Part shown: positions 1 through 64,000 of the stretch, piece after piece
Layout: the number at the start of each line of letters is the position of its first letter
Numbering within the stretch: the first letter of the stretch is position 1
The notes under the pieces: generated by a model
Databases searched by the model: none
The model's input: the letters and a program-made list of their open reading frames with translations, nothing else
Told to the model about the DNA's origin: nothing
Position numbers and translations under genes: made by a program
NCBI RefSeq assembly: GCF_001855555.1
Contig: NZ_MKCT01000001.1
Location: forward strand, 806,001 to 870,000
DNA: 64,000 bases
Source: Chromobacterium sphagni
GTDB taxonomy: Bacteria > Pseudomonadota > Gammaproteobacteria > Burkholderiales > Chromobacteriaceae
Reading direction: 5' to 3'

Positions 1-3
1 ATC

Positions 4-40
4 AAAAAAGCATCGGCGTCAGGCGCCGGCAATGCGTCTT
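4..40 (-). terminator. Possible rho-independent terminator of rarD
   Basis: On the minus strand the end of rarD runs into an imperfect hairpin (GCATTGCCGGCG pairing loosely with CGCCGATGC) followed directly by six T. The stem overlaps the stop codon, as is common in compact genomes. Pairing is imperfect, so this is only a likely terminator. Confidence 0.45.
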
Positions 41-930
41 TCCCGCCACAAGGCGCGCAGGCCGACCGCGGAATACAGCAACAGCGCGCTCCAAATCAGG
101 GCGAAGCCCAGTGCGCGGTCGCTGCCGAACGGTTCGTCGTACAAGATCACGCCCAGCGCCAGCTGGATGCTGGGGCCGACGTACTGGATCACCCCCACCG
201 TGGCCAGCTTCAGCCGGCGCGCGCCGGCGGCGAACATCAGCAGCGGCACCGCCGTCACCACGCCGGCCCCCATCAGCAGCAGGTCGCGCCCAACGCCCAC
301 CTGGCCGAAGGCGCCCTGTCCCTGCCAGCCAAACCATAGCAATGCGGCCAGCGCAAGCGGCGACAGCAGGAAAGTCTCCAGCGCCAGACCCGGCAGCGAC
401 GCCAGCGGCGCTTTCTTGCGCAGCAGGCCATAGACGCCGAAAGTGGCCGCCAGCGACAGCGCGATCCACGGCAGCGAACCAGCGCTGACGGTCAGCCAGG
501 CCACGCCGGCTCCGGCCAGCGCCACCGCCAGCGTCTGCGGCCGGCTCAGCCGCTCGGCCAGGAACAGCCGTCCCAGCAACACATTGACCAGCGGATTGAT
601 GAAGTAGCCCAGACTGGCCTCCACCACGTGGCCGGCGTTCACCGCCCAGATGTAGATCAGCCAGTTCAGCGACAGCACCGTCGACGACAGGCCGAAGATC
701 GCTAACTGGCGCGGCTGGCGCAAGGCGGCGCGCAGATCGCCCCACTGGCGCAGGAAAGTCAGCACCAGGGCGACGAACAAGGCCGACCACACGATGCGGT
801 GGCACAGAATTTGCAAGGCAGGCACCGAGTGCAGCGGTTTCCAATACAAAGGAAACAGGCCCCAGCAGATGAAGGCGCCCAGGGTATACAACACGCCGCG
901 GCTATCGCCGGCGGAAGAGGGAGCGGACAT
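19..930 (-). CDS. rarD: EamA-family permease RarD
   Basis: Inner-membrane protein of the drug/metabolite transporter superfamily, about 303 residues, with roughly ten hydrophobic helices and no signal peptide. RarD proteins are named for a chloramphenicol-sensitivity phenotype; their natural substrate is uncertain. The N-terminus GVLYTLGAFICWGLFPLYWK, the NWLIYIWAVN segment near residue 90 and the late segment containing IQYVGPSIQL are typical of RarD rather than of general EamA exporters. I chose the ATG at 930 because the longer frame upstream adds a polar stretch not typical of the family. It is divergent from the oxidoreductase gene at 1304 and shares a 373-base intergenic region with it. 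Confidence 0.88.
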   Translation of the reverse strand: MSAPSSAGDSRGVLYTLGAFICWGLFPLYWKPLHSVPALQILCHRIVWSALFVALVLTFLRQWGDLRAALRQPRQLAIFGLSSTVLSLNWLIYIWAVNAGHVVEASLGYFINPLVNVLLGRLFLAERLSRPQTLAVALAGAGVAWLTVSAGSLPWIALSLAATFGVYGLLRKKAPLASLPGLALETFLLSPLALAALLWFGWQGQGAFGQVGVGRDLLLMGAGVVTAVPLLMFAAGARRLKLATVGVIQYVGPSIQLALGVILYDEPFGSDRALGFALIWSALLLYSAVGLRALWRERRIAGA

Positions 931-1303
931 GTAGAACTCGGCAAGACGGAATATTCCAGCGCACAGCTTAACCGCTTTGCCCGCCGACAATAACCATTGT
1001 CTTCTATACAGTCCGTTTACAAACACTTAACCGCTAAGGTTTTTGCTGCACTGGCACATAAACCGCACCGTGATGGCGGATGCTGCAATCCCTTTGACGT
1101 TGACGTAAACGTAAACTATAGTCTGGCGACATTAGGGTTAACACTCTAAGCTGCGACAGCCGCACACGCGCCGGAGCCACGGTATAAAAATAAATAAGGT
1201 GTCACACACAGATGGCCGCCATCGCAGCAGCCGCCCGACACAGGATGCCCACAAGGCCGCCGCGGGCTGATCGCCACAAGCGAGCACGACAGGAGGAGAA
1301 ACC
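931..1303. other. Divergent intergenic region between rarD and the oxidoreductase gene
   Basis: No credible gene. It holds the promoter and operator-like sequence of the rightward gene (1094-1122, listed separately). Between 1123 and 1303 there is a leader of about 180 bases that contains a short AT-rich stretch near 1183-1200 and a good ribosome site (GGAGGAGAAACC) just before the ATG at 1304. Confidence 0.6.
1094..1122 (+). promoter_or_regulatory. Sigma70-like promoter with LiuR/MerR-type operator
   Basis: TTGACG at 1094-1099 and TATAGT at 1117-1122 are separated by 17 bases, close to a consensus promoter for the gene at 1304. The spacer holds three ACGT units repeated every 6 bases (1097-1100, 1103-1106, 1109-1112), giving a near palindrome GTTGACGTAAAC. 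This resembles the GTTTACGTAAAC core known for LiuR, the MerR-family regulator of branched-chain and related amino-acid breakdown. No regulator gene lies nearby, so the assignment rests on motif likeness. Confidence 0.55.
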
Positions 1304-4300
1304 ATGTCAATCCGCCATGCAGACCTGGAAGAGAAATACACCGCCCCCACCGGCCAGGTACTGATGACTGGCATCCAGGCGCTGGTGCGCCTGCCGATGC
1401 TGCAGCAAGAACTGGACCGCGCCGCCGGCCGCAACACCGCCGGCTATGTCACCGGCTACCGCGGCTCGCCCCTGGGCAACGTCGACCAGACCATGATGAA
1501 GGCCAAGAAACACCTGGACGCCCACAACGTGGTGTTCCACCCCGGCCTCAACGAGGATCTGGCCGCCACCGCGGTATGGGGCACCCAGCAGGTGAACATC
1601 TTCGAAGGCGCCAAATACGACGGCGTCTACGCGATGTGGTACGGCAAGGGCCCGGGCGTGGACCGCTCCGGCGACGTGCTCAAGCACGGCAACGTGGCCG
1701 GCACCAGCCCGCTGGGCGGGGTGCTCTTGGTATGCGGCGACGACCACGCCGCCAAGTCCTCCACCTTCCCGCACCAGTCCGACCACATCCTGGCCGCCAG
1801 CATGATCCCGGTATTGAGCCCGTCCGGCGTGCAGGAAGTGCTGGACTTCGGCCTGCACGGCTGGGCGATGAGCCGCTATTCCGGCTGCTGGGTATCGATC
1901 AAGGCGATCACCGACACCATAGAAAGCTCGGCCATCGTCGACATCAGCCCCGAGCGGCTGCAGTTCAAGATCCCCGAAAACTTCCCGATTCCCGAAGGCG
2001 GCCTCAACATCCGCTGGCCGGACACCCCGCTGGCGCAGGAAAAGCGCGTGCTGCACCACCGCCTGTACGCGGCGCTGGCCTATGCCCGCGAAAACAAGCT
2101 CAACCACATCACGCTGGATTCTCCCAAGGCGCGCCTGGGCATCATCACCTGCGGCAAAAGCTATCTGGACGTGATGCAGGCGCTGGACGACCTGGGCATC
2201 AGCGAGGCGCAGGCGGCCGATATCGGTCTGCGCATCTTCAAGGTGGGCATGGTCTGGCCGCTGGAGCCGGAAGGCGTGCGCCAGTTCGCCGAGGGGCTGG
2301 AAGAAATCCTGGTGGTGGAAGAGAAGCGCCAGATCATCGAATACCAGCTGAAGGAACAACTGTACAACTGGCGCGACGACGTGCGCCCGCGCGTGGTGGG
2401 CAAGTTCGCCGAAAAAGGCGAATGGGCGCTGCCGCACGGCGACTGGCTCTTGCCGGCCGCCGGCGAATTGACCCCGGCGATGATAGCCCGCGCCATCGCC
2501 AGCCGGCTGGCGCTGATCTTCGACAGCCCAGTGATCCACGACCGCCTGAAGTTCTACGACGACAAAGAAGCCCAGCTGGTCAAGCCGCGCGAATCCATCG
2601 CCCGCGTGCCGCACTACTGCTCCGGCTGCCCGCACAACACCTCGACCAAGCTGCCGGAAGGCAGCCGCGCGGTGGCCGGCATCGGCTGCCACTACATGGC
2701 GCACTGGATCAGCCCGGAAAACACCAAGACCTTCACCCAGATGGGCGGCGAAGGCATCACCTGGCTGGGCCAGGCGCCGTTCACCACCACCCGCCACATC
2801 TTCACCAATCTGGGCGACGGCACCTACTTCCACTCCGGCATCCTGGCGATCCGCGCCGCGGTGGCCGGCAAGGTCAACATCACCTACAAGATCCTCTACA
2901 ACGACGCGGTGGCGATGACCGGCGGCCAGCATGTGGACGGCTATCTGGACGTGCCGATGATGACCCGCCAGTTGGCGGCCGAAGGCGTGGCGCGCATCGT
3001 CATCACCAGCGACGATCCGGACAAGTACCAGAACGCGCAGGGCCTGGCCCCCGGCATAGACGTGTTCCACCGCCGCGAGCTGGACCGCGTGCAGCGCGAG
3101 CTGCGCGAAACCGAAGGCGTCACCATCCTGATCCACGACCAGACCTGCGCCGCCGAGAAGCGCCGCCGCCGCAAGCGCAACGAATACCCGGACCCGGCCA
3201 AGCGCGCCTTCATCAATGAGAAGGTATGCGAAGGTTGCGGCGACTGCAGCCAGAAGTCCGGCTGCCTATCGGTGCTGCCGGTGGAAACGCCGCTGGGGCG
3301 CAAGCGCAAGATAGACCAAAGCAGCTGCAACAAGGACTACTCCTGTGTCGAGGGCTTCTGCCCCAGCTTCGTCACCGTGGAAGGCGGCAAGCTGAAGAAG
3401 CCGGCCGGCGCCAGCGCCGATCTGGCCAAGCTGCCGGCGCTGCCGGAGCCCAAGATTCCGACGCTGCACGAGCCATTCGGCATCATGGTCACCGGCGTCG
3501 GCGGCACCGGCGTGGTCACCATCGGCCAAGTGCTGGGCATGGCGGCCTACCTGGACAACAAAGGCGTGACGGTGCTGGACATGGCCGGCCTGGCGCAGAA
3601 AGGCGGCTCGGTGTGGTCGCACGTGCGCATCGCCGAGCATCAGGAACAGCTGCACGCGGTGCGCATCGCCGCCGGCGACGCCAACCTGGTGCTGGGCTGC
3701 GATCTGGTGGTGACGGCGGCGGAAGAGGCGCTGGCCAAGATGCGCGAAGGCTTCAGCCACGCCATCGTCAACAACTACGAATCGCCGACCAGCGGCTTCC
3801 TGAAAAACCCCGACCTGCGCTTCCCGGCCAAGGCGATGAAGGAAGCCATCATAGAATCGGTGGGCCAGGGCCGCTACAACGAAGTCAACGCCACCCGCCT
3901 CGCCACCTCGCTGATGGGCGACGCCATCGCCGCCAATATGTTCATGCTGGGCTATGCCTGGCAAAAGGGCCTGGTGCCGGTATCGCTGGAGGCCATCTTG
4001 GAAGCGGTGCGGCTGAACGGCGCCGCGGTGAAGTTCAACCAGGACGCCTTCAGCTGGGGCCGCCACGCCGCCCACGATCCGGCGCGGGTGGAAGCGTTGG
4101 TCAGCCCCACCGCGGTGGTCGCTTTCGTTCCGCGCGAAACCCCCGACGCGGTGCTGCACCATCGCGCCAACCTGCTCGCCGCCTACCAGAACGAGGCGCT
4201 GGCGGAACGCTACAAGGCGCTGGTGCTGAAGACCAAACAGGCGGAAGAGGCGCTGAACCCGGCCAGCACCGCGTTGACGCTGGCGGTGGCGCGCGCCTAC

Positions 4301-4783
4301 CACCATCTGCTGGCCTACAAGGACGAGTACGAAGTGGCGCGGCTGTACAGCGACGGCGAGTTCCAGCGCGATCTGGCCAGCCAGTTCGACGGCGACTACA
4401 AGCTGCGCTTCCACATCGGCGTGGCCTGGCTGACCCGCGGCCAGCCGCGCAAGCTCGCCATCGGCCCATGGCTGATGCCGGCGATGAAGGTCCTGGCCAA
4501 ACTGCGCTTCCTGCGCGGCAGCGCGCTCGACCCGTTCGCCTGGCAGGAAGACCGCAAGCTGGAGCGCCGCATGATAGCGGAGTTCGAACAGCAGCTGGCC
4601 GGCATCCTGGCCGGCCTGACGCTGGAGACGCTGCCGCAGGCGGCCGAAGCGGTGAAGAGCTGGGAAGGCGTGCGCGGCTTCGGCCACATCAAGCTGAAGA
4701 ACTACCAACAGGCCCGCAGCCGCCAGCAGCAACTGCTCAGCGGCGGCGCGACGGCCGGCAAGACATCGCGCAACGTGGCCTGA
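1304..4783 (+). CDS. Indolepyruvate ferredoxin oxidoreductase family protein, fused
   Basis: Large cytosolic 2-oxoacid:ferredoxin oxidoreductase, 1159 residues. It is expected to decarboxylate aryl- or branched-chain 2-oxoacids to acyl-CoA, using thiamine diphosphate and iron-sulfur clusters. The thiamine-dependent halves fill residues 1 to about 620, with a CSGCP motif near 439. A ferredoxin-like cysteine cluster starts near 642 (CEGCGDC) and ends in CVEGFCPSF. A gamma-type domain begins near 731 (GVGGTGVVTIGQ), followed by the C-terminal extension usual for the fused bacterial form. The ATG at 1304 follows a strong GGAGGAG site. The LiuR-like operator upstream fits a role in amino-acid catabolism. 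It stands alone and ends in a clear terminator. Substrate is inferred from the family. Confidence 0.9.
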   Translation: MSIRHADLEEKYTAPTGQVLMTGIQALVRLPMLQQELDRAAGRNTAGYVTGYRGSPLGNVDQTMMKAKKHLDAHNVVFHPGLNEDLAATAVWGTQQVNIFEGAKYDGVYAMWYGKGPGVDRSGDVLKHGNVAGTSPLGGVLLVCGDDHAAKSSTFPHQSDHILAASMIPVLSPSGVQEVLDFGLHGWAMSRYSGCWVSIKAITDTIESSAIVDISPERLQFKIPENFPIPEGGLNIRWPDTPLAQEKRVLHHRLYAALAYARENKLNHITLDSPKARLGIITCGKSYLDVMQALDDLGISEAQAADIGLRIFKVGMVWPLEPEGVRQFAEGLEEILVVEEKRQIIEYQLKEQLYNWRDDVRPRVVGKFAEKGEWALPHGDWLLPAAGELTPAMIARAIASRLALIFDSPVIHDRLKFYDDKEAQLVKPRESIARVPHYCSGCPHNTSTKLPEGSRAVAGIGCHYMAHWISPENTKTFTQMGGEGITWLGQAPFTTTRHIFTNLGDGTYFHSGILAIRAAVAGKVNITYKILYNDAVAMTGGQHVDGYLDVPMMTRQLAAEGVARIVITSDDPDKYQNAQGLAPGIDVFHRRELDRVQRELRETEGVTILIHDQTCAAEKRRRRKRNEYPDPAKRAFINEKVCEGCGDCSQKSGCLSVLPVETPLGRKRKIDQSSCNKDYSCVEGFCPSFVTVEGGKLKKPAGASADLAKLPALPEPKIPTLHEPFGIMVTGVGGTGVVTIGQVLGMAAYLDNKGVTVLDMAGLAQKGGSVWSHVRIAEHQEQLHAVRIAAGDANLVLGCDLVVTAAEEALAKMREGFSHAIVNNYESPTSGFLKNPDLRFPAKAMKEAIIESVGQGRYNEVNATRLATSLMGDAIAANMFMLGYAWQKGLVPVSLEAILEAVRLNGAAVKFNQDAFSWGRHAAHDPARVEALVSPTAVVAFVPRETPDAVLHHRANLLAAYQNEALAERYKALVLKTKQAEEALNPASTALTLAVARAYHHLLAYKDEYEVARLYSDGEFQRDLASQFDGDYKLRFHIGVAWLTRGQPRKLAIGPWLMPAMKVLAKLRFLRGSALDPFAWQEDRKLERRMIAEFEQQLAGILAGLTLETLPQAAEAVKSWEGVRGFGHIKLKNYQQARSRQQQLLSGGATAGKTSRNVA

Positions 4784-4806
4784 TCAACGATTGTTTCCGC
4801 AGCTTT

Positions 4807-4836
4807 GGGCGTCGACCTGTGTCGGCGCCCTTTTTT
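4807..4836 (+). terminator. Rho-independent terminator after the oxidoreductase gene
   Basis: A ten-base stem (GGGCGTCGAC with GTCGGCGCCC, loop CTGT) at 4807-4830 is followed by six T at 4831-4836, 24 bases after the stop codon. Confidence 0.8.
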
Positions 4837-4920
4837 CTTCCCCAATTCACACTGAAAATGATGAATGAATTTACTATCCTGTCATTCATGCAGATGGATT
4901 CACCCACCCGGAGACCGCTC

Positions 4921-5487
4921 ATGTCAGCATTGCTACGCCGAACCCTAGTCGCCTCGCTCAGCCTGATCCTGATCGCCTGCGCCACCCCGCCCAGCCAGAT
5001 TTCCCAAACCGCAGGCGGCTGCGTCGGCCAGGTAATGCAAGCCCCCACCGGCATGGGCCCAGTACAGCACGACACCCTGCTCGCCAACGCCATCGGCGCC
5101 CCCGGCAATGGCGGCCTGTGCGAGGGCGTGGTCTATCAGCAGAACGCCGCGGCTCCCGGCACCACCGTCTACCGCGTCTGGGACAGCGGCAAGCCCAACT
5201 CCCGCCTGGGACGCTGGTGGTCGTTCAGCAAGCCGCAGGGCCCGCTGGCCAAGTACCAGGCTGACAACGCCATCTGCCCGGCCTGGAGCCGGCTCAATAG
5301 CGTGGTGCGCTGCCAGCTGAAAGCCGGCGTCCAGGTGGCGGTGGGCACCGGCCAGAGCGCCAACTGCGCGCCCGATCCCGATTTTCCGCCGTCCCCGGTC
5401 AATCAGGTGTATGTGCCCAACACCAGCCCGGACGATATCCAGGTGGAAAACTGCCAGGACGAAGGCGCCTTTCCGCCGGCGATGTAA
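4921..5487 (+). CDS. Putative lipoprotein, function unknown
   Basis: 188 residues, exported. The N-terminus (MSALLRRTLVASLSLILIAC) is a lipoprotein signal peptide with lipobox LIAC, so Cys20 is the likely lipidated residue. The mature part is rich in Gly, Pro and Asn and has four to six cysteines that could form disulfides in the periplasm. I do not recognise a domain. The start at 4921 is preceded by GGAG at a proper distance. An upstream in-frame extension exists but has no signal peptide. It is monocistronic, between two unrelated genes. Confidence 0.72.
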   Translation: MSALLRRTLVASLSLILIACATPPSQISQTAGGCVGQVMQAPTGMGPVQHDTLLANAIGAPGNGGLCEGVVYQQNAAAPGTTVYRVWDSGKPNSRLGRWWSFSKPQGPLAKYQADNAICPAWSRLNSVVRCQLKAGVQVAVGTGQSANCAPDPDFPPSPVNQVYVPNTSPDDIQVENCQDEGAFPPAM

Positions 5488-5868
5488 GCGTCAACCGCCC
5501 CCTGCCCGGCCAACCAGCCTACCCGGCTGCCTGCTCTGCGGCTCGCAACAGGCAAGCCGTTCAGCCGCGGCGGTGGCGTCGATATCGAGAACGAGCAGGA
5601 CATCATCGAAGACGTACCCGCCTCCGCGACCGGATGCAGTAGCGGTGGCCGCCGGCGGGCGCAACGGCCGCATCGCGCCGCGGCAGGACATACAAGCCGC
5701 ATCCCCGCGTCGGGCGGGAGTCCAAACTGCCGGGCCCAGTCAACGCGGCGCCACACGCAAACGGTGCGGCGCTGCTGAACCGCGCCTGGCAGCCGCGCAG
5801 CACTGTGCCCGGGCTCAGCAATGCCTGCCCGGCCTACAGGCTTTGTCACCGCAGTGGAGCGGCCCCGG
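5488..5868. other. Gap with no recognisable gene
   Basis: 381 GC-rich bases between the lipoprotein stop and the stop of the convergent gene at 5869. Several frames stay open because of the base composition, but none has a start with a ribosome site or a recognisable motif. I see nothing functional here. Confidence 0.5.
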
Positions 5869-6600
5869 TCACGACTGCTCCAGCCATGGCCGCCCCACTG
5901 CCTCCAGCCTGGCCTGGAAAGCGGCCGGCGGCTCCCAGCCATGCGGCTGCGCATGCGGCGCCACCAGCTGGATGGCCAACTGCTTGGCGAATTCCCGATA
6001 CAGGCTCTGCTGCGCCGGATTGCGCACGCGCTGGCTGAATTGCTTCTGCACCGGGCTGAGCAGGCTGGTGACGAAAGGGCTGGCGCCGTCTCCCGCCGGG
6101 AGAAAAGCGCCATGCTTTTCCTGGCCCGGCAGGCCGGCCTCGCGCGCCACCTCGCCCAGCGCGCGCAGATAGCCATCCGGCATGACGTTGCCATTGGCGC
6201 GATGAAAGGCATTCTTCGCCTCGCTATAGATCGCCGCATAGGTCGACTCCAGCGCCTGCCGGCGAAAGACCGCGTCGCCGGCCATAGTCTTGCCCAACTC
6301 GTCGGCCTGCCTGCGCATCATCGCCTTGACCTCGCCGGGACTGACCGGCGCGCGCAGCAAGCCGCCACGCGAAAGCGTGCTCGGGCGCTGAGCGGCCAGC
6401 CCTCCGCCTTGAAACTTCGCCGCAAAACGTTGCCAGCTGCCGGCCCGCGCCGCGGTCTCCAGCCGCGGCGCAAGCGGACGTGCCGCGTTTCCCGCCTGGC
6501 GCAAGCGGCCGGCCAGACCGCGCCCGACGCCAGCCATGCGATCGCCGACGCCGGCCAGCCATTGGCGCACACCGGCGCCGCCCAACATGTCTATCTTCAT
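5869..6600 (-). CDS. Hypothetical protein, orphan-like
   Basis: 243 residues, no signal peptide and no clear membrane segment. The first 60 residues are rich in Gly, Ala and Arg with amphipathic repeats (AGVGDRMAGVGRGLAGRLRQAG). The rest looks like a compact helical protein. The ATG at 6600 follows GGAGAGCAGG, a good ribosome site. I do not recognise the family. A small, Ala/Gly-rich, basic N-terminus on an otherwise helical protein is compatible with a secreted effector, but nothing proves it. It is monocistronic and upstream of no partner. Confidence 0.6.
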   Translation of the reverse strand: MKIDMLGGAGVRQWLAGVGDRMAGVGRGLAGRLRQAGNAARPLAPRLETAARAGSWQRFAAKFQGGGLAAQRPSTLSRGGLLRAPVSPGEVKAMMRRQADELGKTMAGDAVFRRQALESTYAAIYSEAKNAFHRANGNVMPDGYLRALGEVAREAGLPGQEKHGAFLPAGDGASPFVTSLLSPVQKQFSQRVRNPAQQSLYREFAKQLAIQLVAPHAQPHGWEPPAAFQARLEAVGRPWLEQS

Positions 6601-6739
6601 CCTGCTCTCCATGCTGCCCGCGCCGCGCCAGTTGCGCGGCACCCAGAGCCCTCATTGAAAAACAGGCCGTGGCGGCCGGCTTGTAAAAATGGCTCATACG
6701 CCAATGAGAAACGGGGCGAACCGTCCCGTTTTCCCCCTC

Positions 6740-7543
6740 TCACCCCTGCCGCACCACCATCGCCTGCTCCGGCGCCGGGAAGCCGGCCGCGCCCAGCGTT
6801 TCACGTATCGCGCGGTTGCTGTCGAAATACACCTGCCAGTAATGCTCAGGCGCGCAATAGGGCCGCAGCGCCAACACCGGCCCCAGCGCGGTGAACTCCA
6901 GCAGGCCCACGTCCGGCGCCGGCGCGGCCAGCACATTGGGAATGCGCGTCAACGCCGCGCTCAGCAGGCGGATCGCCTCGACGTGATCGGCGCTGTTGGC
7001 CAACTGCGCCTTCAGGTCCACTCGCCGTACCGCGTTGGCGCTGTAGTTCTGAATGGTGTCGGAGAAGATCTTGTTGTTGCCCACCAGCGTCTGCACCCCG
7101 TCCGGCGTGTCCAGCGTGGTGGCGAACAGGCCGATCTCGCGCACCGTGCCGGTGAGGCCGGCCACCGACACCACGTCGCCCACCTTGAACGGCCTGAGCA
7201 CCACCAGGAACACGCCGGCGGCGAAATTGGCCAGCAGGCCGCTCCAGGCCATGCCGATGGCGATGCCGGCAGTGGCGATCACCGCGGCGAAGGTAGCGGT
7301 CTGCACGCCGAAGAAGCCGAGGATGCCGATCACCAGCACGATGGTCAGCGTGACCGACAGGAAGGAATGCGCGTAGCGGCGCAAGGTGGGATCCAGGTGG
7401 CGCGTGGCTAGTTGTTCATCCAGCAGCCGGGCGGACAGCGCGATCAGCCAGCGACCGATCAGCCACAGCAGGATGGCGGAGACGATATTGCCGGCGAAAC
7501 CGACCGCCAGGTCCAGCCAGTGATTCCAATTGATGTTTTCCAT
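6740..7543 (-). CDS. Small-conductance mechanosensitive channel, MscS family
   Basis: Inner-membrane channel that opens on osmotic downshock. At 267 residues it has the minimal MscS length. It shows three transmembrane helices, with the pore helix TM3 rich in Gly and Ala (AVIATAGIAIGMAWSGLLANF) near residues 85-110. This is followed by the conserved LRPFKVGDVV start of the cytosolic beta domain and the GTVREIGLFATTL segment. The C-terminal alpha/beta cage portion is complete. The start at 7543 encodes MENINWNHW, as in short MscS proteins. No operon partner is evident. Confidence 0.9.
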   Translation of the reverse strand: MENINWNHWLDLAVGFAGNIVSAILLWLIGRWLIALSARLLDEQLATRHLDPTLRRYAHSFLSVTLTIVLVIGILGFFGVQTATFAAVIATAGIAIGMAWSGLLANFAAGVFLVVLRPFKVGDVVSVAGLTGTVREIGLFATTLDTPDGVQTLVGNNKIFSDTIQNYSANAVRRVDLKAQLANSADHVEAIRLLSAALTRIPNVLAAPAPDVGLLEFTALGPVLALRPYCAPEHYWQVYFDSNRAIRETLGAAGFPAPEQAMVVRQG

Positions 7544-7618
7544 CTGACAACCCCTTGTCTGAAAAGCCGGATAACGGCTTTCTCAAGATAGGCGGCGGCC
7601 GCGGCAATGCCAAACGGA

Positions 7619-8347
7619 TCAGCAGCTCAGCTGGCGGCAGGTGTCGCCGATGCCGGCGTGGACGCACAGGTCGAACAGGGTGTCGAAACGGGTGGGCGTG
7701 TAATTGATCAGCGCGCAGGGTATGCCGGCGCGCGCGGCTTCCACCGGGATCAGATTGACCGGCGACACCTCCAGCGACGAGCCCATCACCAGCAGCAGAT
7801 CGGCGTTGAGCGCCGCCTCGAAGGCCACGTCTATCAGCGGCACCGCCTCGCCGTACAGCACCACGTCGGGCTTGAGCACCGCCCGGCAGCGGCGGCAGGC
7901 CGGCACCTCGTGCTGCTGCACATAGTCCAGCGGGTGCGGCATATGGCAATCGGGACAGCTGGCGGACAGCAGGGTGCCGTGCATCTCCAGCACGCGGCGG
8001 TTGCCGGCGCGGCCGTGCAGACCGTCGATGTTCTGGGTGAGGATGGTCACTTCCCTACCCGACGCTTCCAGCGCGGCGAGGAAGTGGTGGCCGTCGTTGG
8101 GCTGGTAATCGCCCACCAGCTTGATGCGGAAGATGTCGCGGAAGGCCTGCCAGAACGCCGAGGGCGCGCGGCGGAAATACTCCACCGACACCGCCTCGGC
8201 CAGACTCATGTCCTGCGACCACAGGCCGTTGGCGGAACGGAAGTCGGGAATGCCGGATTCGGTACTCATGCCGGCGCCGGTCAGCACCGCGATGCGGCGG
8301 GCGCCGTCGATCAATTGCTGCAGTTGCTGCTGGGGGGAAACATTCAT
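7619..8347 (-). CDS. cobB: NAD-dependent protein deacylase, sirtuin family
   Basis: Cytosolic Sir2-type enzyme, 242 residues, that removes acyl groups from lysine using NAD. The NAD-binding GAGMSTESGIPDFRS stretch sits near residues 24-38, QNID at 106-109, and the catalytic His near 123 in EMHG. Two CxxC pairs (131/134 and 151/154) bind zinc. The ATG at 8347 has AAGGAAG seven bases before it; an upstream Met at 8383 would add a non-family extension. It lies 50 bases downstream of the pyrophosphohydrolase gene on the same strand, so they may be co-transcribed. Confidence 0.9.
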   Translation of the reverse strand: MNVSPQQQLQQLIDGARRIAVLTGAGMSTESGIPDFRSANGLWSQDMSLAEAVSVEYFRRAPSAFWQAFRDIFRIKLVGDYQPNDGHHFLAALEASGREVTILTQNIDGLHGRAGNRRVLEMHGTLLSASCPDCHMPHPLDYVQQHEVPACRRCRAVLKPDVVLYGEAVPLIDVAFEAALNADLLLVMGSSLEVSPVNLIPVEAARAGIPCALINYTPTRFDTLFDLCVHAGIGDTCRQLSC

Positions 8348-8396
8348 CTGGACTTCCTTACCGCCGGACTTGCTTCGGTCCACTATAGCGTAAGGG

Positions 8397-8729
8397 TCAG
8401 ATGGCCGGGTATTTGATCGCGTTCTTGGCCAGCTTGTCGCGCACCGCCGCGTCCAGGTCCACCCCGGTCACCATCGCCAGCCGGGTCAGGTATAGCAGCA
8501 CGTCGGCAATTTCCTCCTGCAGATGGGTGAAGCGCGCCGGATCGTCCCCCAGCCGCGCCGCGGCGTCGTCGTCCAGCCACTGGAAGATCTCCGCCAATTC
8601 GCCCACCTCCCCCATCAGCGCCAGCACCAGATTGCGCGGCGAATGGTAGCGATTCCAGTCGCGCTCGTCGGCGAAGCGCTGCAGCGCGGCGGTGAGGCGG
8701 CTGGCGTCGATCAAACTGTTTTCAGTCAT
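8397..8729 (-). CDS. MazG-like nucleotide pyrophosphohydrolase
   Basis: Cytosolic all-alpha NTP pyrophosphatase, 110 residues. Members close to this length (dCTPase/RS21-C6 type) hydrolyse non-canonical or excess dCTP-like nucleotides to the monophosphate. The metal-binding EXXE and EXXD motifs are intact: E41-E44 in EVGELAEIFQW and E73-D76 in EEIADVLLY. The start is set by the Met that precedes TENSLIDA; the open frame upstream has no family match. A minus-strand TACAAT (8780-8775) about 45 bases upstream could be its -10 element. It sits just upstream of cobB. Confidence 0.85.
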   Translation of the reverse strand: MTENSLIDASRLTAALQRFADERDWNRYHSPRNLVLALMGEVGELAEIFQWLDDDAAARLGDDPARFTHLQEEIADVLLYLTRLAMVTGVDLDAAVRDKLAKNAIKYPAI

Positions 8730-8774
8730 AGCGTTGCGGTTCCACGTGAAACATCGGGCAAACGTGCCTGCCGC

Positions 8775-8780
8775 ATTGTA
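8775..8780 (-). promoter_or_regulatory. Candidate -10 element for the pyrophosphohydrolase gene
   Basis: Minus strand reads GGTACAATGCGGC, a TACAAT hexamer followed by a GC-rich discriminator, 46 bases upstream of the start at 8729. No good -35 is seen. Confidence 0.35.
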
Positions 8781-8895
8781 CCGCCCACCGCCGGGGCCGC
8801 GGCAATCACGCTCGCCGGATGGCGCCAAGCCGCCGGCCGGAAACGACAACGCCCGGCAGCGCCGGGCATTGTCGAGGGACACGCCGGACAGGCGC

Positions 8896-9507
8896 TTACT
8901 GCCCCAGGCCTTCCGCCTGCAGCGCCTGCTGCGTCGCCGGCAGCGCCGCCACGCGCTTCAGGTAATCGAGCAGGGCCGGGAAATCGGCCAGCGAGCGCTG
9001 CACGTACTGCGCCCAGGACAGGCAGGTGAACAGGTAGGCATCGGCCACGCTGAACTGTCCGCCTTGCAGATACGGCGTTTTCTCCAGCTGCCGCTGCAGC
9101 AGCGCCAGCCGGGGCTGCAGCCGCGCCCAGGCGTCGTCCTTCACTTCTTCGGTCTTGCCGAAGAAGATGGGAGTGAAGTTCTTATGCACTTCGGTGGAGA
9201 TATAGTTCAGCCACTCCTGCAGCCGGTAGCGCGGCAGCGTGCCGTTGGCCGGCGCCAGCTGCTTGTCCGGCGCCTGGTCGGCGATGTATTGCAGGATGGC
9301 CACGCCCTCGGTCAACAGCTCGCCGTTGTCCAGCTGCAAGGCCGGCACATAGCCTTTTGGATTGATGGTGGAGAAGTTCACGCCTTCGGCGGTGACATGC
9401 GGCTGCGCGCGCAGATCGACTTTTTCGCTGCCGAAAGGCAAACCGCTGGCGAACAGGACGATATGCGAAGCCAGCGAGCAGGCACCGGGGGAAAAATACA
9501 GTTTCAT
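8896..9507 (-). CDS. gstA: Glutathione S-transferase, beta class
   Basis: Cytosolic detoxification enzyme, 203 residues, the usual beta-class length. MKLYFSPGACSLA places the characteristic Cys10 used by bacterial beta-class GSTs to bind glutathione. NPKGYVPAL supplies the cis-proline, and EGVAILQYIAD the Glu/Gly backbone contacts. The C-terminal helical domain (QFSVADAYLF) is complete. The ATG at 9507 has AGGAGAG upstream; the Met at 9525 would shift Cys10 out of register. Monocistronic. Confidence 0.93.
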   Translation of the reverse strand: MKLYFSPGACSLASHIVLFASGLPFGSEKVDLRAQPHVTAEGVNFSTINPKGYVPALQLDNGELLTEGVAILQYIADQAPDKQLAPANGTLPRYRLQEWLNYISTEVHKNFTPIFFGKTEEVKDDAWARLQPRLALLQRQLEKTPYLQGGQFSVADAYLFTCLSWAQYVQRSLADFPALLDYLKRVAALPATQQALQAEGLGQ

Positions 9508-9612
9508 CACAACTCTCCTGTGCATTGAAGGAAGGGGACAAACCGCAATCGGGTCTCAGACTGATCCAAAACCATGCCGATTGCAACCCCCCGCCCGACA
9601 GGGTTGTGCGGC

Positions 9613-10182
9613 TCAGCCCAGCAGGCTGACCAGCCACTCGATGCGCAGATTCCAGCCGCCGAATCCGGCCAGCCAGAACAGCAACCCCAGCGCGCCGAAA
9701 GCCCAGGAGCTGAACAACGGCAACAGGTTGGCCGACAGCGCCGCCACCGCCGCGCTGGCCACCGCGATCGACAAGGCGGCGTCGCTGATGTCGAACAGAT
9801 CGTGGCGCTGGTTCAGCGCCTCGAAACCCGTCTCCTGGCCCTCGGCCTTGCGCTGCAGCGCGCCCCCCTCGGCCTGGTAGCGCTTGATCTCGCCCCGCAG
9901 TTGCCGCTGTTGCGGTTCGAGAGCGGCCGCGCTGGCCGGATTGGCCAGCGCCAGCATCTGCGCCTGGCGCAGGCTGGCTTCGGTCAGATGCAGCTTGATC
10001 TTCTTCGACTGGTATTCCGACCAGCTATCCAGCGCGTCGGCCTTCAGCAACTGGCGCGCCTGGACGATATTCTCGTCCTTCAGCTTACCCAGCCCCATCA
10101 GCACCGACAGCAAGACCACCGTCAGCGCCACCAGGCTGTTCAGGCGCTTCTTTTCCGCCTCCACGCTGATTTCCACTTCCAT
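9613..10182 (-). CDS. DUF4337-type membrane protein
   Basis: 189 residues, inner membrane. The arrangement is typical of DUF4337: an acidic N-terminus (MEVEISVEAEKKRLNS), a first helix near residues 17-33, a charged, coiled-coil-like middle (about 40-125, with ALEPQQRQLRGEIKRYQAEG), then two closely spaced C-terminal helices. Function is unknown in the family. The ATG at 10182 has AAGGAG seven bases upstream. It is separate from the VF530 gene by 91 bases. Confidence 0.75.
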   Translation of the reverse strand: MEVEISVEAEKKRLNSLVALTVVLLSVLMGLGKLKDENIVQARQLLKADALDSWSEYQSKKIKLHLTEASLRQAQMLALANPASAAALEPQQRQLRGEIKRYQAEGGALQRKAEGQETGFEALNQRHDLFDISDAALSIAVASAAVAALSANLLPLFSSWAFGALGLLFWLAGFGGWNLRIEWLVSLLG

Positions 10183-10273
10183 GCCGCTTCTCCTTAAATA
10201 TCTGCTTGAATGTCTGCCTGGCGACGGCAGTCCGGGCTTCCATCCTGCATAACGCAGCTGGCGGACAAAAGTG

Positions 10274-10549
10274 TTATCCGCCCGGCTTCTTGCCAAACAG
10301 CCGGGGGCGGGCATCCGCCGGCGCGGCGGGACGATTTTTGAACTGCAGGTACAAAGATTCCACTTCGGCGCGCGCCCAGGGCGTGCGCCGCAGGAAGGTG
10401 AGGCTGGACTTGATGCTGGGGTCCTGCTGGAAACAGCGGATATTGACCCTTTGTCCCAGTCCGTCCCAGCCGTAATGCGCCAACAGCTCGGTCAGCATCT
10501 TCTCCAGCGTGACGCCGTGGGTGGGGTTGTTGGCCTGCGGTGCGCTCAT
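10274..10549 (-). CDS. VF530 family (DUF2132) DNA-binding protein
   Basis: Small protein of 91 residues. The core ([18 protein letters not shown], then [24 protein letters not shown]) is diagnostic of the VF530 fold, which in Vibrio was described as double-stranded-DNA binding. It is cytosolic, basic at the C-terminus, and its role is unknown. I prefer the ATG at 10549, which has AGGA ten bases upstream; the ATG at 10558 has the same AGGA only one base away. Confidence 0.82.
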
Positions 10550-10615
10550 CCGGTGCATATCCTGCGTAATGTGTGAAAGCGCCGAGTGTAAGGCCGCTCC
10601 CGCCCGCTGGCAAAG

Positions 10616-12886
10616 CTAGTTGGCGGGCCCCGCCTTGCGCCGGCTACGCTTGGCGCGCGCCTTAGCCGGCGCGGCATCCTCCGGCGGATACAAGTTGCCG
10701 GGATCGGCCATCCTGGCCCCGCCGCCATCCACCCCCATCGCCAGCGCCACCCGGCCCAGCCTTTGCTGCTTCTCCACGCTGATCGGGCCGGCGGCGGCCA
10801 GCAGCAGCATCACCAGCTCCAGCGCCATCTGCCGCTGCTGCTCGTCCGGCAGCAGGTCGCCTATGGTTTCCAGCGCGCGCTTCTCGTCGTTGCGCACCAG
10901 CCAGGTCTGGCGCCGCACCGCCTGCTTGAATTCCTCCAGCGTCAGCTCCTCGCCCAGCCCGGTGTCCTGCATCACGCGGCGGATGGCGTTGAACGGCCGC
11001 ACGTCCACCACGCCGGTGCCGATGGCGACATAAATCAGCAAGCGCAGGAAGCCATCCACCGCGCCGCCCTGCGAATAGTACTCCTCCAGCTCGCGCCGTT
11101 TCAGCCGCAGCATTTCGCCGCGCTCCCAGCCGCCCTGCTGGCGGCGCACGCTGTATTCGCGCTTGGGATCCAGCCCCACCAGCGCGGCGGTCAGCGGCGC
11201 GTCGTAAACCATGCGGAAAGCCATTTCCTTGAAGGTGTCGCGCTGGTCGCGCCAGCCGTCCAGCACGCTGGCGCTCCAGTTGGACACCGTCTCCTGCCAT
11301 TGCCAGAACGGGTTGTCCTTGCTCAGCGGCCGCCGCGCTTCCCGCACCTTGGCGGCCCAGTCCGGCAGGCTGCCCAACAGCGGATTGCCGCTGGAGAACC
11401 AGCGCCGCTCCAGCCGCGACGAGTGCGTCTCGCGCAGCCAGTGCGCCGACTGCGGCGAGCTGAAGGCCTGCAGCCAGGGCGAGACGAAGCAGTCGTACAG
11501 CTGCTGGTTGATCTCCGCCACCCGCTTCACCACCTGGAAGGCGCGCTCGCCGTCGCGGCCGTCGCCCAGCGCCAGGATGTCGGACACCTCGCGCGGCTCG
11601 AAGCGGATGATGTAGCGGCCCTGCAGGTATTGCAGGCCTGGGGTTTCCGGGTGGGTGTCGGTGATCACCGCCTCGTAGAGGCCGGGCGGCAACACATCGA
11701 TCAGGTCCAGCGCGCTGGCTAGTTCGCTGTGCTCCTTGTTGGCGACGCCGGCGGAGACGAAGATGCCAAGATGGCCCACCTGCTCGTGCAGGCAATAGAC
11801 TATGGTCTGCTCGTTGCTGCGGATGTCCTCCACATTGCGGTAGAGGTCGGCGATCCAGAACAACGCCTGCTGCGGCGGCGTGATGTTGTCGCCCCAGGAG
11901 GCGAACACAATGATGGGCGAGCGGATCTGGCGCAGGTCTATCCGCTGCTCGCCATCCTCCAGGTAGACCTCGCCGCGGCTGAGGCGGTTGCCGACGAACA
12001 GGTTCTGGCTGATCCACTCCATCTCCTGCTTGTTCAGCAGGTAATGGCCGCCCCACCAGCGCTCGAACTCCAGGAAGCGGCCGCGCTCGCCGTCGATATT
12101 GGCGTACAGGTGATAGGCCTTCTTCCAATAGGTGTTGGCCGGGTCCAATTGCTCGAAATTGCCCACCAGCTGCGCGCCGTCGAACTGGCCGTTGCCCAGG
12201 TCGCCGGCCAGCGAGGCCAGCCAGGTGCCGCCCATCAGTCCGCCCTGATAGCGCATCGGATTCTTGCCAGCCACCCCGGCCCAATACGACAAGGGCGAGC
12301 CCGCCAGCAGGATCGGCCCCACCAGTTCCGGCGCCGACGCCGCCAACATCGCCAGCGCCCAGCCGCCCTGGCAGTTGCCGATGACGAAAGGCTTGCCGGC
12401 GCTGCCGCACGGATGCAGCTGGTTGACCCTCTGCAGGAACACCTTCTCCGCCCGCCACACGCATTCTATGGTTTGGCCCGGCACCGGCACCGGAAAAAAC
12501 ATCACGAAATAGCAGGGATGGCCCTGGCGCATCGCGATGCCGATCTCGCTGTCCATCTTGAAGCCGCCGATGCCCGGGCCGTGGCCGGCGCGCGGATCTA
12601 TCACCACGAAGGGCCGCTTGCCGGCATCGGTGGCCGGGCAGCCGTCCGGCGGGCGGATCGCCGCCAGCGCGTAGTTGACCGGCTGCGGCAGCTCGCGCCC
12701 GTCGACGATGATGTCGAAGTCGAACACCAGCACCGGCGGATTGCCGGAGGCCGCGTGCTCCAGATAGGTATCGCCCCGCTCGCGCAGCGCATCGCAGAAC
12801 AACAGGCCGCGCTGGGCGGCGTCGGTCCAGTAATCCGTCCAGTGCTGCCCCCACGACCACCACCCCGCCTTGTCCGCCTTGGCCAT
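10616..12886 (-). CDS. DUF3141 protein, PhaC-like alpha/beta hydrolase
   Basis: 756 residues, cytosolic. The N-terminal half looks like a polyhydroxyalkanoate-synthase type alpha/beta hydrolase. It has a GNCQGGW nucleophile elbow with Cys172 in place of the usual Ser, a preceding IDPRAGHGPGIGGF strand-loop, and later SPIIVFASWGDNITPP and QVGHLGIF, which could supply the Asp and His. The C-terminal 300 residues are helical and specific to DUF3141; the tail is Lys/Arg rich. No reaction is established for the family. The start at 12886 follows GGGGAGAG. It is divergent from the Spy-like gene. Confidence 0.8.
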   Translation of the reverse strand: MAKADKAGWWSWGQHWTDYWTDAAQRGLLFCDALRERGDTYLEHAASGNPPVLVFDFDIIVDGRELPQPVNYALAAIRPPDGCPATDAGKRPFVVIDPRAGHGPGIGGFKMDSEIGIAMRQGHPCYFVMFFPVPVPGQTIECVWRAEKVFLQRVNQLHPCGSAGKPFVIGNCQGGWALAMLAASAPELVGPILLAGSPLSYWAGVAGKNPMRYQGGLMGGTWLASLAGDLGNGQFDGAQLVGNFEQLDPANTYWKKAYHLYANIDGERGRFLEFERWWGGHYLLNKQEMEWISQNLFVGNRLSRGEVYLEDGEQRIDLRQIRSPIIVFASWGDNITPPQQALFWIADLYRNVEDIRSNEQTIVYCLHEQVGHLGIFVSAGVANKEHSELASALDLIDVLPPGLYEAVITDTHPETPGLQYLQGRYIIRFEPREVSDILALGDGRDGERAFQVVKRVAEINQQLYDCFVSPWLQAFSSPQSAHWLRETHSSRLERRWFSSGNPLLGSLPDWAAKVREARRPLSKDNPFWQWQETVSNWSASVLDGWRDQRDTFKEMAFRMVYDAPLTAALVGLDPKREYSVRRQQGGWERGEMLRLKRRELEEYYSQGGAVDGFLRLLIYVAIGTGVVDVRPFNAIRRVMQDTGLGEELTLEEFKQAVRRQTWLVRNDEKRALETIGDLLPDEQQRQMALELVMLLLAAAGPISVEKQQRLGRVALAMGVDGGGARMADPGNLYPPEDAAPAKARAKRSRRKAGPAN

Positions 12887-13076
12887 TGCGCTCTCCCCGA
12901 TGTCATCAGTCTTCACTCTAGCCCAGCCTGCCGGGCTTCACCTCCGCTCAAGATAGATATCAACAAGGTATTGCGGATTAACAGTCTTAAACACATGCGA
13001 TTTTCAGCGAAAAACTCGCCAGACAATTGCATCCAATACTGCAATCACCTAGACCCGACAATGGAAGGAAAATACC

Positions 13077-13529
13077 ATGACCAAGCTGCTCAAGCCCCTG
13101 CTGCTCGCCGGATTGCTGATCGTCGGCAGCGGCGCCGTCTACGCCCAGGATGCCGGCGCCGACTCCGCAGCCAAAGGCTGGCATATGGACCCGTCCAAGC
13201 GGGAGGCGATGATGGCCAAGCATCTGCAGATGCTGCACGACAAGCTGAAGATCCAGCCGCAGCAGGAAGCCGCCTGGCAAACCTTCACCGCGTCGATGAA
13301 GCACGAGAAAATGGCCAAGCCAATGGACGACAACGCCACCGCGCCGGAAAAAATGGAACGCATGATGCAGCACCGCCAGGCCGAAATGCAGAAACACCTG
13401 GACGCGCTGAAAACCTTCTACGCCCAGTTGACGCCGGAACAACAGAAGATCATGGACCATCTGCATCGTCCGCACGGCAAGTGGCAGCACCACGACAAGC
13501 ACGGCGCTTCCGCGCCGGCCAATGGCTGA
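13077..13529 (+). CDS. Spy/CpxP family periplasmic protein
   Basis: 150 residues. A signal peptide (MTKLLKPLLLAGLLIVGSGAVYA) is cut after about residue 23. The mature protein is helical, Met/Lys/Gln rich, and carries an LTPEQQKIM motif near residue 122, the LTxxQ hallmark of Spy/CpxP chaperones that protect periplasmic proteins under envelope stress. The His-rich tail (HRPHGKWQHHDKHG) could bind metal. AAGGAAA precedes the ATG. It starts a run of four exported small proteins on the same strand. Confidence 0.8.
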   Translation: MTKLLKPLLLAGLLIVGSGAVYAQDAGADSAAKGWHMDPSKREAMMAKHLQMLHDKLKIQPQQEAAWQTFTASMKHEKMAKPMDDNATAPEKMERMMQHRQAEMQKHLDALKTFYAQLTPEQQKIMDHLHRPHGKWQHHDKHGASAPANG

Positions 13530-13607
13530 GCGTTACCTTCACATATGCGGCCAGCCCGTTGACGGCGGGTTGGCGGGACCGGTGAACCCGGCAGAAAGAG
13601 GCTCATC

Positions 13608-14030
13608 ATGAAAGGCTACATCCGCTTGAGCGGCGTAATCCTGGCTGCCACGCTGGCAGTGGCCGCCGTCGCACCGGCCGAGGCGTACTACCACCACGGC
13701 GGACCGCCGCGCATCAGCATAGACGTCTGGCGCGGAGGATATTGGAACCACGGCTACTATCACGGCCGCAACGGCTGGTGGTGGGTGGTCGGCGGCGCTT
13801 GGTACTTCTACACCACGCCCATCTATCCCTACCCCAGCCTGTACGCGCCGCCGGTAGTGGTTGCGCCGATGGCGCCCGCCGTGCCGATGGAGCCGCCTGC
13901 GCCGCCCATCGCCGCCGCCCCGCCGGCGCCGGCCCAGGTCTGGTATTACTGCAAGGCGGTGAAACAGTACTACCCCTATGTCAGCGAATGCCCGGGAGGC
14001 TGGAAAACCGTTCCGGCCAAGCCGCAATAG
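13608..14030 (+). CDS. Exported Trp/Tyr- and Pro-rich protein, unknown
   Basis: 140 residues. The signal peptide ends near AEA (residues 24-26). The mature N-terminal part is rich in Tyr, Trp, His and Gly (YWNHGYYHGRNGWWW). A Pro/Ala/Val linker covers residues 80-105. A C-terminal segment (VWYYCKAVKQYYPYVSECPG) has two Cys that probably form a disulfide. This last segment is common at the end of small proteobacterial envelope proteins of unknown role. AGAGG precedes the ATG. It lies 78 bases after the Spy-like gene and 15 before the next, so these are likely one unit. Confidence 0.75.
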   Translation: MKGYIRLSGVILAATLAVAAVAPAEAYYHHGGPPRISIDVWRGGYWNHGYYHGRNGWWWVVGGAWYFYTTPIYPYPSLYAPPVVVAPMAPAVPMEPPAPPIAAAPPAPAQVWYYCKAVKQYYPYVSECPGGWKTVPAKPQ

Positions 14031-14045
14031 CCAGGGAGAACCCTC

Positions 14046-14498
14046 ATGAGAAAACGCTATTACGCGCTGCTGCTGCCGCTGATGACCGCTTGCACCACTT
14101 TGCCCACCGGCCCCACCGTGGCGGTGATGCCGGCGCCGGGCAAGCCGTTTGAAATCTTCGCCCAGGAAGAGCAGCAATGCCGCGCCTACGCCGCCGGCAG
14201 CAGCGGCGTCAGCAACAACGAGGCGGCCAATACCAACCTGGCCACCAATATGGCGCTGGGCACGGTGGTGGGCGCCGCGGCCGGCGCGCTGATAGGCGGC
14301 AATCATCAGGGCGCGGGGGTCGGCGCCGGGGTCGGCCTCTTGGCCGGCACCGCGGCAGGCGGCTCCAACGCCGCTTACGCCGGCTACGACGCGCAAACCC
14401 GCTACAACATCGCCTACCAGCAATGCATGTACGCCAAGGGCAACCAGTTGCCCGGCCAGCGCATGGCCCCGGCCTATCTGCCGCCGCCGCGGCTGTAA
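14046..14498 (+). CDS. Glycine-zipper lipoprotein (YMGG-like)
   Basis: 150 residues. The N-terminus MRKRYYALLLPLMTAC has lipobox MTAC, so Cys16 is probably lipidated. Residues about 73-105 form a hydrophobic glycine zipper (VVGAAAGALIGG, then GAGVGAGVGLLAG) as in YMGG and OmpA-linked lipoproteins that insert in or pack against the outer membrane. It ends in a YNIAYQQCMYAKGNQLPG segment usual for this family. Fifteen bases separate it from the previous gene, with GGGAG as ribosome site. Confidence 0.82.
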   Translation: MRKRYYALLLPLMTACTTLPTGPTVAVMPAPGKPFEIFAQEEQQCRAYAAGSSGVSNNEAANTNLATNMALGTVVGAAAGALIGGNHQGAGVGAGVGLLAGTAAGGSNAAYAGYDAQTRYNIAYQQCMYAKGNQLPGQRMAPAYLPPPRL

Positions 14499-14506
14499 AC
14501 CCGCCC

Positions 14507-14539
14507 GGCATGGCTTTTCGCCACGGCGCAAGCCATGCC
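14507..14539 (+). terminator. Hairpin after the glycine-zipper lipoprotein gene
   Basis: GGCATGGCTT (14507-14516) pairs perfectly with AAGCCATGCC (14530-14539). A T-run follows only about 20 bases later, so termination strength is uncertain. It lies directly after the stop codon. Confidence 0.5.
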
Positions 14540-14722
14540 AAACAGTCGCTACGCCGTCTTTTTTAACTCAATTAACATATTGAAACAAAAAGGGAATTTC
14601 CGGCAATGCCTTTCGTCAAAACGCTGACAATACTGGAAACACGCCCACCGGCGTTTCGCCGCCGCTGACGGCAATGACAACACCGCGGGCCATCCATTCA
14701 TCCACCAGCAAAGGACTTCGTC

Positions 14723-14917
14723 ATGACCAGACTGTACGCGCCGTTGATGGCCTGCCTGTTCCTGGCAACCGGCATTGCCAGCGCCCAGGATGCCAATTCC
14801 CGCCCGTTCGACACCTCCCGGGTGCAGCCCAGCGTGCCGCTGTCGCTGCACGACATGACCATGATAGACGCGCCCGCCGCTCAAACCGCGCCGGCGCAGC
14901 CTCCCGCCGCGCAATAG
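14723..14917 (+). CDS. Small secreted peptide, unknown
   Basis: 64 residues. A clear signal peptide (MTRLYAPLMACLFLATGIASA) leaves a mature peptide of about 43 residues, acidic then Ala/Pro rich, without cysteine. AAAGGA precedes the ATG, and AT-rich DNA upstream (14560-14620) could hold a promoter. I do not recognise it. The signal peptide and ribosome site make it a likely real gene despite its size. Confidence 0.6.
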   Translation: MTRLYAPLMACLFLATGIASAQDANSRPFDTSRVQPSVPLSLHDMTMIDAPAAQTAPAQPPAAQ

Positions 14918-14993
14918 GCGTCCAAGCGCCCGGCCGGTCCCCCGGCCGGGCAATGCCGGCTCGGCGACCGAAGCCGCTGTCGCCGAAAGCCCC

Positions 14994-15353
14994 TCAGTAA
15001 CGCTCCATCGCCACCGCGCGCGCCGGCGGCGCGTAGTCTTCCGACCATCCGTCGTCTGTGCGCCAGATCAGGCCGTCTTGCACCGTGAAAAACAGATGCC
15101 GGTCTGGACCGGTTGTTCCACGTGGAACGCGATCTCGCTGGCCACCGTATTGGCGTCGGCAAGCAGCCGGATGATTTCCAGCGTCCAGGCCAGGGTCAGT
15201 GGCGTCGAAGGCGACGCAGCGCTCCACGCCGCACACCCGCCCGCGCGTTTACGACACCCGGTATTAGACATCCGGATGCAGGGTTGACGCGAAGCCGTCC
15301 CAGTCGCGCGCGTCGCAGCAGCGCCAATACCGTTCAATCAGTTGTTTCGACAT
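14994..15353 (-). pseudogene. Decayed SnoaL-like / nuclear transport factor 2 family gene
   Basis: A reading that switches frame gives a complete small protein of this fold. It runs from MSKQLIERYWRCCDARDWDG, with the ATG at 15353 after GGGAG, through LEIIRLLADANTVASEIAFH to an end at WSEDYAPPARAVAMERY. The frame has two TAA codons (near 15266 and 15251), a shift near 15200 and an opposite shift near 15085. The ends are thus in one frame and the middle in another. Intact relatives are small cone-fold enzymes or binding proteins of varied use. It cannot make a full product as it stands. Confidence 0.75.
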
Positions 15354-15396
15354 CACCGCTCCCGATCAAAACCAGGAGCCGACATGATAATTGAAT

Positions 15397-15783
15397 CTAT
15401 CTGGGCTGGTCCGGCTTGCGGGTATAGGCACAGAAACCCGGCTTGGAGCCGACCTTGGGATGGTTGCGGCAGGTATTGGGCCGCCGCTCGTAGATGGTGC
15501 AGCGCCGGGTGTTGGCGTCCAGGTACAGGCAATCGCCGTTGGCGCGCTGCGCCAGCGTGAACAAGCTGTTCTTGAAGTTGAAATGCTGGATCACCCGCTG
15601 CTTTTCCAGCCGTTTGGCGATGTTCTTGATCGGCTCTTCCAGCTCGAATTGGTCCACCACGCCGATGCGGATCAAATCCGGCAGCCTCACCTCCACCGGC
15701 ATGGTGCAACAGGACGCCATGCAGTCGCCGCACAGGCCGTTCTTGTACTTGATCCAGGTTTCCAGGCGGTTGATATCGGCCAC
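15397..15783 (-). CDS. YkgJ family cysteine-cluster protein
   Basis: 128 residues, cytosolic. It has eight or more cysteines in the pattern of the Fe/Zn-chelating YkgJ/CxxCxxCC family: GLCGDCMASCC near residues 16-26, then GDCLYLD, RRCTIYERRPNTCR and FCAY. These bind a metal, probably zinc or an iron-sulfur cluster; the role is unknown. The start codon is GTG at 15783 with AAGGA eight bases upstream. A TAGAAT followed by GCGCGC lies about 55 bases upstream. Confidence 0.85.
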   Translation of the reverse strand: MADINRLETWIKYKNGLCGDCMASCCTMPVEVRLPDLIRIGVVDQFELEEPIKNIAKRLEKQRVIQHFNFKNSLFTLAQRANGDCLYLDANTRRCTIYERRPNTCRNHPKVGSKPGFCAYTRKPDQPR

Positions 15784-15833
15784 GGGACGTCCTTAACACA
15801 TTGAATACGCGATATTTTCCCGTCACGGGAGAG

Positions 15834-15846
15834 CGCGCATTCTACG
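15834..15846 (-). promoter_or_regulatory. Candidate -10 with GCGCGC discriminator
   Basis: The minus strand reads GTAGAATGCGCGC, a TAGAAT hexamer followed by a GC-rich start region. Similar wording occurs upstream of the MAPEG gene (near 20325) and before waaC (60556). It would drive the YkgJ-family gene. Confidence 0.35.
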
Positions 15847-15912
15847 GCCCGGCGCTCATCCCGGCAAGCCGCGGCGAACGCTGGCGGCAATTCGGCATGC
15901 TCGGGCAGGCAT

Positions 15913-16209
15913 TCAGCCGCCATCGCCCACCAGCAGCGATGGGTGCGCCGCCCGGCTGGCGCGCGGCAGCACTTCCGGCAGGTAGATGTCCTGGATGGCG
16001 GCCAGCTTGCCGTGCGCCTCCCAATCCGCCTGGCTTTCCCAGTGCTCGACCAGCACGAAACGCTGCGGATGCGCCTGGGAATGGTAGGCCTGCCACAGCA
16101 GGCAGCCCGGCTCGGCCAGGCATAACGGACGCATCCGCTCCAGCGCGTCGGCCACCAGCGGCACCTCTTCTGGCAGCGTGACTTCAAGGATGACGATCAG
16201 CGGAAACAT
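15913..16209 (-). CDS. ABM-domain monooxygenase-like protein
   Basis: 98 residues, a single antibiotic-biosynthesis-monooxygenase (dimeric ferredoxin-like) domain. LIVILEVTLPEEV forms the first strand; the signature segment EPGCLLWQAYHSQ is near residues 32-44 and FVLVEHWESQADWEAH follows at 51-66. Such small proteins are often quinol monooxygenases or related stress enzymes; the substrate is not predictable. AAGGAT precedes the ATG. It stands 88 bases from the SnoaL-like gene upstream on the same strand. Confidence 0.83.
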   Translation of the reverse strand: MFPLIVILEVTLPEEVPLVADALERMRPLCLAEPGCLLWQAYHSQAHPQRFVLVEHWESQADWEAHGKLAAIQDIYLPEVLPRASRAAHPSLLVGDGG

Positions 16210-16296
16210 GGCGATCCTTGCATGGTGAGGCGAAGCCTGGGTAGGGAATGGTACGATCAGAGCCGCGCCGCCGCGACCCCAAACGGCGTGCAGCGC

Positions 16297-16725
16297 TCAT
16301 GGCTGGTCCTGCCAGCATAGCGCGGCGATGCGCCAGCCGTCGGCGCCGCGGATCAGCTGGAACAGCTTGACGCCGCCGCCGGCATACGGCTCGCCGCGCA
16401 GCCGACCGGACTTGCGGTAGCGGCTGATCCGGCTGGCGATGTCGCCGCCTATCCAGGTCTGCTCGCTGGTTTCCCGCTCGCAGAAATCGCGCAACTCGCC
16501 GCCGGACAACAAAATGCGGCGCGGCGCGAGGAACGCCTCCACCGACCATTCCTGCGCCTGCGTCCCCTCGACCTTGGTGATCCGCCCATTGGCGGTGAAC
16601 ATGACGAAAATACGCTCCAGATCGGGCTGGGCGCCGTCCCGATTATCGAACAATGCAAAAAAATCCGCGATCAGGCGGTCGATGTCGTGCTTGTCGGACT
16701 CGCTGCCAGCATAAGCGGTTTCCAT
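16297..16725 (-). CDS. SnoaL-like / NTF2-fold protein
   Basis: 142 residues with the cone-shaped NTF2 fold. The N-terminal helix pair (DIDRLIADFFALFDNRDG) and the hydrophobic core strands ending in KLFQLIRGADGWRIAALCW are typical of SnoaL-like proteins with polyketide-cyclase, steroid-isomerase or purely binding roles. The Met at 16725 (METAYAGSES) has GAGGGAC upstream and fits the family's start. The reaction is unknown. It may form a two-gene unit with the ABM-domain gene. Confidence 0.75.
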   Translation of the reverse strand: METAYAGSESDKHDIDRLIADFFALFDNRDGAQPDLERIFVMFTANGRITKVEGTQAQEWSVEAFLAPRRILLSGGELRDFCERETSEQTWIGGDIASRISRYRKSGRLRGEPYAGGGVKLFQLIRGADGWRIAALCWQDQP

Positions 16726-16868
16726 CTGCGTCCCTCTTCTTGGCGCGCCGTCGGCGCGTCCTGTGTCAGTAAAACTCCATCCGCCGCAGGCCAGCATTGG
16801 GCACCAGCCTGTACCGGGAAGCCCGCGCCAGACGCCGCCGCGCCATCTTGCGGACCATCACGACACAT

Positions 16869-17888
16869 CTATTTCAACGGCGGCAGCCACGCCCGCAGCT
16901 TGGACGGCAGGCGCCGCAGCACCGCGCTACGGCAAGGCTGCCAGAACGCCGACAACAGCAGCAGGCCGGAAGCGATGCACAGGCCGGCCACGCCAAAGCC
17001 GGCGCTCTGCAAACCCGCATGCTGCAGCAACTGGTTGAAGGCGTACAGCACATAGGCCAGCGCCGACACCATCAACGCGCGGCGGTCTATCACCAGCGAC
17101 ACCAGGCCGAACACCGCGTACAGCGCGATCACCGCCAGCAGCATCGCCATGCCGGTGTTGCCATCCATGATGCCCAGCATCGAGAACAGCGGATGCACCA
17201 GCAGCGGCGCCGCCAGCAGATGCAGCCAGAACGCCACGTCGGACTGCCGCTTCTGCCGCGCCGGGTCCTGCCGGTCCCAGTGGACGCCCAATAAAAAGGC
17301 CAACACGCCGCCCGCCGCCAACACCCCATTGGACAGGCCCTGCCACTGCGGCAGCAGCCCCTCGATGGCCAGCGCGGCCATCGCCACCCACGCGCCTACG
17401 CCCATGGCGACGGTGACCGGCACCCTAAAGCGCCGCCAATGCAGCCAGGCGGCCAGCGCCGCCGTCAGGCCGGACGCCAGCAGCGCCAACGGCCTGGCCA
17501 CCCCGCCATCGCCGGGAAACCATTCCAGGCACAGCGCCAGCATCCCGCCGCCGCTGCACAGCACGAAGCTGCCCAATAGCAGGATGGCCGGCAAGGCCAT
17601 GCGTCGGCGCCGGACGAAATATTCCGCCAGCGGCCAGGACACCGCCGCCGCCAGCCACGGCGCCAGCGGCTTGGACAGCGCGCCGGCCACCCAGCCGACC
17701 GAAACCAGCAGCAGCACGCTGGCGATCACCACGAAAATGTCGTTGAAGCCGGACAGCAAGCGGAAATGCTCCTCGTCCGCCATCTGGGTATGGCGCCGCC
17801 GCGCCGCCAGCGCGCGGAAGTCGTCTATCGCCTGCTGACTGAAAATCCCGGCCGCCGCAGCGGCGTCCAGGTCGTCATTGTTGTACAT
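16869..17888 (-). CDS. Polytopic inner-membrane protein, DUF2157/DUF4401-like
   Basis: 339 residues. A cytosolic N-terminal region of about 50 residues (MYNNDDLDAAAAAGIFSQQA) resembles the short helical module ahead of DUF2157-type proteins. At least eight to nine hydrophobic helices follow. A charged loop (HWDRQDPARQKRQSD) lies near residues 205-220. The C-terminus is basic (RRLPSKLRAW). No enzymatic motif is seen and the function is unknown. I start at 17888 because the preceding Met adds a Cys/Trp-rich stretch out of keeping with the family. Confidence 0.68.
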   Translation of the reverse strand: MYNNDDLDAAAAAGIFSQQAIDDFRALAARRRHTQMADEEHFRLLSGFNDIFVVIASVLLLVSVGWVAGALSKPLAPWLAAAVSWPLAEYFVRRRRMALPAILLLGSFVLCSGGGMLALCLEWFPGDGGVARPLALLASGLTAALAAWLHWRRFRVPVTVAMGVGAWVAMAALAIEGLLPQWQGLSNGVLAAGGVLAFLLGVHWDRQDPARQKRQSDVAFWLHLLAAPLLVHPLFSMLGIMDGNTGMAMLLAVIALYAVFGLVSLVIDRRALMVSALAYVLYAFNQLLQHAGLQSAGFGVAGLCIASGLLLLSAFWQPCRSAVLRRLPSKLRAWLPPLK

Positions 17889-17954
17889 GCAAAGCCCTGC
17901 CTTGAAGCGATGAAAACCATGCCAGCATAGCAGCAGTGGCAAGCCCGCCCGGCT

Positions 17955-19136
17955 TCACGGCCGGAACACGATCAGCGGAATGCTCATCTCGTCGGGCTGG
18001 ACGCCGGCATGCACGCCAGCCAGCCGCAGCGGCTGCTCGTGCGCCAGCGTGTCGCGGATATTCCAGCCGGGCCTGGCGATCAGCACCGCCTCGCCGCAGC
18101 GGCGCTCCAGCTCCGGGTGCGCCGGCCCGGGGCCGAACACGCCGGCGGCCAGCAGCTCGGCGCCGGGCGCCACCCAACAAGCGTGGCCTATTCTCTGCCT
18201 GGCCAGTTCGATGAAGCGCTCCGCGCAGCCTGGCCTGAGATGGCAATAGGCCAGCCTTGTCTCGCCGGACAAGGGCCGCGCCAGCATGCCGTACAGCTCG
18301 GCGTCGGCGTCCAGATCCAGCCATTGCGCCGCCGGCGCGGCGACGAAGCCGTGATCGGCTATCGCCACCAGCGCCGCGTCGTTGCGCGCGGCCGCCTGCG
18401 ACAATCCGGCAAAGCCGGCATCGATCCGGTCCAGCAACAGGCGCGCCGCATCCGCGTCCGGGCCCAGCTCATGCATCAGCGTGTCCAACTGAGGCAGGTA
18501 CAGGTAATGGAAGGCCGGTTCCGGCGACGCCAGCCGCGCCGCCAGCCGGGCGAACGCATCCTCCAGGCCATGGTAGGCGAGCCGCTGCGCGCCGCCGGCG
18601 TGAAAGCGGCTGCACGGCGAATCGGCGATGAAGTCCGGCAACAGACAGGCCGCCGGCCGCGCCAGGCGGTCGAACAGCGGCGGCGCGCGGTACAACGCGT
18701 CGGCCAATGCCTGCGGCGCGCTGGCGCTGGTGCCGGGATGGCGCACATACAGCGGCAGCGGCGCGATGATTTCCTCGTCCAGCAGCAGATGCCAGCCTAT
18801 CAGGCCATGCGCCGCCGGCGGCTGGCCGGTGAGCACCGTGGTGACCGCGGCGGCGGTGGTGGGCGGGAACACGCTGCTGAGCGCCTCGCGCCGCAGCTCG
18901 CGCAAGCGGCTGTCCGGCCCCAGCCTGGCCAGCTGCGCGTCGCCCAGGCCGTCTATCAGCAGCAGGCAGACATGGCGGTGGCGGCCTATGCCGGCCAGCG
19001 CGCCGGAACGCAGCGACGCGTGGCCAAGATCCGGCCCGCCCAGCTCCACGCTCAGCGTCTGCATCAGGTTGAGCAGGCTGCCGCCGCGGTAGTCGGGCCA
19101 GGCCGAGCCGGGGTAGCGGGATGGCAGATTGGGCAT
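17955..19136 (-). CDS. Alkaline-phosphatase superfamily phosphodiesterase
   Basis: 393 residues, type I phosphodiesterase/nucleotide pyrophosphatase fold, with no signal peptide. CLLLIDGLGD near residues 56-65 supplies the first metal-binding Asp. SVFPPTTAAAVTTVLTGQPP contains the Thr nucleophile. YLYLPQLDTLMHELGP and VAIADHGF carry the remaining Asp/His ligands. Substrate is open: nucleotide, phosphonate or lipid phosphodiesters are all known in the superfamily. It lies five bases downstream of the thioesterase-like gene on the same strand, so the two are almost certainly one operon. Confidence 0.82.
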   Translation of the reverse strand: MPNLPSRYPGSAWPDYRGGSLLNLMQTLSVELGGPDLGHASLRSGALAGIGRHRHVCLLLIDGLGDAQLARLGPDSRLRELRREALSSVFPPTTAAAVTTVLTGQPPAAHGLIGWHLLLDEEIIAPLPLYVRHPGTSASAPQALADALYRAPPLFDRLARPAACLLPDFIADSPCSRFHAGGAQRLAYHGLEDAFARLAARLASPEPAFHYLYLPQLDTLMHELGPDADAARLLLDRIDAGFAGLSQAAARNDAALVAIADHGFVAAPAAQWLDLDADAELYGMLARPLSGETRLAYCHLRPGCAERFIELARQRIGHACWVAPGAELLAAGVFGPGPAHPELERRCGEAVLIARPGWNIRDTLAHEQPLRLAGVHAGVQPDEMSIPLIVFRP

Positions 19137-19141
19137 GGCGG

Positions 19142-19621
19142 CTATCCCGGTTGGGCAAGCCGCATTGCCGGGGCCCGCTGGCCGGCCAAGGCCACGAACT
19201 CGCCGCATAGCCGGCCCGCCTCCGCGCCATCGCACTCCAACACCGCCGCCACCTCGATGCGCGCCTTGCCGCGGCGCGACAAGGTTTTGATGAAGCGCTC
19301 CCAGCCATCGGCGTCCGCCAGGACCGCATGCGCGGAAAACGCGCCGGCGATGGCTTGCTGGTATTCCATGCTGTTGCGCTGGATCACCAGCGTGGCGGTC
19401 CACCCTTCTGCCCGCAAGCGGGTATGCAGCAAGGACCAGGCGGCCAGGATGGCCAGCGCCGACGCGCTGCCGCCGAACACTGTGGCGCGGTGGTTGATAT
19501 TGGGCGCCAGTGGCGCGGTCAGCGTCACGCCATTCGGCGCGACGGCGGCCACGGCCACCTCCATCGCGCGGGACAGCGGAATATGCTGGTACAAATAATC
19601 TTGCAGATCAGCGGCTTGCAT
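19142..19621 (-). CDS. YiiD C-terminal-like hotdog thioesterase
   Basis: 159 residues, a hotdog-fold protein of the putative thioesterase family that matches the C-terminal domain of E. coli YiiD. Typical elements are HIPLSRAMEVAV, APNINHRATVFGGSASALAILAAW (the NH..GTVFGGS-like active region, residues about 40-62) and the final strands. It is likely to act on an acyl-CoA or acyl-ACP. The ATG at 19621 has GGGAGCG six bases upstream and is preferred over one at 19633. The phosphodiesterase gene follows after five bases. Confidence 0.8.
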   Translation of the reverse strand: MQAADLQDYLYQHIPLSRAMEVAVAAVAPNGVTLTAPLAPNINHRATVFGGSASALAILAAWSLLHTRLRAEGWTATLVIQRNSMEYQQAIAGAFSAHAVLADADGWERFIKTLSRRGKARIEVAAVLECDGAEAGRLCGEFVALAGQRAPAMRLAQPG

Positions 19622-19791
19622 CGTCGCTCCCATAAGCGGATACCCGTCCATGATACCGCCATGCTCGGAACAGCGCCTTGGCCAGCGGCTGGAATTGCCC
19701 GTTGACGCTGCCGGGCTGCTCCTCATGGCCCGGATTCAGCATCCAAGCCATCGGCAAGGACAAAGCCGCGGTTCGCCCTTTGCGCCGGCGT

Positions 19792-20190
19792 TCACCAAGA
19801 GAATGCCAGCCGGCCCCACAGCGCCAGCAACAGCACGCAGGACGCCAGGAAAGCCAGAAAACGGTGGAGCGGGTGATTGTAGCCAAGGTGGATGGCGGTA
19901 TGGACCACCCGCAGCGCGACATAGCCCCAAGCCAGCGCCAGCATGGCCGGCGTGGCCAGATTTTTGGCGATGACGATGGCGCCGGCCACGTAGAACAACA
20001 TCGGCGCTTCGAACAGATTGGAGAAATTGCGCGCCAGCTTCAGTTCGCCCTCGGGCGGCGCATCGCCCTGCATCAGCCGGTAATAGCTGCGCTTCACCCG
20101 CCCGGAGCGGGCATTGGCGAAACGGGCGCTTCCCAGACGGATGCCCACAAAGAAAGTCAGCAACACCAGCGCGAACATCGGGTAGATCAT
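19792..20190 (-). CDS. MAPEG family membrane protein
   Basis: 132 residues, four transmembrane helices, of the family that includes microsomal glutathione transferases and leukotriene C4 synthase. GELKLARNFSNLFEAPMLFYV near residues 48-68 is the conserved ERxxxNxxEAP-like motif, and YNHPLHRFLAF is the late conserved segment. Bacterial members are of unknown substrate. The start at 20190 has only a weak ribosome site. A CAGAATGCGCGC promoter-like element lies about 135 bases upstream. Confidence 0.82.
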   Translation of the reverse strand: MIYPMFALVLLTFFVGIRLGSARFANARSGRVKRSYYRLMQGDAPPEGELKLARNFSNLFEAPMLFYVAGAIVIAKNLATPAMLALAWGYVALRVVHTAIHLGYNHPLHRFLAFLASCVLLLALWGRLAFSW

Positions 20191-20355
20191 CGTCGGCCCC
20201 TATTCTGTGGATATGACTATTGGATCACCGAATAGCCGGCGCCGCAAAAGAATCGGCCCATAGCGATAGCGCCTTGATATCGTGCTCCTGCCTTGCGAAA
20301 AGTTTTCCCTTGGCCGGAAAGCGCGCATTCTGCGGCCGGACGGCCTAGGGGAAGA

Positions 20356-20709
20356 CTAGCCCGGCGGCGCGTCACCTCGCTCCAGCTCCTGCTGCAGTTT
20401 TTCCAGCTCATCCAGCACTCGCACAAACTTGCCGCCAAACGGCGTGACCCGGTATTCCACCCGGGGCGGCGACTCGTCGTAGGCCACCCGCTCCAAAATC
20501 CCGAACTCCATATTGCGGCGCAGGCACTCATTCAGCACCTTGGTGCTCAAACCCTCCACCTGCCGCACCATTTCGCCGGGACGATTGATGCCGCAGGCCA
20601 GCAACTGGTAAACCGTCAACGACCATTTGCAGCCGTAAATGCTCTCCACCATGCGCGCGCTGCGTTCCGGCGGCGACTTCCGGGGAAATTTTTTTTCCTG
20701 CGCCTTCAT
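20356..20709 (-). CDS. HxlR-family transcriptional regulator
   Basis: 117 residues, a winged-helix regulator. IYGCKWSLTVYQLLACGINRPGEM near residues 24-47 and LSTKVLNECLRRNMEFGILER near 53-73 are the DNA-binding portion typical of HxlR. PPRVEYRVTPFG is the wing. Many HxlR members sense quinones, aldehydes or other electrophiles. It is divergent from an SDR oxidoreductase gene, a classic regulator-target arrangement, with a perfect inverted repeat between them. The start may be 20709 or the Met one codon earlier. Confidence 0.88.
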   Translation of the reverse strand: MKAQEKKFPRKSPPERSARMVESIYGCKWSLTVYQLLACGINRPGEMVRQVEGLSTKVLNECLRRNMEFGILERVAYDESPPRVEYRVTPFGGKFVRVLDELEKLQQELERGDAPPG

Positions 20710-20725
20710 CAAGATGCACCAAAAA

Positions 20726-20738
20726 GTAAGTGGCTTAC
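20726..20738. promoter_or_regulatory. Candidate HxlR operator
   Basis: GTAAG-TGG-CTTAC is a perfect five-base inverted repeat. It lies 17 bases upstream of the regulator start and about 75 bases before the SDR gene. Position and shape fit autoregulation and control of the divergent gene. Confidence 0.5.
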
Positions 20739-20813
20739 CGATTTGTGCCTGCTGTTCAAGGGTTTGGCGCGCTTTTAAGCTGCGCCCATCCCCTCACCAT
20801 ACGGAGAACAAGC

Positions 20814-21584
20814 GTGACACATTCCCATTCTATCGCCCTGATTGTTGGCGGCTCCAGCGGCATGGGCAAGGAAAGCGCGCGCCGCCTGCTGCGCCAAGGC
20901 CAGATCGCCCTGCTGGTGGCGCGCGACGCCGACAAGCTGGCCGCCGCCAAGGAAGAGCTGGAAGCCGATAGCGGCGGCCAGGTGGAAACCGCCGTGGTCG
21001 ACCTGCACCAGCCGGAACAGGTGCGCGCCTTCATCGCCCGCCTGGACGCGGAAAGCCGCCCCATCGGACAATTGGTCAACGCCGCCGGCTTCTTTCAGCC
21101 GGTCAGCTTCCTGGAACACAGCGAGCAGGACTACGACCGCCAGCTGGACATCAACAAGGCCTTCTTCTTCATCACCCAGGCGGTGGCGCGCAATATGCGC
21201 CGCCATGGCGGCGGGGCCATCGTCAACATCGGCTCCATGTGGGCGCATCAGGCGGTGAAAGCCACGCCATCGTCGGCTTACTCCATGCAAAAAGCCGGCC
21301 TGCACGCCCTCACCCAGCACCTGGCGATGGAGCTGGCCGGCGACGACATCCGCGTCAACGCGGTGGCCCCGGCGGTGGTGCTATCCACCATCTACCAGTC
21401 CTTCATCGCGGCGGAAGACATTCCCTCCGCCCTGGCCGGCTTCAACAACTTCCACCCGCTGGGGCGCATCGGCAGCGCCGATGACGTGGCCAACGCCATC
21501 GAATTTCTGTTGTCGGACAAGGCCGGCTGGATCACCGGCACGGTGCTGGATGTGGATGGCGGCGTAATGGCGGGACGCAATTAG
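20814..21584 (+). CDS. SDR family NAD(P)-dependent oxidoreductase
   Basis: 256 residues, cytosolic classical short-chain dehydrogenase. The cofactor loop GGSSGMG lies at residues 12-18. The catalytic Ser141, Tyr156 and Lys160 (SAYSMQK) are present, with the [14 protein letters not shown]-terminus usual for the class. It starts at a GTG (20814) with GGAGA seven bases upstream; the longer ATG frame from 20730 would read through the promoter. Control by the divergent HxlR gene suggests that it reduces a reactive carbonyl or quinone. The substrate is not visible in the sequence. Confidence 0.9.
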
Positions 21585-21628
21585 GCTAGCAGCATAAATC
21601 TTTACCAGTCCCTACCGGATAGCTGGCG

Positions 21629-22108
21629 CTAACCCACCGCCGCTTTCCGGTAGGAAACCAGATGCATGCCCGGCTGCGCCAATTTGGCTGCGCCGAAACG
21701 GACAAAACCCAGTTTCTCATACAGATGGCAATTGCCCTCCTCCTCCAGAATGGTATCCAGGCACCAACCATGGCTGGGTTGATATAACTGCTCCACCAAC
21801 CGTATGGCTTGCTGGGCCAGGCCCTGGCTCTGGAAAGCGGGAAGGATGAAAACGGGGCTGATCCGGCCTTGCTCGCCGCCATTCAGACTCACCACACGGA
21901 TCGCGCCAACAGACTCATCGCCGCGCCGGATCAGATAGAAATCGGAATTCGGTTGTTTTAATTTCTCTATCAGCCTGTCCAAGGACTCGGTCGCAGGACT
22001 GAAAGCATGATCCTGATATTTCCGCAGCAAAGGCGTAAACGCCTCCACCTGCATCAGGTGTAGCGCGACGGCATCATCCAGTCCTGCCTTGATCAAACGG
22101 ATTTCCAT
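21629..22108 (-). CDS. GNAT family N-acetyltransferase
   Basis: 159 residues. It has the acetyl-CoA fold: MEIRLIKAGLDDAVALH opens strand 1, ISPVFILPAFQSQGLAQQAIRLVE (residues about 83-107) holds the P-loop-like Q/G-x-x-G/A stretch, and LYEKLGFVRFG is the C-terminal acceptor-side segment. The protein substrate or small molecule is unknown. The ATG at 22108 fits the fold. A GTG ten codons upstream is possible, since neither start has a strong ribosome site. Unusually AT-rich DNA lies upstream. Confidence 0.8.
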   Translation of the reverse strand: MEIRLIKAGLDDAVALHLMQVEAFTPLLRKYQDHAFSPATESLDRLIEKLKQPNSDFYLIRRGDESVGAIRVVSLNGGEQGRISPVFILPAFQSQGLAQQAIRLVEQLYQPSHGWCLDTILEEEGNCHLYEKLGFVRFGAAKLAQPGMHLVSYRKAAVG

Positions 22109-22227
22109 GCGCTCGCCAACTCTCGACACATTAATCACAACACAAAGTGAAATTTAAATGTCATTGCATTTGAGCGAAACACTCAGCGAATGGCAAGTGA
22201 ATTAACAGTCCAATACTCTAGACAATC

Positions 22228-22261
22228 AAAAAGGGCAAGCCTTCGAAGGCTTGCCCTTTTT
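22228..22261 (-). terminator. Bidirectional-looking terminator after rlhA
   Basis: A perfectly self-complementary 34-base sequence. It has AAAAAGGGCAAGCC on one side and its exact complement on the other, with TTCGAA in the middle. Read on the minus strand it sits 56 bases after the rlhA stop and ends in a T-run. Confidence 0.85.
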
Positions 22262-22316
22262 GTAACAGCCGCACGTATCGGTGCGTCGCACCTATGGGGA
22301 ACCGCACCCTAGCCAA

Positions 22317-24293
22317 TCACTGCGGCCGCTGCTTGAAGAAAGTAATCGGCGCGGAGGCCGGGATTTCGCTCGGCGGCGGCGACTTCAGGATGTGCTTCTT
22401 CATCTTGCCCATCACATGCATCTCGCAGGGACGGCATTCGAATTTCAGCGTGTAGGTTTCAGTGCCGGACTTCAACACCATAGGGTCGGCGCGCACCTGG
22501 CCCATCACCCCCTTCACGCCCTTGGCCTGCTTGGGGCACAGATTGTAGGAGAAGCGCAGGCAGTGCTTGGTGATCATCAGCGAAACCTCGCCCTCCTCCT
22601 GATGCGCCTCGTAGGCCGGCTCGATCACCTCGACGCCGTGCTTCTTGTAGAAGTCCCAGGCCAGCGCGTTGTAGACGTTGGCCAGGTAGCTCAGCTCGGT
22701 CTGCGGAAACCGCACCAGCGGCTCCACCGCCGCCTTGCGCGGCTGGCGCGGCCAGGCGGCCAGGCGGGCGGCTTCCAGCTTTTCCACCGCCTCGCGGCGC
22801 AGGCCGTTGATCGCCGATGCCGGCACGAACCACGGCTGGCTTAGATTGAGCGCCGCGTCGTGCGCCTGGAACATGGTGTTGCCCAGCTTGGCCAGGCTGT
22901 CGCGCAGGCTTTGCTCGGCGCGGGCCGCGTCCTTGGCCGGTTCAAGCGCAAGCTGCGCGCAGGCGGTAGCGGAGCAGCCGTCGGCATCGGTGTAAGTCAG
23001 CGCCAGGCCGTCGGCGGTTTCCGACAGCGTGGCCCATACGCCGACGCGGCGCTCGGCCGATTTCTTCAGCAAAGCCAGCTCCCAGGCGTGGTCGCGGTTG
23101 CGGCTGATGTCGGCGCCCGGTTTCAGGCCGGCCAGCGCGGCCGGGTCGTTGGGTTCGCAGCGCCAAACCAAGAGGCCGCCCTCGGCCTTGCCCACCTGCT
23201 TGACGGTGTTCAGCTGCATGCCCACCACTTCGCGCTTCTTCATGAAGTTGATGCCGTCGCCGTTGGACATCTGCTCGGTGGTGGCGATTTCCAGCCAGGC
23301 GTCCCCCACCTTGTGCACGACGCCCAGGCCGAGACCGACGAACTTGGGCGAATCAAACGCCCCGATGTCCTGCTTGCGGCCGGTGGCGAAGTAGTCGGTG
23401 GCGCCGCGGTGGAAGGTCTTGTCCGGGTTGGGAGTGAAGAAGATCTCGCTGGTGCCGCTGGCGGCCGGGGCCAGTTCCGGGCGGCGTTCGAAGATTTCGT
23501 CCAGCAGCAAGCGGTAGTGGCTGGTGATGTTCTTCACATAGGACACGTCCTTGTAGCGGCCCTCGATTTTCAGCGAACGCACGCCTGCGTCCAGCAGCGC
23601 TTCCAGGTTGGCGCTCTGGTTGTTGTCCTTCATCGACAGCAGATGCTTGTCGAAGGCCACCACCCCGCCCTTTTCGTCGGTCAGCGTGTAGGGCAGCCTA
23701 CAGGCCTGCGAGCAGTCGCCGCGGTTGGCGCTGCGGCCGGTGTCGGCGTGGCTGATGAAGCACTGGCCGGAGAAGGCCACGCACAGCGCGCCGTGGATGA
23801 AGTATTCGATGGTGGCGGAATCGGCCACCCGGTCGGCGATCTTTTTGATCTGCGGGATGGTCAGCTCGCGCGCCAGCACCACCTGCGAGAAGCCGGCGTC
23901 GGACAGGAAGCGCGCCTTGTCGGCGTCGCGGATATCGCACTGGGTGGAGGCGTGCAGCTGGATCGGCGGCAGGTCCATCTGCAGGATGCCCATGTCCTGC
24001 ACGATCAGCGCGTCCACGCCGGCGTCGTACAGCTGCCAGATCAGCGCGCGCGCGGCGTCCAGCTCGGCGTCGTGCAGGATGGTGTTGAGCGTGGTGAAGA
24101 TGCGCGCGTGGTAGCGGTGGGCAAACTTCACCAGGGAGGCGATGTCCTCGATGCTGTTGCAGGCGTTGTGCCGCGCGCCGAACGACGGCCCGCCGATATA
24201 CACCGCGTCGGCGCCGTGCAGGATGGCTTCGCGGCCGATTTCGGCGGTTTTGGCGGGTGACAGCAGTTCGACTTGATGCGGCAACAGGCTCAT
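22317..24293 (-). CDS. rlhA: 23S rRNA C2501 5-hydroxylase, U32 peptidase-like RlhA
   Basis: 658 residues, the length of E. coli RlhA (YdcP). RlhA makes 5-hydroxycytidine at position 2501 of 23S rRNA using prephenate-derived chemistry and an iron-sulfur cluster. VELLSPAKTAEIGREAILHGADAVY is the U32 opening. The cluster ligands Cys171, Cys178, Cys194 and Cys198 are spaced x6, x15 and x3 as in the family. The C-terminal RlhA-specific domain is complete and includes the ECRPCEMHVM segment. The shorter TrhP and UbiU relatives lack this domain. Monocistronic, with its own terminator. Confidence 0.88.
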   Translation of the reverse strand: MSLLPHQVELLSPAKTAEIGREAILHGADAVYIGGPSFGARHNACNSIEDIASLVKFAHRYHARIFTTLNTILHDAELDAARALIWQLYDAGVDALIVQDMGILQMDLPPIQLHASTQCDIRDADKARFLSDAGFSQVVLARELTIPQIKKIADRVADSATIEYFIHGALCVAFSGQCFISHADTGRSANRGDCSQACRLPYTLTDEKGGVVAFDKHLLSMKDNNQSANLEALLDAGVRSLKIEGRYKDVSYVKNITSHYRLLLDEIFERRPELAPAASGTSEIFFTPNPDKTFHRGATDYFATGRKQDIGAFDSPKFVGLGLGVVHKVGDAWLEIATTEQMSNGDGINFMKKREVVGMQLNTVKQVGKAEGGLLVWRCEPNDPAALAGLKPGADISRNRDHAWELALLKKSAERRVGVWATLSETADGLALTYTDADGCSATACAQLALEPAKDAARAEQSLRDSLAKLGNTMFQAHDAALNLSQPWFVPASAINGLRREAVEKLEAARLAAWPRQPRKAAVEPLVRFPQTELSYLANVYNALAWDFYKKHGVEVIEPAYEAHQEEGEVSLMITKHCLRFSYNLCPKQAKGVKGVMGQVRADPMVLKSGTETYTLKFECRPCEMHVMGKMKKHILKSPPPSEIPASAPITFFKQRPQ

Positions 24294-24502
24294 GGCAATT
24301 CCGGGCTGGAGTAAGGGTTATCGCCGCCGGCGATGGCGGGCGCGAAAGTATAACGGAATCATCGGCTTATAGATAGCCGGCTCGAGTCCGTAATAGTCCT
24401 AGGTGCCTCTACCTAAAACCGCTTAATCCAATTGCTTAGCTTTATGACGGCTGCTACCCAAAGAATATCGGAGGCCTCGCCCTCCACCACATTGAGCCTG
24501 TC

Positions 24503-26203
24503 ATGTTCAGCCAACTCACCATCAGCCAGCGTCTGGCCATCATGGTCGTCGCCCTGCTCACCATCCCCATCCTGGTGGGCCTGTACGGCCTGCGCACCCA
24601 GGAGGGCATACTCGGCGACTTCGCCACCACCTACAACGACCGGGTGGTGTGCCTGAAACAGCTGAAGATAGTCGGCGACGGCTACGCGGTCGGCATAGTC
24701 GACAACGCGCAGAAGCTGCGCAACCGTAGCCAGACGCCGGCCAGCTTCTTCAACAATCTGCAAAAGGCGCAAGCCGACGTGAAGCAGCAGTGGAGCGACT
24801 ACCGCGCCACCTATCTGACGCCGGAGGAAAAACAACTGGCCGACCAGGCGGAAGCGGCGATGGCCACCGCCAACCGCAGCGTGGACAAGCTGCGCCAGCT
24901 GGTGCAGACCGGCGACGCGGCGGCCCTGCAAGCCTATGTCGACCAGGAAATGTACCCGGCGCTGGACCCGGTGGCGCAGCGCATCTCGGCGCTGGTCGAC
25001 CTGCAACTGCGGGTGGCGGCGGAGGAATTCGCCCAGTCGCAGCAGCGCGCCTCGTTCAGCCATGCCGCCAATATCGGGCTGATCGTCGCCGGTGTGGCGA
25101 TAGGCTTTCTCCTGGCGCTGGCCATCGTGCGCGGCCTGCTCTCCGAGCTGGGCGGCGAGCCGCGCGACGTGGTGGCGCTGGCCGAACGCATCGCCGAAGG
25201 CGACCTGGGACAGAAGCTGCTGGTGAAGCCGGGCGACCAGCACAGCATCGTCGCCTCGATGGCGCGGATGCAGAGCGCGCTGATCCAGTTGGTGCGCAAT
25301 ATGCAGGCCATCACCCTCAGACTGTCCAACAGCGCGACGGAATTGGCCGCCGCCTCGGAGCAGGTGGCCACCAGCGCCGAGGAGCAGACCCGCGCCGCGT
25401 CGTCGATGTCCGCCTCGGTGGAGCAGCTGTCGGTCAGCATCTGCTCGGTCAACGACCACACCAGCGACGTCGCCAAGGATTCGGTGTCCAGCGGCGAGCT
25501 GGCGCACCGCGGCGAGGCCATCATCGGCGAAACGCTGAGCACCATCAACCACGTGGCGGAACAGGCGCGCGCCTCGCAGCAGCAGGCCGACCTGATGGGC
25601 AGCCGCTCGCAGGACATCGCCAACGTGATCCAAGTGATACGCGACGTGGCGGAGCAAACCAATCTGCTGGCGCTGAACGCGGCGATAGAAGCGGCGCGCG
25701 CCGGAGAACAGGGCCGCGGTTTCGCCGTGGTGGCCGACGAGGTGCGCAAGCTGTCGGAGCGTACCGCGCAGTCCACCACCGAAATCAGCGGCAGCATCCG
25801 CGACATGCTGGACAGCAGCCAGCACGTGGTGGAAAACATCCACAACACGGTGGACCAGATGGAAGTGGGCCTAAACCAGGCTACCCGCGCCCGCGAAGCC
25901 ATTGCCGGCATCAGCGGCAATGTGGAGAGGGTGAAACAGTCGCTGTCCACCATCTCGATCTCGCTGAATGAACAGCAGCAGGCCGGCACCGGCATCGCCG
26001 CCAATGTCGAGCAGGTGGCGCAGATGTCGGAGGAAACCAGCGCCGCCGCGGTACAGACCGCCGAGGCCGCCAGCCAGGTGGAACAGATGGCCGGCGCGCT
26101 GCAAGTGGCCATCAGCCACTTCAAGCTGCCGGCGGGCGGGCAGGCGCATTCGGTCGATACATCGCTGCCGGCCATCCCCTCCGCCACCGCGCTGCGCGCC
26201 TGA
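24503..26203 (+). CDS. Methyl-accepting chemotaxis protein
   Basis: 566 residues, inner membrane. TM1 is at about residues 10-28. A periplasmic four-helix-bundle sensor of about 160 residues follows, with acidic and Gln-rich helices. TM2 lies near 190-212. A HAMP region ([22 protein letters not shown]) precedes the signalling domain, whose hairpin tip [20 protein letters not shown] sits near 386-405. There is no C-terminal NWETF-like tether for methylation enzymes. It lies immediately upstream of the OprD-type porin locus, and a second chemoreceptor closes the far side at 34054. A role in sensing the transported sugar is therefore plausible, but it is not shown. Confidence 0.9.
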
Positions 26204-26207
26204 CCTT

Positions 26208-26241
26208 GCCCTGCCGCCGGCGTCCCATCCGGCGGCAGGGC
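26208..26241 (+). terminator. Hairpin after the chemoreceptor gene
   Basis: GCCCTGCCGCCGG (26208-26220) pairs perfectly with CCGGCGGCAGGGC (26229-26241). There is no T-run, so it may end transcription weakly or only protect the mRNA end. Confidence 0.55.
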
Positions 26242-26552
26242 TGTCCGCGCGGACACCTGCCTCCCCGCCTCTAGCCAGATCGGCTCCCCGTCAGATATTG
26301 CAACGCAGCATTTGCCTTGCGCCGGTTTATTTTCCTTTATGAAAATAAAAATGGTCTTTAATTGGAATTGGTTTCGCTCCTGATCAACACCAGTGGCATC
26401 TTGCGCACAAAATAAAAACTAAATTCCAAATTTTGGTTTTATTTAAAATAAATCTGTTCAATTCAGCGTTATTTTTATACTTTTGTTTGATTATTTATCC
26501 TGCATGGCAACATTACAACGCCATGACAATCAATTTCAACCCGAATAGTCTC

Positions 26553-26582
26553 ATACCATTTGAAGACCACTATAAGACCAGC
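26553..26582. promoter_or_regulatory. Three ACCA repeats phased at 11 bases
   Basis: ATACCA (26553), AGACCA (26564) and AGACCA (26575) put ACCA at exactly 11-base steps, on one face of the helix, about 60 bases before the porin start. AGACCACT is also the half-site of the GntR-family dre operator known for GlcNAc regulators, but here the units are direct rather than inverted. Confidence 0.45.
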
Positions 26583-26639
26583 TAACTTGCCTCCAGGACT
26601 TCCACGCATGGATTCCGCAACTGGACCTGGAGCTAAAAA

Positions 26640-28043
26640 ATGCACAAGCAGCGCGTCTTACTCTTGGCCGTCCTGGCCGCCCTTTCCGGCCTGGCCCTGG
26701 CGGAGGAAGAACCTTCCGTCCCGCCGTCCAGCGATGGCCCGCCGCTGAAAGGCACCAACCAGGCCATTCCCGAGAGCGATGTCTACGACCTGTTGACCAA
26801 ATCGGAAACCACCTTCAGCGCGCTGTATTACGGACGCGATAGGCAGGAAAAACAGCCCAACAACAGCAACGGCGGCGATATCCGCGTCAACGCGCTGAAC
26901 CTGGGACTGAACTTCCGCTCCGGTTACGCCTGGGACAGGCTGGGCTTCGACGCCGCCGCCCATAGCTCCATCCGCCTGACCAAAGGCATCGGTTTTTCCG
27001 AAGTGCTCTACCACGACTACAAGGACATGAGCAATCCGGCGGAAGGCGGCGGCGGCCAGGACAAGAGCGACGCGGTTCTGAGCCAGGCAGCGGTGAAATT
27101 CCGCCAGTCGCCGGACGGCCAGGGCTTCTCCGCCCGCGCTGGCTACACCCCGATCAGCATCGGCACCCTGGGCACCTCCGGCGGTCTGCAATCCCACTCC
27201 TACCGCGGCTTTGAGGGCAAATACAAGCTTGGCGACTTCGAAATCGGCTACGGCTGGGCCGACCAGTTCCGCAACGAATGGGACAACCGCTTCCGCGACA
27301 TGACCAACTCCTGGGAGCAGGGCCGCAGCAGCGGCAGCAATCCGGGCAAGGTGGACTACGTCAACAGCGTCGGCCTGCGCTACGCGCCGGAAAACGCCTT
27401 CGTCGACATCGGCTTCGGCGAAGGCAAGGACTACCGCCGCACCGCGCAGATTGCCGGCTCCTACACCTGGAAGCTGCAGGGCGGCGACAGCCTGACCGGC
27501 GTAGCCTACTACTTCCAAGGTAAGGACGAGGCGCCGCTGGGCCTGCCCAACTCGCAAACCGCCTGGCACGGCAGCGCCAGCCTGGCCTACACCACTGGCG
27601 GCCTCACGCTGCAGGGCGGCGTAGGCAAGAGCCACAACCCGGACGGCGGCGAAGTCAACTTCCGCATGACGCCATACGGCAACAGCGACAACCGCAACTT
27701 CATCCAGACCTGGGGCCAGGACGACGACTTCGTCTGGGATGGCATGAAGGTCATCAAATTGGGCGTCAGCTATGACTTCGCTAAAGCCGGAGTTCCCGGT
27801 CTGACCATGGGCGTCAGCGGCAACTACTCCAACGGCGCATTCAATCCGAACACCAACCGCACCTATACCGTCAAGGAAATCGATGCCAGCGTGGGCTACA
27901 GCGTCCAAAACGGCGCGCTCAAGGGATTCAGCATTGGCGTTTACCCTGGATGGTTCAGAAGCGGAGGATTCTTACAGGCTGGTTACGGCAAAGGCGACCG
28001 CAACGACGTGAAAGTGATCGCTTCTTACAGCAAAACCTTCTGA
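26640..28043 (+). CDS. OprD-family outer-membrane porin, ChiP-like
   Basis: 467 residues. The signal peptide MHKQRVLLLAVLAALSGLALA is cut before EEEPS. The mature protein is an 18-strand-type barrel rich in alternating aromatic and Gly strands, with the OprD-type plug region NLGLNFRSGYAWDRLGFDAAAHSS and YHDYKDMSNPA. It ends in Phe (YSKTF), as required for barrel assembly. OprD relatives include the chitoporins (ChiP) that pass chitooligosaccharides. The cytosolic hexosaminidase and the sugar ABC system downstream favour that substrate. The ATG follows a GGAG. It is the likely first gene of the operon running to 33817. Confidence 0.85.
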   Translation: MHKQRVLLLAVLAALSGLALAEEEPSVPPSSDGPPLKGTNQAIPESDVYDLLTKSETTFSALYYGRDRQEKQPNNSNGGDIRVNALNLGLNFRSGYAWDRLGFDAAAHSSIRLTKGIGFSEVLYHDYKDMSNPAEGGGGQDKSDAVLSQAAVKFRQSPDGQGFSARAGYTPISIGTLGTSGGLQSHSYRGFEGKYKLGDFEIGYGWADQFRNEWDNRFRDMTNSWEQGRSSGSNPGKVDYVNSVGLRYAPENAFVDIGFGEGKDYRRTAQIAGSYTWKLQGGDSLTGVAYYFQGKDEAPLGLPNSQTAWHGSASLAYTTGGLTLQGGVGKSHNPDGGEVNFRMTPYGNSDNRNFIQTWGQDDDFVWDGMKVIKLGVSYDFAKAGVPGLTMGVSGNYSNGAFNPNTNRTYTVKEIDASVGYSVQNGALKGFSIGVYPGWFRSGGFLQAGYGKGDRNDVKVIASYSKTF

Positions 28044-28125
28044 TCCACCAAGTAGCCGGTCTGCCAGTGCCGGCCGCTTCACCCATCGGTTCCGATAAGC
28101 GAAGCCGAAAAGGAGAAACCGCACG

Positions 28126-29382
28126 ATGAAACTGAAGACCCTGAGCCTGTCCCTGCTGATCTTTGCCGGCCTGTCCGCGCCGCTGGCCGCCCTCGCCGCC
28201 GACAAGCCGGTGCTGGAAGTCTGGACCATGAGCCTGTCGCCCAAGTTCGACGGCTATTTCAAGAACATGATCGCCAGATACAACGCCCAGCATCCCGATG
28301 TGGAAGTGAAGTGGACCGACTACCCGTGGGATGTGATCCAGGCCAAGTTCACCGCCGCGGTGGGCGCCGGCAAGCCTCCGGCGCTGGTCAACCTCAATGT
28401 GCCCTGGGCTTACGACTACCAGCAGGAGGGCCTGATCCAGCCGCTGGACGGCCTGATAGACAAGGGCCAGTACGTCGCCGGCGCGCTGAAGGACATCACC
28501 TTCAACGGCAAGGTCTACGCCTTCCCGCACTACAACGGCGCCAACGTCATCGCCTACAACGCCGCGCTGTTCAAGAAAGCCGGGCTCGATCCCAACAAGC
28601 CCCCCAAGTCCTTCGACGAAGAACTGGCCTACGCCAAAACCATCAAGGCCAGGACCGGCGTCGCCGGCTTCGCGCCGACGCTGGGCCCCACCAAGATCGA
28701 GGCGCTGCTGATGCAGAATGGCCTGGAAGTGGTGAAGGACGGCAAACCGGCCTTCACCAGCCCGGCCCACGTCGCCTTCGTCAAGAAGCTGGCCGACGCC
28801 TACAAATCCGGCGCGCTGTTGAAAGACAACCTGTTCGCCCAGGACAACTTCCAGGTGGCGATGGCCGCCTACAACGGCGGCCGGCTGGCGATGCTGGAAT
28901 CGACGCCGACCACGCTGACCCGGGTGCGCGACGAAGCGCCCAAGCTGTACCGCGACACCCGCGTCGCCGCCGCGCCGCTGGGCCCCACCGGCATCGCCGC
29001 CGGCGGCTGGATGTTCAACTTCGCGGTGGCGCGCAATGTGGACAAGGCGCTGCTGCCGGAAATCGGCAAGTTCGGCAATTACCTGACCAACGCCGACAAC
29101 CAGCTGGCCTTCGCCAAGCTGGCCGGCACCCTGCCCACCGCCCGCAAGGCGGCGCAAGACCCGCACTTCCAGCAGGTGGCCGGCAACGCCGGCGCGGCCG
29201 AGCGCGCGGTGGGCATCGCCGCCGCCAACCTGGACAAGACCCGCACCCTGTTCCTGTCGGTGAAGAACGCCGACGTGCTGTCGGCCCGACTCGCGGCGGC
29301 GGTGGAAAAAGCGGTGACCGGACGACAGGACGCCAAGCAGGCGCTGGACGAGGCCGCCGCCTACTGGAACGGCAAGCTGTAA
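28126..29382 (+). CDS. Carbohydrate ABC transporter solute-binding protein
   Basis: 418 residues, periplasmic, solute-binding family 1. A signal peptide is cut near residue 24 (PLAALAADK). VLEVWTMSLSPKFDGYFKNM and FPHYNGANVIAYNAALFKKAGL are the usual lobe segments, and GGWMFNFAVARN is typical of oligosaccharide binders. The residues lining the cleft cannot be read by eye. It is 82 bases after the porin and 66 before the permease, in one transcription unit. AAGGAG lies upstream of the ATG. Confidence 0.9.
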   Translation: MKLKTLSLSLLIFAGLSAPLAALAADKPVLEVWTMSLSPKFDGYFKNMIARYNAQHPDVEVKWTDYPWDVIQAKFTAAVGAGKPPALVNLNVPWAYDYQQEGLIQPLDGLIDKGQYVAGALKDITFNGKVYAFPHYNGANVIAYNAALFKKAGLDPNKPPKSFDEELAYAKTIKARTGVAGFAPTLGPTKIEALLMQNGLEVVKDGKPAFTSPAHVAFVKKLADAYKSGALLKDNLFAQDNFQVAMAAYNGGRLAMLESTPTTLTRVRDEAPKLYRDTRVAAAPLGPTGIAAGGWMFNFAVARNVDKALLPEIGKFGNYLTNADNQLAFAKLAGTLPTARKAAQDPHFQQVAGNAGAAERAVGIAAANLDKTRTLFLSVKNADVLSARLAAAVEKAVTGRQDAKQALDEAAAYWNGKL

Positions 29383-29448
29383 GCGCGACTCGCGCCCGCC
29401 GCCGGCAATGGCGGCGGGCAGTCATCAATCCGCCCGATGGAGCCCGCC

Positions 29449-30318
29449 ATGCGCAAACCACGCAAAACCACGCTGCAAGCCTATCTGTTCCTGGCGCCGG
29501 CGCTCGCGCTGATGCTGCTGTTCTCGTTCTGGCCGGTGGGCTTCGGCTCGGTGCTGGCCTTCACCCGCTACAACCTGATAGACGCGCCGCAATGGGTGGG
29601 CTGGGACAATTTCCGCGAGCTGTTCGCCGACGAGCTATTCATAGTTGCCTTGAAGAATTCGGCGCTGTACCTGCTGGTGGTGCCGGCGATCCAGGTGCTG
29701 GCCATGCTGCTGGCGGTGCTGGTCAACAACAAGCTGCCCGGCATCAAGCTGTTCCGCGCCGCCTACTACCTGCCGGTGGTCACCTCGGTGTCGGCGATAG
29801 GCATCATCTGGAACTTCATGTACACCGAGGACGGCGTGCTCAACGCCGCGCTGCGGTGGCTGCATCTGATCAACAGCCCGGTGGGCTGGCTCAGCGACGA
29901 CCACATCGCGCTGTTCGCGGTGATGTTCATCACCGTCTGGCGCGGCATAGGCTGGTATATGGTGCTGTACCTGGCCGGCCTGCAAGCCATTCCCGCCGAT
30001 CTGCACGAGGCCGCGCAACTGGACGGCGCCGGCCGCTGGCAGCGCTTCTGGCGCATCACCATGCCCTTGCTGGCTCCCACCATCCTGCTGTGCTCGATGA
30101 TGTCGGTGCTGGCGGCGGTGAAGGCGTTTGAAGAAGTGCAGATCCTGACCAAGGGCGGGCCGATGCAGTCCACCTACACCGCGCTGTTCTATGCCTACGA
30201 GTTCGGCATCAAGTCGCTGAACTTCGGCCGCGCGCTCGCCGCCAGCCTGGTGATGTCGCTGTTCTGCATTCTGCTGGCCTGGCTCAACTTCCGTTATCTG
30301 CAACCGCGCGAGCGCTGA
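29449..30318 (+). CDS. Sugar ABC transporter permease, MalF/UgpA type
   Basis: 289 residues, six transmembrane helices. The EAA loop that docks the ATPase is seen in EAAQLDGAGRWQRFWRITMPLL near residues 185-206. The ATG at 29449 has TGGAG six bases ahead, while the ATG at 29437 overlaps this ribosome site, so the shorter form is preferred. It pairs with the second permease 10 bases downstream and with the ATPase at 32696. Confidence 0.9.
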   Translation: MRKPRKTTLQAYLFLAPALALMLLFSFWPVGFGSVLAFTRYNLIDAPQWVGWDNFRELFADELFIVALKNSALYLLVVPAIQVLAMLLAVLVNNKLPGIKLFRAAYYLPVVTSVSAIGIIWNFMYTEDGVLNAALRWLHLINSPVGWLSDDHIALFAVMFITVWRGIGWYMVLYLAGLQAIPADLHEAAQLDGAGRWQRFWRITMPLLAPTILLCSMMSVLAAVKAFEEVQILTKGGPMQSTYTALFYAYEFGIKSLNFGRALAASLVMSLFCILLAWLNFRYLQPRER

Positions 30319-30327
30319 GGAGACGCC

Positions 30328-31188
30328 ATGACCGCCATTACCCTGCCCGCAGCCCGCCGCGCCGTCCCGCGGCTGAACCAGCTGGCCAACCGCGCGCTGC
30401 ACTACCTGGCGCTGGCCGCGATAGCCCTGATCACTGTCTACCCGTTCTGGTGGACGCTGATCACCGCGCTGTCCAGCGACGGCGACGTGTTCAGCTTTCC
30501 GCCGGCGCTACTGCCCACCGCTCCGTCGCTGGCCAATTTCCGCGAAGCGGCGGACAGCATCGATCTGCTGGCCTTCTTCCGCAACTCCATCGCCATCACC
30601 GCGCTGAGCGTGGCCGGCACGCTGCTGGTGAGCGCGCTGGCCGCCTATCCGCTGGCCAGGATGCGCTTTCCCGGCCGCAAGCTGGTGTTCGGCGCCATCC
30701 TGGCCACCATGATCCTGCCCAGCGAGGTCAATTTCCTGGTCAACTTCATCACCGTGTCCAAGCTGCAGCTCACCGACAGCTACAGCGGGGTGGTGCTGCC
30801 GACGCTGGCCGGCGCGGTGGGCATCTTCCTGATGAAGCAGGCGTTCGAAGCGGTGCCGCAGGACCTGATAGACGCGGCGCGGGTGGACGGCGCCGGCGAA
30901 TGGCAGATCTTCTGGAAGATCATGCTGCCGCTGTCGCGCCCGGCGCTGGCGGCGCTGACCATCCTCACCACGGTGTCGGCGTGGAACCAATACATCTGGC
31001 CGTCCATCGTGATGTCCAGCCCGGACAAGTTTCCGCTGTCGGTGGGCGTGCTCTACCTCGCCGGCGCCTTCAGCTTCAAGACCCGGGTGGTGGCGGCCGG
31101 CGCGGTGCTGACCGTGCTGCCCATCCTGATCGTCTTCCTGTTCACCCAGCGCTATTTCCTGCGCGGTTTCGATGGAGCCGTCAAATGA
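30328..31188 (+). CDS. Sugar ABC transporter permease, MalG/UgpE type
   Basis: 286 residues, inner membrane, six helices. The EAA-type loop is DAARVDGAGEWQIFWKIMLPL near residues 186-206. Its stop overlaps the hexosaminidase start in an ATGA junction, a sign of coupled translation. GGAG lies upstream of the ATG. It works as a heterodimer with the preceding permease. Confidence 0.9.
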   Translation: MTAITLPAARRAVPRLNQLANRALHYLALAAIALITVYPFWWTLITALSSDGDVFSFPPALLPTAPSLANFREAADSIDLLAFFRNSIAITALSVAGTLLVSALAAYPLARMRFPGRKLVFGAILATMILPSEVNFLVNFITVSKLQLTDSYSGVVLPTLAGAVGIFLMKQAFEAVPQDLIDAARVDGAGEWQIFWKIMLPLSRPALAALTILTTVSAWNQYIWPSIVMSSPDKFPLSVGVLYLAGAFSFKTRVVAAGAVLTVLPILIVFLFTQRYFLRGFDGAVK

Positions 31189-32693
31189 GCCTGCCCCCGC
31201 AACAACTGACCGGCCGCTGCCTGATGGTGGACCTGCCCGGCCCGGAATTGTCCCGCGAGGACGCCGCCCGGCTGCAAAAGCTGCAGGTACGCGCCGTCTG
31301 CCTGTTCCGCCGCAACGTGCCGGACGCCGCCCGCGCCCGCCAATTGGTGGCTGACCTCAAATCCGCGCTGGGCGACGACATCCTGATCGGCCTGGATCAG
31401 GAAGGCGGCGCGGTGATGCGCACGCAGTTCCTGCCACAGGCGCCGTCAGCGATGGCGCTGGCGGCGGCGGACGATGCGGCGCTGAGCCGCGAGGTCGGCG
31501 CGGCGGTGGCGCGCGGGCTGAAGAGCCTGGGCGTCAACTGGAACTTCGCGCCGGTGCTGGATCTCAACAACAACCCGGCCAATCCGGTGATAGGCGAACG
31601 CTCCTTCGGCGCCGATCCGGCGCGCGCCGCCCTGCTGGCGCGCGCCTGGATGGATGGCCACCTGGCCGAGGGCGTGGCCTGCTGCGTCAAGCACTTCCCC
31701 GGCCACGGCGACACCCATACCGACTCCCACCTCGACCTGCCGGTGGTGGACAAGCCGCAGGCCGAGCTGCGCGACTACGAACTGGCGCCGTTCCAGGCGC
31801 TGGCCGGCCACGCGCCGGCGCTGATGAGCGCCCACATCCGCTTCCCCGCCCTGGATACCGAGTGGCCGGCCACGCTGTCGCCGGCCATCCTCACCGGCCT
31901 GCTGCGCCGCGAGCTGGGCTACCGCGGCGTCGCCATCACCGACGCGCTGAACATGAAGGCGATACGCGAGCGCTGGGGCCAGGCCTTCGGTGCGGTACAA
32001 ACGCTGAAAGCCGGCGCCGACCTGGCGCTGGTGCTGCAATTCGCCGACGAAATGCAACACAGTGCCGACGCGGTGGCGGCGGCGCTGGCAAGCGGCGAGC
32101 TGGCAACCGCTAGGCTGATCGAAGCCAGCGAGCGGGTGGACGCGCTGATCCGCCGCTTCCCCAGCCGCGCCGACGCGCCCTACCGCGCCGAACAGCGCGC
32201 CGCCGACGAAGCGCTGTTCGCCGAAGCCTGGCAGCGCGCGCTCACCGCCCACGGCCCGCTGCCAACGTTGCCGGCAGGCCGGCGGCTGCGGCTGGTGGTG
32301 CAGGACCAGGCGCCGTCCGACGGCGTGTCGGAAGAAGGCCTGGCGGCGGACCGGCTGATCGCCGCGCTATCGCGGCGCCACGCGCTGGAGGTGGTGCGCT
32401 TCGAGCGACGCGAAGCGCTGCACTGGGACACGCTGCCCCAGGACGGCCTGTACACCGTGCTGGCCTCCACCACGCGTGAGCGCTACGGCGCGCGCGAGCG
32501 GCAAAGCTGGAAACCGGACTTGCATATGGCATTATGGAACCCGTACGCCGCCGCCGACATCGCCGCGCCGGCGCTGATCAGCTACGGCTTCGCCGACGCC
32601 GCGCTCGACGCGGCCAGCCGCTGCCTGGCCGGCGACGCCATCGCCGCCGGCCGGCTGCCGGTGCAGCTTGGCGCCCCCTATCAGGAGCAATGA
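31185..32693 (+). CDS. Glycoside hydrolase family 3 beta-N-acetylhexosaminidase
   Basis: 502 residues, no signal peptide, so cytosolic. The N-terminal 340 residues are NagZ-like. The KHFPGHGDTHTDSH motif at 169-182 carries the His-Asp general acid/base pair of GH3 hexosaminidases, and ITDALNM puts the nucleophile at about Asp253. NagZ proper is about 340 residues; this one has an extra alpha/beta domain of about 150 residues, as in two-domain Gram-positive and catabolic enzymes. It is likely to split imported chitobiose or chitooligosaccharides rather than recycle peptidoglycan. It overlaps the upstream permease by four bases, and its stop overlaps the ATPase region. Confidence 0.88.
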   Translation: MSLPPQQLTGRCLMVDLPGPELSREDAARLQKLQVRAVCLFRRNVPDAARARQLVADLKSALGDDILIGLDQEGGAVMRTQFLPQAPSAMALAAADDAALSREVGAAVARGLKSLGVNWNFAPVLDLNNNPANPVIGERSFGADPARAALLARAWMDGHLAEGVACCVKHFPGHGDTHTDSHLDLPVVDKPQAELRDYELAPFQALAGHAPALMSAHIRFPALDTEWPATLSPAILTGLLRRELGYRGVAITDALNMKAIRERWGQAFGAVQTLKAGADLALVLQFADEMQHSADAVAAALASGELATARLIEASERVDALIRRFPSRADAPYRAEQRAADEALFAEAWQRALTAHGPLPTLPAGRRLRLVVQDQAPSDGVSEEGLAADRLIAALSRRHALEVVRFERREALHWDTLPQDGLYTVLASTTRERYGARERQSWKPDLHMALWNPYAAADIAAPALISYGFADAALDAASRCLAGDAIAAGRLPVQLGAPYQEQ

Positions 32694-32695
32694 AG

Positions 32696-33817
32696 ATGTC
32701 CCGACTGTCACTGAAAAACATCCACAAAGCCTACGACGACGGCAACGCGGTGATCCACGATGTCAGCCTGGACATCCGCGATGGCGAGTTCATGGTGTTC
32801 GTCGGTCCATCCGGCTGCGGCAAATCGACGATGATGCGCATGATCGCCGGGCTGGAGGAGATCAGCGCCGGCGAGTTGCGGATAGACGACAAGCTGGCCA
32901 ACGACATCGAGCCAGCCAAACGCGGCGTGGCGATGGTGTTCCAGAGCTACGCGCTGTACCCGCACATGACGGTGCGCGGCAATATGGCCTTCAGCCTGAA
33001 ACTGGCCGGCAAGAGCAAGGCCGAGATCGACGCCGCGGTGAGCCGCGCCGCGCGGACGCTGCAGATCGAACACCTGCTGGAGCGCAAGCCCAAGGCGCTG
33101 TCCGGCGGCCAGCGCCAGCGCGTCGCCATCGGCCGCGCCATCGTCAGGAAACCCGGCGTGTTCCTGTTCGACGAGCCGCTGTCCAATCTGGACGCCGCGC
33201 TCAGGGTGCAGATGCGGATAGAGTTGGCGCGGCTGCACAAGGAGCTGGGCAGCACCATGATTTATGTCACCCACGACCAGGTGGAAGCGATGACCATGGG
33301 CGACCGCATCGCGGTATTCAACGCCGGCCGCATCGAACAGGTGGGCACGCCGCTGGAGCTGTACAACCGCCCGGCCAACCGCTTCGTCGCCGGCTTCCTG
33401 GGCTCCCCCAGAATGAACTTCATCCCGGCGCGCGCGCTGCAGCAACAGGCCGCCGGCCTGGAGCTGGAACTGCCCGGCGGCTACCGGCTGGCGCTGCCCT
33501 TCGGCGACGGCGACGGCGGCGACGGCGCGGCGACGCTGGGCGTGCGCGCCGAGCATCTGTTCTTCGCCGAATCCGGCCTGCCGGTGACGGTGCAGTTGGT
33601 AGAGCACCTGGGCGACCAGCAGATCGTCTACGCGCTGTGTGAAGGGGTCGGCGAGCCGATCGCGGTGAAGCTGCCCGGCCACGAGGCCGAACCGGCGCTG
33701 GGCAGCCGCCGCCACCTGGCGCTGGATCCGCGCCACTGCCAAGTGTTCGACCAGAAGGGCCGGGCGCTGCCGCGGCTGGACCTTACCCAGCAGGCCGAAC
33801 CGGCCCTGGCCTTGTAA
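32696..33817 (+). CDS. Sugar ABC transporter ATPase, UgpC/MsmX type
   Basis: 373 residues. Walker A GPSGCGKST is near residues 37-45, the signature LSGGQ at 135-139 and Walker B FLFDEPLSNLD at 157-166. The C-terminal TOBE-like domain (about 240-350) is typical of MalK/UgpC proteins that serve carbohydrate importers. I chose the ATG at 32696 because AGGAG lies eight bases ahead; an ATG at 32690 overlaps the hexosaminidase stop but is too close to that site. Last gene of the carbohydrate operon. Confidence 0.93.
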   Translation: MSRLSLKNIHKAYDDGNAVIHDVSLDIRDGEFMVFVGPSGCGKSTMMRMIAGLEEISAGELRIDDKLANDIEPAKRGVAMVFQSYALYPHMTVRGNMAFSLKLAGKSKAEIDAAVSRAARTLQIEHLLERKPKALSGGQRQRVAIGRAIVRKPGVFLFDEPLSNLDAALRVQMRIELARLHKELGSTMIYVTHDQVEAMTMGDRIAVFNAGRIEQVGTPLELYNRPANRFVAGFLGSPRMNFIPARALQQQAAGLELELPGGYRLALPFGDGDGGDGAATLGVRAEHLFFAESGLPVTVQLVEHLGDQQIVYALCEGVGEPIAVKLPGHEAEPALGSRRHLALDPRHCQVFDQKGRALPRLDLTQQAEPALAL

Positions 33818-34053
33818 ACCTCAGGGCGGGGCCGCGCCCCGCTCTTATCCACAACCGGCGTCGAACGCTGAACTTATCCACACCGCCTCCGTCCACACCG
33901 CGCCCGCCGAGTTCCGCTTCACCAAACCGCCTCCGCCGCGTCCATGCCCGGACGGTCGTCATCGGGAAATAATTGAAATGATTAAGTATTTCTTCGTAAC
34001 CGACCGGCAACTGCCCTACAACTAGAGCAGGATGTTTTGTACGGAGCGTCGCA

Positions 34054-35676
34054 ATGAATCGCCAAACCTCGCTAGCCCGGCAACTGGCACTGATCGTTGC
34101 CCTGGTGATCGGCATCCTGCTGGCCACCTCGGTTTTCTCCCTGTTCCAATTGTGGGGAGGCATCCGCGAGTTCCGCGACCAGGTGGGCGCCGACCAGCGC
34201 AGCATGCAGCAGGTGCTGACCATGCAGGTGGACTTCAAGAAGCAGGTGCAGGAATGGAAAGACACGCTGCTGCGCGGCCAGGACCCGGCCAAACTGGCCA
34301 AATACTGGAACAATTTCCAGCAGCGCGAGCAGCAGGTTCGCGACGAAGGCAACAGACTGGCGGCCTCGGTCTCCGACCCGCAGGCGCAGCAGCTGCTGCA
34401 GCAATTCGTCGCCGCCCACCAGAAGATGGGCGACGACTACCGCAAGGGCCTGGACGCGTTCAAACAGGCGGCAGGCGACGCCAAGGTGGGCGACAAGCAG
34501 GTTGCCGGCATGGACCGCCCGCCCACCGAGCTGCTGACCCAGGCCAGCGACTTGCTGAGCAAACGCGCCCAGGCCACCGCGGCCAACGCCGTGGAGCGCG
34601 CGAACGGCGCGCTGTGGCGGGTGGCCATCGCCATGGCGCTGGGCACGGTGCTGGGCATCGTCTTTTTCCTGTACTACGTCAACCGCACCATCATCGCGCG
34701 CGCGCAGCGGCTGGTGGAGGACCTGACCTTGCTGGCGCAGGGCAATTTCACCCGCCCCTGCGTCAGCGGACGGATGGATGAGATCGGCCAGATCGCCGCC
34801 TGCAGCGAAACCGTGCGCGTCAACCTGGGCGCGCTGATCCGCGAGCTGATCAACGCCGCCAGGGAGGTCAGCGACACCAGCCAGGAACTGAGCCGCGCCG
34901 CGCACACGCTCGCCCATGGCGCGGAAACGCAGAACGACGCCATCTCCAGCAACGCGGCTTCGCTGGAGCAGATGGCCACCAGCATAGACACCATCGCCGA
35001 CCAGACCGCGCGCATCAGCCAGGACTCGGACACCAGCGCGCAAAAGACCCGCGACGGCCTGGACGAAGTCACCCGGCTGCACCAGCAGGCCGAGGTGATA
35101 GACAAGGTGATGGGCCAGGTGGACGACGCTTCGCAGGCCTTCCAGCACAGCACCCAGTCCATCGGCCAACTGACCAATCAGATCAAGGACATCGCCGAAC
35201 AGACCAATCTGCTGGCGCTGAACGCGGCGATAGAAGCGGCGCGCGCCGGCGAACAGGGCCGCGGCTTCGCGGTGGTGGCCGACGAGGTGCGCAAGCTGGC
35301 GGAAAACTCGGCCAAGGCCGCCAGCGAGATCAAGAATGTGACCGAACAGCTGAACCAGGGCGCGCAATCGGTCGGCAACACGGTGCAGAACGGCATTTCC
35401 GCCACCCGGCAGAGCCGCGGCACCATGGAAGTGGTGATGGGCAATCTGCAGGCCGCCAACGACAGCGTGCATGAAGCCAACGGCGGCGTCGTCCAGATCC
35501 GCGACGCCATCGCCGAGCAGAAGGCCGTCTGCAACAGCATCGCCCAGCGCTTTGAAACCGTGGCGCAGATGGTGGCGGACAATTCGCAGTCCGCCATCGA
35601 ACTGCGCGGCACCGTGGTCAGCCTGAGCTCGCTGGCCGAGCGCATGCAAACCATGGTCGGCAAGTTCCGGCTATAG
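34054..35676 (+). CDS. Methyl-accepting chemotaxis protein
   Basis: 540 residues. TM1 is near residues 10-30. A periplasmic helical domain of about 160 residues, rich in Gln and Lys, follows, then TM2 near 190-212. The HAMP region and signalling tip [20 protein letters not shown] (residues about 385-404) match the chemoreceptor at 24503. No tether pentapeptide is present. AT-rich DNA and two perfect TTATCCACA sequences (33845, 33874) lie upstream. Its stop overlaps the stop of the convergent B3/B4 gene by six bases. Ligand unknown; proximity to the sugar locus suggests a related cue. Confidence 0.9.
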
Positions 35677-36327
35677 CCGGAACAGCGGCTGCCGCGCATC
35701 CAGGCGGAAGCGCTGCAGCCGGCCGGCGTGCGGCCGCAGCCGCGCCTCCAGCCAGTCCATGCCCGCCTCGCCGTCCGGGAAGTCCGCATCCGGCCGTTCG
35801 CTGACGAACACCGCGTCGCGGCTTCGCTCCGTCAGCTTGAAGCGGTCGGACTCCAGCCAGTTCAGACAGCGGCACACCACCTGGCGCCCGCCGCCCAGCC
35901 AGACCGCCTCGCCCGGCTGCGGGTTTTCCGCCTCGTCCCTGCCCAGCGGCAGGAAGGGTTCGTCGCCCAAGGCCAGGTCCAGCGCCAATTCTCCGCCCAA
36001 CGCACGGATGTCCTCGCCGCCGAACGGGGCCAAGCTAATCAGCGACGCCTGGTTGTACAAATCCACCAAGGGCAGGATGCTGCGCAGCTTGTCTTTCCGC
36101 ACCGCCTTCACCAGGTATTCCAGCGAGCAGCGCGCCTTCTTGTCCCCCGGCAGCTCCAGATACAGCTGTTTCCAGCGCAGCAGCAGCGCGTCGACGTCGC
36201 GTTCGGTGTCGACCAGCGCCGGCAGCAAGGGCGGCAAGGCGGCGCTGTCGATATCAAGCGCGATCAGCCCGGCCACCCGCATCTGCGGCAAGCGGCCCAA
36301 TAGGCGGGGAGTGAGGGATATCTGCAT
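35671..36327 (-). CDS. B3/B4 domain protein
   Basis: 218 residues with the B3/B4 fold found in the beta chain of phenylalanyl-tRNA synthetase and in free-standing proteins thought to edit or bind t[46 protein letters not shown] near residues 65-107 is the recognisable core. The C-terminal third ([13 protein letters not shown]) forms the last strands. Role unproven. AGGAG lies seven bases before the ATG. It converges on the chemoreceptor with a six-base overlap of stops. Confidence 0.82.
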
Positions 36328-36486
36328 GCGGCGCTCCTGGCGAATCTGGGGGGGACCATGCTAAACAAGGCGCGGCCGCCAGGGAAACGACTTGTGCTAA
36401 TGGGGCATTAGCGGGCGACGAAATCTGCAAGACCGGCGGAACCCAAGCGCAGACACTGCGGCTATCAATCCGCGAAGGGCTTTGTC

Positions 36487-37431
36487 ATGCAAGTACATTC
36501 CTCCATAGTCCAGACATCCGGCCTCTCAACCCTGCGCCAGGATGCGGCCCAGGCACCGGCATCCCCGCTGGCCGCCCGCATTCGCGCGCTGGGCAACTCG
36601 CCGATCGACGTGCCTGGCTTCCAGCCCGCGGTGGTCAGCCGCCACGGCGGCGGCCTGCTAGACCGCATGCGCATGCTGCTAGCCAATCCTTTCGAAAAAA
36701 CGCTGAATGCCCAAGGCGGCGCAGACCAGAAGCTGGTTTTCGACCAGAAGCATGCGGTACTGACACCCTGCCGCGCCGACTTGGCCAAGCTGGGACTGAC
36801 CGACATGAAGGAGGGCGTGTGCAACGGCCTTTCCTACGCCTGGGCCGAGGAACAGCTGAAAACCGGCAACGGCGGAAACAAGCTGGAATGGATAGCCCAG
36901 GTGGCCGCCAGCGACAGCTTGGCGCGCGGGCCACGTGGCAACGGGGCGCCTTCTCCGCTCAGCCAGACGCGCATCCCGCTGCTCAACCAGCTGAAGAAGA
37001 TGCAGGACTTCCAATTCAGCCAGTTCGCCAATACCGGCAGCCCCAAGCAGGACATGAGCAACTACCTGCAGGCGGTCGATGGCTGGGGCAAGCGCAACGG
37101 CATGGATGCCAGCGTGGACATCCTCAAACCCGGCGCGACGCCGGCCGAGCGCCAGCTATGCGCGCGCCTGCCCGCGCACGGCGACGGCGCGCTGGTGTTC
37201 CGCACCGCCGAACACACGATGGCCATGTCCAGTCGCGGCGGAACGTACAGCTTCTTCGAGCCCAACTACGGCATGGTCAGCTTTCAGGATAAGAACCGCT
37301 TCGACGACTTCGTCGCCGCCTTCCTGCTGGCCGAGGGCCACAAGCCGCCGTTCATGCTGACCGAACTGAAGCTCGATCCGACGGCCCAGCCGACGCCGAC
37401 GCGGATGGCGGAGCTGGCCGACATCGAATAA
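36487..37431 (+). CDS. YopT-type cysteine protease (C58), candidate type III effector
   Basis: 314 residues. GVCNGLSYAW puts the catalytic Cys at 112, RTAEHTMAM the His at 243, and YSFFEPNYGM the third member at 258. Most C58 proteases have Asp here (FFDPNYG); this one has Glu. Residues 1-70 are an extended, polar, Ser/Ala/Pro-rich leader with no signal peptide, as expected for a type III secreted effector. YopT cleaves the prenylated tail of Rho GTPases. No secretion gene or chaperone is adjacent. It is monocistronic, 54 bases from the glpD stop on the opposite strand. Confidence 0.78.
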   Translation: MQVHSSIVQTSGLSTLRQDAAQAPASPLAARIRALGNSPIDVPGFQPAVVSRHGGGLLDRMRMLLANPFEKTLNAQGGADQKLVFDQKHAVLTPCRADLAKLGLTDMKEGVCNGLSYAWAEEQLKTGNGGNKLEWIAQVAASDSLARGPRGNGAPSPLSQTRIPLLNQLKKMQDFQFSQFANTGSPKQDMSNYLQAVDGWGKRNGMDASVDILKPGATPAERQLCARLPAHGDGALVFRTAEHTMAMSSRGGTYSFFEPNYGMVSFQDKNRFDDFVAAFLLAEGHKPPFMLTELKLDPTAQPTPTRMAELADIE

Positions 37432-37441
37432 GCCAAGAAAA

Positions 37442-37463
37442 AAGCCCGGCTTCAGCCGGGCTT
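37442..37463 (-). terminator. Terminator of glpD
   Basis: Nine-base stem AAGCCCGGC/GCCGGGCTT with loop TTCA or TGAA, depending on strand, about 20 bases past the glpD stop. On the minus strand it runs into six T. It also lies just after the protease gene on the plus strand. Confidence 0.85.
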
Positions 37464-37483
37464 GAATCGACGACGCGCAACAA

Positions 37484-38995
37484 TCAGGCGCTCAAAACCT
37501 CTTGCCTGGCGGCCAGACGCCGCGCCAGCCACTGGTCCACCACCTCGGCGGCGTCAGCCGGCAGATGCAGCCTCAGTTTGGAACGGCGCCACAGGATGTC
37601 GTCGCTGCGCGTCGCCCATTCGTGCTCCGCCAGATACTCCAGTTCCGCCTCGTACAAACCAGGCAGTATCTCCGCGCCCAGCTCCGCCAGGCAACTGGCC
37701 TTGGCTATCAGCTTGCCGACGCGGGTGCCGTAGGCGCGCGCCCAGCGTTCGGCCAGCGGGGCCGGCAGCCAGGGATGGCGCTGGCGCAGGCCTTGCAGGA
37801 AACGGCCGAAATCGGCCCCCGGCATGTCGCCGCCCGGCAGCGGCGCGTCGGCGGTCCAACTGGCTTTGCGGTTGCCCAACAGCGGCGCCAGCTTGTCCAC
37901 CGCCTCTTCCGCCAGCTTGCGGAAGGTGGTGATCTTGCCGCCGAACACCGACAGCAGCGGCGCGCCGGCCAGGTCGGTCTCCAGCGCGTAGTCGCGGGTG
38001 ACGCTGGCGGCGTTGTCGGCGGCGTCGTCCAGCAGCGGGCGCACGCCGGAATAGGTGGACAGCACGTCTTGCGGGCCGATCTGGCTGTGGAAGTAGCGGT
38101 TGCTCATCTCGCACAGGTAGGCGATTTCCTGCGCGTCTATCGCCACCTGGGCCGGATCGCCGTGATATTCGACGTCGGTGGTGCCGATCAGCGTGAAATC
38201 CTTCTCGTACGGGATGGCGAAGATGATGCGCTGGTCCGGGTTCTGGAAAATATAGGCGAACGGATGGTCGAACAGTTTCTTCACCACGATGTGGCTGCCC
38301 TTGACCAGGCGGATGGACTTGCTGGCCGGCATCGCCAGCTTGTCTTCGATCAGGCTCTGCACCCAGGGGCCGGCGGCGTTGACCAACGCGCGGGCGCGCA
38401 CCTCGAAGCGGCTGCCGTCCTCGCGCTCCAGCGTGCACAGCCAGTGGCCGTCGTCGCGGCGCGCCGCCACGCAGGCAGTGCGGGTGTGGATCTTGGCGCC
38501 GTGCTCGGCGGCGTCCATCGCGTTGAGCACCACCAGCCGCGCGTCCTGCACCCAGCCGTCGGAATAGACGAAGCCGCGCTTGAAGGCGTCCTTCAGCGGC
38601 GCGCCCGACGGATGCCTGGCGAAACTGACGGTTTCCGAGCCGGGCAGCACTTCGCGCTTGGCCAGATGGTCGTACAGGAACAGGCCGGCGCGTATCATCC
38701 ACTCCGGCCGCTGGTCGCGCGCATGCGGCATCACGAAGCGCAGCGGCCAGATGATGTGCGGCGCCGCCTTCAACAGCACTTCGCGCTCCTGCAGCGCCTT
38801 GCGCACCAGGCCAAACTCGTAGTACTCCAGGTAACGCAGGCCGCCGTGGATCAGCTTGGTGCTGGCCGATGAGGTGTGCGAGGCCAGATCGTCCTTCTCG
38901 CACAGCGCCACTGACAGGCCGCGGCCGGCCGCGTCGCGCGCAATTCCGGCGCCGTTGATGCCGCCGCCAATCACCATCAAATCGTATACGTCCAT
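37484..38995 (-). CDS. glpD: Aerobic glycerol-3-phosphate dehydrogenase
   Basis: 503 residues, FAD enzyme on the inner face of the membrane. It oxidises glycerol-3-phosphate to dihydroxyacetone phosphate and passes electrons to ubiquinone. The FAD dinucleotide motif DLMVIGGGINGAGIARDAAG opens the protein. STKLIHGGLRYLEYYEFGLV and the late GVRPLLDD and SVFGGKITTFRKLAE segments are typical of GlpD. The length matches E. coli GlpD (501). It is the last gene of glpK-glpF-glpD. Its own upstream region carries paired TTCG units at 39073 and 39083. Confidence 0.95.
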   Translation of the reverse strand: MDVYDLMVIGGGINGAGIARDAAGRGLSVALCEKDDLASHTSSASTKLIHGGLRYLEYYEFGLVRKALQEREVLLKAAPHIIWPLRFVMPHARDQRPEWMIRAGLFLYDHLAKREVLPGSETVSFARHPSGAPLKDAFKRGFVYSDGWVQDARLVVLNAMDAAEHGAKIHTRTACVAARRDDGHWLCTLEREDGSRFEVRARALVNAAGPWVQSLIEDKLAMPASKSIRLVKGSHIVVKKLFDHPFAYIFQNPDQRIIFAIPYEKDFTLIGTTDVEYHGDPAQVAIDAQEIAYLCEMSNRYFHSQIGPQDVLSTYSGVRPLLDDAADNAASVTRDYALETDLAGAPLLSVFGGKITTFRKLAEEAVDKLAPLLGNRKASWTADAPLPGGDMPGADFGRFLQGLRQRHPWLPAPLAERWARAYGTRVGKLIAKASCLAELGAEILPGLYEAELEYLAEHEWATRSDDILWRRSKLRLHLPADAAEVVDQWLARRLAARQEVLSA

Positions 38996-39072
38996 TGCCC
39001 CGTCCTTGCTTGATCTACCGCCTTTATTCTATCCACAATAGCTAACATGGAACACAAATAATACATTTTTCT

Positions 39073-39086
39073 TTCGTTATTTTTCG
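39073..39086. promoter_or_regulatory. Paired TTCG units upstream of glpD
   Basis: TTCG at 39073-39076 and 39083-39086, ten bases apart, in a T-rich run about 80 bases before the glpD start. A similar pair lies before glpK. DeoR-family GlpR regulators bind TTCG-rich direct repeats. Confidence 0.4.
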
Positions 39087-39284
39087 CTTTTACGACACTA
39101 CCGCCGCAAAGTTCGGCAATTAGGCAAAGCAATCATGGCGGAACCAAGCTGGAAAACAGACATGCAAGCCTTGTATAACAAGACTTTTCGATATGAAGGG
39201 AATAGCGGCAAGGCCGATGCGCGCGACGCGAAAAACGAACAAAAAAGGAAAACGGCGCGCCGGGAAACGCGCCGTCGACAGCCA

Positions 39285-39986
39285 TTAGAAAGTGTAGGCC
39301 AGCGCCGCCAGCGTGCCACCGATCAGCGAACCGATCACCGGCACCCAGGAATAGCCCCAGTCACTGTCGCGCTTGCCCGGAATCGGCAGGATCGCGTGCA
39401 TGATGCGCGGCGCCAGATCGCGCGCCGGGCTCATCGCGTAGCCGGTGGTGCCGCCCAGCGACACGCCGATGCCCAGCACCAACAGGGCCACCGGCAACGC
39501 ATCGATCGCGCCCAGCGACACCTTGGGCGCCACCATCGACAGGATGGCGAACACCAGCACGAAGGTGGCCACGATCTCGGACACCAGGTTGCCCGGCAGG
39601 CTGCGGATGGCCGGACCGGTGCAGAAAGTGGCCAGCTTGGTGTCGGCGCAGTCGGTGGTTTCATAGTGCTTGCGATAGATCAGCCACATCAGGCCGGCGC
39701 CGGCCATGCCGCCCAGCATCTGCGCCGCCACATAGCCCGGCACCTTGTTCCACGCGAACTTGCCGGCCACCGCCAGCGCCACCGACACCGCCGGGTTCAG
39801 GTGGGCGCCGCTGATCGCCGCCACGCTGAACACGCCGACGAACACCGCCATCGCCCAGCCGAAGGCCACCACGATCAGGCCGCTGTTGTGGCCTTTGGTG
39901 TTTTTCAGCAATACATTGGCCACCACGCCATTGCCCAGCAGCACCAGCAAGGCGGTGCCGATGAATTCGCCAATCAGAGGATTCAT
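39285..39986 (-). CDS. glpF: Glycerol uptake facilitator
   Basis: 233 residues, aquaglyceroporin of the MIP family with six helices and two half-helices. The first NPA motif is intact (AHLNPAVS, 64-66). The second reads SPARD (186-188) instead of the usual NPARD. The Arg after it, essential for the selectivity filter, is kept, and Asp189 is the mark of glycerol-conducting members. The Met at 39986 is the family's start; an upstream extension is not conserved. It sits between glpK (75 bases upstream) and glpD. Confidence 0.92.
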   Translation of the reverse strand: MNPLIGEFIGTALLVLLGNGVVANVLLKNTKGHNSGLIVVAFGWAMAVFVGVFSVAAISGAHLNPAVSVALAVAGKFAWNKVPGYVAAQMLGGMAGAGLMWLIYRKHYETTDCADTKLATFCTGPAIRSLPGNLVSEIVATFVLVFAILSMVAPKVSLGAIDALPVALLVLGIGVSLGGTTGYAMSPARDLAPRIMHAILPIPGKRDSDWGYSWVPVIGSLIGGTLAALAYTF

Positions 39987-40061
39987 GATTTTGTCTTTCA
40001 GAAAAGGGGTCGCCCGCCCGCCGCTGTTTGCGCGGCGGGTCATCGCATGTTCAGCCGGAAA

Positions 40062-41564
<1,503 letters not shown>

Positions 41565-41653
41565 GAGTGTCTTCTCCTGATTGCCGGTAAGGCAGCATGG
41601 TTAACAGCGGGGGTGTCAACGTTGCGCTAATGTTGCTTTTTTTGCTTATGACG

Positions 41654-41686
41654 TTCGTTTTATTTTCGGACAATTCTATTCCCGAA
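41654..41686. promoter_or_regulatory. Candidate GlpR operators before glpK
   Basis: TTCG at 41654-41657 and 41665-41668 lie 11 bases apart in a T-rich run. The second extends to TTCGG and meets CCGAA at 41682-41686 as an inverted repeat. The resemblance to the glpD site suggests one regulator for both. Confidence 0.4.
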
Positions 41687-41795
41687 CACACGCTTGTCAA
41701 TCATCCGGTAAAAAAAAATACATTTTCCGCAGCGCAACCAAGCCTGGCAATGAAATAATCCATGATATTTTTCAATAAAATCAATACATTGAAAA

Positions 41796-41814
41796 ATGTA
41801 GCGCAGCGCTACAT
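41796..41814. promoter_or_regulatory. Perfect 19-base palindrome
   Basis: ATGTAGCGC-A-GCGCTACAT. No T-run follows, so it is more likely an operator of a dimeric repressor (TetR or GntR size) than a terminator. No regulator gene is adjacent. Confidence 0.4.
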
Positions 41815-42348
41815 TCGCGCACTTACCCTGTCATTCCGCCAGCGCCAGGCGCCAAAACGCCGGACCGTCGCCGCAGGCTTCCCCGCCCAGCAAGGCTTGC
41901 GCGCCGATCCCGTCCTCCGCGCGCAATCCCGCACTGCAACAAGGCTTTGCGTCGATTACAGGGCACTTATTACAAAAGAAAAAATAAGAAAATAAGCGAA
42001 CATTCAGATAACACATACAGAAAAAACAACACCATAAACCGTTGTTTTACGCACAAATCCTGATTTTCAAGTAATCCTGCCGCTACATGGCAGTTATGGC
42101 AGCATGGACGACAATGCCGAACACCCCGCCGATGCGCGCCGCCAGCCCCGCAAGACGCGCGGATTCGACCCAACGCAAAGAAGCCGCGGCGCAAGCGTGG
42201 CACCATCGGATACATGGCGGCAAAGCGGGGATAACGTCCCCTTGATAACGCCGCGCAGCCGTCCATGCCGGGCGGCAAGCCCGGGCCGCGGCTCCGGCAA
42301 TATGCTTTCAGCTCCAACCTAACCGGCCGGAGGCCGCAAAGGACAGTC

Positions 42349-43755
<1,407 letters not shown>

Positions 43756-43780
43756 GCGCCGCCGAAATCGCCATATCGAA

Positions 43781-43807
43781 ACGGAACCCGTCGGTTCCGT
43801 TTTTTAT
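43781..43807 (+). terminator. Terminator of pyk
   Basis: ACGGAACC and GGTTCCGT form an eight-base stem with a four-base loop (CGTC), then five further T, about 26 bases after the stop. Confidence 0.85.
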
Positions 43808-43882
43808 TGCCGGCCGCCGGGCTCGCGGCTAGTCCTGCGACTATTCTTAGCAGGTGACCAAGGCCTCGCGAGACCACCTGAA

Positions 43883-44671
43883 ATGACTGTGCGCCCGCTG
43901 ACCAGCCGGAGATGCCGGCTGTGGCTGAAAGCCATGCTGATCTGCGGCTGCCTGGGCCAGCCCAGCCCGATTCTGGCGGCCGATGGCCTGACGGTGGCGC
44001 TGGATGCCAGCGACCCGCCGTTCATGTACGCCGGCGGCGGTGACGGCGCGCAAGGGCTCTATCCCGAACTGATCCGCCAGATTTGCGACAGAGCCGCCAT
44101 TCCGCTGACCGTGCAGGCGATGAGCTGGCGCAGGGCTCTGCACGAGATCGACAACAGCAACAGCGCGGTCGGCGGCCTGTATAAAACCGCGGAGCGGGAA
44201 AAACGCTACGACTTCAGCCTGCCCTTGTTCACCGAGCGCATCGTGGTGGTTTACCTGCGGCGGCGGCCGCTGGACTTCCGCAGCCTGGCCGACCTCGACC
44301 ACAAGCGCATCGGCGTGATGGCCGGATGGAGCTATGGCGACGACTTCGACCATGCCCGCGCCGCACGCCGCTTCACCGCCTACGACGGAGACTCCGACCA
44401 GCAGAATCTGCAGCGGCTGGAAAGGGGCTATCTGGACGCCGTGCTGGGCATACAGGAGGCGATGGAAACCCTGCCCGCCAAGCGCCGCGCCGGCCTGGCA
44501 ATCGCAGCGACGGCCCTGGCGGCCAAACCGACCTTCATCGCCGTCAACAAGCAATCCGGCCAGCAGGCGCTGCTGCAGCGCTTCAACCAGGCGCTGGAAA
44601 AAATGCGGCAGGACGGCAGCTATCAGCAACTGGTGCGGAAGTTTTTCGCCAGCCGCCGCAGCGGGAATTAA
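43883..44671 (+). CDS. Periplasmic solute-binding protein, family 3
   Basis: 262 residues. The N-terminus is basic, then hydrophobic (WLKAMLICGCLGQPSPILAADG), a signal peptide cut near residue 33. ALDASDPPFMYAGGGDGAQGLYPELIRQI and VMAGWSYGDDFDHARAARRF are the lobes of the amino-acid type fold. It has no transporter genes beside it. Orphan members of this type in this genus often act as periplasmic sensors or have lost transport partners. A second, distant member lies at 47299. The ATG at 43883 has a poor ribosome site; a Met at residue 18 is an alternative start. Confidence 0.8.
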   Translation: MTVRPLTSRRCRLWLKAMLICGCLGQPSPILAADGLTVALDASDPPFMYAGGGDGAQGLYPELIRQICDRAAIPLTVQAMSWRRALHEIDNSNSAVGGLYKTAEREKRYDFSLPLFTERIVVVYLRRRPLDFRSLADLDHKRIGVMAGWSYGDDFDHARAARRFTAYDGDSDQQNLQRLERGYLDAVLGIQEAMETLPAKRRAGLAIAATALAAKPTFIAVNKQSGQQALLQRFNQALEKMRQDGSYQQLVRKFFASRRSGN

Positions 44672-44702
44672 GGCTATCCGGCCTTCGCCATGCAGGCGGG
44701 GT

Positions 44703-45110
44703 TCAGCCGCGCTGGATCTGGGCGATCGCGCCGTACAGATCGGCGCAGCTCCAATGCTCGGCGTATTTGCCATCGCGCACGACGACGATGTCCATCGCAT
44801 TAATGGCGATGCGCTTGCCGCTGGCGGCCTGACCGAAGAACACGCCCGTGTGGGTAGCCTCTATGGTCTTGCGGGTCACTACCTTGCCGTTCTCTTCGAT
44901 CTGCTCATGTATCAGCACGCGGATATCGGACAAGGCCGAGTGCAACATGCCGGTGAAGAATCCGGCAAAGCCGTCAGGGCCGTTGGGTACCCCCGGCGGG
45001 GCCGAGTGGTTGATGAAATCCGGCGCCACTAGTTCGGCAAAGGCCGCCATATCGCCGTTTTCTATCACTTCCCGATTGAAACGCTGAATCACGGTTTTGC
45101 TGGTATTCAT
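44703..45110 (-). CDS. SnoaL-like ester cyclase family protein
   Basis: 135 residues, NTF2 fold of the polyketide-cyclase/ester-cyclase type. VIQRFNREVIENGDMAAFAELVAPDFINHSAPPG is the classic N-terminal block with the His-Ser turn near residues 35-37. GPDGFAGFFTGMLHSALSD and KVVTRKTIEATHTGVFFG follow, and the protein ends WSCADLYGAIAQIQ. Substrate unknown. It lies downstream of a methyltransferase remnant. The Met at 45110 is chosen; a longer version from 45143 would overlap the pseudogene. Confidence 0.82.
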   Translation of the reverse strand: MNTSKTVIQRFNREVIENGDMAAFAELVAPDFINHSAPPGVPNGPDGFAGFFTGMLHSALSDIRVLIHEQIEENGKVVTRKTIEATHTGVFFGQAASGKRIAINAMDIVVVRDGKYAEHWSCADLYGAIAQIQRG

Positions 45111-45219
45111 GAGATCGCCTAAGAAAATGGAGCCGATGGCCATCCGACGTCCGGGTTGATATGCCGGTCAAGCGGCAATGACAATGGATTAAACGACAGG
45201 CGCGGCCATATCACAAGCG

Positions 45220-45478
45220 TTATCGGGCGCGAAACAAAGCCAAGCCGCCCTGGCGCAACGGCAATTCCGCTGCGGCAAAACCGGGCCGCGCGCTGCTCGT
45301 CCACCGTCAGGTATCGCTCGGCATTGGCCATGCCGCCGTCGCCGGCGAAATGATCGCGCATCGGATAGAGCGCGCCCGGTTTCAGCACCTCGCGCACCTG
45401 GCGATGCAGCGTCGGCGCATGGCGCTGGTGGCGGAGCTCATGCACCGCCTGATTGGCGATCACCGCGTCGATGGCTGA
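45220..45478 (-). pseudogene. Remnant of a class I SAM-dependent methyltransferase
   Basis: Only the C-terminal third is left. The frame reads IDAVIANQAVHELRHQRHAP, then VREVLKPGAL, DHFAGDGGMANAERYLT and DEQRAA. A one-base shift near 45285 then restores GFAAAELPLRQGGLALFRAR and a TAA at 45220. The AdoMet-binding GxGxG half is missing, and the upstream DNA (45480 onward) is not coding on this strand. Truncated and frameshifted, so not functional. Confidence 0.7.
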
Positions 45479-45628
45479 TCATCCTTTCCATTTCATGCGC
45501 ATGAATTGGAATTGTCCACACTGCCGCCATCGGCCATGGCATGGCATGGAATTGGCCATTTGCATCCCTGCAGACACTCCCCATTCGCCCCTGCTATAGT
45601 CTTTCCTCCTACCATTCATGCGCACAAC

Positions 45629-46840
45629 ATGTCCTCCACCCACCTCTCGCGGCAACAAGCCCGCCACTTGCAACTGGCTGCCCAGGGCCTGCTGAACACG
45701 CCACGCCGCAAGGCAAGCAAGGCCGATGCGCTGGAGGCGGTGCGCCGGATGGCGCTGTTGCAGATCGACACCATCAGCGTGGTGGCGCGCAGCCCCTATA
45801 TGGTGCTGTACAGCCGCATCGGCGACTATCCGCAGGAGTGGCTGGAACAGCTGCTGGCCGAAGGCGCGCTGTTCGAATATTGGGCGCACGAGGCCTGCTT
45901 CGTGCCGGTGGAGGACTACGGCCTGCTGCGCCACCGCATGCTGAGCGCCGAAAGCATGGGCTGGAAATATTCGCAGCGCTGGCTGGAGCAACACTGCGCC
46001 GATATCGACAACATCGTCGAACACATCCGCGAGAGCGGCCCGGTGCGCTCCGCCGATTTCGAGCGCAAGGGCGGCAAGGGCAACGGCTGGTGGGACTGGA
46101 AGCCGGAAAAACGCCACCTGGAAGTACTGTTCACGCTAGGCCGGCTGATGGTGAAGGAAAGGCGCGGCTTCCAGCGCGTCTACGACCTGGCGGAACGGGT
46201 GCTGCCCGGCTGGGACGACGCGCGCGACCTGCCGTCGCCGGAAGAAGCCAGGCTGCAGATGGTGCGCAACAGCTGCCGCGCGCTGGGGCTGGTCAAGGCC
46301 GGCTGGGTGGCCGACTACTATCGGCTGAAGCGGGCGCCGTACGGCGAGATGTTGGCGCAACTAGCCGATCAGGGCGAACTGATCGCGGTGAAAGTGGAAG
46401 GCTGGAGCGACGAGGCCTACGTTCACGCCAGCCTCGCCGCCGAGCTGGAACTGGCGGCGGCGGAGCGGCTCAAGAGCGGCAACACCGCCATCCTGTCGCC
46501 GTTCGACCCGCTGGTGTGGGACCGCAAGCGCGCGCTGGAGCTGTTCGATTTCGACTACAAGATCGAGTGCTACACCCCGGCGCACAAGCGCAAATACGGC
46601 TACTTCACCCTGCCCATCCTCAACCGCGGCAAGCTGGTGGGCCGGCTGGACGCCAAGGCCCACCGCGCGCAGGGACTATTCGAGGTGAAGTCGCTGCATC
46701 TGGAACCCGGCGTGCGCGTCAGCCAGCGTCTGGCCGACGACCTGTCCGGCGCCTTGGCCAAACTGGCCGCCTGGCACCGCACGCCGCGACTGGCCATCAG
46801 CCAGGCGCCGGACGGCCTGGCCGAACGCATATTGGCCTGA
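45629..46840 (+). CDS. YcaQ-type DNA glycosylase, winged-helix
   Basis: 403 residues, cytosolic, HTH_42 family. The ALLQIDTISVV segment near residues 43-51 gives a Q-I-D catalytic motif (45-47). This is the mark of YcaQ rather than of AlkZ, which has Q-x-Q. YcaQ unhooks interstrand DNA crosslinks made by nitrogen mustards and acts on alkylated bases. The tandem winged-helix core runs to about 300, and GNTAILSPFDPLVWDRKRALELF near 290-312 is conserved. The ATG at 45629 is used; the frame is open further upstream without family likeness. Confidence 0.86.
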   Translation: MSSTHLSRQQARHLQLAAQGLLNTPRRKASKADALEAVRRMALLQIDTISVVARSPYMVLYSRIGDYPQEWLEQLLAEGALFEYWAHEACFVPVEDYGLLRHRMLSAESMGWKYSQRWLEQHCADIDNIVEHIRESGPVRSADFERKGGKGNGWWDWKPEKRHLEVLFTLGRLMVKERRGFQRVYDLAERVLPGWDDARDLPSPEEARLQMVRNSCRALGLVKAGWVADYYRLKRAPYGEMLAQLADQGELIAVKVEGWSDEAYVHASLAAELELAAAERLKSGNTAILSPFDPLVWDRKRALELFDFDYKIECYTPAHKRKYGYFTLPILNRGKLVGRLDAKAHRAQGLFEVKSLHLEPGVRVSQRLADDLSGALAKLAAWHRTPRLAISQAPDGLAERILA

Positions 46841-46844
46841 AGGA

Positions 46845-47204
46845 TCAGCCCGCCGAGGCGTACCAGCCGCTGACGCTGGGTTTGCGCTCCTCATGCAGCA
46901 GAATCTCGCTGAGCTGTATCGTCGGCTGGATATCGGTGTAATTAGCGATGTCGTCCATGATGCGCGCCGCCACCGGAGCGAACGCGCGCTGGAAAGCCTC
47001 TGGCGATTCGAACACCAGCTGGGCCTGCGCCAGGCTGTCCGGCGGGCTGCCCGGCTCCAGTCCGCTCAGCCCGCGCTCCACCTGCACGCCCTTGAGCGCG
47101 CTGCCCAGCAGTTGCTGCACCATGGGCATGTGCTGCTGCATATAGTAGTCAAAGTCGAAACGCGCGGCGGCGCGGTTGGGATAGACAACGGTGACGGCGA
47201 TCAT
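46845..47204 (-). CDS. EthD family protein
   Basis: 119 residues, one dimeric ferredoxin-like domain. IAVTVVYPN opens the sheet, FDFDYYMQQHMPMVQQLLG near residues 17-35 is the conserved EthD block, and FESPEAFQRAF follows. EthD proteins accompany oxidative catabolic enzymes or stand alone; the reaction is unclear. AGGAG lies seven bases before the ATG. It converges on the glycosylase gene with only four bases between the stops. Confidence 0.85.
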   Translation of the reverse strand: MIAVTVVYPNRAAARFDFDYYMQQHMPMVQQLLGSALKGVQVERGLSGLEPGSPPDSLAQAQLVFESPEAFQRAFAPVAARIMDDIANYTDIQPTIQLSEILLHEERKPSVSGWYASAG

Positions 47205-47298
47205 GGCGAGCTCCTGTTGTGCTTGACGGAGAAATCAACTTACCCGCCTGGCGCAACATTGCCAATGTCATTTCGACATGCGCTGTCGCCAGTCCGCA

Positions 47299-48021
47299 TC
47301 AATTGGAACGGAAAGGCCCCATCAGCCTCTGCAACTCGCCGCTGCCGGCCATGCCCTGCATCGCCCGGGTCAATTTGTCAGCGGCGGCGCGCTCGCCGGG
47401 GGCCAGCCATAGATAGATGTCCAGATGCTCGAAGGCGGTGGCCTGCACCCGGCTGGCGTATTTTTCCTGCAAGGGCCAATGGCCGGCGGTTTCGCTGGAT
47501 ACGATGCATAAATCCACCCGCCTGAGCAGCGCCATCCTGATGCAGGCGTCGTGGGTATACGGCGTTTCGCGCCTGGCGACGTGGCGGGTCATCAGATCGA
47601 TGCCGTGCAGTCCGCGCATATAGGCGATGTGGTAGTGGCCCAGGTCGGCCCAGGACTTGGGCCTGACCTGGGTGGAGGCGCTGATCGCGTAATACCAGGA
47701 GGTGCGCAGATGCGGCTCCACCCGGATGGCACCGGGATAGAACTGCTGGAACTGCGGCCCGCGATTGGGATCGCCGTCGAACTCTCCGGCCATGAAAGCC
47801 GCCAGCGCGCGCTCCGGCGGCTGGTATTCTATGGTGTACGCCAGCCCCGCATGCGCAAACGCGGCGTCGAGCGTCCGGCGCATCGCCAGCATGTTCGGCG
47901 TGTCCAGCGGCGACAAATTGACCAGCCGCAGCGTTTCCGCGGCCATCCCGTCCGCGGGAGCCAACAGCAGCGGCAGCCATCCGGCCCGCAGCAGGCGGCG
48001 GAAGTGGCGCAAGCGCTTCAT
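47299..48021 (-). CDS. Periplasmic solute-binding protein, family 3, divergent
   Basis: 240 residues. A signal peptide (RLLRAGWLPLLLAPADGMAA) is cut near residue 28. The fold elements LRLVNLSPLDTPNMLAMRR, QPPERALAAFMAGEFDGDPNRG and YYAISASTQ fit an amino-acid-type binding protein. It lacks permease genes nearby and may be a lone sensor or scavenger. It is divergent from a small lipoprotein gene. Confidence 0.72.
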   Translation of the reverse strand: MKRLRHFRRLLRAGWLPLLLAPADGMAAETLRLVNLSPLDTPNMLAMRRTLDAAFAHAGLAYTIEYQPPERALAAFMAGEFDGDPNRGPQFQQFYPGAIRVEPHLRTSWYYAISASTQVRPKSWADLGHYHIAYMRGLHGIDLMTRHVARRETPYTHDACIRMALLRRVDLCIVSSETAGHWPLQEKYASRVQATAFEHLDIYLWLAPGERAAADKLTRAMQGMAGSGELQRLMGPFRSN

Positions 48022-48170
48022 CGGACCTGCCTTTCCCCGAAGTCGTGCCGCAAGCAGCCGGCAACCCGGCTTGAACTATAGGCAATGCCAGCCCGGTGCC
48101 GCCGGCGATGGAACTTGCGGCACCGATGCCAACTCTCTATCACACCACCATAATCAGACCGGACTCAACC

Positions 48171-48464
48171 ATGCGCACCCCCATTTTCCTGCTGAGCGCC
48201 ACGCTGGCGCTGGCCGGCTGCAACCCGCAACAGACCACCCAGCTGCAACAGGCCGCCTCAGCCGCCATCGGCAGCGTGCACCAGGGCGTGGATACCGCCA
48301 GCGCGCCGCTGGGGCAACTGAAGGAGCAGGCCAGCGCCGCGCTGGGCGTGGCCAAACAAATGGGCGCCGCCGCCACCTTGCTGAATCCGGAGTTGAAAGA
48401 GCAGGTGGACAAGCTCAAACGGCAGGCATCCGACATCAAGGGCGCCATCCAGCCGAAACCATAG
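48171..48464 (+). CDS. Small lipoprotein, unknown
   Basis: 97 residues. MRTPIFLLSATLALAGC has a strict lipobox (LAGC), so Cys17 is lipidated. The mature part is a helical, Gln/Ala/Lys-rich stretch with heptad-like spacing (ASAALGVAKQMGAA, LKEQVDKLKRQASDIKG), likely a coiled coil. Function unknown. The ATG at 48171 starts the signal peptide; an earlier in-frame Met would bury it. Confidence 0.72.
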   Translation: MRTPIFLLSATLALAGCNPQQTTQLQQAASAAIGSVHQGVDTASAPLGQLKEQASAALGVAKQMGAAATLLNPELKEQVDKLKRQASDIKGAIQPKP

Positions 48465-48574
48465 CGGGGCCAGTCGCGTTGATGGCATTTTGATGTCCGG
48501 CTGCGGTTTATTTAGCTTGAATTTAGGCTGGGCGACCTAGCATGGTCTTGTCATTCCCCCTGGAGACATCCGTC

Positions 48575-49144
48575 ATGGAAAGCTTGCCCGACATCTGCCG
48601 CATCAGCGACATCCTGCTGGACGTGGACATAGACTGCAAAAACCAGCTGTTCGACCACGCCGCCCGCCAACTGGGCCAACGCCACGCGCTCAACAGCCAG
48701 ACCCTGCAGACCGCGCTGCAACTGCGCGAGCAGACCGGCAGCACCGCGCTGGGCCACGGCCTGGCCTTGCCGCATGCCCGCATTCCCGGCCTGACTGAAG
48801 CCCATGCGCTGTTTCTGCGCCTGAAACGCGGCATGGCCTTCGACGCGCCCGACGGCGCGCCGGTGCACAGCCTGCTGTTGCTGCTGCTGCCGCAGGAGGC
48901 GCATCCGCAGCACTTGCAACTGCTGGCCACCATCGCCCGCATGTTCAGCGAGCGTCCATTCCGCGAAGCGCTGGCGCGCTGCGACCACGCCCAACAAGTG
49001 CACCAGCTGTTCCAGCTGTGGGCCGATCCGCAAGCCACCAACGACCCGCACTTCTGGCTGGACAGCAACCGTTATTTCCTCGATACCGAAGCCAGCCTGC
49101 GCCCCGACTACAGCATACGCCGCAAGGTGGTGGCCCGCTTCTGA
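48575..49144 (+). CDS. PtsN-like EIIA domain protein with C-terminal tail
   Basis: 189 residues. The first 150 match the nitrogen-PTS EIIA fold. TGSTALGHGLALPHARIPG places the phosphorylatable His at 67. MFSERPFREALARCDHAQQVHQL ends the domain. Canonical PtsN stops near 155-165; this one continues with a tail of about 35 residues (TNDPHFWLDSNRYFLDTE and on), which I do not recognise. No rpoN, hpf or npr gene is near, so it is separate from the usual locus. The Met at 48575 gives the family's length. Confidence 0.8.
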   Translation: MESLPDICRISDILLDVDIDCKNQLFDHAARQLGQRHALNSQTLQTALQLREQTGSTALGHGLALPHARIPGLTEAHALFLRLKRGMAFDAPDGAPVHSLLLLLLPQEAHPQHLQLLATIARMFSERPFREALARCDHAQQVHQLFQLWADPQATNDPHFWLDSNRYFLDTEASLRPDYSIRRKVVARF

Positions 49145-49233
49145 AGCCGGTCGGCGGAAATTGGGCGGTGACAGCGGAAAACCGGCTTTGCTAGGATTAA
49201 ATCGCTACCGCCCATCTTCCCGACAAGGCCTGA

Positions 49234-50355
49234 ATGTTCAATTTCCCGCTCGTCATGGTTTCCCTCTCCGTCGCCAGCATAGGCGCGATCACCTGGCAAC
49301 ACAGCGTGCGCGCCGATCTGCTGCGGCCGCGCCGCCGCTGGCTGCAGGCCTCGCTGCTGCTGGCCGCCGGCATGTTGCTGGAAGGCGAGGTGCTGGGACG
49401 CCACCTTGGCTGGCTGTCGCTGGGCAGCGGCATGAGCAATGCCGGCATCACGCTGCAGTTGATGATCATCGCCCGGCTGAGCAGTATCCGCCTGCCCGAC
49501 ACGCTGTGGCTGTGGGTGGGTGCCTACTCGATTCTGGACAAATGGGTGCCGCAGCCCCTGTACGCGACCGCGCTGGACGCCCTGGAAATCCCCGCGCTCT
49601 ATCTGAGCGCCGGCTGGCTGTACCAGCGCGCGGAGCAGCGGATCTGCGACAACCGCTTCAGCCCTACCGCGCTGCTGTTCCTGCTGGGCGCGCTGCTATT
49701 CATCTGGCGCGACGCGCCGGACTTGCTCCGGCTGTACCAGGGCCTGCCACACCTGCCGCATGAACACACGCTGGCCCACCAGTTGGCGCTGACCGTGGCC
49801 GCCGCCGCCCAGGTCTGCGGCTCGGTGGGCTTTCTCAACATCGTGTTGCAGCGGCAGAACAGCCGGCTGCAGGACGCCGCCAACATCGATCCGCTCACCT
49901 CCACCGGCAACCGCCGCGCGCTGCAGTACTGGCTACGCACGCTGGAAGCGTCGACCGAACGAGTCTGCGTGGTCATGCTGGACATCGACCATTTCAAGTC
50001 CATCAACGACCGCTACGGCCACCCGGCGGGCGACCTGGTGATCCAGGCGCTGGCTGGTGTGCTCAACAACGGCGTCAGGGAAAACGATCTGTTGATCCGC
50101 TATGGCGGCGAGGAGTTCTGCCTGGTGATGCCGGATACCGGCGCCGAAGCCGGCATGGCGGTGGCCGACCGACTGCGCCAGCAATTCAGCGAACTGGCTC
50201 TGTTGCCGGAACAGCCGGAGCAGCGCTGCAGCTTTTCCGCCGGCGTGTACGAATGGCAGTGCCATCAGCACGACTTCGCCAGCGCGCAGCAGAAGGCCGA
50301 CCAGGCGCTCTACCAGGCCAAGCAGAGCGGCCGCAACCGGGTATGCCGGCTATAG
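49234..50355 (+). CDS. Membrane-bound diguanylate cyclase
   Basis: 373 residues. About six transmembrane helices in residues 1-205, with no known sensor signature, are followed by a GGDEF domain that makes cyclic di-GMP. The active site is YGGEEF, and RENDLLIR immediately before it gives an inhibitory RxxD site, so feedback is likely. The Asp/Phe metal and nucleotide contacts (VVMLDIDHFKSINDRYGH) are intact. It ends at 50355 and the stop of the opposite cyclase begins at 50356. Confidence 0.9.
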   Translation: MFNFPLVMVSLSVASIGAITWQHSVRADLLRPRRRWLQASLLLAAGMLLEGEVLGRHLGWLSLGSGMSNAGITLQLMIIARLSSIRLPDTLWLWVGAYSILDKWVPQPLYATALDALEIPALYLSAGWLYQRAEQRICDNRFSPTALLFLLGALLFIWRDAPDLLRLYQGLPHLPHEHTLAHQLALTVAAAAQVCGSVGFLNIVLQRQNSRLQDAANIDPLTSTGNRRALQYWLRTLEASTERVCVVMLDIDHFKSINDRYGHPAGDLVIQALAGVLNNGVRENDLLIRYGGEEFCLVMPDTGAEAGMAVADRLRQQFSELALLPEQPEQRCSFSAGVYEWQCHQHDFASAQQKADQALYQAKQSGRNRVCRL

Positions 50356-51465
50356 TCATTTGCCGAACTTTTCCGTTTCACTCTCCAGCCGGTGCTGCTG
50401 CTTGACCGTGTACATGTGCTGGTCGGCCATCCCCACCAGCGCTTCCGGGCTGACGAAATCATCCGGCCCGGTCTCGACGCAGCCTACGCTCAACTTCACG
50501 CCCGGCAGCGAGATATCCAGCTCGGCCCGCAGCCGCTGGACAAAGTTTTCCTCCGCCAGGCGGCGGCTGCAATTGGGCAGCACGATGCAGAACTCGTCGC
50601 CGCCGTAACGGAAACAGCCGTCCTCCACCCGCGAGATGCGGTTGATGGTTTCGCCCAGCACGCGCAGGATCTCGTCGCCGTGCTGATGGCCCTCGGTATC
50701 GTTGATCGCCTTGAAGTCGTCCACATCCAGGTACACCATCGTCACCTTCTCATGCCGCCGCTGCGCACTGCGCAGCACCCGGGTGAGGGTTTCGTCCAGA
50801 TAGCGGCGGTTGAGCAGGCTGGTCAGCGGATCGGTGCGCGACAGCTCCTCCAACTGGCGGGTGCGTATCACCACTTTTTCCTCCAACACCTGCGCATACT
50901 GCTCCGACTTGTTGCGCGAGGTTTCGATTTCCGCCACCAGGCTGCGGATATAGGTTTCGAACACCAGCGCGATGTCGAACATCACTAGCTTGTCCATAGA
51001 CAACAGGGTCTGCACGCGCACATCGTCGTCGGGGATCAGCTTGCTCAATTGGACGGACAGCAGCGAGCGCAAGGTATGGATGGCGGCCAAGTACAGCTTG
51101 GGCTCCACGCCAATGCGCTTGTGCACCAGGCCGATGCGCAGGCGGTTGTTGACGTATTCCAGATCGTAGACGCCGCTGAACAGGTCTATCACGTAGCGAC
51201 GCTGAGCGCTGCGCAACCGCTGCAGGGTGTCGGCGTCGCCAATCAGCAGCGCGATTTCCGGCGTGCTGGTCTGCAATTCGTAGAAACGCTCCACCAGTTC
51301 GTCCAATTGCGCCTCTATCAGCACGCCGGCGGCGCGTAGCAGCAACTCGTCGCGCGTTGCCAAAGCGAACAGCTGTTTGCGCTGGTCGATTTCAAACTCG
51401 GTGATGCGCAACTGCTCCAGCAGGGTCTGATCGGTCTGCTTCATACCGTCTTCTACCATTGTCAT
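50356..51465 (-). CDS. Globin-coupled diguanylate cyclase
   Basis: 369 residues, cytosolic. Residues 1-170 form a protoglobin-like heme sensor, with IGLVHKRIGVEPKLYLAAI placing the proximal His at about 115. A linker coiled coil (about 170-205) leads to a GGDEF domain with active YGGDEF. RVEDGCFR before it supplies an RxxD inhibitory site. This matches DosC-type enzymes that tune cyclic di-GMP to oxygen. Three in-frame Met codons (51465, 51459, 51444) are possible starts and none has a strong ribosome site. Its stop abuts that of the membrane cyclase. Confidence 0.88.
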   Translation of the reverse strand: MTMVEDGMKQTDQTLLEQLRITEFEIDQRKQLFALATRDELLLRAAGVLIEAQLDELVERFYELQTSTPEIALLIGDADTLQRLRSAQRRYVIDLFSGVYDLEYVNNRLRIGLVHKRIGVEPKLYLAAIHTLRSLLSVQLSKLIPDDDVRVQTLLSMDKLVMFDIALVFETYIRSLVAEIETSRNKSEQYAQVLEEKVVIRTRQLEELSRTDPLTSLLNRRYLDETLTRVLRSAQRRHEKVTMVYLDVDDFKAINDTEGHQHGDEILRVLGETINRISRVEDGCFRYGGDEFCIVLPNCSRRLAEENFVQRLRAELDISLPGVKLSVGCVETGPDDFVSPEALVGMADQHMYTVKQQHRLESETEKFGK

Positions 51466-51597
51466 GAATCTTATTAAAGCTATATCGCCGTTGCCGGCTA
51501 TTCAATGCCATTTTGATAAATAAACCACTGAAAAATTGGAGATTTCGATAAGATAGCGCAGCAAAATGGCGGCCGCCGCTGCGGCGGGAAGACGCAA

Positions 51598-51620
51598 AAC
51601 GGCAGCCACCAAGGCTGCCA
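51598..51620 (-). terminator. Hairpin after the DUF2789 gene
   Basis: GGCAGCC (51601-51607) and GGCTGCC (51613-51619) form a seven-base stem. Read on the minus strand it is followed by GTTTTG, so the T-run is short. Weak to moderate terminator. Confidence 0.5.
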
Positions 51621-51709
51621 TTTGTCTGTGCGAAGTACTCAAACCATCACGCGAAATCCATCTATCCACAGCCTGCCGTCCGGGAGCGCGTTTATCCACA
51701 ATCCCGCGC

Positions 51710-51949
51710 TCAGCCCACCGCCTGCTGCAACAATACCGCCAATTCATCCACCGCCTCGCTCCACTCGGCGTCGCTCTCCAGCGCCTGACGCAGAAACGCC
51801 GCCTGCGACGCGCTCCAGAACGGCGCATCGGCGAGCGCAACGCGCGGCGGCAGCGGATGGCTGGCGATGAAGGCGCGGATGGCGGCCGGCTCGTCGGCCA
51901 GGCCAAGCTGGCAGAACAGGCCGGGCAATAAATGGCTGCTGGTATCCAT
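51710..51949 (-). CDS. DUF2789 protein
   Basis: 79 residues, cytosolic. DTSSHLLPGLFCQLGLADEPAAIRAFIASH and PFWSASQAAFLRQALESDAEW are the full conserved length of DUF2789, of unknown function and found mainly in gamma- and betaproteobacteria. GGGAG lies before the ATG. Monocistronic between a cyclase and thiC. Confidence 0.8.
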   Translation of the reverse strand: MDTSSHLLPGLFCQLGLADEPAAIRAFIASHPLPPRVALADAPFWSASQAAFLRQALESDAEWSEAVDELAVLLQQAVG

Positions 51950-52142
51950 CTCTCACTCCCGTGCTTGACAACCACTCCATGTTAGCCGCCCGGGCGCGGC
52001 AATGCAGCCGCGATGAGCGGCAGACCGCCATTCCGGCCGCCGCGGCGAAACAGAAAATGCCGCCCACGCAAAATCCAGTGAACGGCATTCTTTCCATCCG
52101 CCCGGCCGGCGCCTTGCCGTCGGCCGGACCGCCAACGCGGCC

Positions 52143-54190
<2,048 letters not shown>

Positions 54191-54380
54191 CTAATCTTTC
54201 AGCCCGATGTCCTACACTTTGGTAGCCGATCAAGCCGAACGCCAGGCGCAGGACCCCTAGCGATGCTGTGAAGGTAAGGCAAATATGGGATAATCGCAAG
54301 TTATCGTCATGACACGAGTCCTTGCCGCCGCAGCCCTTCTCCAGGCGGAGCGGACTCCCAGCCCTCCGGAGTTTAAGTTG

Positions 54381-55040
54381 ATGGATTTCGAAAAAACCCG
54401 TTTCAACATGGTCGAACAGCAGATTCGTCCGTGGGAAGTTCTGGATCAGACCGTGCTGGATCTGCTGTTTCACGTGAAACGCGAAGACTTCGTGGCTGAC
54501 AACCAGCGCCAGATGGCCTTTGTCGATACCGAGCTGCCGCTGCCCAACGGCAGCAAGATGCTGCAGCCCAAGATGGAAGCCCGCCTGGCGCAGGACGCCG
54601 CCATCCAGCCCTCAGACAAGATTCTGGAAATCGGCACCGGCAGCGGCTACCTGACCGCGCTGCTGGCCAAACTCGGCAAGCATGTGGTGAGCGTGGAAAT
54701 CGATGCCGCGCAAAAAGAACGCGCCGCCGCCAATCTGAAGAAAGCCGGCATCCGCAATGTCAGCCTGGTGGAAGGCGACGGCGTGCTGGGCCTGCCGGAG
54801 CAGGCGCCGTTCGACGTGATCGTGGTCGGCGGTTCGCTGCCGGTAGTGCCGCAGGAACTGAAAGACCAGCTGGCCGTCGGCGGCCGCCTGATCATGGTGG
54901 CGGGCGACCTGCCGGTGATGAGCTGCAAGCTGATCCAGCGCGAAACCGAAACCAGCTTCCGCGAAACCGCGCTGTTCGAAACCTGTATCGAGCGGCTGAA
55001 AAAATTCGAGGCGGTGGAACCCGCCCGGTTCAGCTTCTGA
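54381..55040 (+). CDS. Pcm-like protein-L-isoaspartate methyltransferase family protein
   Basis: 219 residues, cytosolic. The AdoMet loop LEIGTGSGY is at residues 82-90 and KHVVSVEIDAAQKERA, with the acidic ribose contact, follows. RFNMVEQQIRPWEVLDQTVLDLLFHVKREDFV is the usual N-terminus of the short proteobacterial form found beside rhodanese genes. It may repair isoaspartate in damaged proteins; the family also has members without proven activity. The ATG at 54381 is preferred over an earlier Met. It overlaps the rhodanese gene by one base. Confidence 0.85.
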   Translation: MDFEKTRFNMVEQQIRPWEVLDQTVLDLLFHVKREDFVADNQRQMAFVDTELPLPNGSKMLQPKMEARLAQDAAIQPSDKILEIGTGSGYLTALLAKLGKHVVSVEIDAAQKERAAANLKKAGIRNVSLVEGDGVLGLPEQAPFDVIVVGGSLPVVPQELKDQLAVGGRLIMVAGDLPVMSCKLIQRETETSFRETALFETCIERLKKFEAVEPARFSF

Positions 55041-55366
55041 TGCTGCGCGAAATCCAGGCCCCCGAGCTGGCCGCCCGGCTGGCCGACGCCCAGGCGCCGG
55101 CCACGCTGTTGCTCGATGTGCGCGAAGAATGGGAATACCAGCTTGCCAGGATAGAAGGCAGCGTCCATATCCCGATGAACCTGATCCCGCTGCGGATGAG
55201 CGAGCTGCCGGACGACACCACCATCGTCGCCATCTGCCACCACGGCATGCGCAGCGCCCAGGTGGCGCTGTTCCTGCAGAACGCCGGCTTCGACGACGTG
55301 ATCAACCTCAAGGGCGGCATCGACGCCTGGTCCGCCCAAGTGGACCCTAAAGTCGCCCGCTACTGA
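55040..55366 (+). CDS. Rhodanese-like single-domain protein
   Basis: 108 residues. LLLDVREEWEYQLARIEGSVHIPMNLIP and VAICHHGMRSAQVALFLQNAGFDDV are the two halves of the rhodanese fold. Cys66 in the CHHGMRS loop is the sulfur-carrying residue. It starts on the last base of the upstream methyltransferase stop (TGATG). Ends in a strong terminator. Sulfur acceptor unknown. Confidence 0.9.
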   Translation: MLREIQAPELAARLADAQAPATLLLDVREEWEYQLARIEGSVHIPMNLIPLRMSELPDDTTIVAICHHGMRSAQVALFLQNAGFDDVINLKGGIDAWSAQVDPKVARY

Positions 55367-55387
55367 GCCCGGGCCAGCCCTGAGACG

Positions 55388-55410
55388 ACACCGCCCTCGG
55401 GCGGTGTTTT
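55388..55410 (+). terminator. Terminator of the methyltransferase-rhodanese operon
   Basis: ACACCGCCC and GGGCGGTGT form a nine-base stem with a two-base gap, followed by a short T-run, 21 bases after the rhodanese stop. Confidence 0.75.
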
Positions 55411-55481
55411 GCTTGGCGCGGCGCAGGAACGAATACCCGCGCCGACCGCTCCAACCCCGACGCCGTCACTTCAAGAAACCT

Positions 55482-56204
<723 letters not shown>

Positions 56205-56284
56205 TACTGCTGTCCGCTGCGCCACTTTGCGCGGCGGACGGCTTGCCCTAAGCTAGTAGCTCCGCAACTTACCCTGATTGCATC

Positions 56285-57595
56285 GTGGAAATCCTGCTGC
56301 TGCTTGGCCTGGTGCTGTTGAACGCCGTATTCGCGATGGCCGAGATCGCCATCGTCTCCTCGCGCAAAGTCCGGCTGCAACAAAAAGCCGACGACGGCCA
56401 CAAGGGCGCGCGCGCCGCGCTGAAGCTGGCGGCCGAACCCACCCGCTTCCTGTCCACCATCCAGATCGGCATCACCTCGATCAGCATCCTGTCCGGCGTC
56501 TACGGCGAAGCGGCCTTGTCCGAGCACCTGCGGCAGAAGCTGCAGGCCGTCGCGCTGCTGGCGCCGTACAGCAAGCCGCTGTCGGTGGCGCTGATGGTGA
56601 TGTTCATCACCACGCTGTCGCTGATTCTGGGCGAGCTGGTGCCCAAGCGGCTGGCGCTGCTGAATCCGGAGCGGGTGGCGATGGCGCTGGCGCGGCCCAT
56701 GCTGCTGCTGTCGCGCGCCAGCGGCCCGCTGGTGCAGATCTTCAGCCGCACCACCGATGGCCTGCTCAGGCTGCTGCGCGCCAAAAAAAGCAGCGAACCT
56801 TCCATCACCGAGGACGAAATCCGCGTGCTGATGGAACAGGGCGCCGATGAAGGCGTGTTCGACCGCGCCGAACAGGAACTAGTGGAAAACATCTTCCGGC
56901 TGGACAACCGCAAGGTGGCGTCGGTGATGACGCCGCGCAAGGACGTGGTGCTGCTGGACCTGGAAGACGGCCCGGAACGCAACCGCGAACTACTGCTGCT
57001 GCATAACTTCAGCCACTTTCCGGTGTGCCGCGGCGATAGCGACCAGGTGATAGGCATACTCAACGCCAAGCGGCTGTTGGACCGGCTGCTCACCGGCCAG
57101 CCGGCCGACTTCGCCGCCGACCTAGTCCAGCCGCTGTACGTGCCGGCCACCAGCTCGCTGATGCAGCTGCTGGAGCAGTTCAAGCAGGCGCGCAGCCACA
57201 GCGCGCTGGTGGTGGACGAGTACGGCGAGCTGGAGGGCCTGGTATCCATCAACGACGTGATGGAAGCCATTGTCGGCGATATGCCGGCCATCGGCGTCGA
57301 AGACGACGAGATCGTGCAGCGCGAAGACGGCAGCTGGCTGGTGGACGGCATGGTGTCGCTACAACGGTTCCGCGAATTCTTCGAGCTGGACAATCCGCTG
57401 CCTGGCGAAGCCGGCGGCAACATCCACACCCTGGCCGGCGTGATGCTATACCAGCTGGGCCGCATTCCCAGCGTCACCGACCGCTTCGAATGGAATGGCT
57501 TCAGCTTCGAAGTGGTGGATATGGACAAGACCCGGGTGGACAAGATACTGGTGCTGCGCCGCCACCTGCCGCAGCCGGAATTCGAGTCCATCTAG
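56285..57595 (+). CDS. CNNM/CorC-HlyC family membrane protein
   Basis: 436 residues. DUF21/CNNM domain (1 to about 190) with three to four helices (LGLVLLNAVFAMAEIAIVSS, FLSTIQIGITSISILSG). It is followed by a paired CBS domain (about 200-330, VASVMTPRKDV and HSALVVDEYGELEGLVS) and a CorC_HlyC domain at the end. Such proteins are linked to magnesium or cobalt efflux and may be nucleotide-gated. It starts at GTG (56285). Its stop at 57595 is followed at once by the next gene's ATG, so the two are one unit. Confidence 0.9.
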   Translation: MEILLLLGLVLLNAVFAMAEIAIVSSRKVRLQQKADDGHKGARAALKLAAEPTRFLSTIQIGITSISILSGVYGEAALSEHLRQKLQAVALLAPYSKPLSVALMVMFITTLSLILGELVPKRLALLNPERVAMALARPMLLLSRASGPLVQIFSRTTDGLLRLLRAKKSSEPSITEDEIRVLMEQGADEGVFDRAEQELVENIFRLDNRKVASVMTPRKDVVLLDLEDGPERNRELLLLHNFSHFPVCRGDSDQVIGILNAKRLLDRLLTGQPADFAADLVQPLYVPATSSLMQLLEQFKQARSHSALVVDEYGELEGLVSINDVMEAIVGDMPAIGVEDDEIVQREDGSWLVDGMVSLQRFREFFELDNPLPGEAGGNIHTLAGVMLYQLGRIPSVTDRFEWNGFSFEVVDMDKTRVDKILVLRRHLPQPEFESI

Positions 57596-58039
57596 ATGAA
57601 CATCGCGCCTGCCAGCGAACACAGCGCGGCACACTGGCTGCAATTGCGCGGCCAGCTGTGGCCTCATTGCCCCTTGCCGCGCCACCAGGAAGACATCGCC
57701 GCCCAACTGGCGAAACCCTCCCGCCACATCGCCTTCCTCGCCCATGACGCCGCCGGCCAGCCCATAGGCCTGATCGAGGCCGCGCTGCGCCACGACTACG
57801 TCAACGGCACATCCCGTTCCCCGGTGGCTTTCCTGGAAGGCATTTACGTGGTCCCCGCAGAACGGCGCCGCGGCGTGGCCAGGCTATTGCTGGCCCGCGT
57901 CAAGGCCTGGGCCAGGCAGCACGGCTGCGATGAGCTGGCTTCCGACGCCCAATTGGACAATCATCCGGCGCAGGCGGCCCACCTGGCGCTGGGTTTCGCC
58001 GAAAGCGAGCGGGTGGTGTTCTACAAGATGGCCCTGTAA
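57596..58039 (+). CDS. AAC(6')-like aminoglycoside N-acetyltransferase
   Basis: 147 residues, GNAT fold. LRGQLWPHCPLPRHQEDIAAQL, RHDYVNGTSRSPVAFLEGIYVVPAERRRGVARLLL and CDELASDAQLDN are the hallmarks of AAC(6')-I enzymes, which acetylate the 6' amine of aminoglycosides. Chromosomal relatives exist in several proteobacteria with little or variable resistance. There is no transposon or integron here; it is fused in transcription to a CorC-like gene (ATG directly after the stop at 57595). The true substrate could be another amine. Confidence 0.82.
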   Translation: MNIAPASEHSAAHWLQLRGQLWPHCPLPRHQEDIAAQLAKPSRHIAFLAHDAAGQPIGLIEAALRHDYVNGTSRSPVAFLEGIYVVPAERRRGVARLLLARVKAWARQHGCDELASDAQLDNHPAQAAHLALGFAESERVVFYKMAL

Positions 58040-58056
58040 GCCCCGGCAAGGCCCCT

Positions 58057-59049
58057 TCAGCGCGTCCGCCGCTGTTCCAGCACCCCTGCACTCCCCTTCA
58101 CCTCCAGCGTCGCCCAGGCGCCGTTGAGCAGGCTCCACTGCGGCGGCACATGGCCGATGTCGGCATCCACCGCCACCGGATACGGCAGTCCGGCCAGCGC
58201 CGTTTCCAGCGCCGCCCGGTAATCCAGCGCGTTGGCGTCGCCGGCGTCAGGCCCGCCGCTGCGGCCCAACACCAGCCCGGCCAGGCCATCCAGCGCGCCT
58301 CCCAACCGCAAGCCGGTCAGCGCGCGCAGCAGCTCGCACGGCCCCATTTCGCAGTTTTCCAGATACAGGATGGCCGGCTCCGCCTTGAAAGCGCTCAAAT
58401 CGAAATAGCGGCTGCCCTGCAGCCGGCTCAGCGTATCCAGGCAGCCGCCGATCAGCCGTCCCTCGATGCGGGCCTCTGCGGCGCCCAGCACGCGCAGCTG
58501 GCCCGGATGGCGCTGCATGGGGCTGCCCCAGCTCCAGAACTCGCCGCAGGCCGTCTGTAGCGGCGGCAAACCGCACTCCAGGGTCTCCAGCAGCGCCGCG
58601 CAGCCGAAATCGCCCTCCTCACTCGCCAGGTTGTACAGATTGGCGCCGTGCAGCGTCGCCCAGCCGGACAGCAGGGTCAGCGGCGCCGCCACCGTGGAAA
58701 TGTCGGAAAAGCCGGCCAGCCATTAGGCGGGCAATTTGGCCAGCGCGGCGAAGTCCATGCCGGCCAGCAGCTCGATCGCCCGCTCGCCGCCCCACGGCGG
58801 CAGGATGGCGCGGATGCCGGGATCGAACAGGAAGTGGTTGAATTCCGCCAGCCGCGCTTTTGCCGGCGCGCTGGCGTCATGCTTCTCTTCGCGCAGGCAA
58901 TCGCCCTCCACCACCTTCCAGCCGCGCGCGCGCAGCCTGTCCAGTGAGGCGTCCAGACCTGCGTGCAGATGGACGGGCACGCCCGAGGAGATGGCGGTGA
59001 CGACTACGGCGTCGCCGGCTTGCAAGGGAGCGGGAAACTGGATCTTCAT
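58057..59049 (-). pseudogene. S66 peptidase (LD-carboxypeptidase/MccF-like), interrupted
   Basis: Starts at 59049 (MKIQFPAPLQAGDAVVV) and reads 108 residues to ALAKLPA, then an in-frame TAA at 58723-58725. It continues in the same frame as WLAGFSDISTVAAPLTLL to a stop at 58057, about 331 codons in total. A family Lys is expected at the stop position, so AAA to TAA would explain it. The segment PPWGGERAIELL holds Gly where LdcA has the nucleophile Ser; subfamilies with this are known to me only vaguely. Peptidoglycan recycling or microcin immunity would be the family's roles. Translation of the second part could start at 58692. Confidence 0.82.
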
Positions 59050-59082
59050 AACTGTGGATTACCTGGCGATCGGCGCCGTATC

Positions 59083-59091
59083 TGTGGATAA
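59083..59091 (+). promoter_or_regulatory. DnaA-box-like TGTGGATAA
   Basis: Perfect match to the DnaA box consensus, just upstream of the broken S66 gene and about 460 bases left of the candidate origin. A one-mismatch copy lies near 59053. Confidence 0.5.
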
Positions 59092-59103
59092 GTCGAAAGG
59101 CGT

Positions 59104-59553
59104 TCACGCCGTACGCGGCAGATCGATCGCGAAAGTGATGCCGGTGTTTTTCTGCTGATAGCCGATATGGCGATAGAAGGCGTGCGCGTCCAGGCGCTGC
59201 TGTCCGGAACGCAGCCGGATCCGCGGATAGCCCCTTTCCTGCGCCCATTGCTCGCAGGCGGCCAGCAGCAGCCTGCCTATGCCCAATCCTTGGAAGGCCG
59301 GGTCCACTACGATGCCGCCGATTTCCACACAGGATTCGGCCTCAAGCAGATGGACGCCGTGGCCATGCGCCCAGCCGACCACCCGACTTTCGCGCTCCGC
59401 CACCCAGATCTCGTTGTCGGGAAAGGCGCGGATGGCGGCGTAGCGCCGCGCGACATCCTCTTCGCTGCTGGGATAGTCCAGATCGCCGCATAGCCGCGCC
59501 ACCTCGGCGATGTCGCTCTCCAGCATGGATCTGACCAAGGCTTGCATCGTCAT
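59104..59553 (-). CDS. GNAT family N-acetyltransferase
   Basis: 149 residues. ALVRSMLESDIAEVARLCGDLDYP opens the fold; CVEIGGIVVDPAFQGLGIGRLLLAACEQWAQERG (about 76-109) holds the acetyl-CoA loop. RLDAHAFYRHIGYQQ is the C-terminal segment. Substrate unknown. The start may be 59553 or the Met two codons later. It lies 54 bases upstream of the broken S66 gene on the same strand. Confidence 0.85.
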   Translation of the reverse strand: MTMQALVRSMLESDIAEVARLCGDLDYPSSEEDVARRYAAIRAFPDNEIWVAERESRVVGWAHGHGVHLLEAESCVEIGGIVVDPAFQGLGIGRLLLAACEQWAQERGYPRIRLRSGQQRLDAHAFYRHIGYQQKNTGITFAIDLPRTA

Positions 59554-60571
59554 CGATCATCAGGTGGGCAAAATTCCATTTTGCATCAGATGAAGTCGAA
59601 CAATCAAATGTCATTCAATGCCGGGCCGAAACATCTTGCCTGTCTTGCCCGGCGAGCAGTCCATCGCTTGAATACGCGGCGCTTTACCACTGCTGCCCAC
59701 GTCGTTGCCATGTTGAAACCAGCAGCCCGTTTGTCAGCGGCAAGTTGTCCGCTGTAATGACGGCACGGGTTTTTCCAGTGTGGAGAACCATTCATATCAT
59801 TGAAAATAAATGATAATTTTCGTTTTCCCCCTGCTTTGGATGCTTGGTTTCCGCTTGCCGGACTGTCTGGTTCCAGCAAGGCTTTCCTAAGGGAGAAGTG
59901 GATAACTTTGCATCGATAGGTTGAGGCTATGACCTTTGCCCTGCTTGGATGAACTGGTCCACAAGCCAATTCGCTTTTTTGCAAACTTCTGTTCTGCAGC
60001 GCTTCTGTTTGTCTTTTCCAGCTGTTTTTGCACGCTGCGCCGCTAAATATTTCCTGCCCGCTTCTTTTCTTAATATTCCCATTTTTATATTGAAGAAACT
60101 GGTAGAAGAGGGTCCTTGTCTGTGGGTAAGTACCTATAACCATTGTATTTCAATGGTTTGCTATAACTGGAAAGCTGTTGTCAGCCATGTTTGTTGCTGA
60201 CTGGCCAGTTGTGGATAAGTTTGAGTTTTTTCGTGGAAGCCTGGTTTTCCACATGTTGGCGGCCGCTATCGCTGCTTGCGCTGTGCACGGATTTTTTGCG
60301 CTCGGCCGATGTGGCCTCACCGTTGTTTCTTTAACGCAGCTATAAAATGATGATAATGCTGAAGGAGGGCTTTTTATGTGGATAATCGTCAAAAGACCAT
60401 ATTTTTCATGTGTTTGTCCTGTTGATAGCCATGGGATTATTGCAGCGCGCAAAGGTCTGGCAGATTGTGGATAAATCTGACTTCACTTATTCACAGTGGC
60501 TTATCCACATTTGCTGCGGAGGGATTTTACTTGGTTAACCACAGCCCCCCTCGGGTACAATGCGCGCCATG
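59554..60571. other. AT-rich gap with DnaA-box cluster: candidate replication origin
   Basis: No credible gene in 1018 bases of T-rich DNA. Perfect DnaA boxes (TGTGGATAA or its complement) lie at 60210, 60377, 60466 and 60501 within the gap and at 60612 in waaC. One-mismatch copies lie at 59897, 60121, 60245, 60487 and 60535. The stretch 60040-60100 is the most AT-rich and could be an unwinding element. In sampled blocks the plus strand is C-rich to the left and near-balanced to the right. Confidence 0.65.
60531..60561 (+). promoter_or_regulatory. Candidate promoter of waaC
   Basis: TACAAT at 60556-60561, followed by GCGCGCC, with a weak TTGGTT at 60531-60536 (19-base spacing). A start of transcription near 60568 would fall one to four bases before the likely start codon. 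Confidence 0.45.
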
Positions 60572-61531
60572 ATGAATGTGCTGATCGTGCGCACCTCGTC
60601 GATGGGCGACCTTATCCACACCTGGCCCGCCATCACCGAGCTGAAGACGCATTACCCCAATATCCGCTTGAGTTGGCTGGCCGAGGAAAGCTTCGCCGAC
60701 ATTGCCCGGCTGCATCCGCAAGTCGCCGAGGTGCTGACCCTGCGCTGGCGTAGCTGGCGCAAGCGTCTGCTGCGGCCTGCCGCTTGGCGCGAACTGAAAG
60801 CGCTGAAGCAACAGCTGCGCGACACCCACTTCGATCTGGTGCTGGACAGCCAAGGGCTGTTGAAAAGCGCCATTCCGGCGCGCTGGGCCGCTGCGCCGCT
60901 GGCCGGACTGGATTGGCACAGCGCGCGCGAATCGTTGGCCAGCCTGTTCTACGACAAGAAGCACACGGTGTCGCGCCAGTTGTCGGCGATAGAGCGCAAC
61001 CGCCGCCTGTTCGGCCTGAGCTTCGGCTATCAGCCGCAGGGCGAGCCGCAATTCGGCGTCAAGGCCGGCGCGAAACCGGCGTGGATGCTCAGCGGCCGTT
61101 ACGCGGTGCTGCTGCACGCGACCAGCCGCGTTTCCAAGGAGTGGCCGGAGGAGAGTTGGGTGGAGCTGGGAATCCGGCTGGCCAGCCAGCATGACCTGGT
61201 GACGGTGCTACCCTGGGGCAGCCTGCGCGAGAAAGCGCGCGCCGAGCGGCTGGCGGCCCGGCTGCCGGCCGCTGTGGTGGCGCCGAAGATGGATCTGCTG
61301 GAGGCTGCCGGCCTGCTGGGCCACGCCAGCGCGGTCATCGGCGTGGATACCGGGCTGGCCCATCTGGCCAACGCCTTGAACGTACCGCTGGTGGCCATCT
61401 ACACCGATACCGATCCGCAACAGACCGGGGTGGTGGAAACGCCTTGGGCGACCAATCTGGGCAATGTCGGGCAATGTCCGACGGTGGAAGCGGTATTGCA
61501 GGCGCTGTTTGCCCGCAGGGACTGGACATGA
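60572..61531 (+). CDS. waaC: ADP-heptose:LPS heptosyltransferase I
   Basis: 319 residues, GT9 family, inner face of the membrane; adds the first heptose to Kdo2-lipid A. MNVLIVRTSSMGDLIHTWPAI aligns with the WaaC N-terminus. LDSQGLLKSAI and the donor-site segment AVIGVDTGLAHLANALNVPLVAIYTDTDP near residues 250-280 are intact. I start at 60572 from the family's N-terminus; ATG codons at 60560 and 60569 are alternatives. No Shine-Dalgarno is seen, and the promoter lies so close that a leaderless mRNA is possible. It overlaps waaA by four bases. Confidence 0.92.
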   Translation: MNVLIVRTSSMGDLIHTWPAITELKTHYPNIRLSWLAEESFADIARLHPQVAEVLTLRWRSWRKRLLRPAAWRELKALKQQLRDTHFDLVLDSQGLLKSAIPARWAAAPLAGLDWHSARESLASLFYDKKHTVSRQLSAIERNRRLFGLSFGYQPQGEPQFGVKAGAKPAWMLSGRYAVLLHATSRVSKEWPEESWVELGIRLASQHDLVTVLPWGSLREKARAERLAARLPAAVVAPKMDLLEAAGLLGHASAVIGVDTGLAHLANALNVPLVAIYTDTDPQQTGVVETPWATNLGNVGQCPTVEAVLQALFARRDWT

Positions 61532-62796
61532 GCTGGCAGCGCCGCCTGTACGGCGGGCTGTGGCGGCCGCTGACGCCGCTGATTCGCCGCTATCTGAAAA
61601 AGCGCGCGCAAAAGGCTCCGGCCTATCTGGAGCATTGGGACGAGCGTTTCGGCCGCGCGCTGCAGCCACGCGCCACCGGCGCCATCTGGATACACGCGGT
61701 GTCGGTGGGCGAAACCCGCGCCGCCCAGCCGTTGGTGGAGGCGCTGCGCCGGCAATGGCCGGATGCGCCGCTGCTGCTGACCCAGATGACGCCGACCGGC
61801 CGCGCCACCGCCGAGGCGCTGTACCCGGGCGCGGAGGTGCGCTACCTGCCCTACGATTATCCACAGGCTGCCGCCGCTTTTCTCGCCGCTTACCGGCCGC
61901 GCTGCGGCATCCTGATGGAAACCGAGCTGTGGCCCAATCTGATCCATGCCGCCGCCGCTCAGCGGGTGCCGCTGATTCTGGCCAACGCCAGGCTGTCCGA
62001 CAAATCTCTGAAAGGCTACCGCCGGATACTTGGCCTGATCCGGCCGGCAATGCGGGAGTTGACCGCCATTGCTGCGCAAACGGCTGACGATGCCGACCGT
62101 TTCCGCCAGTTGGGCGCGGAAAACATTACGATTTGCGGCAGCAGCAAATATGATATAGAGATTCCGTCAGCGCAAATGCAACTGGCGGAATCTTTCCGCC
62201 GCCGCATCGGCGGCCGGCAAACGCTGTTGTGCGCCAGCACCCGCGATGGCGAGGAAGCGCTGATTCTGGATGCTTGGCTCGCGGCTGGCGCCTCCGTCGG
62301 CGACACGCTGCTGGCGCTGGTGCCGCGCCATCCGGAACGGCTGGCCGCGGTGGCGGAACTGGCGGCGCAGCGCGGCCTGAAGCTGCAGCGCCGCAGCGAC
62401 GAAGCCGCGCTGGCGGCGGATACCCGGGTATGGCTGGGCGACAGCATGGGCGAGATGTTCGGCTACCTGGGCGCCTGCGACGTCGCCTTCATCGGCGGCA
62501 GCCTGCAGCCTTTCGGTTGCCACAATCTGATCGAGCCGGCGATCGTCGGCGTGCCGGCGCTGTTCGGCCCTTCGGTGTTCAATTTCCAGCAGGCCGCCGC
62601 CGACGCGCAGGCGGCCGGCGCGGCGACCCAGGTGGCGGATGCCGCCGGGATGGTGTCGGCGGCGCTGGCGCTGCTGGCGGATCCGGCGCGGCGCGAGGCG
62701 ATGCGCCGGGGTGCGGCGGCATTCCGCCAGGCCCACCGCGGCGCTAGCCAGCGGATGCTGGAACTGATACGCGCCACGCTGGCGGCGCGGGAATAA
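61528..62796 (+). CDS. waaA: Kdo transferase (3-deoxy-D-manno-octulosonic acid transferase)
   Basis: 422 residues, GT30, membrane-anchored by the N-terminal segment. It adds Kdo to lipid IVA from CMP-Kdo. GAIWIHAVSVGETRAAQPLVEAL opens the catalytic part, MTPTGRATAEALYPGAEVRYLPYDYP and MTELWPNLI-type segments follow (METELWPNLIHAAAAQRVPLILANARLS), and FIGGSLQPFGCHNLIEPAIVGVPALFGP near 330-355 is the C-terminal donor site. The ATGA junction with waaC indicates coupled translation. It ends in a terminator. Confidence 0.94.
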   Translation: MSWQRRLYGGLWRPLTPLIRRYLKKRAQKAPAYLEHWDERFGRALQPRATGAIWIHAVSVGETRAAQPLVEALRRQWPDAPLLLTQMTPTGRATAEALYPGAEVRYLPYDYPQAAAAFLAAYRPRCGILMETELWPNLIHAAAAQRVPLILANARLSDKSLKGYRRILGLIRPAMRELTAIAAQTADDADRFRQLGAENITICGSSKYDIEIPSAQMQLAESFRRRIGGRQTLLCASTRDGEEALILDAWLAAGASVGDTLLALVPRHPERLAAVAELAAQRGLKLQRRSDEAALAADTRVWLGDSMGEMFGYLGACDVAFIGGSLQPFGCHNLIEPAIVGVPALFGPSVFNFQQAAADAQAAGAATQVADAAGMVSAALALLADPARREAMRRGAAAFRQAHRGASQRMLELIRATLAARE

Positions 62797-62815
62797 GTCG
62801 CGGCTTGAAGTTGGC

Positions 62816-62852
62816 AAAGCCGTTCACGCTGCGGGCGCGGACGGCTTTTTTA
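62816..62852 (+). terminator. Terminator of waaC-waaA
   Basis: AAAGCCGT (62816-62823) pairs with ACGGCTTT (62841-62848) and is followed by more T, 20 bases after the waaA stop. Confidence 0.75.
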
Positions 62853-62929
62853 TTGTTTCGGCTAGGGGAGCCGGCATGCCAAGGCGCAACCCATTGCTGC
62901 ATCCTGCCCCGTCCGGGCCGGCATCCGGT

Positions 62930-63706
62930 TCACTGACCCAGCCACTGCGCCGACAAGCGCGCGAAGCCGCCGTCCTGCAGTCTCTGGCTCAGCCATTGGT
63001 CGACCCAGGCCTTCCAGCGCCAGTCGTTGGGCAGCAGATAGGCTTTCTGCGAAAAATCGAAGGGGCGCTCCGGATGGATCGCGCACAGCGCCGGATGCAG
63101 TTTTTGCTGATAGCGGGTTTCCACCGCGTCGGTGACCATCAGATCTGCCTTTCCATCGATTATCTGTTGGAAAATCCGGGTATTGTCGGGGAAAACCGTC
63201 AATTCAGCTTGCGGCAGATTGGTGCGGGCGAAGCGCTCGTTGGTGCCGCCGGGATTGACCGCCAGCTTCACGCCAGGCTGGTTGATTTGCGCCAGCGTCT
63301 GGAAGCGCCGCTGGTTTTCGCAGCGGGCGATCGGCGTTTTGCCGTCGTTCAGATAGGGGATGGAATACAAAGCCCGCTTCTGCCGCTCCAGGCTGACCGA
63401 TATTCCGCTCATCGCGATGTCGAATTTGTCGGCCGCCTGGTCGCGCATCAGCGCCGGCCAGCTGGTGGGAACCAAGCGCAGCCTGACGCCCAGCGCGCGG
63501 GCCAGGTCTTCCGCCAAATCTATGTCCAGGCCCTGGTAGCGGCCGCTGGCCGGGTCCTTTCCGCTGAACGGCAGGTAGTCGCCGGTGGTGCCCACCCGCA
63601 ACTCGCCGCGTTGCAGGATGTTGTCCAACTGGTCGGCGCCGGCGGTCTGGCCGGCCAGCGCGCAACTTGCGACCAGGCTGGCCAGGAGGAATCTGCGCCT
63701 GGTCAT
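62930..63706 (-). CDS. pheC: Periplasmic cyclohexadienyl dehydratase PheC
   Basis: 258 residues, family 3 binding-protein fold. A signal peptide (MTRRRFLLASLVASCALAGQTAGA) is cut near residue 24. ELRVGTTGDYLPFSGKDPASG, VPTSWPALMRD, AMSGISVSLERQ, NPGGTNERFARTNLPQAELTVFPDN and ADLMVTDAVETRYQQKLHPALCAIHPERPFDF match the PheC of Pseudomonas closely. PheC converts prephenate to phenylpyruvate and arogenate to phenylalanine in the periplasm, outside the usual feedback control. It overlaps the next gene upstream by four bases (ATGA). Confidence 0.9.
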   Translation of the reverse strand: MTRRRFLLASLVASCALAGQTAGADQLDNILQRGELRVGTTGDYLPFSGKDPASGRYQGLDIDLAEDLARALGVRLRLVPTSWPALMRDQAADKFDIAMSGISVSLERQKRALYSIPYLNDGKTPIARCENQRRFQTLAQINQPGVKLAVNPGGTNERFARTNLPQAELTVFPDNTRIFQQIIDGKADLMVTDAVETRYQQKLHPALCAIHPERPFDFSQKAYLLPNDWRWKAWVDQWLSQRLQDGGFARLSAQWLGQ

Positions 63707-64000
63707 GGCGCAGTCTGCGGCTGGTTGAGCGGGAAGGCGAACAGGTCGTGGCGGTAGGTTTCCACCACCAGGCTGAACGGCACATTGCCGTCCCGGTACA
63801 GCACGGCGCGGTGCTGGATCAGCTGTTCCGGAATCTCCAGGCCTTGGGTTTTGGCGGCGGCCGGCGCCGGGCGCATTTCCCAGCCCTGCGGCAGCGGCGA
63901 CCACAGCAGCTTGGCCTGTTCGGTGCGGCGGGTGAAATTGAGCGCTCGCACCGCGGTGCCGAATGGGGTGTCGGTGGTGTCCAGCAGACGGTTCATCTCC
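63703..64000 (-). CDS. Unrecognised protein, 5' end outside window
   Basis: At least 97 residues (from EMNRLLDTTDTPFGTAVRAL onward). The Met at 63996 lies directly against GGAG with no spacing, so the true start is probably beyond the window. The C-terminal part (IPEQLIQHRAVLYRDGNVPFSLVVETYRHDLFAFPL) reads like a compact alpha/beta protein. No family recognised. Its stop overlaps the pheC start by four bases, so it is upstream of pheC in one operon. Confidence 0.7.
   Translation of the reverse strand, partial: EMNRLLDTTDTPFGTAVRALNFTRRTEQAKLLWSPLPQGWEMRPAPAAAKTQGLEIPEQLIQHRAVLYRDGNVPFSLVVETYRHDLFAFPLNQPQTAP

Follow-up and report, generated by a model that had tools for sequence, protein, structure and literature searches.

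A predicted chromosomal replication origin upstream of waaC in Chromobacterium, with two similar DnaA-box modules

The region upstream of waaC in a Chromobacterium species is almost certainly its chromosomal replication origin (oriC), with initiation predicted here from a unique cluster of DnaA boxes, a minimum of the GC skew, clustered parS-like sites, conservation across genera and the strand composition of a single-contig relative (G219). The locus lies in the window, by which we mean the whole 64-kb stretch analysed (C1:806001-870000, on contig C1 of a 4.74-Mb, 104-contig assembly), and these lines of evidence back an original prediction, made from the sequence alone, of a candidate origin between a GNAT gene and waaC. 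Coordinates are those of the window unless a contig is named.

Our box scan recovered the five perfect TTATCCACA copies of that prediction, the fifth of them within waaC, and, over 60040-60640, the one-mismatch copies that it had mentioned. The boxes, most of which fall into two modules described below, are as follows.

60121..60129, minus strand: DnaA box, first of module 1, TTACCCACA in the window; none of the 21 aligned sequences has more than one mismatch in it
60210..60218, minus strand: perfect DnaA box TTATCCACA, second of module 1 (box scan and module alignment)
60245..60253, plus strand: DnaA box, third of module 1, TTTTCCACA, separated by 35 bp from the second; again no sequence of the 21 has more than one mismatch
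60377..60385, minus strand: perfect DnaA box TTATCCACA, first of module 2 (box scan and module alignment)
60466..60474, minus strand: perfect DnaA box TTATCCACA, second of module 2 (box scan and module alignment)
60487..60495, plus strand: extra box of module 2, TTATTCACA, one mismatch (box scan)
60501..60509, plus strand: perfect DnaA box TTATCCACA, third of module 2, 35 bp from 60466 (box scan and module alignment)
60535..60543, plus strand: one-mismatch box TTAACCACA in the gap between module 2 and waaC, with TAACCACA largely conserved in the alignment
60612..60620, plus strand: perfect DnaA box TTATCCACA within waaC, requiring a rare CTT leucine codon (codon counts)

Such a density exceeds chance, as had been argued: the 64-kb window holds 11 TTATNCACA against 0.36 expected from shuffles and, genome-wide, five of the 41 TTATCCACA in 4.74 Mb fall within 411 bp here, while other 500-bp stretches of the assembly hold at most three among the matches listed. 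The next densest group has three in 218 bp (C1:891586-891803), and the Poisson probability of five boxes in one stretch is ~5e-15, before correction for the number of stretches. Elsewhere in the same genome, an inverted pair of perfect boxes 27 bp apart was observed at C72:42527 and 42554.

Strand composition changes at the same place. In 124 contiguous kb (C1:786001-910000), the cumulative GC skew, proposed at the outset as a check, reaches its minimum at window position 60080, inside the AT-rich element described below, and the G+T curve at 59728; the minima of the A/T and purine curves in these 124 kb lie away from the locus, at 49181 and 102551. Earlier hand counts had found C above G on the left and the two about equal on the right; per 10-kb block, the skew is -0.03 to -0.07 on the left and, moving away from the locus on the right, +0.04, +0.03, -0.003, 0.000 and +0.014, the last over 4 kb. 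Among sampled blocks of contig C1, skew was negative in 15 of 15 to the left of the locus and positive in 8 of 9 to the right. In G219, whose single contig comprises 4.75 Mb, it was positive in all nine stretches sampled between the conserved origin signature (at 236.8 kb; see below) and 2.41 Mb and negative in 10 of the 11 others, the exception lying at 20 kb, with the opposite switch between 2.41 and 2.80 Mb, about half-way round from the signature. At 20-kb resolution, the change of sign in Paludibacterium denitrificans coincides with the boxes (left, 11 of 11 negative; right, 7 of 9 positive), although the local GC minimum lies 8 kb to their right. Blocks of the wrong sign were all weak (-0.006 in L016 of the own genome, -0.006 and -0.014 in Paludibacterium, +0.004 in G219). 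Of the outcomes named in advance as refuting the prediction, two were checked, a GC-skew minimum elsewhere and a comparable density of perfect boxes at other places in the genome, and neither was seen.

A scan for parS-like palindromes with at most two mismatches, for which the control gave one site per strand, revealed seven, all at C1:754959-860466, 6-111 kb left of the boxes; one lies in the window.

54466..54481 (C1:860466-860481), strand not applicable: parS-like palindrome, one mismatch (palindrome scan)

As a separate observation, the sites found at this threshold sit solely to the left of the origin (7 of 7). The gene dnaA, noted earlier as not seen nearby, is indeed distant, at C1:1101763, 235 kb away (100 kb in Paludibacterium), such that the adjacency of a dnaA-linked origin is absent in both. 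It is very improbable that the origin nevertheless adjoins dnaA, as in many bacteria, and that the cluster beside waaC is a strong DnaA-titrating site alone: although E. coli and B. subtilis do have clusters of boxes away from the origin (passages of PMC5295017 and PMC5742627), the 5.5 kb around dnaA contain a single TTATCCACA without any one-mismatch copy, the sign of the skew turns at 0.866 Mb rather than 1.10 Mb, the parS-like sites lie left of 0.866 Mb and, in G219, the skew switch accompanies the signature. Hardly more credible is that the boxes make DnaA a transcription regulator of waaC without initiation here, which would fit a cluster directly upstream of waaC with one box inside the gene but leaves unexplained the skew minimum, the parS clustering and the conserved element 450 bp upstream. 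DnaA may regulate waaC alongside initiation.

The origin and its flanks are bordered by the following features.

59104..59553, minus strand: GNAT acetyltransferase gene, left neighbour (PF00583, E 7.4e-21)
59560..60039, no strand assigned: probable decayed glycosyltransferase remnant (weak protein match and conserved motifs)
60560..61531, plus strand: waaC, heptosyltransferase I, right border of the origin (TIGR02193, E 4.6e-120, above cut-off)

Models for AAC(6') matched the GNAT gene far below their cut-offs. The interval proposed initially, 59554..60620, does contain the origin, but its left limit has to be moved, the conserved origin extending over ~60045-60620 in the alignment of relatives. 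The left 0.4-0.5 kb of that interval is probably a decayed gene outside the origin proper. A glycosyltransferase match lies directly left of the origin in 18 of 20 relatives (in L034 from residue 57 on), and protein comparison gave none there in L022, L024 and the window; 59560-60040 of the window matches residues 18-61 of a relative's glycosyltransferase and retains GTGGATAACTTT and ATAGG. Because that match is weak (E 0.02), we grade the remnant no higher than probable. On the right, the leucine codon under the waaC box is CTT in 19 of 21 sequences, whereas CTT serves for 23 of the 788 remaining leucines in this set of genes and, since the WaaC protein has no need of a CTT codon, codon usage suggests that this box is probably under selection.

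The locus is conserved well beyond the species. WaaC of the window shares 85-89% identity with its counterparts in Chromobacterium subtsugae, sinusclupearum, amazonense, alticapitis, vaccinii and piscinae, which places the genome in Chromobacterium or very close to it. Using WaaC we found 21 loci, of which one without a box (L039, titled Rhodoplanes) was dropped, and the 20 kept (by title, 10 Chromobacterium, seven Aquitalea, two Paludibacterium and one Xenophilus) all have three to six TTATNCACA in the 600 bp upstream of waaC. In the alignment of these loci and the window, 21 sequences in all, no non-coding block is better conserved than the AT-rich stretch ending in GAAGAAACTGGTAGAAG and followed by a box. 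Each of the 19 genus genomes has a single copy of this signature (element, 12 bp, box). In an order-wide sample of 200 genomes, 179 had a WaaC match and the best 30 loci of these were examined: boxes were present upstream of waaC in 6 of 6 genomes of the own family and 3 of 3 of a second family, f51, and of the remaining 21 loci 18 were without a perfect box, L081 and L090 had one each and L074 had four. The f51 neighbours are a glycosyltransferase and waaC in L048 and L050, and in L049 waaC and a relative of window frame 55302-56201, which we take to be uracil-DNA glycosylase. The comparison with f51 suggests that the waaC-linked origin predates the split of the two families. Upstream of waaC in L048 (1490-1578), two minus-strand boxes face four plus-strand boxes in a symmetric array with 11-12 bp steps. 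The 35-bp inverted box pair was discarded as an order-wide search key: it matched 10 of 200 genomes and was unspecific, because four matched loci (L054-L057) were without waaC and carried that pair alone.

Within the conserved block the boxes follow one layout twice in 21 of 21 sequences, namely a minus-strand box, 88-90 bp, a minus-strand box, 35 bp and a plus-strand box, with a period of 245-259 bp (256 bp in the window) and with first-to-second spacings of 88-89 bp in module 1 and 89-90 bp in module 2. For every module box we took the closest match in the range searched, and at 126 of 126 positions (six boxes in 21 sequences) it has at most one mismatch. Each module also has an unwinding-like element ahead of its first box.

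60040..60108, plus strand: putative module 1 unwinding element, an AT-rich stretch and GAAGAAACTGGTAGAAG (60092-60108) (alignment, skew minimum, low stability)
60148..60160, plus strand: IHF-like site TTTCAATGGTTTG in the gap between the first and second boxes of module 1, one mismatch to what we take to be the IHF consensus
60344..60365, plus strand: putative module 2 copy of the unwinding element, AAAATGATGATAATGCTGAAGG (leave-one-out matrix)

The module 1 element is present with small variations in all 21 sequences. The compact AT stretch to which attention had been drawn was corroborated: once neighbours up to 60 bp away are discounted, 60061-60111 ranks sixth among the least stable 51-bp segments of the 64 kb. 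Among 63,950 segments ranked by computed duplex stability, 60045-60095 is number 152 and 60320-60370 number 1064; 60370-60420, spanning the first box of module 2, is among the 14 least stable. By computed stability, an AT-rich, easily opened element therefore lies beside the boxes, as expected of an oriC. In the IHF-like site, TTCA and a TT after it hardly vary among the aligned sequences.

Could the resemblance between the modules be fortuitous, boxes being frequent in any origin and module 1 the sole real unit? The module 2 element is degenerate, and comparison of the whole region with itself gave z ~2 at offsets 256-258, against up to 2.6 at unrelated offsets. Because self-comparison is weak, the case for duplication rests on the box spacings and on a leave-one-out matrix. 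The 88-90 and 35 bp spacings recur in both modules in every sequence, and the matrix, built from module 1 of other genomes, located the module 2 element at -215 to -217 (or -227) from waaC and ranked it in the top four of the stretch scanned for 17 of 21 sequences (outside the top four in L032, L033, L041 and L042). We consider chance unlikely and, in our judgement, the two-module duplication is probably a real structural feature. That both modules are capable of unwinding is a more speculative proposition, towards which we are somewhat sceptical.

Beyond the origin, direct pairs of DnaA boxes (hereafter twins) with a fixed spacing were found in this genome.

33845..33882, plus strand: perfect twin boxes with a spacing of 29 bp, ~30 bp past a likely gene end and 26 kb left of the origin
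51662..51700, plus strand: twin boxes 30 bp apart, 9 kb left of the origin, the first copy, CTATCCACA, with a mismatch
C1:550688, 624515, 890806 and 891766, and C61:134400: further twins of the same genome

Counterparts of the twin at 51662 exist as perfect pairs 8.5-10 kb left of waaC in L022, L023, L024 and L027. We surveyed direct TTATCCACA pairs with 12-42 bases between them (21-51 bp apart) and found a spacing of 29 or 30 bp in 153 of 153 pairs of the family. The genus sample contributed 114 of these, in 18 of 19 genomes (86 at 29 bp, 28 at 30 bp and none at any other distance), with 112 distinct spacers when the two classes are added and with same-place pairs in sister species not independent of one another. 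The family sample (41 genomes, eight shared with the genus sample; twins in 23 of the 41 and in 6 of 10 genera) added 39 from other genera, of which 17 are spaced 29 bp and 22 are spaced 30 bp. Outside the family, 18 pairs in 15 of 194 order genomes were spread over 21 to 51 bp, with one at 29. In six single-contig genomes (the first contig being about the whole genome), none of the 35 twins is farther than 776 kb from the origin and 15 are no more than 35 kb from it, with P ~6e-19 relative to uniform placement (genome sizes rounded). Moreover, 34 of 40 twins point towards the origin (those of the six genomes plus 5 of 6 own-genome pairs, the pair on C61 being unplaceable).

The twins are, then, origin-proximal boxes outside oriC, like datA and DnaA-box clusters, and their spacing and placement incline us to regard them as DnaA-binding timing elements. 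A competing view, which we hold to be possible though doubtful, is that they belong to a dispersed repeat or mark the ends of transcripts and take no part in replication: the six own-genome twins checked against open reading frames all lie outside them, beside a gene 3' end, and short hairpins were seen by eye in some, but spacers and flanks vary between copies, both ends are exact DnaA boxes and the proximity to the origin of 15 of the 35 would not be accounted for. Weak ATCC repeats in the spacers were set aside as functional candidates, the counts being too weak. None of the E. coli stretches compared, at the positions taken for datA and DARS, contained a 29/30-bp twin. DARS have a core of three boxes, of which I is oriented against II and III (a passage of PMC5742627), and assignment of the twins to this class was rejected: of the eight own-genome pairs with at most one mismatch seven were examined, and none of the seven has an opposite-strand box with at most one mismatch within ~300 bp.

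The arrangement suggests how initiation might proceed. DnaA would occupy the strong boxes of the two similar modules, 256 bp apart and in the same orientation. Starting at the first of the module 1 boxes, it would extend leftward over the trio-like, AT-rich element (60040-60108) and open it, probably with the aid of a bend in the gap between the first and second boxes; the helicase would be loaded at the opened module 1 element and forks would depart both ways. Module 2 would serve as an assembly platform and possibly as a second unwinding site; we assign it the former role because its unwinding element, despite the same layout, is weaker and less AT-rich. The twins around the origin would probably hold DnaA and so delay re-initiation, in the manner proposed for datA in E. 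coli and for the B. subtilis clusters. Going further, one may tentatively picture the Chromobacteriaceae oriC as a tandem double origin with two complete unwinding modules facing the same way, its firing set by a family-specific twin-box ruler, in which a DnaA complex of fixed length titrates or inactivates DnaA; that all of this holds jointly seems to us unlikely.

A search of open-licence papers turned up none that deals with this origin, with origins linked to waaC, with twin boxes or with double origins, and the present analysis places an origin for a genus for which no origin paper was found in that literature. The once-per-genome signature (trio-like element, 12 bp, box; 19 of 19) should help in orienting genome sequences. 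Whether a single origin can bear two unwinding sites is a question that the two-module layout puts to a natural test, and the twins, in which spacing is kept and spacer sequence is not, are a natural experiment on DnaA-box spacing away from the origin.

Among related bacteria, Laribacter hongkongensis, which was compared with C. violaceum, likewise has a predicted origin, an Ori-Finder prediction with eight boxes, the passages of PMC3135505 in question giving no analysis of position, modules or twins. As in E. coli, where the origin is away from dnaA (a passage of PMC8287927), the origin described here does not adjoin dnaA, and in both an AT-rich region lies left of a box reading TGTGGATAA. 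E. coli differs in that its minimal origin is a single unit, 245 bp long (passages of PMC5295017 and PMC5742627), compared with two modules 256 bp apart here, and 11 GATC, compared with none in 60040-60560. Because GATC is absent from that segment, Dam/SeqA-type sequestration looks unlikely at this origin. Two box clusters are also a property of bipartite origins such as that of H. pylori. In B. subtilis, another bipartite origin, dnaA lies between the two clusters (passages of PMC5295017 and PMC5742627), whereas here both are in one intergenic region, each with its own unwinding-like element. The BUS comprises a DnaA box, a spacer and DnaA-trios, with at least three trios within 16 bp of the box and a spacer peak at 10-13 bp (a passage of PMC8287927); the conserved element ending in TAGAAG, 12 bp from its box, falls within that peak. 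The published rule of at least three NAN in register is not followed in the window, which has two trios at each module, and a simplified version of it, the one used for our counts, was satisfied at module 1 in 10 and at module 2 in two of the 21 sequences, as well as at R1 of E. coli. Finally, the twins resemble datA of E. coli, which titrates or inactivates DnaA together with IHF (passages of PMC5295017 and PMC5742627), and the oriC-proximal clusters of B. subtilis and S. coelicolor in being boxes near yet outside the origin. For B. subtilis, PMC5295017 relates in one passage that removal of six clusters led to early initiation and in another that they have no significant role, whereas a passage of PMC5742627 describes them as repressors of untimely initiation. 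The Chromobacteriaceae differ from all of these in having many small pairs with a fixed spacing of 29/30 bp.
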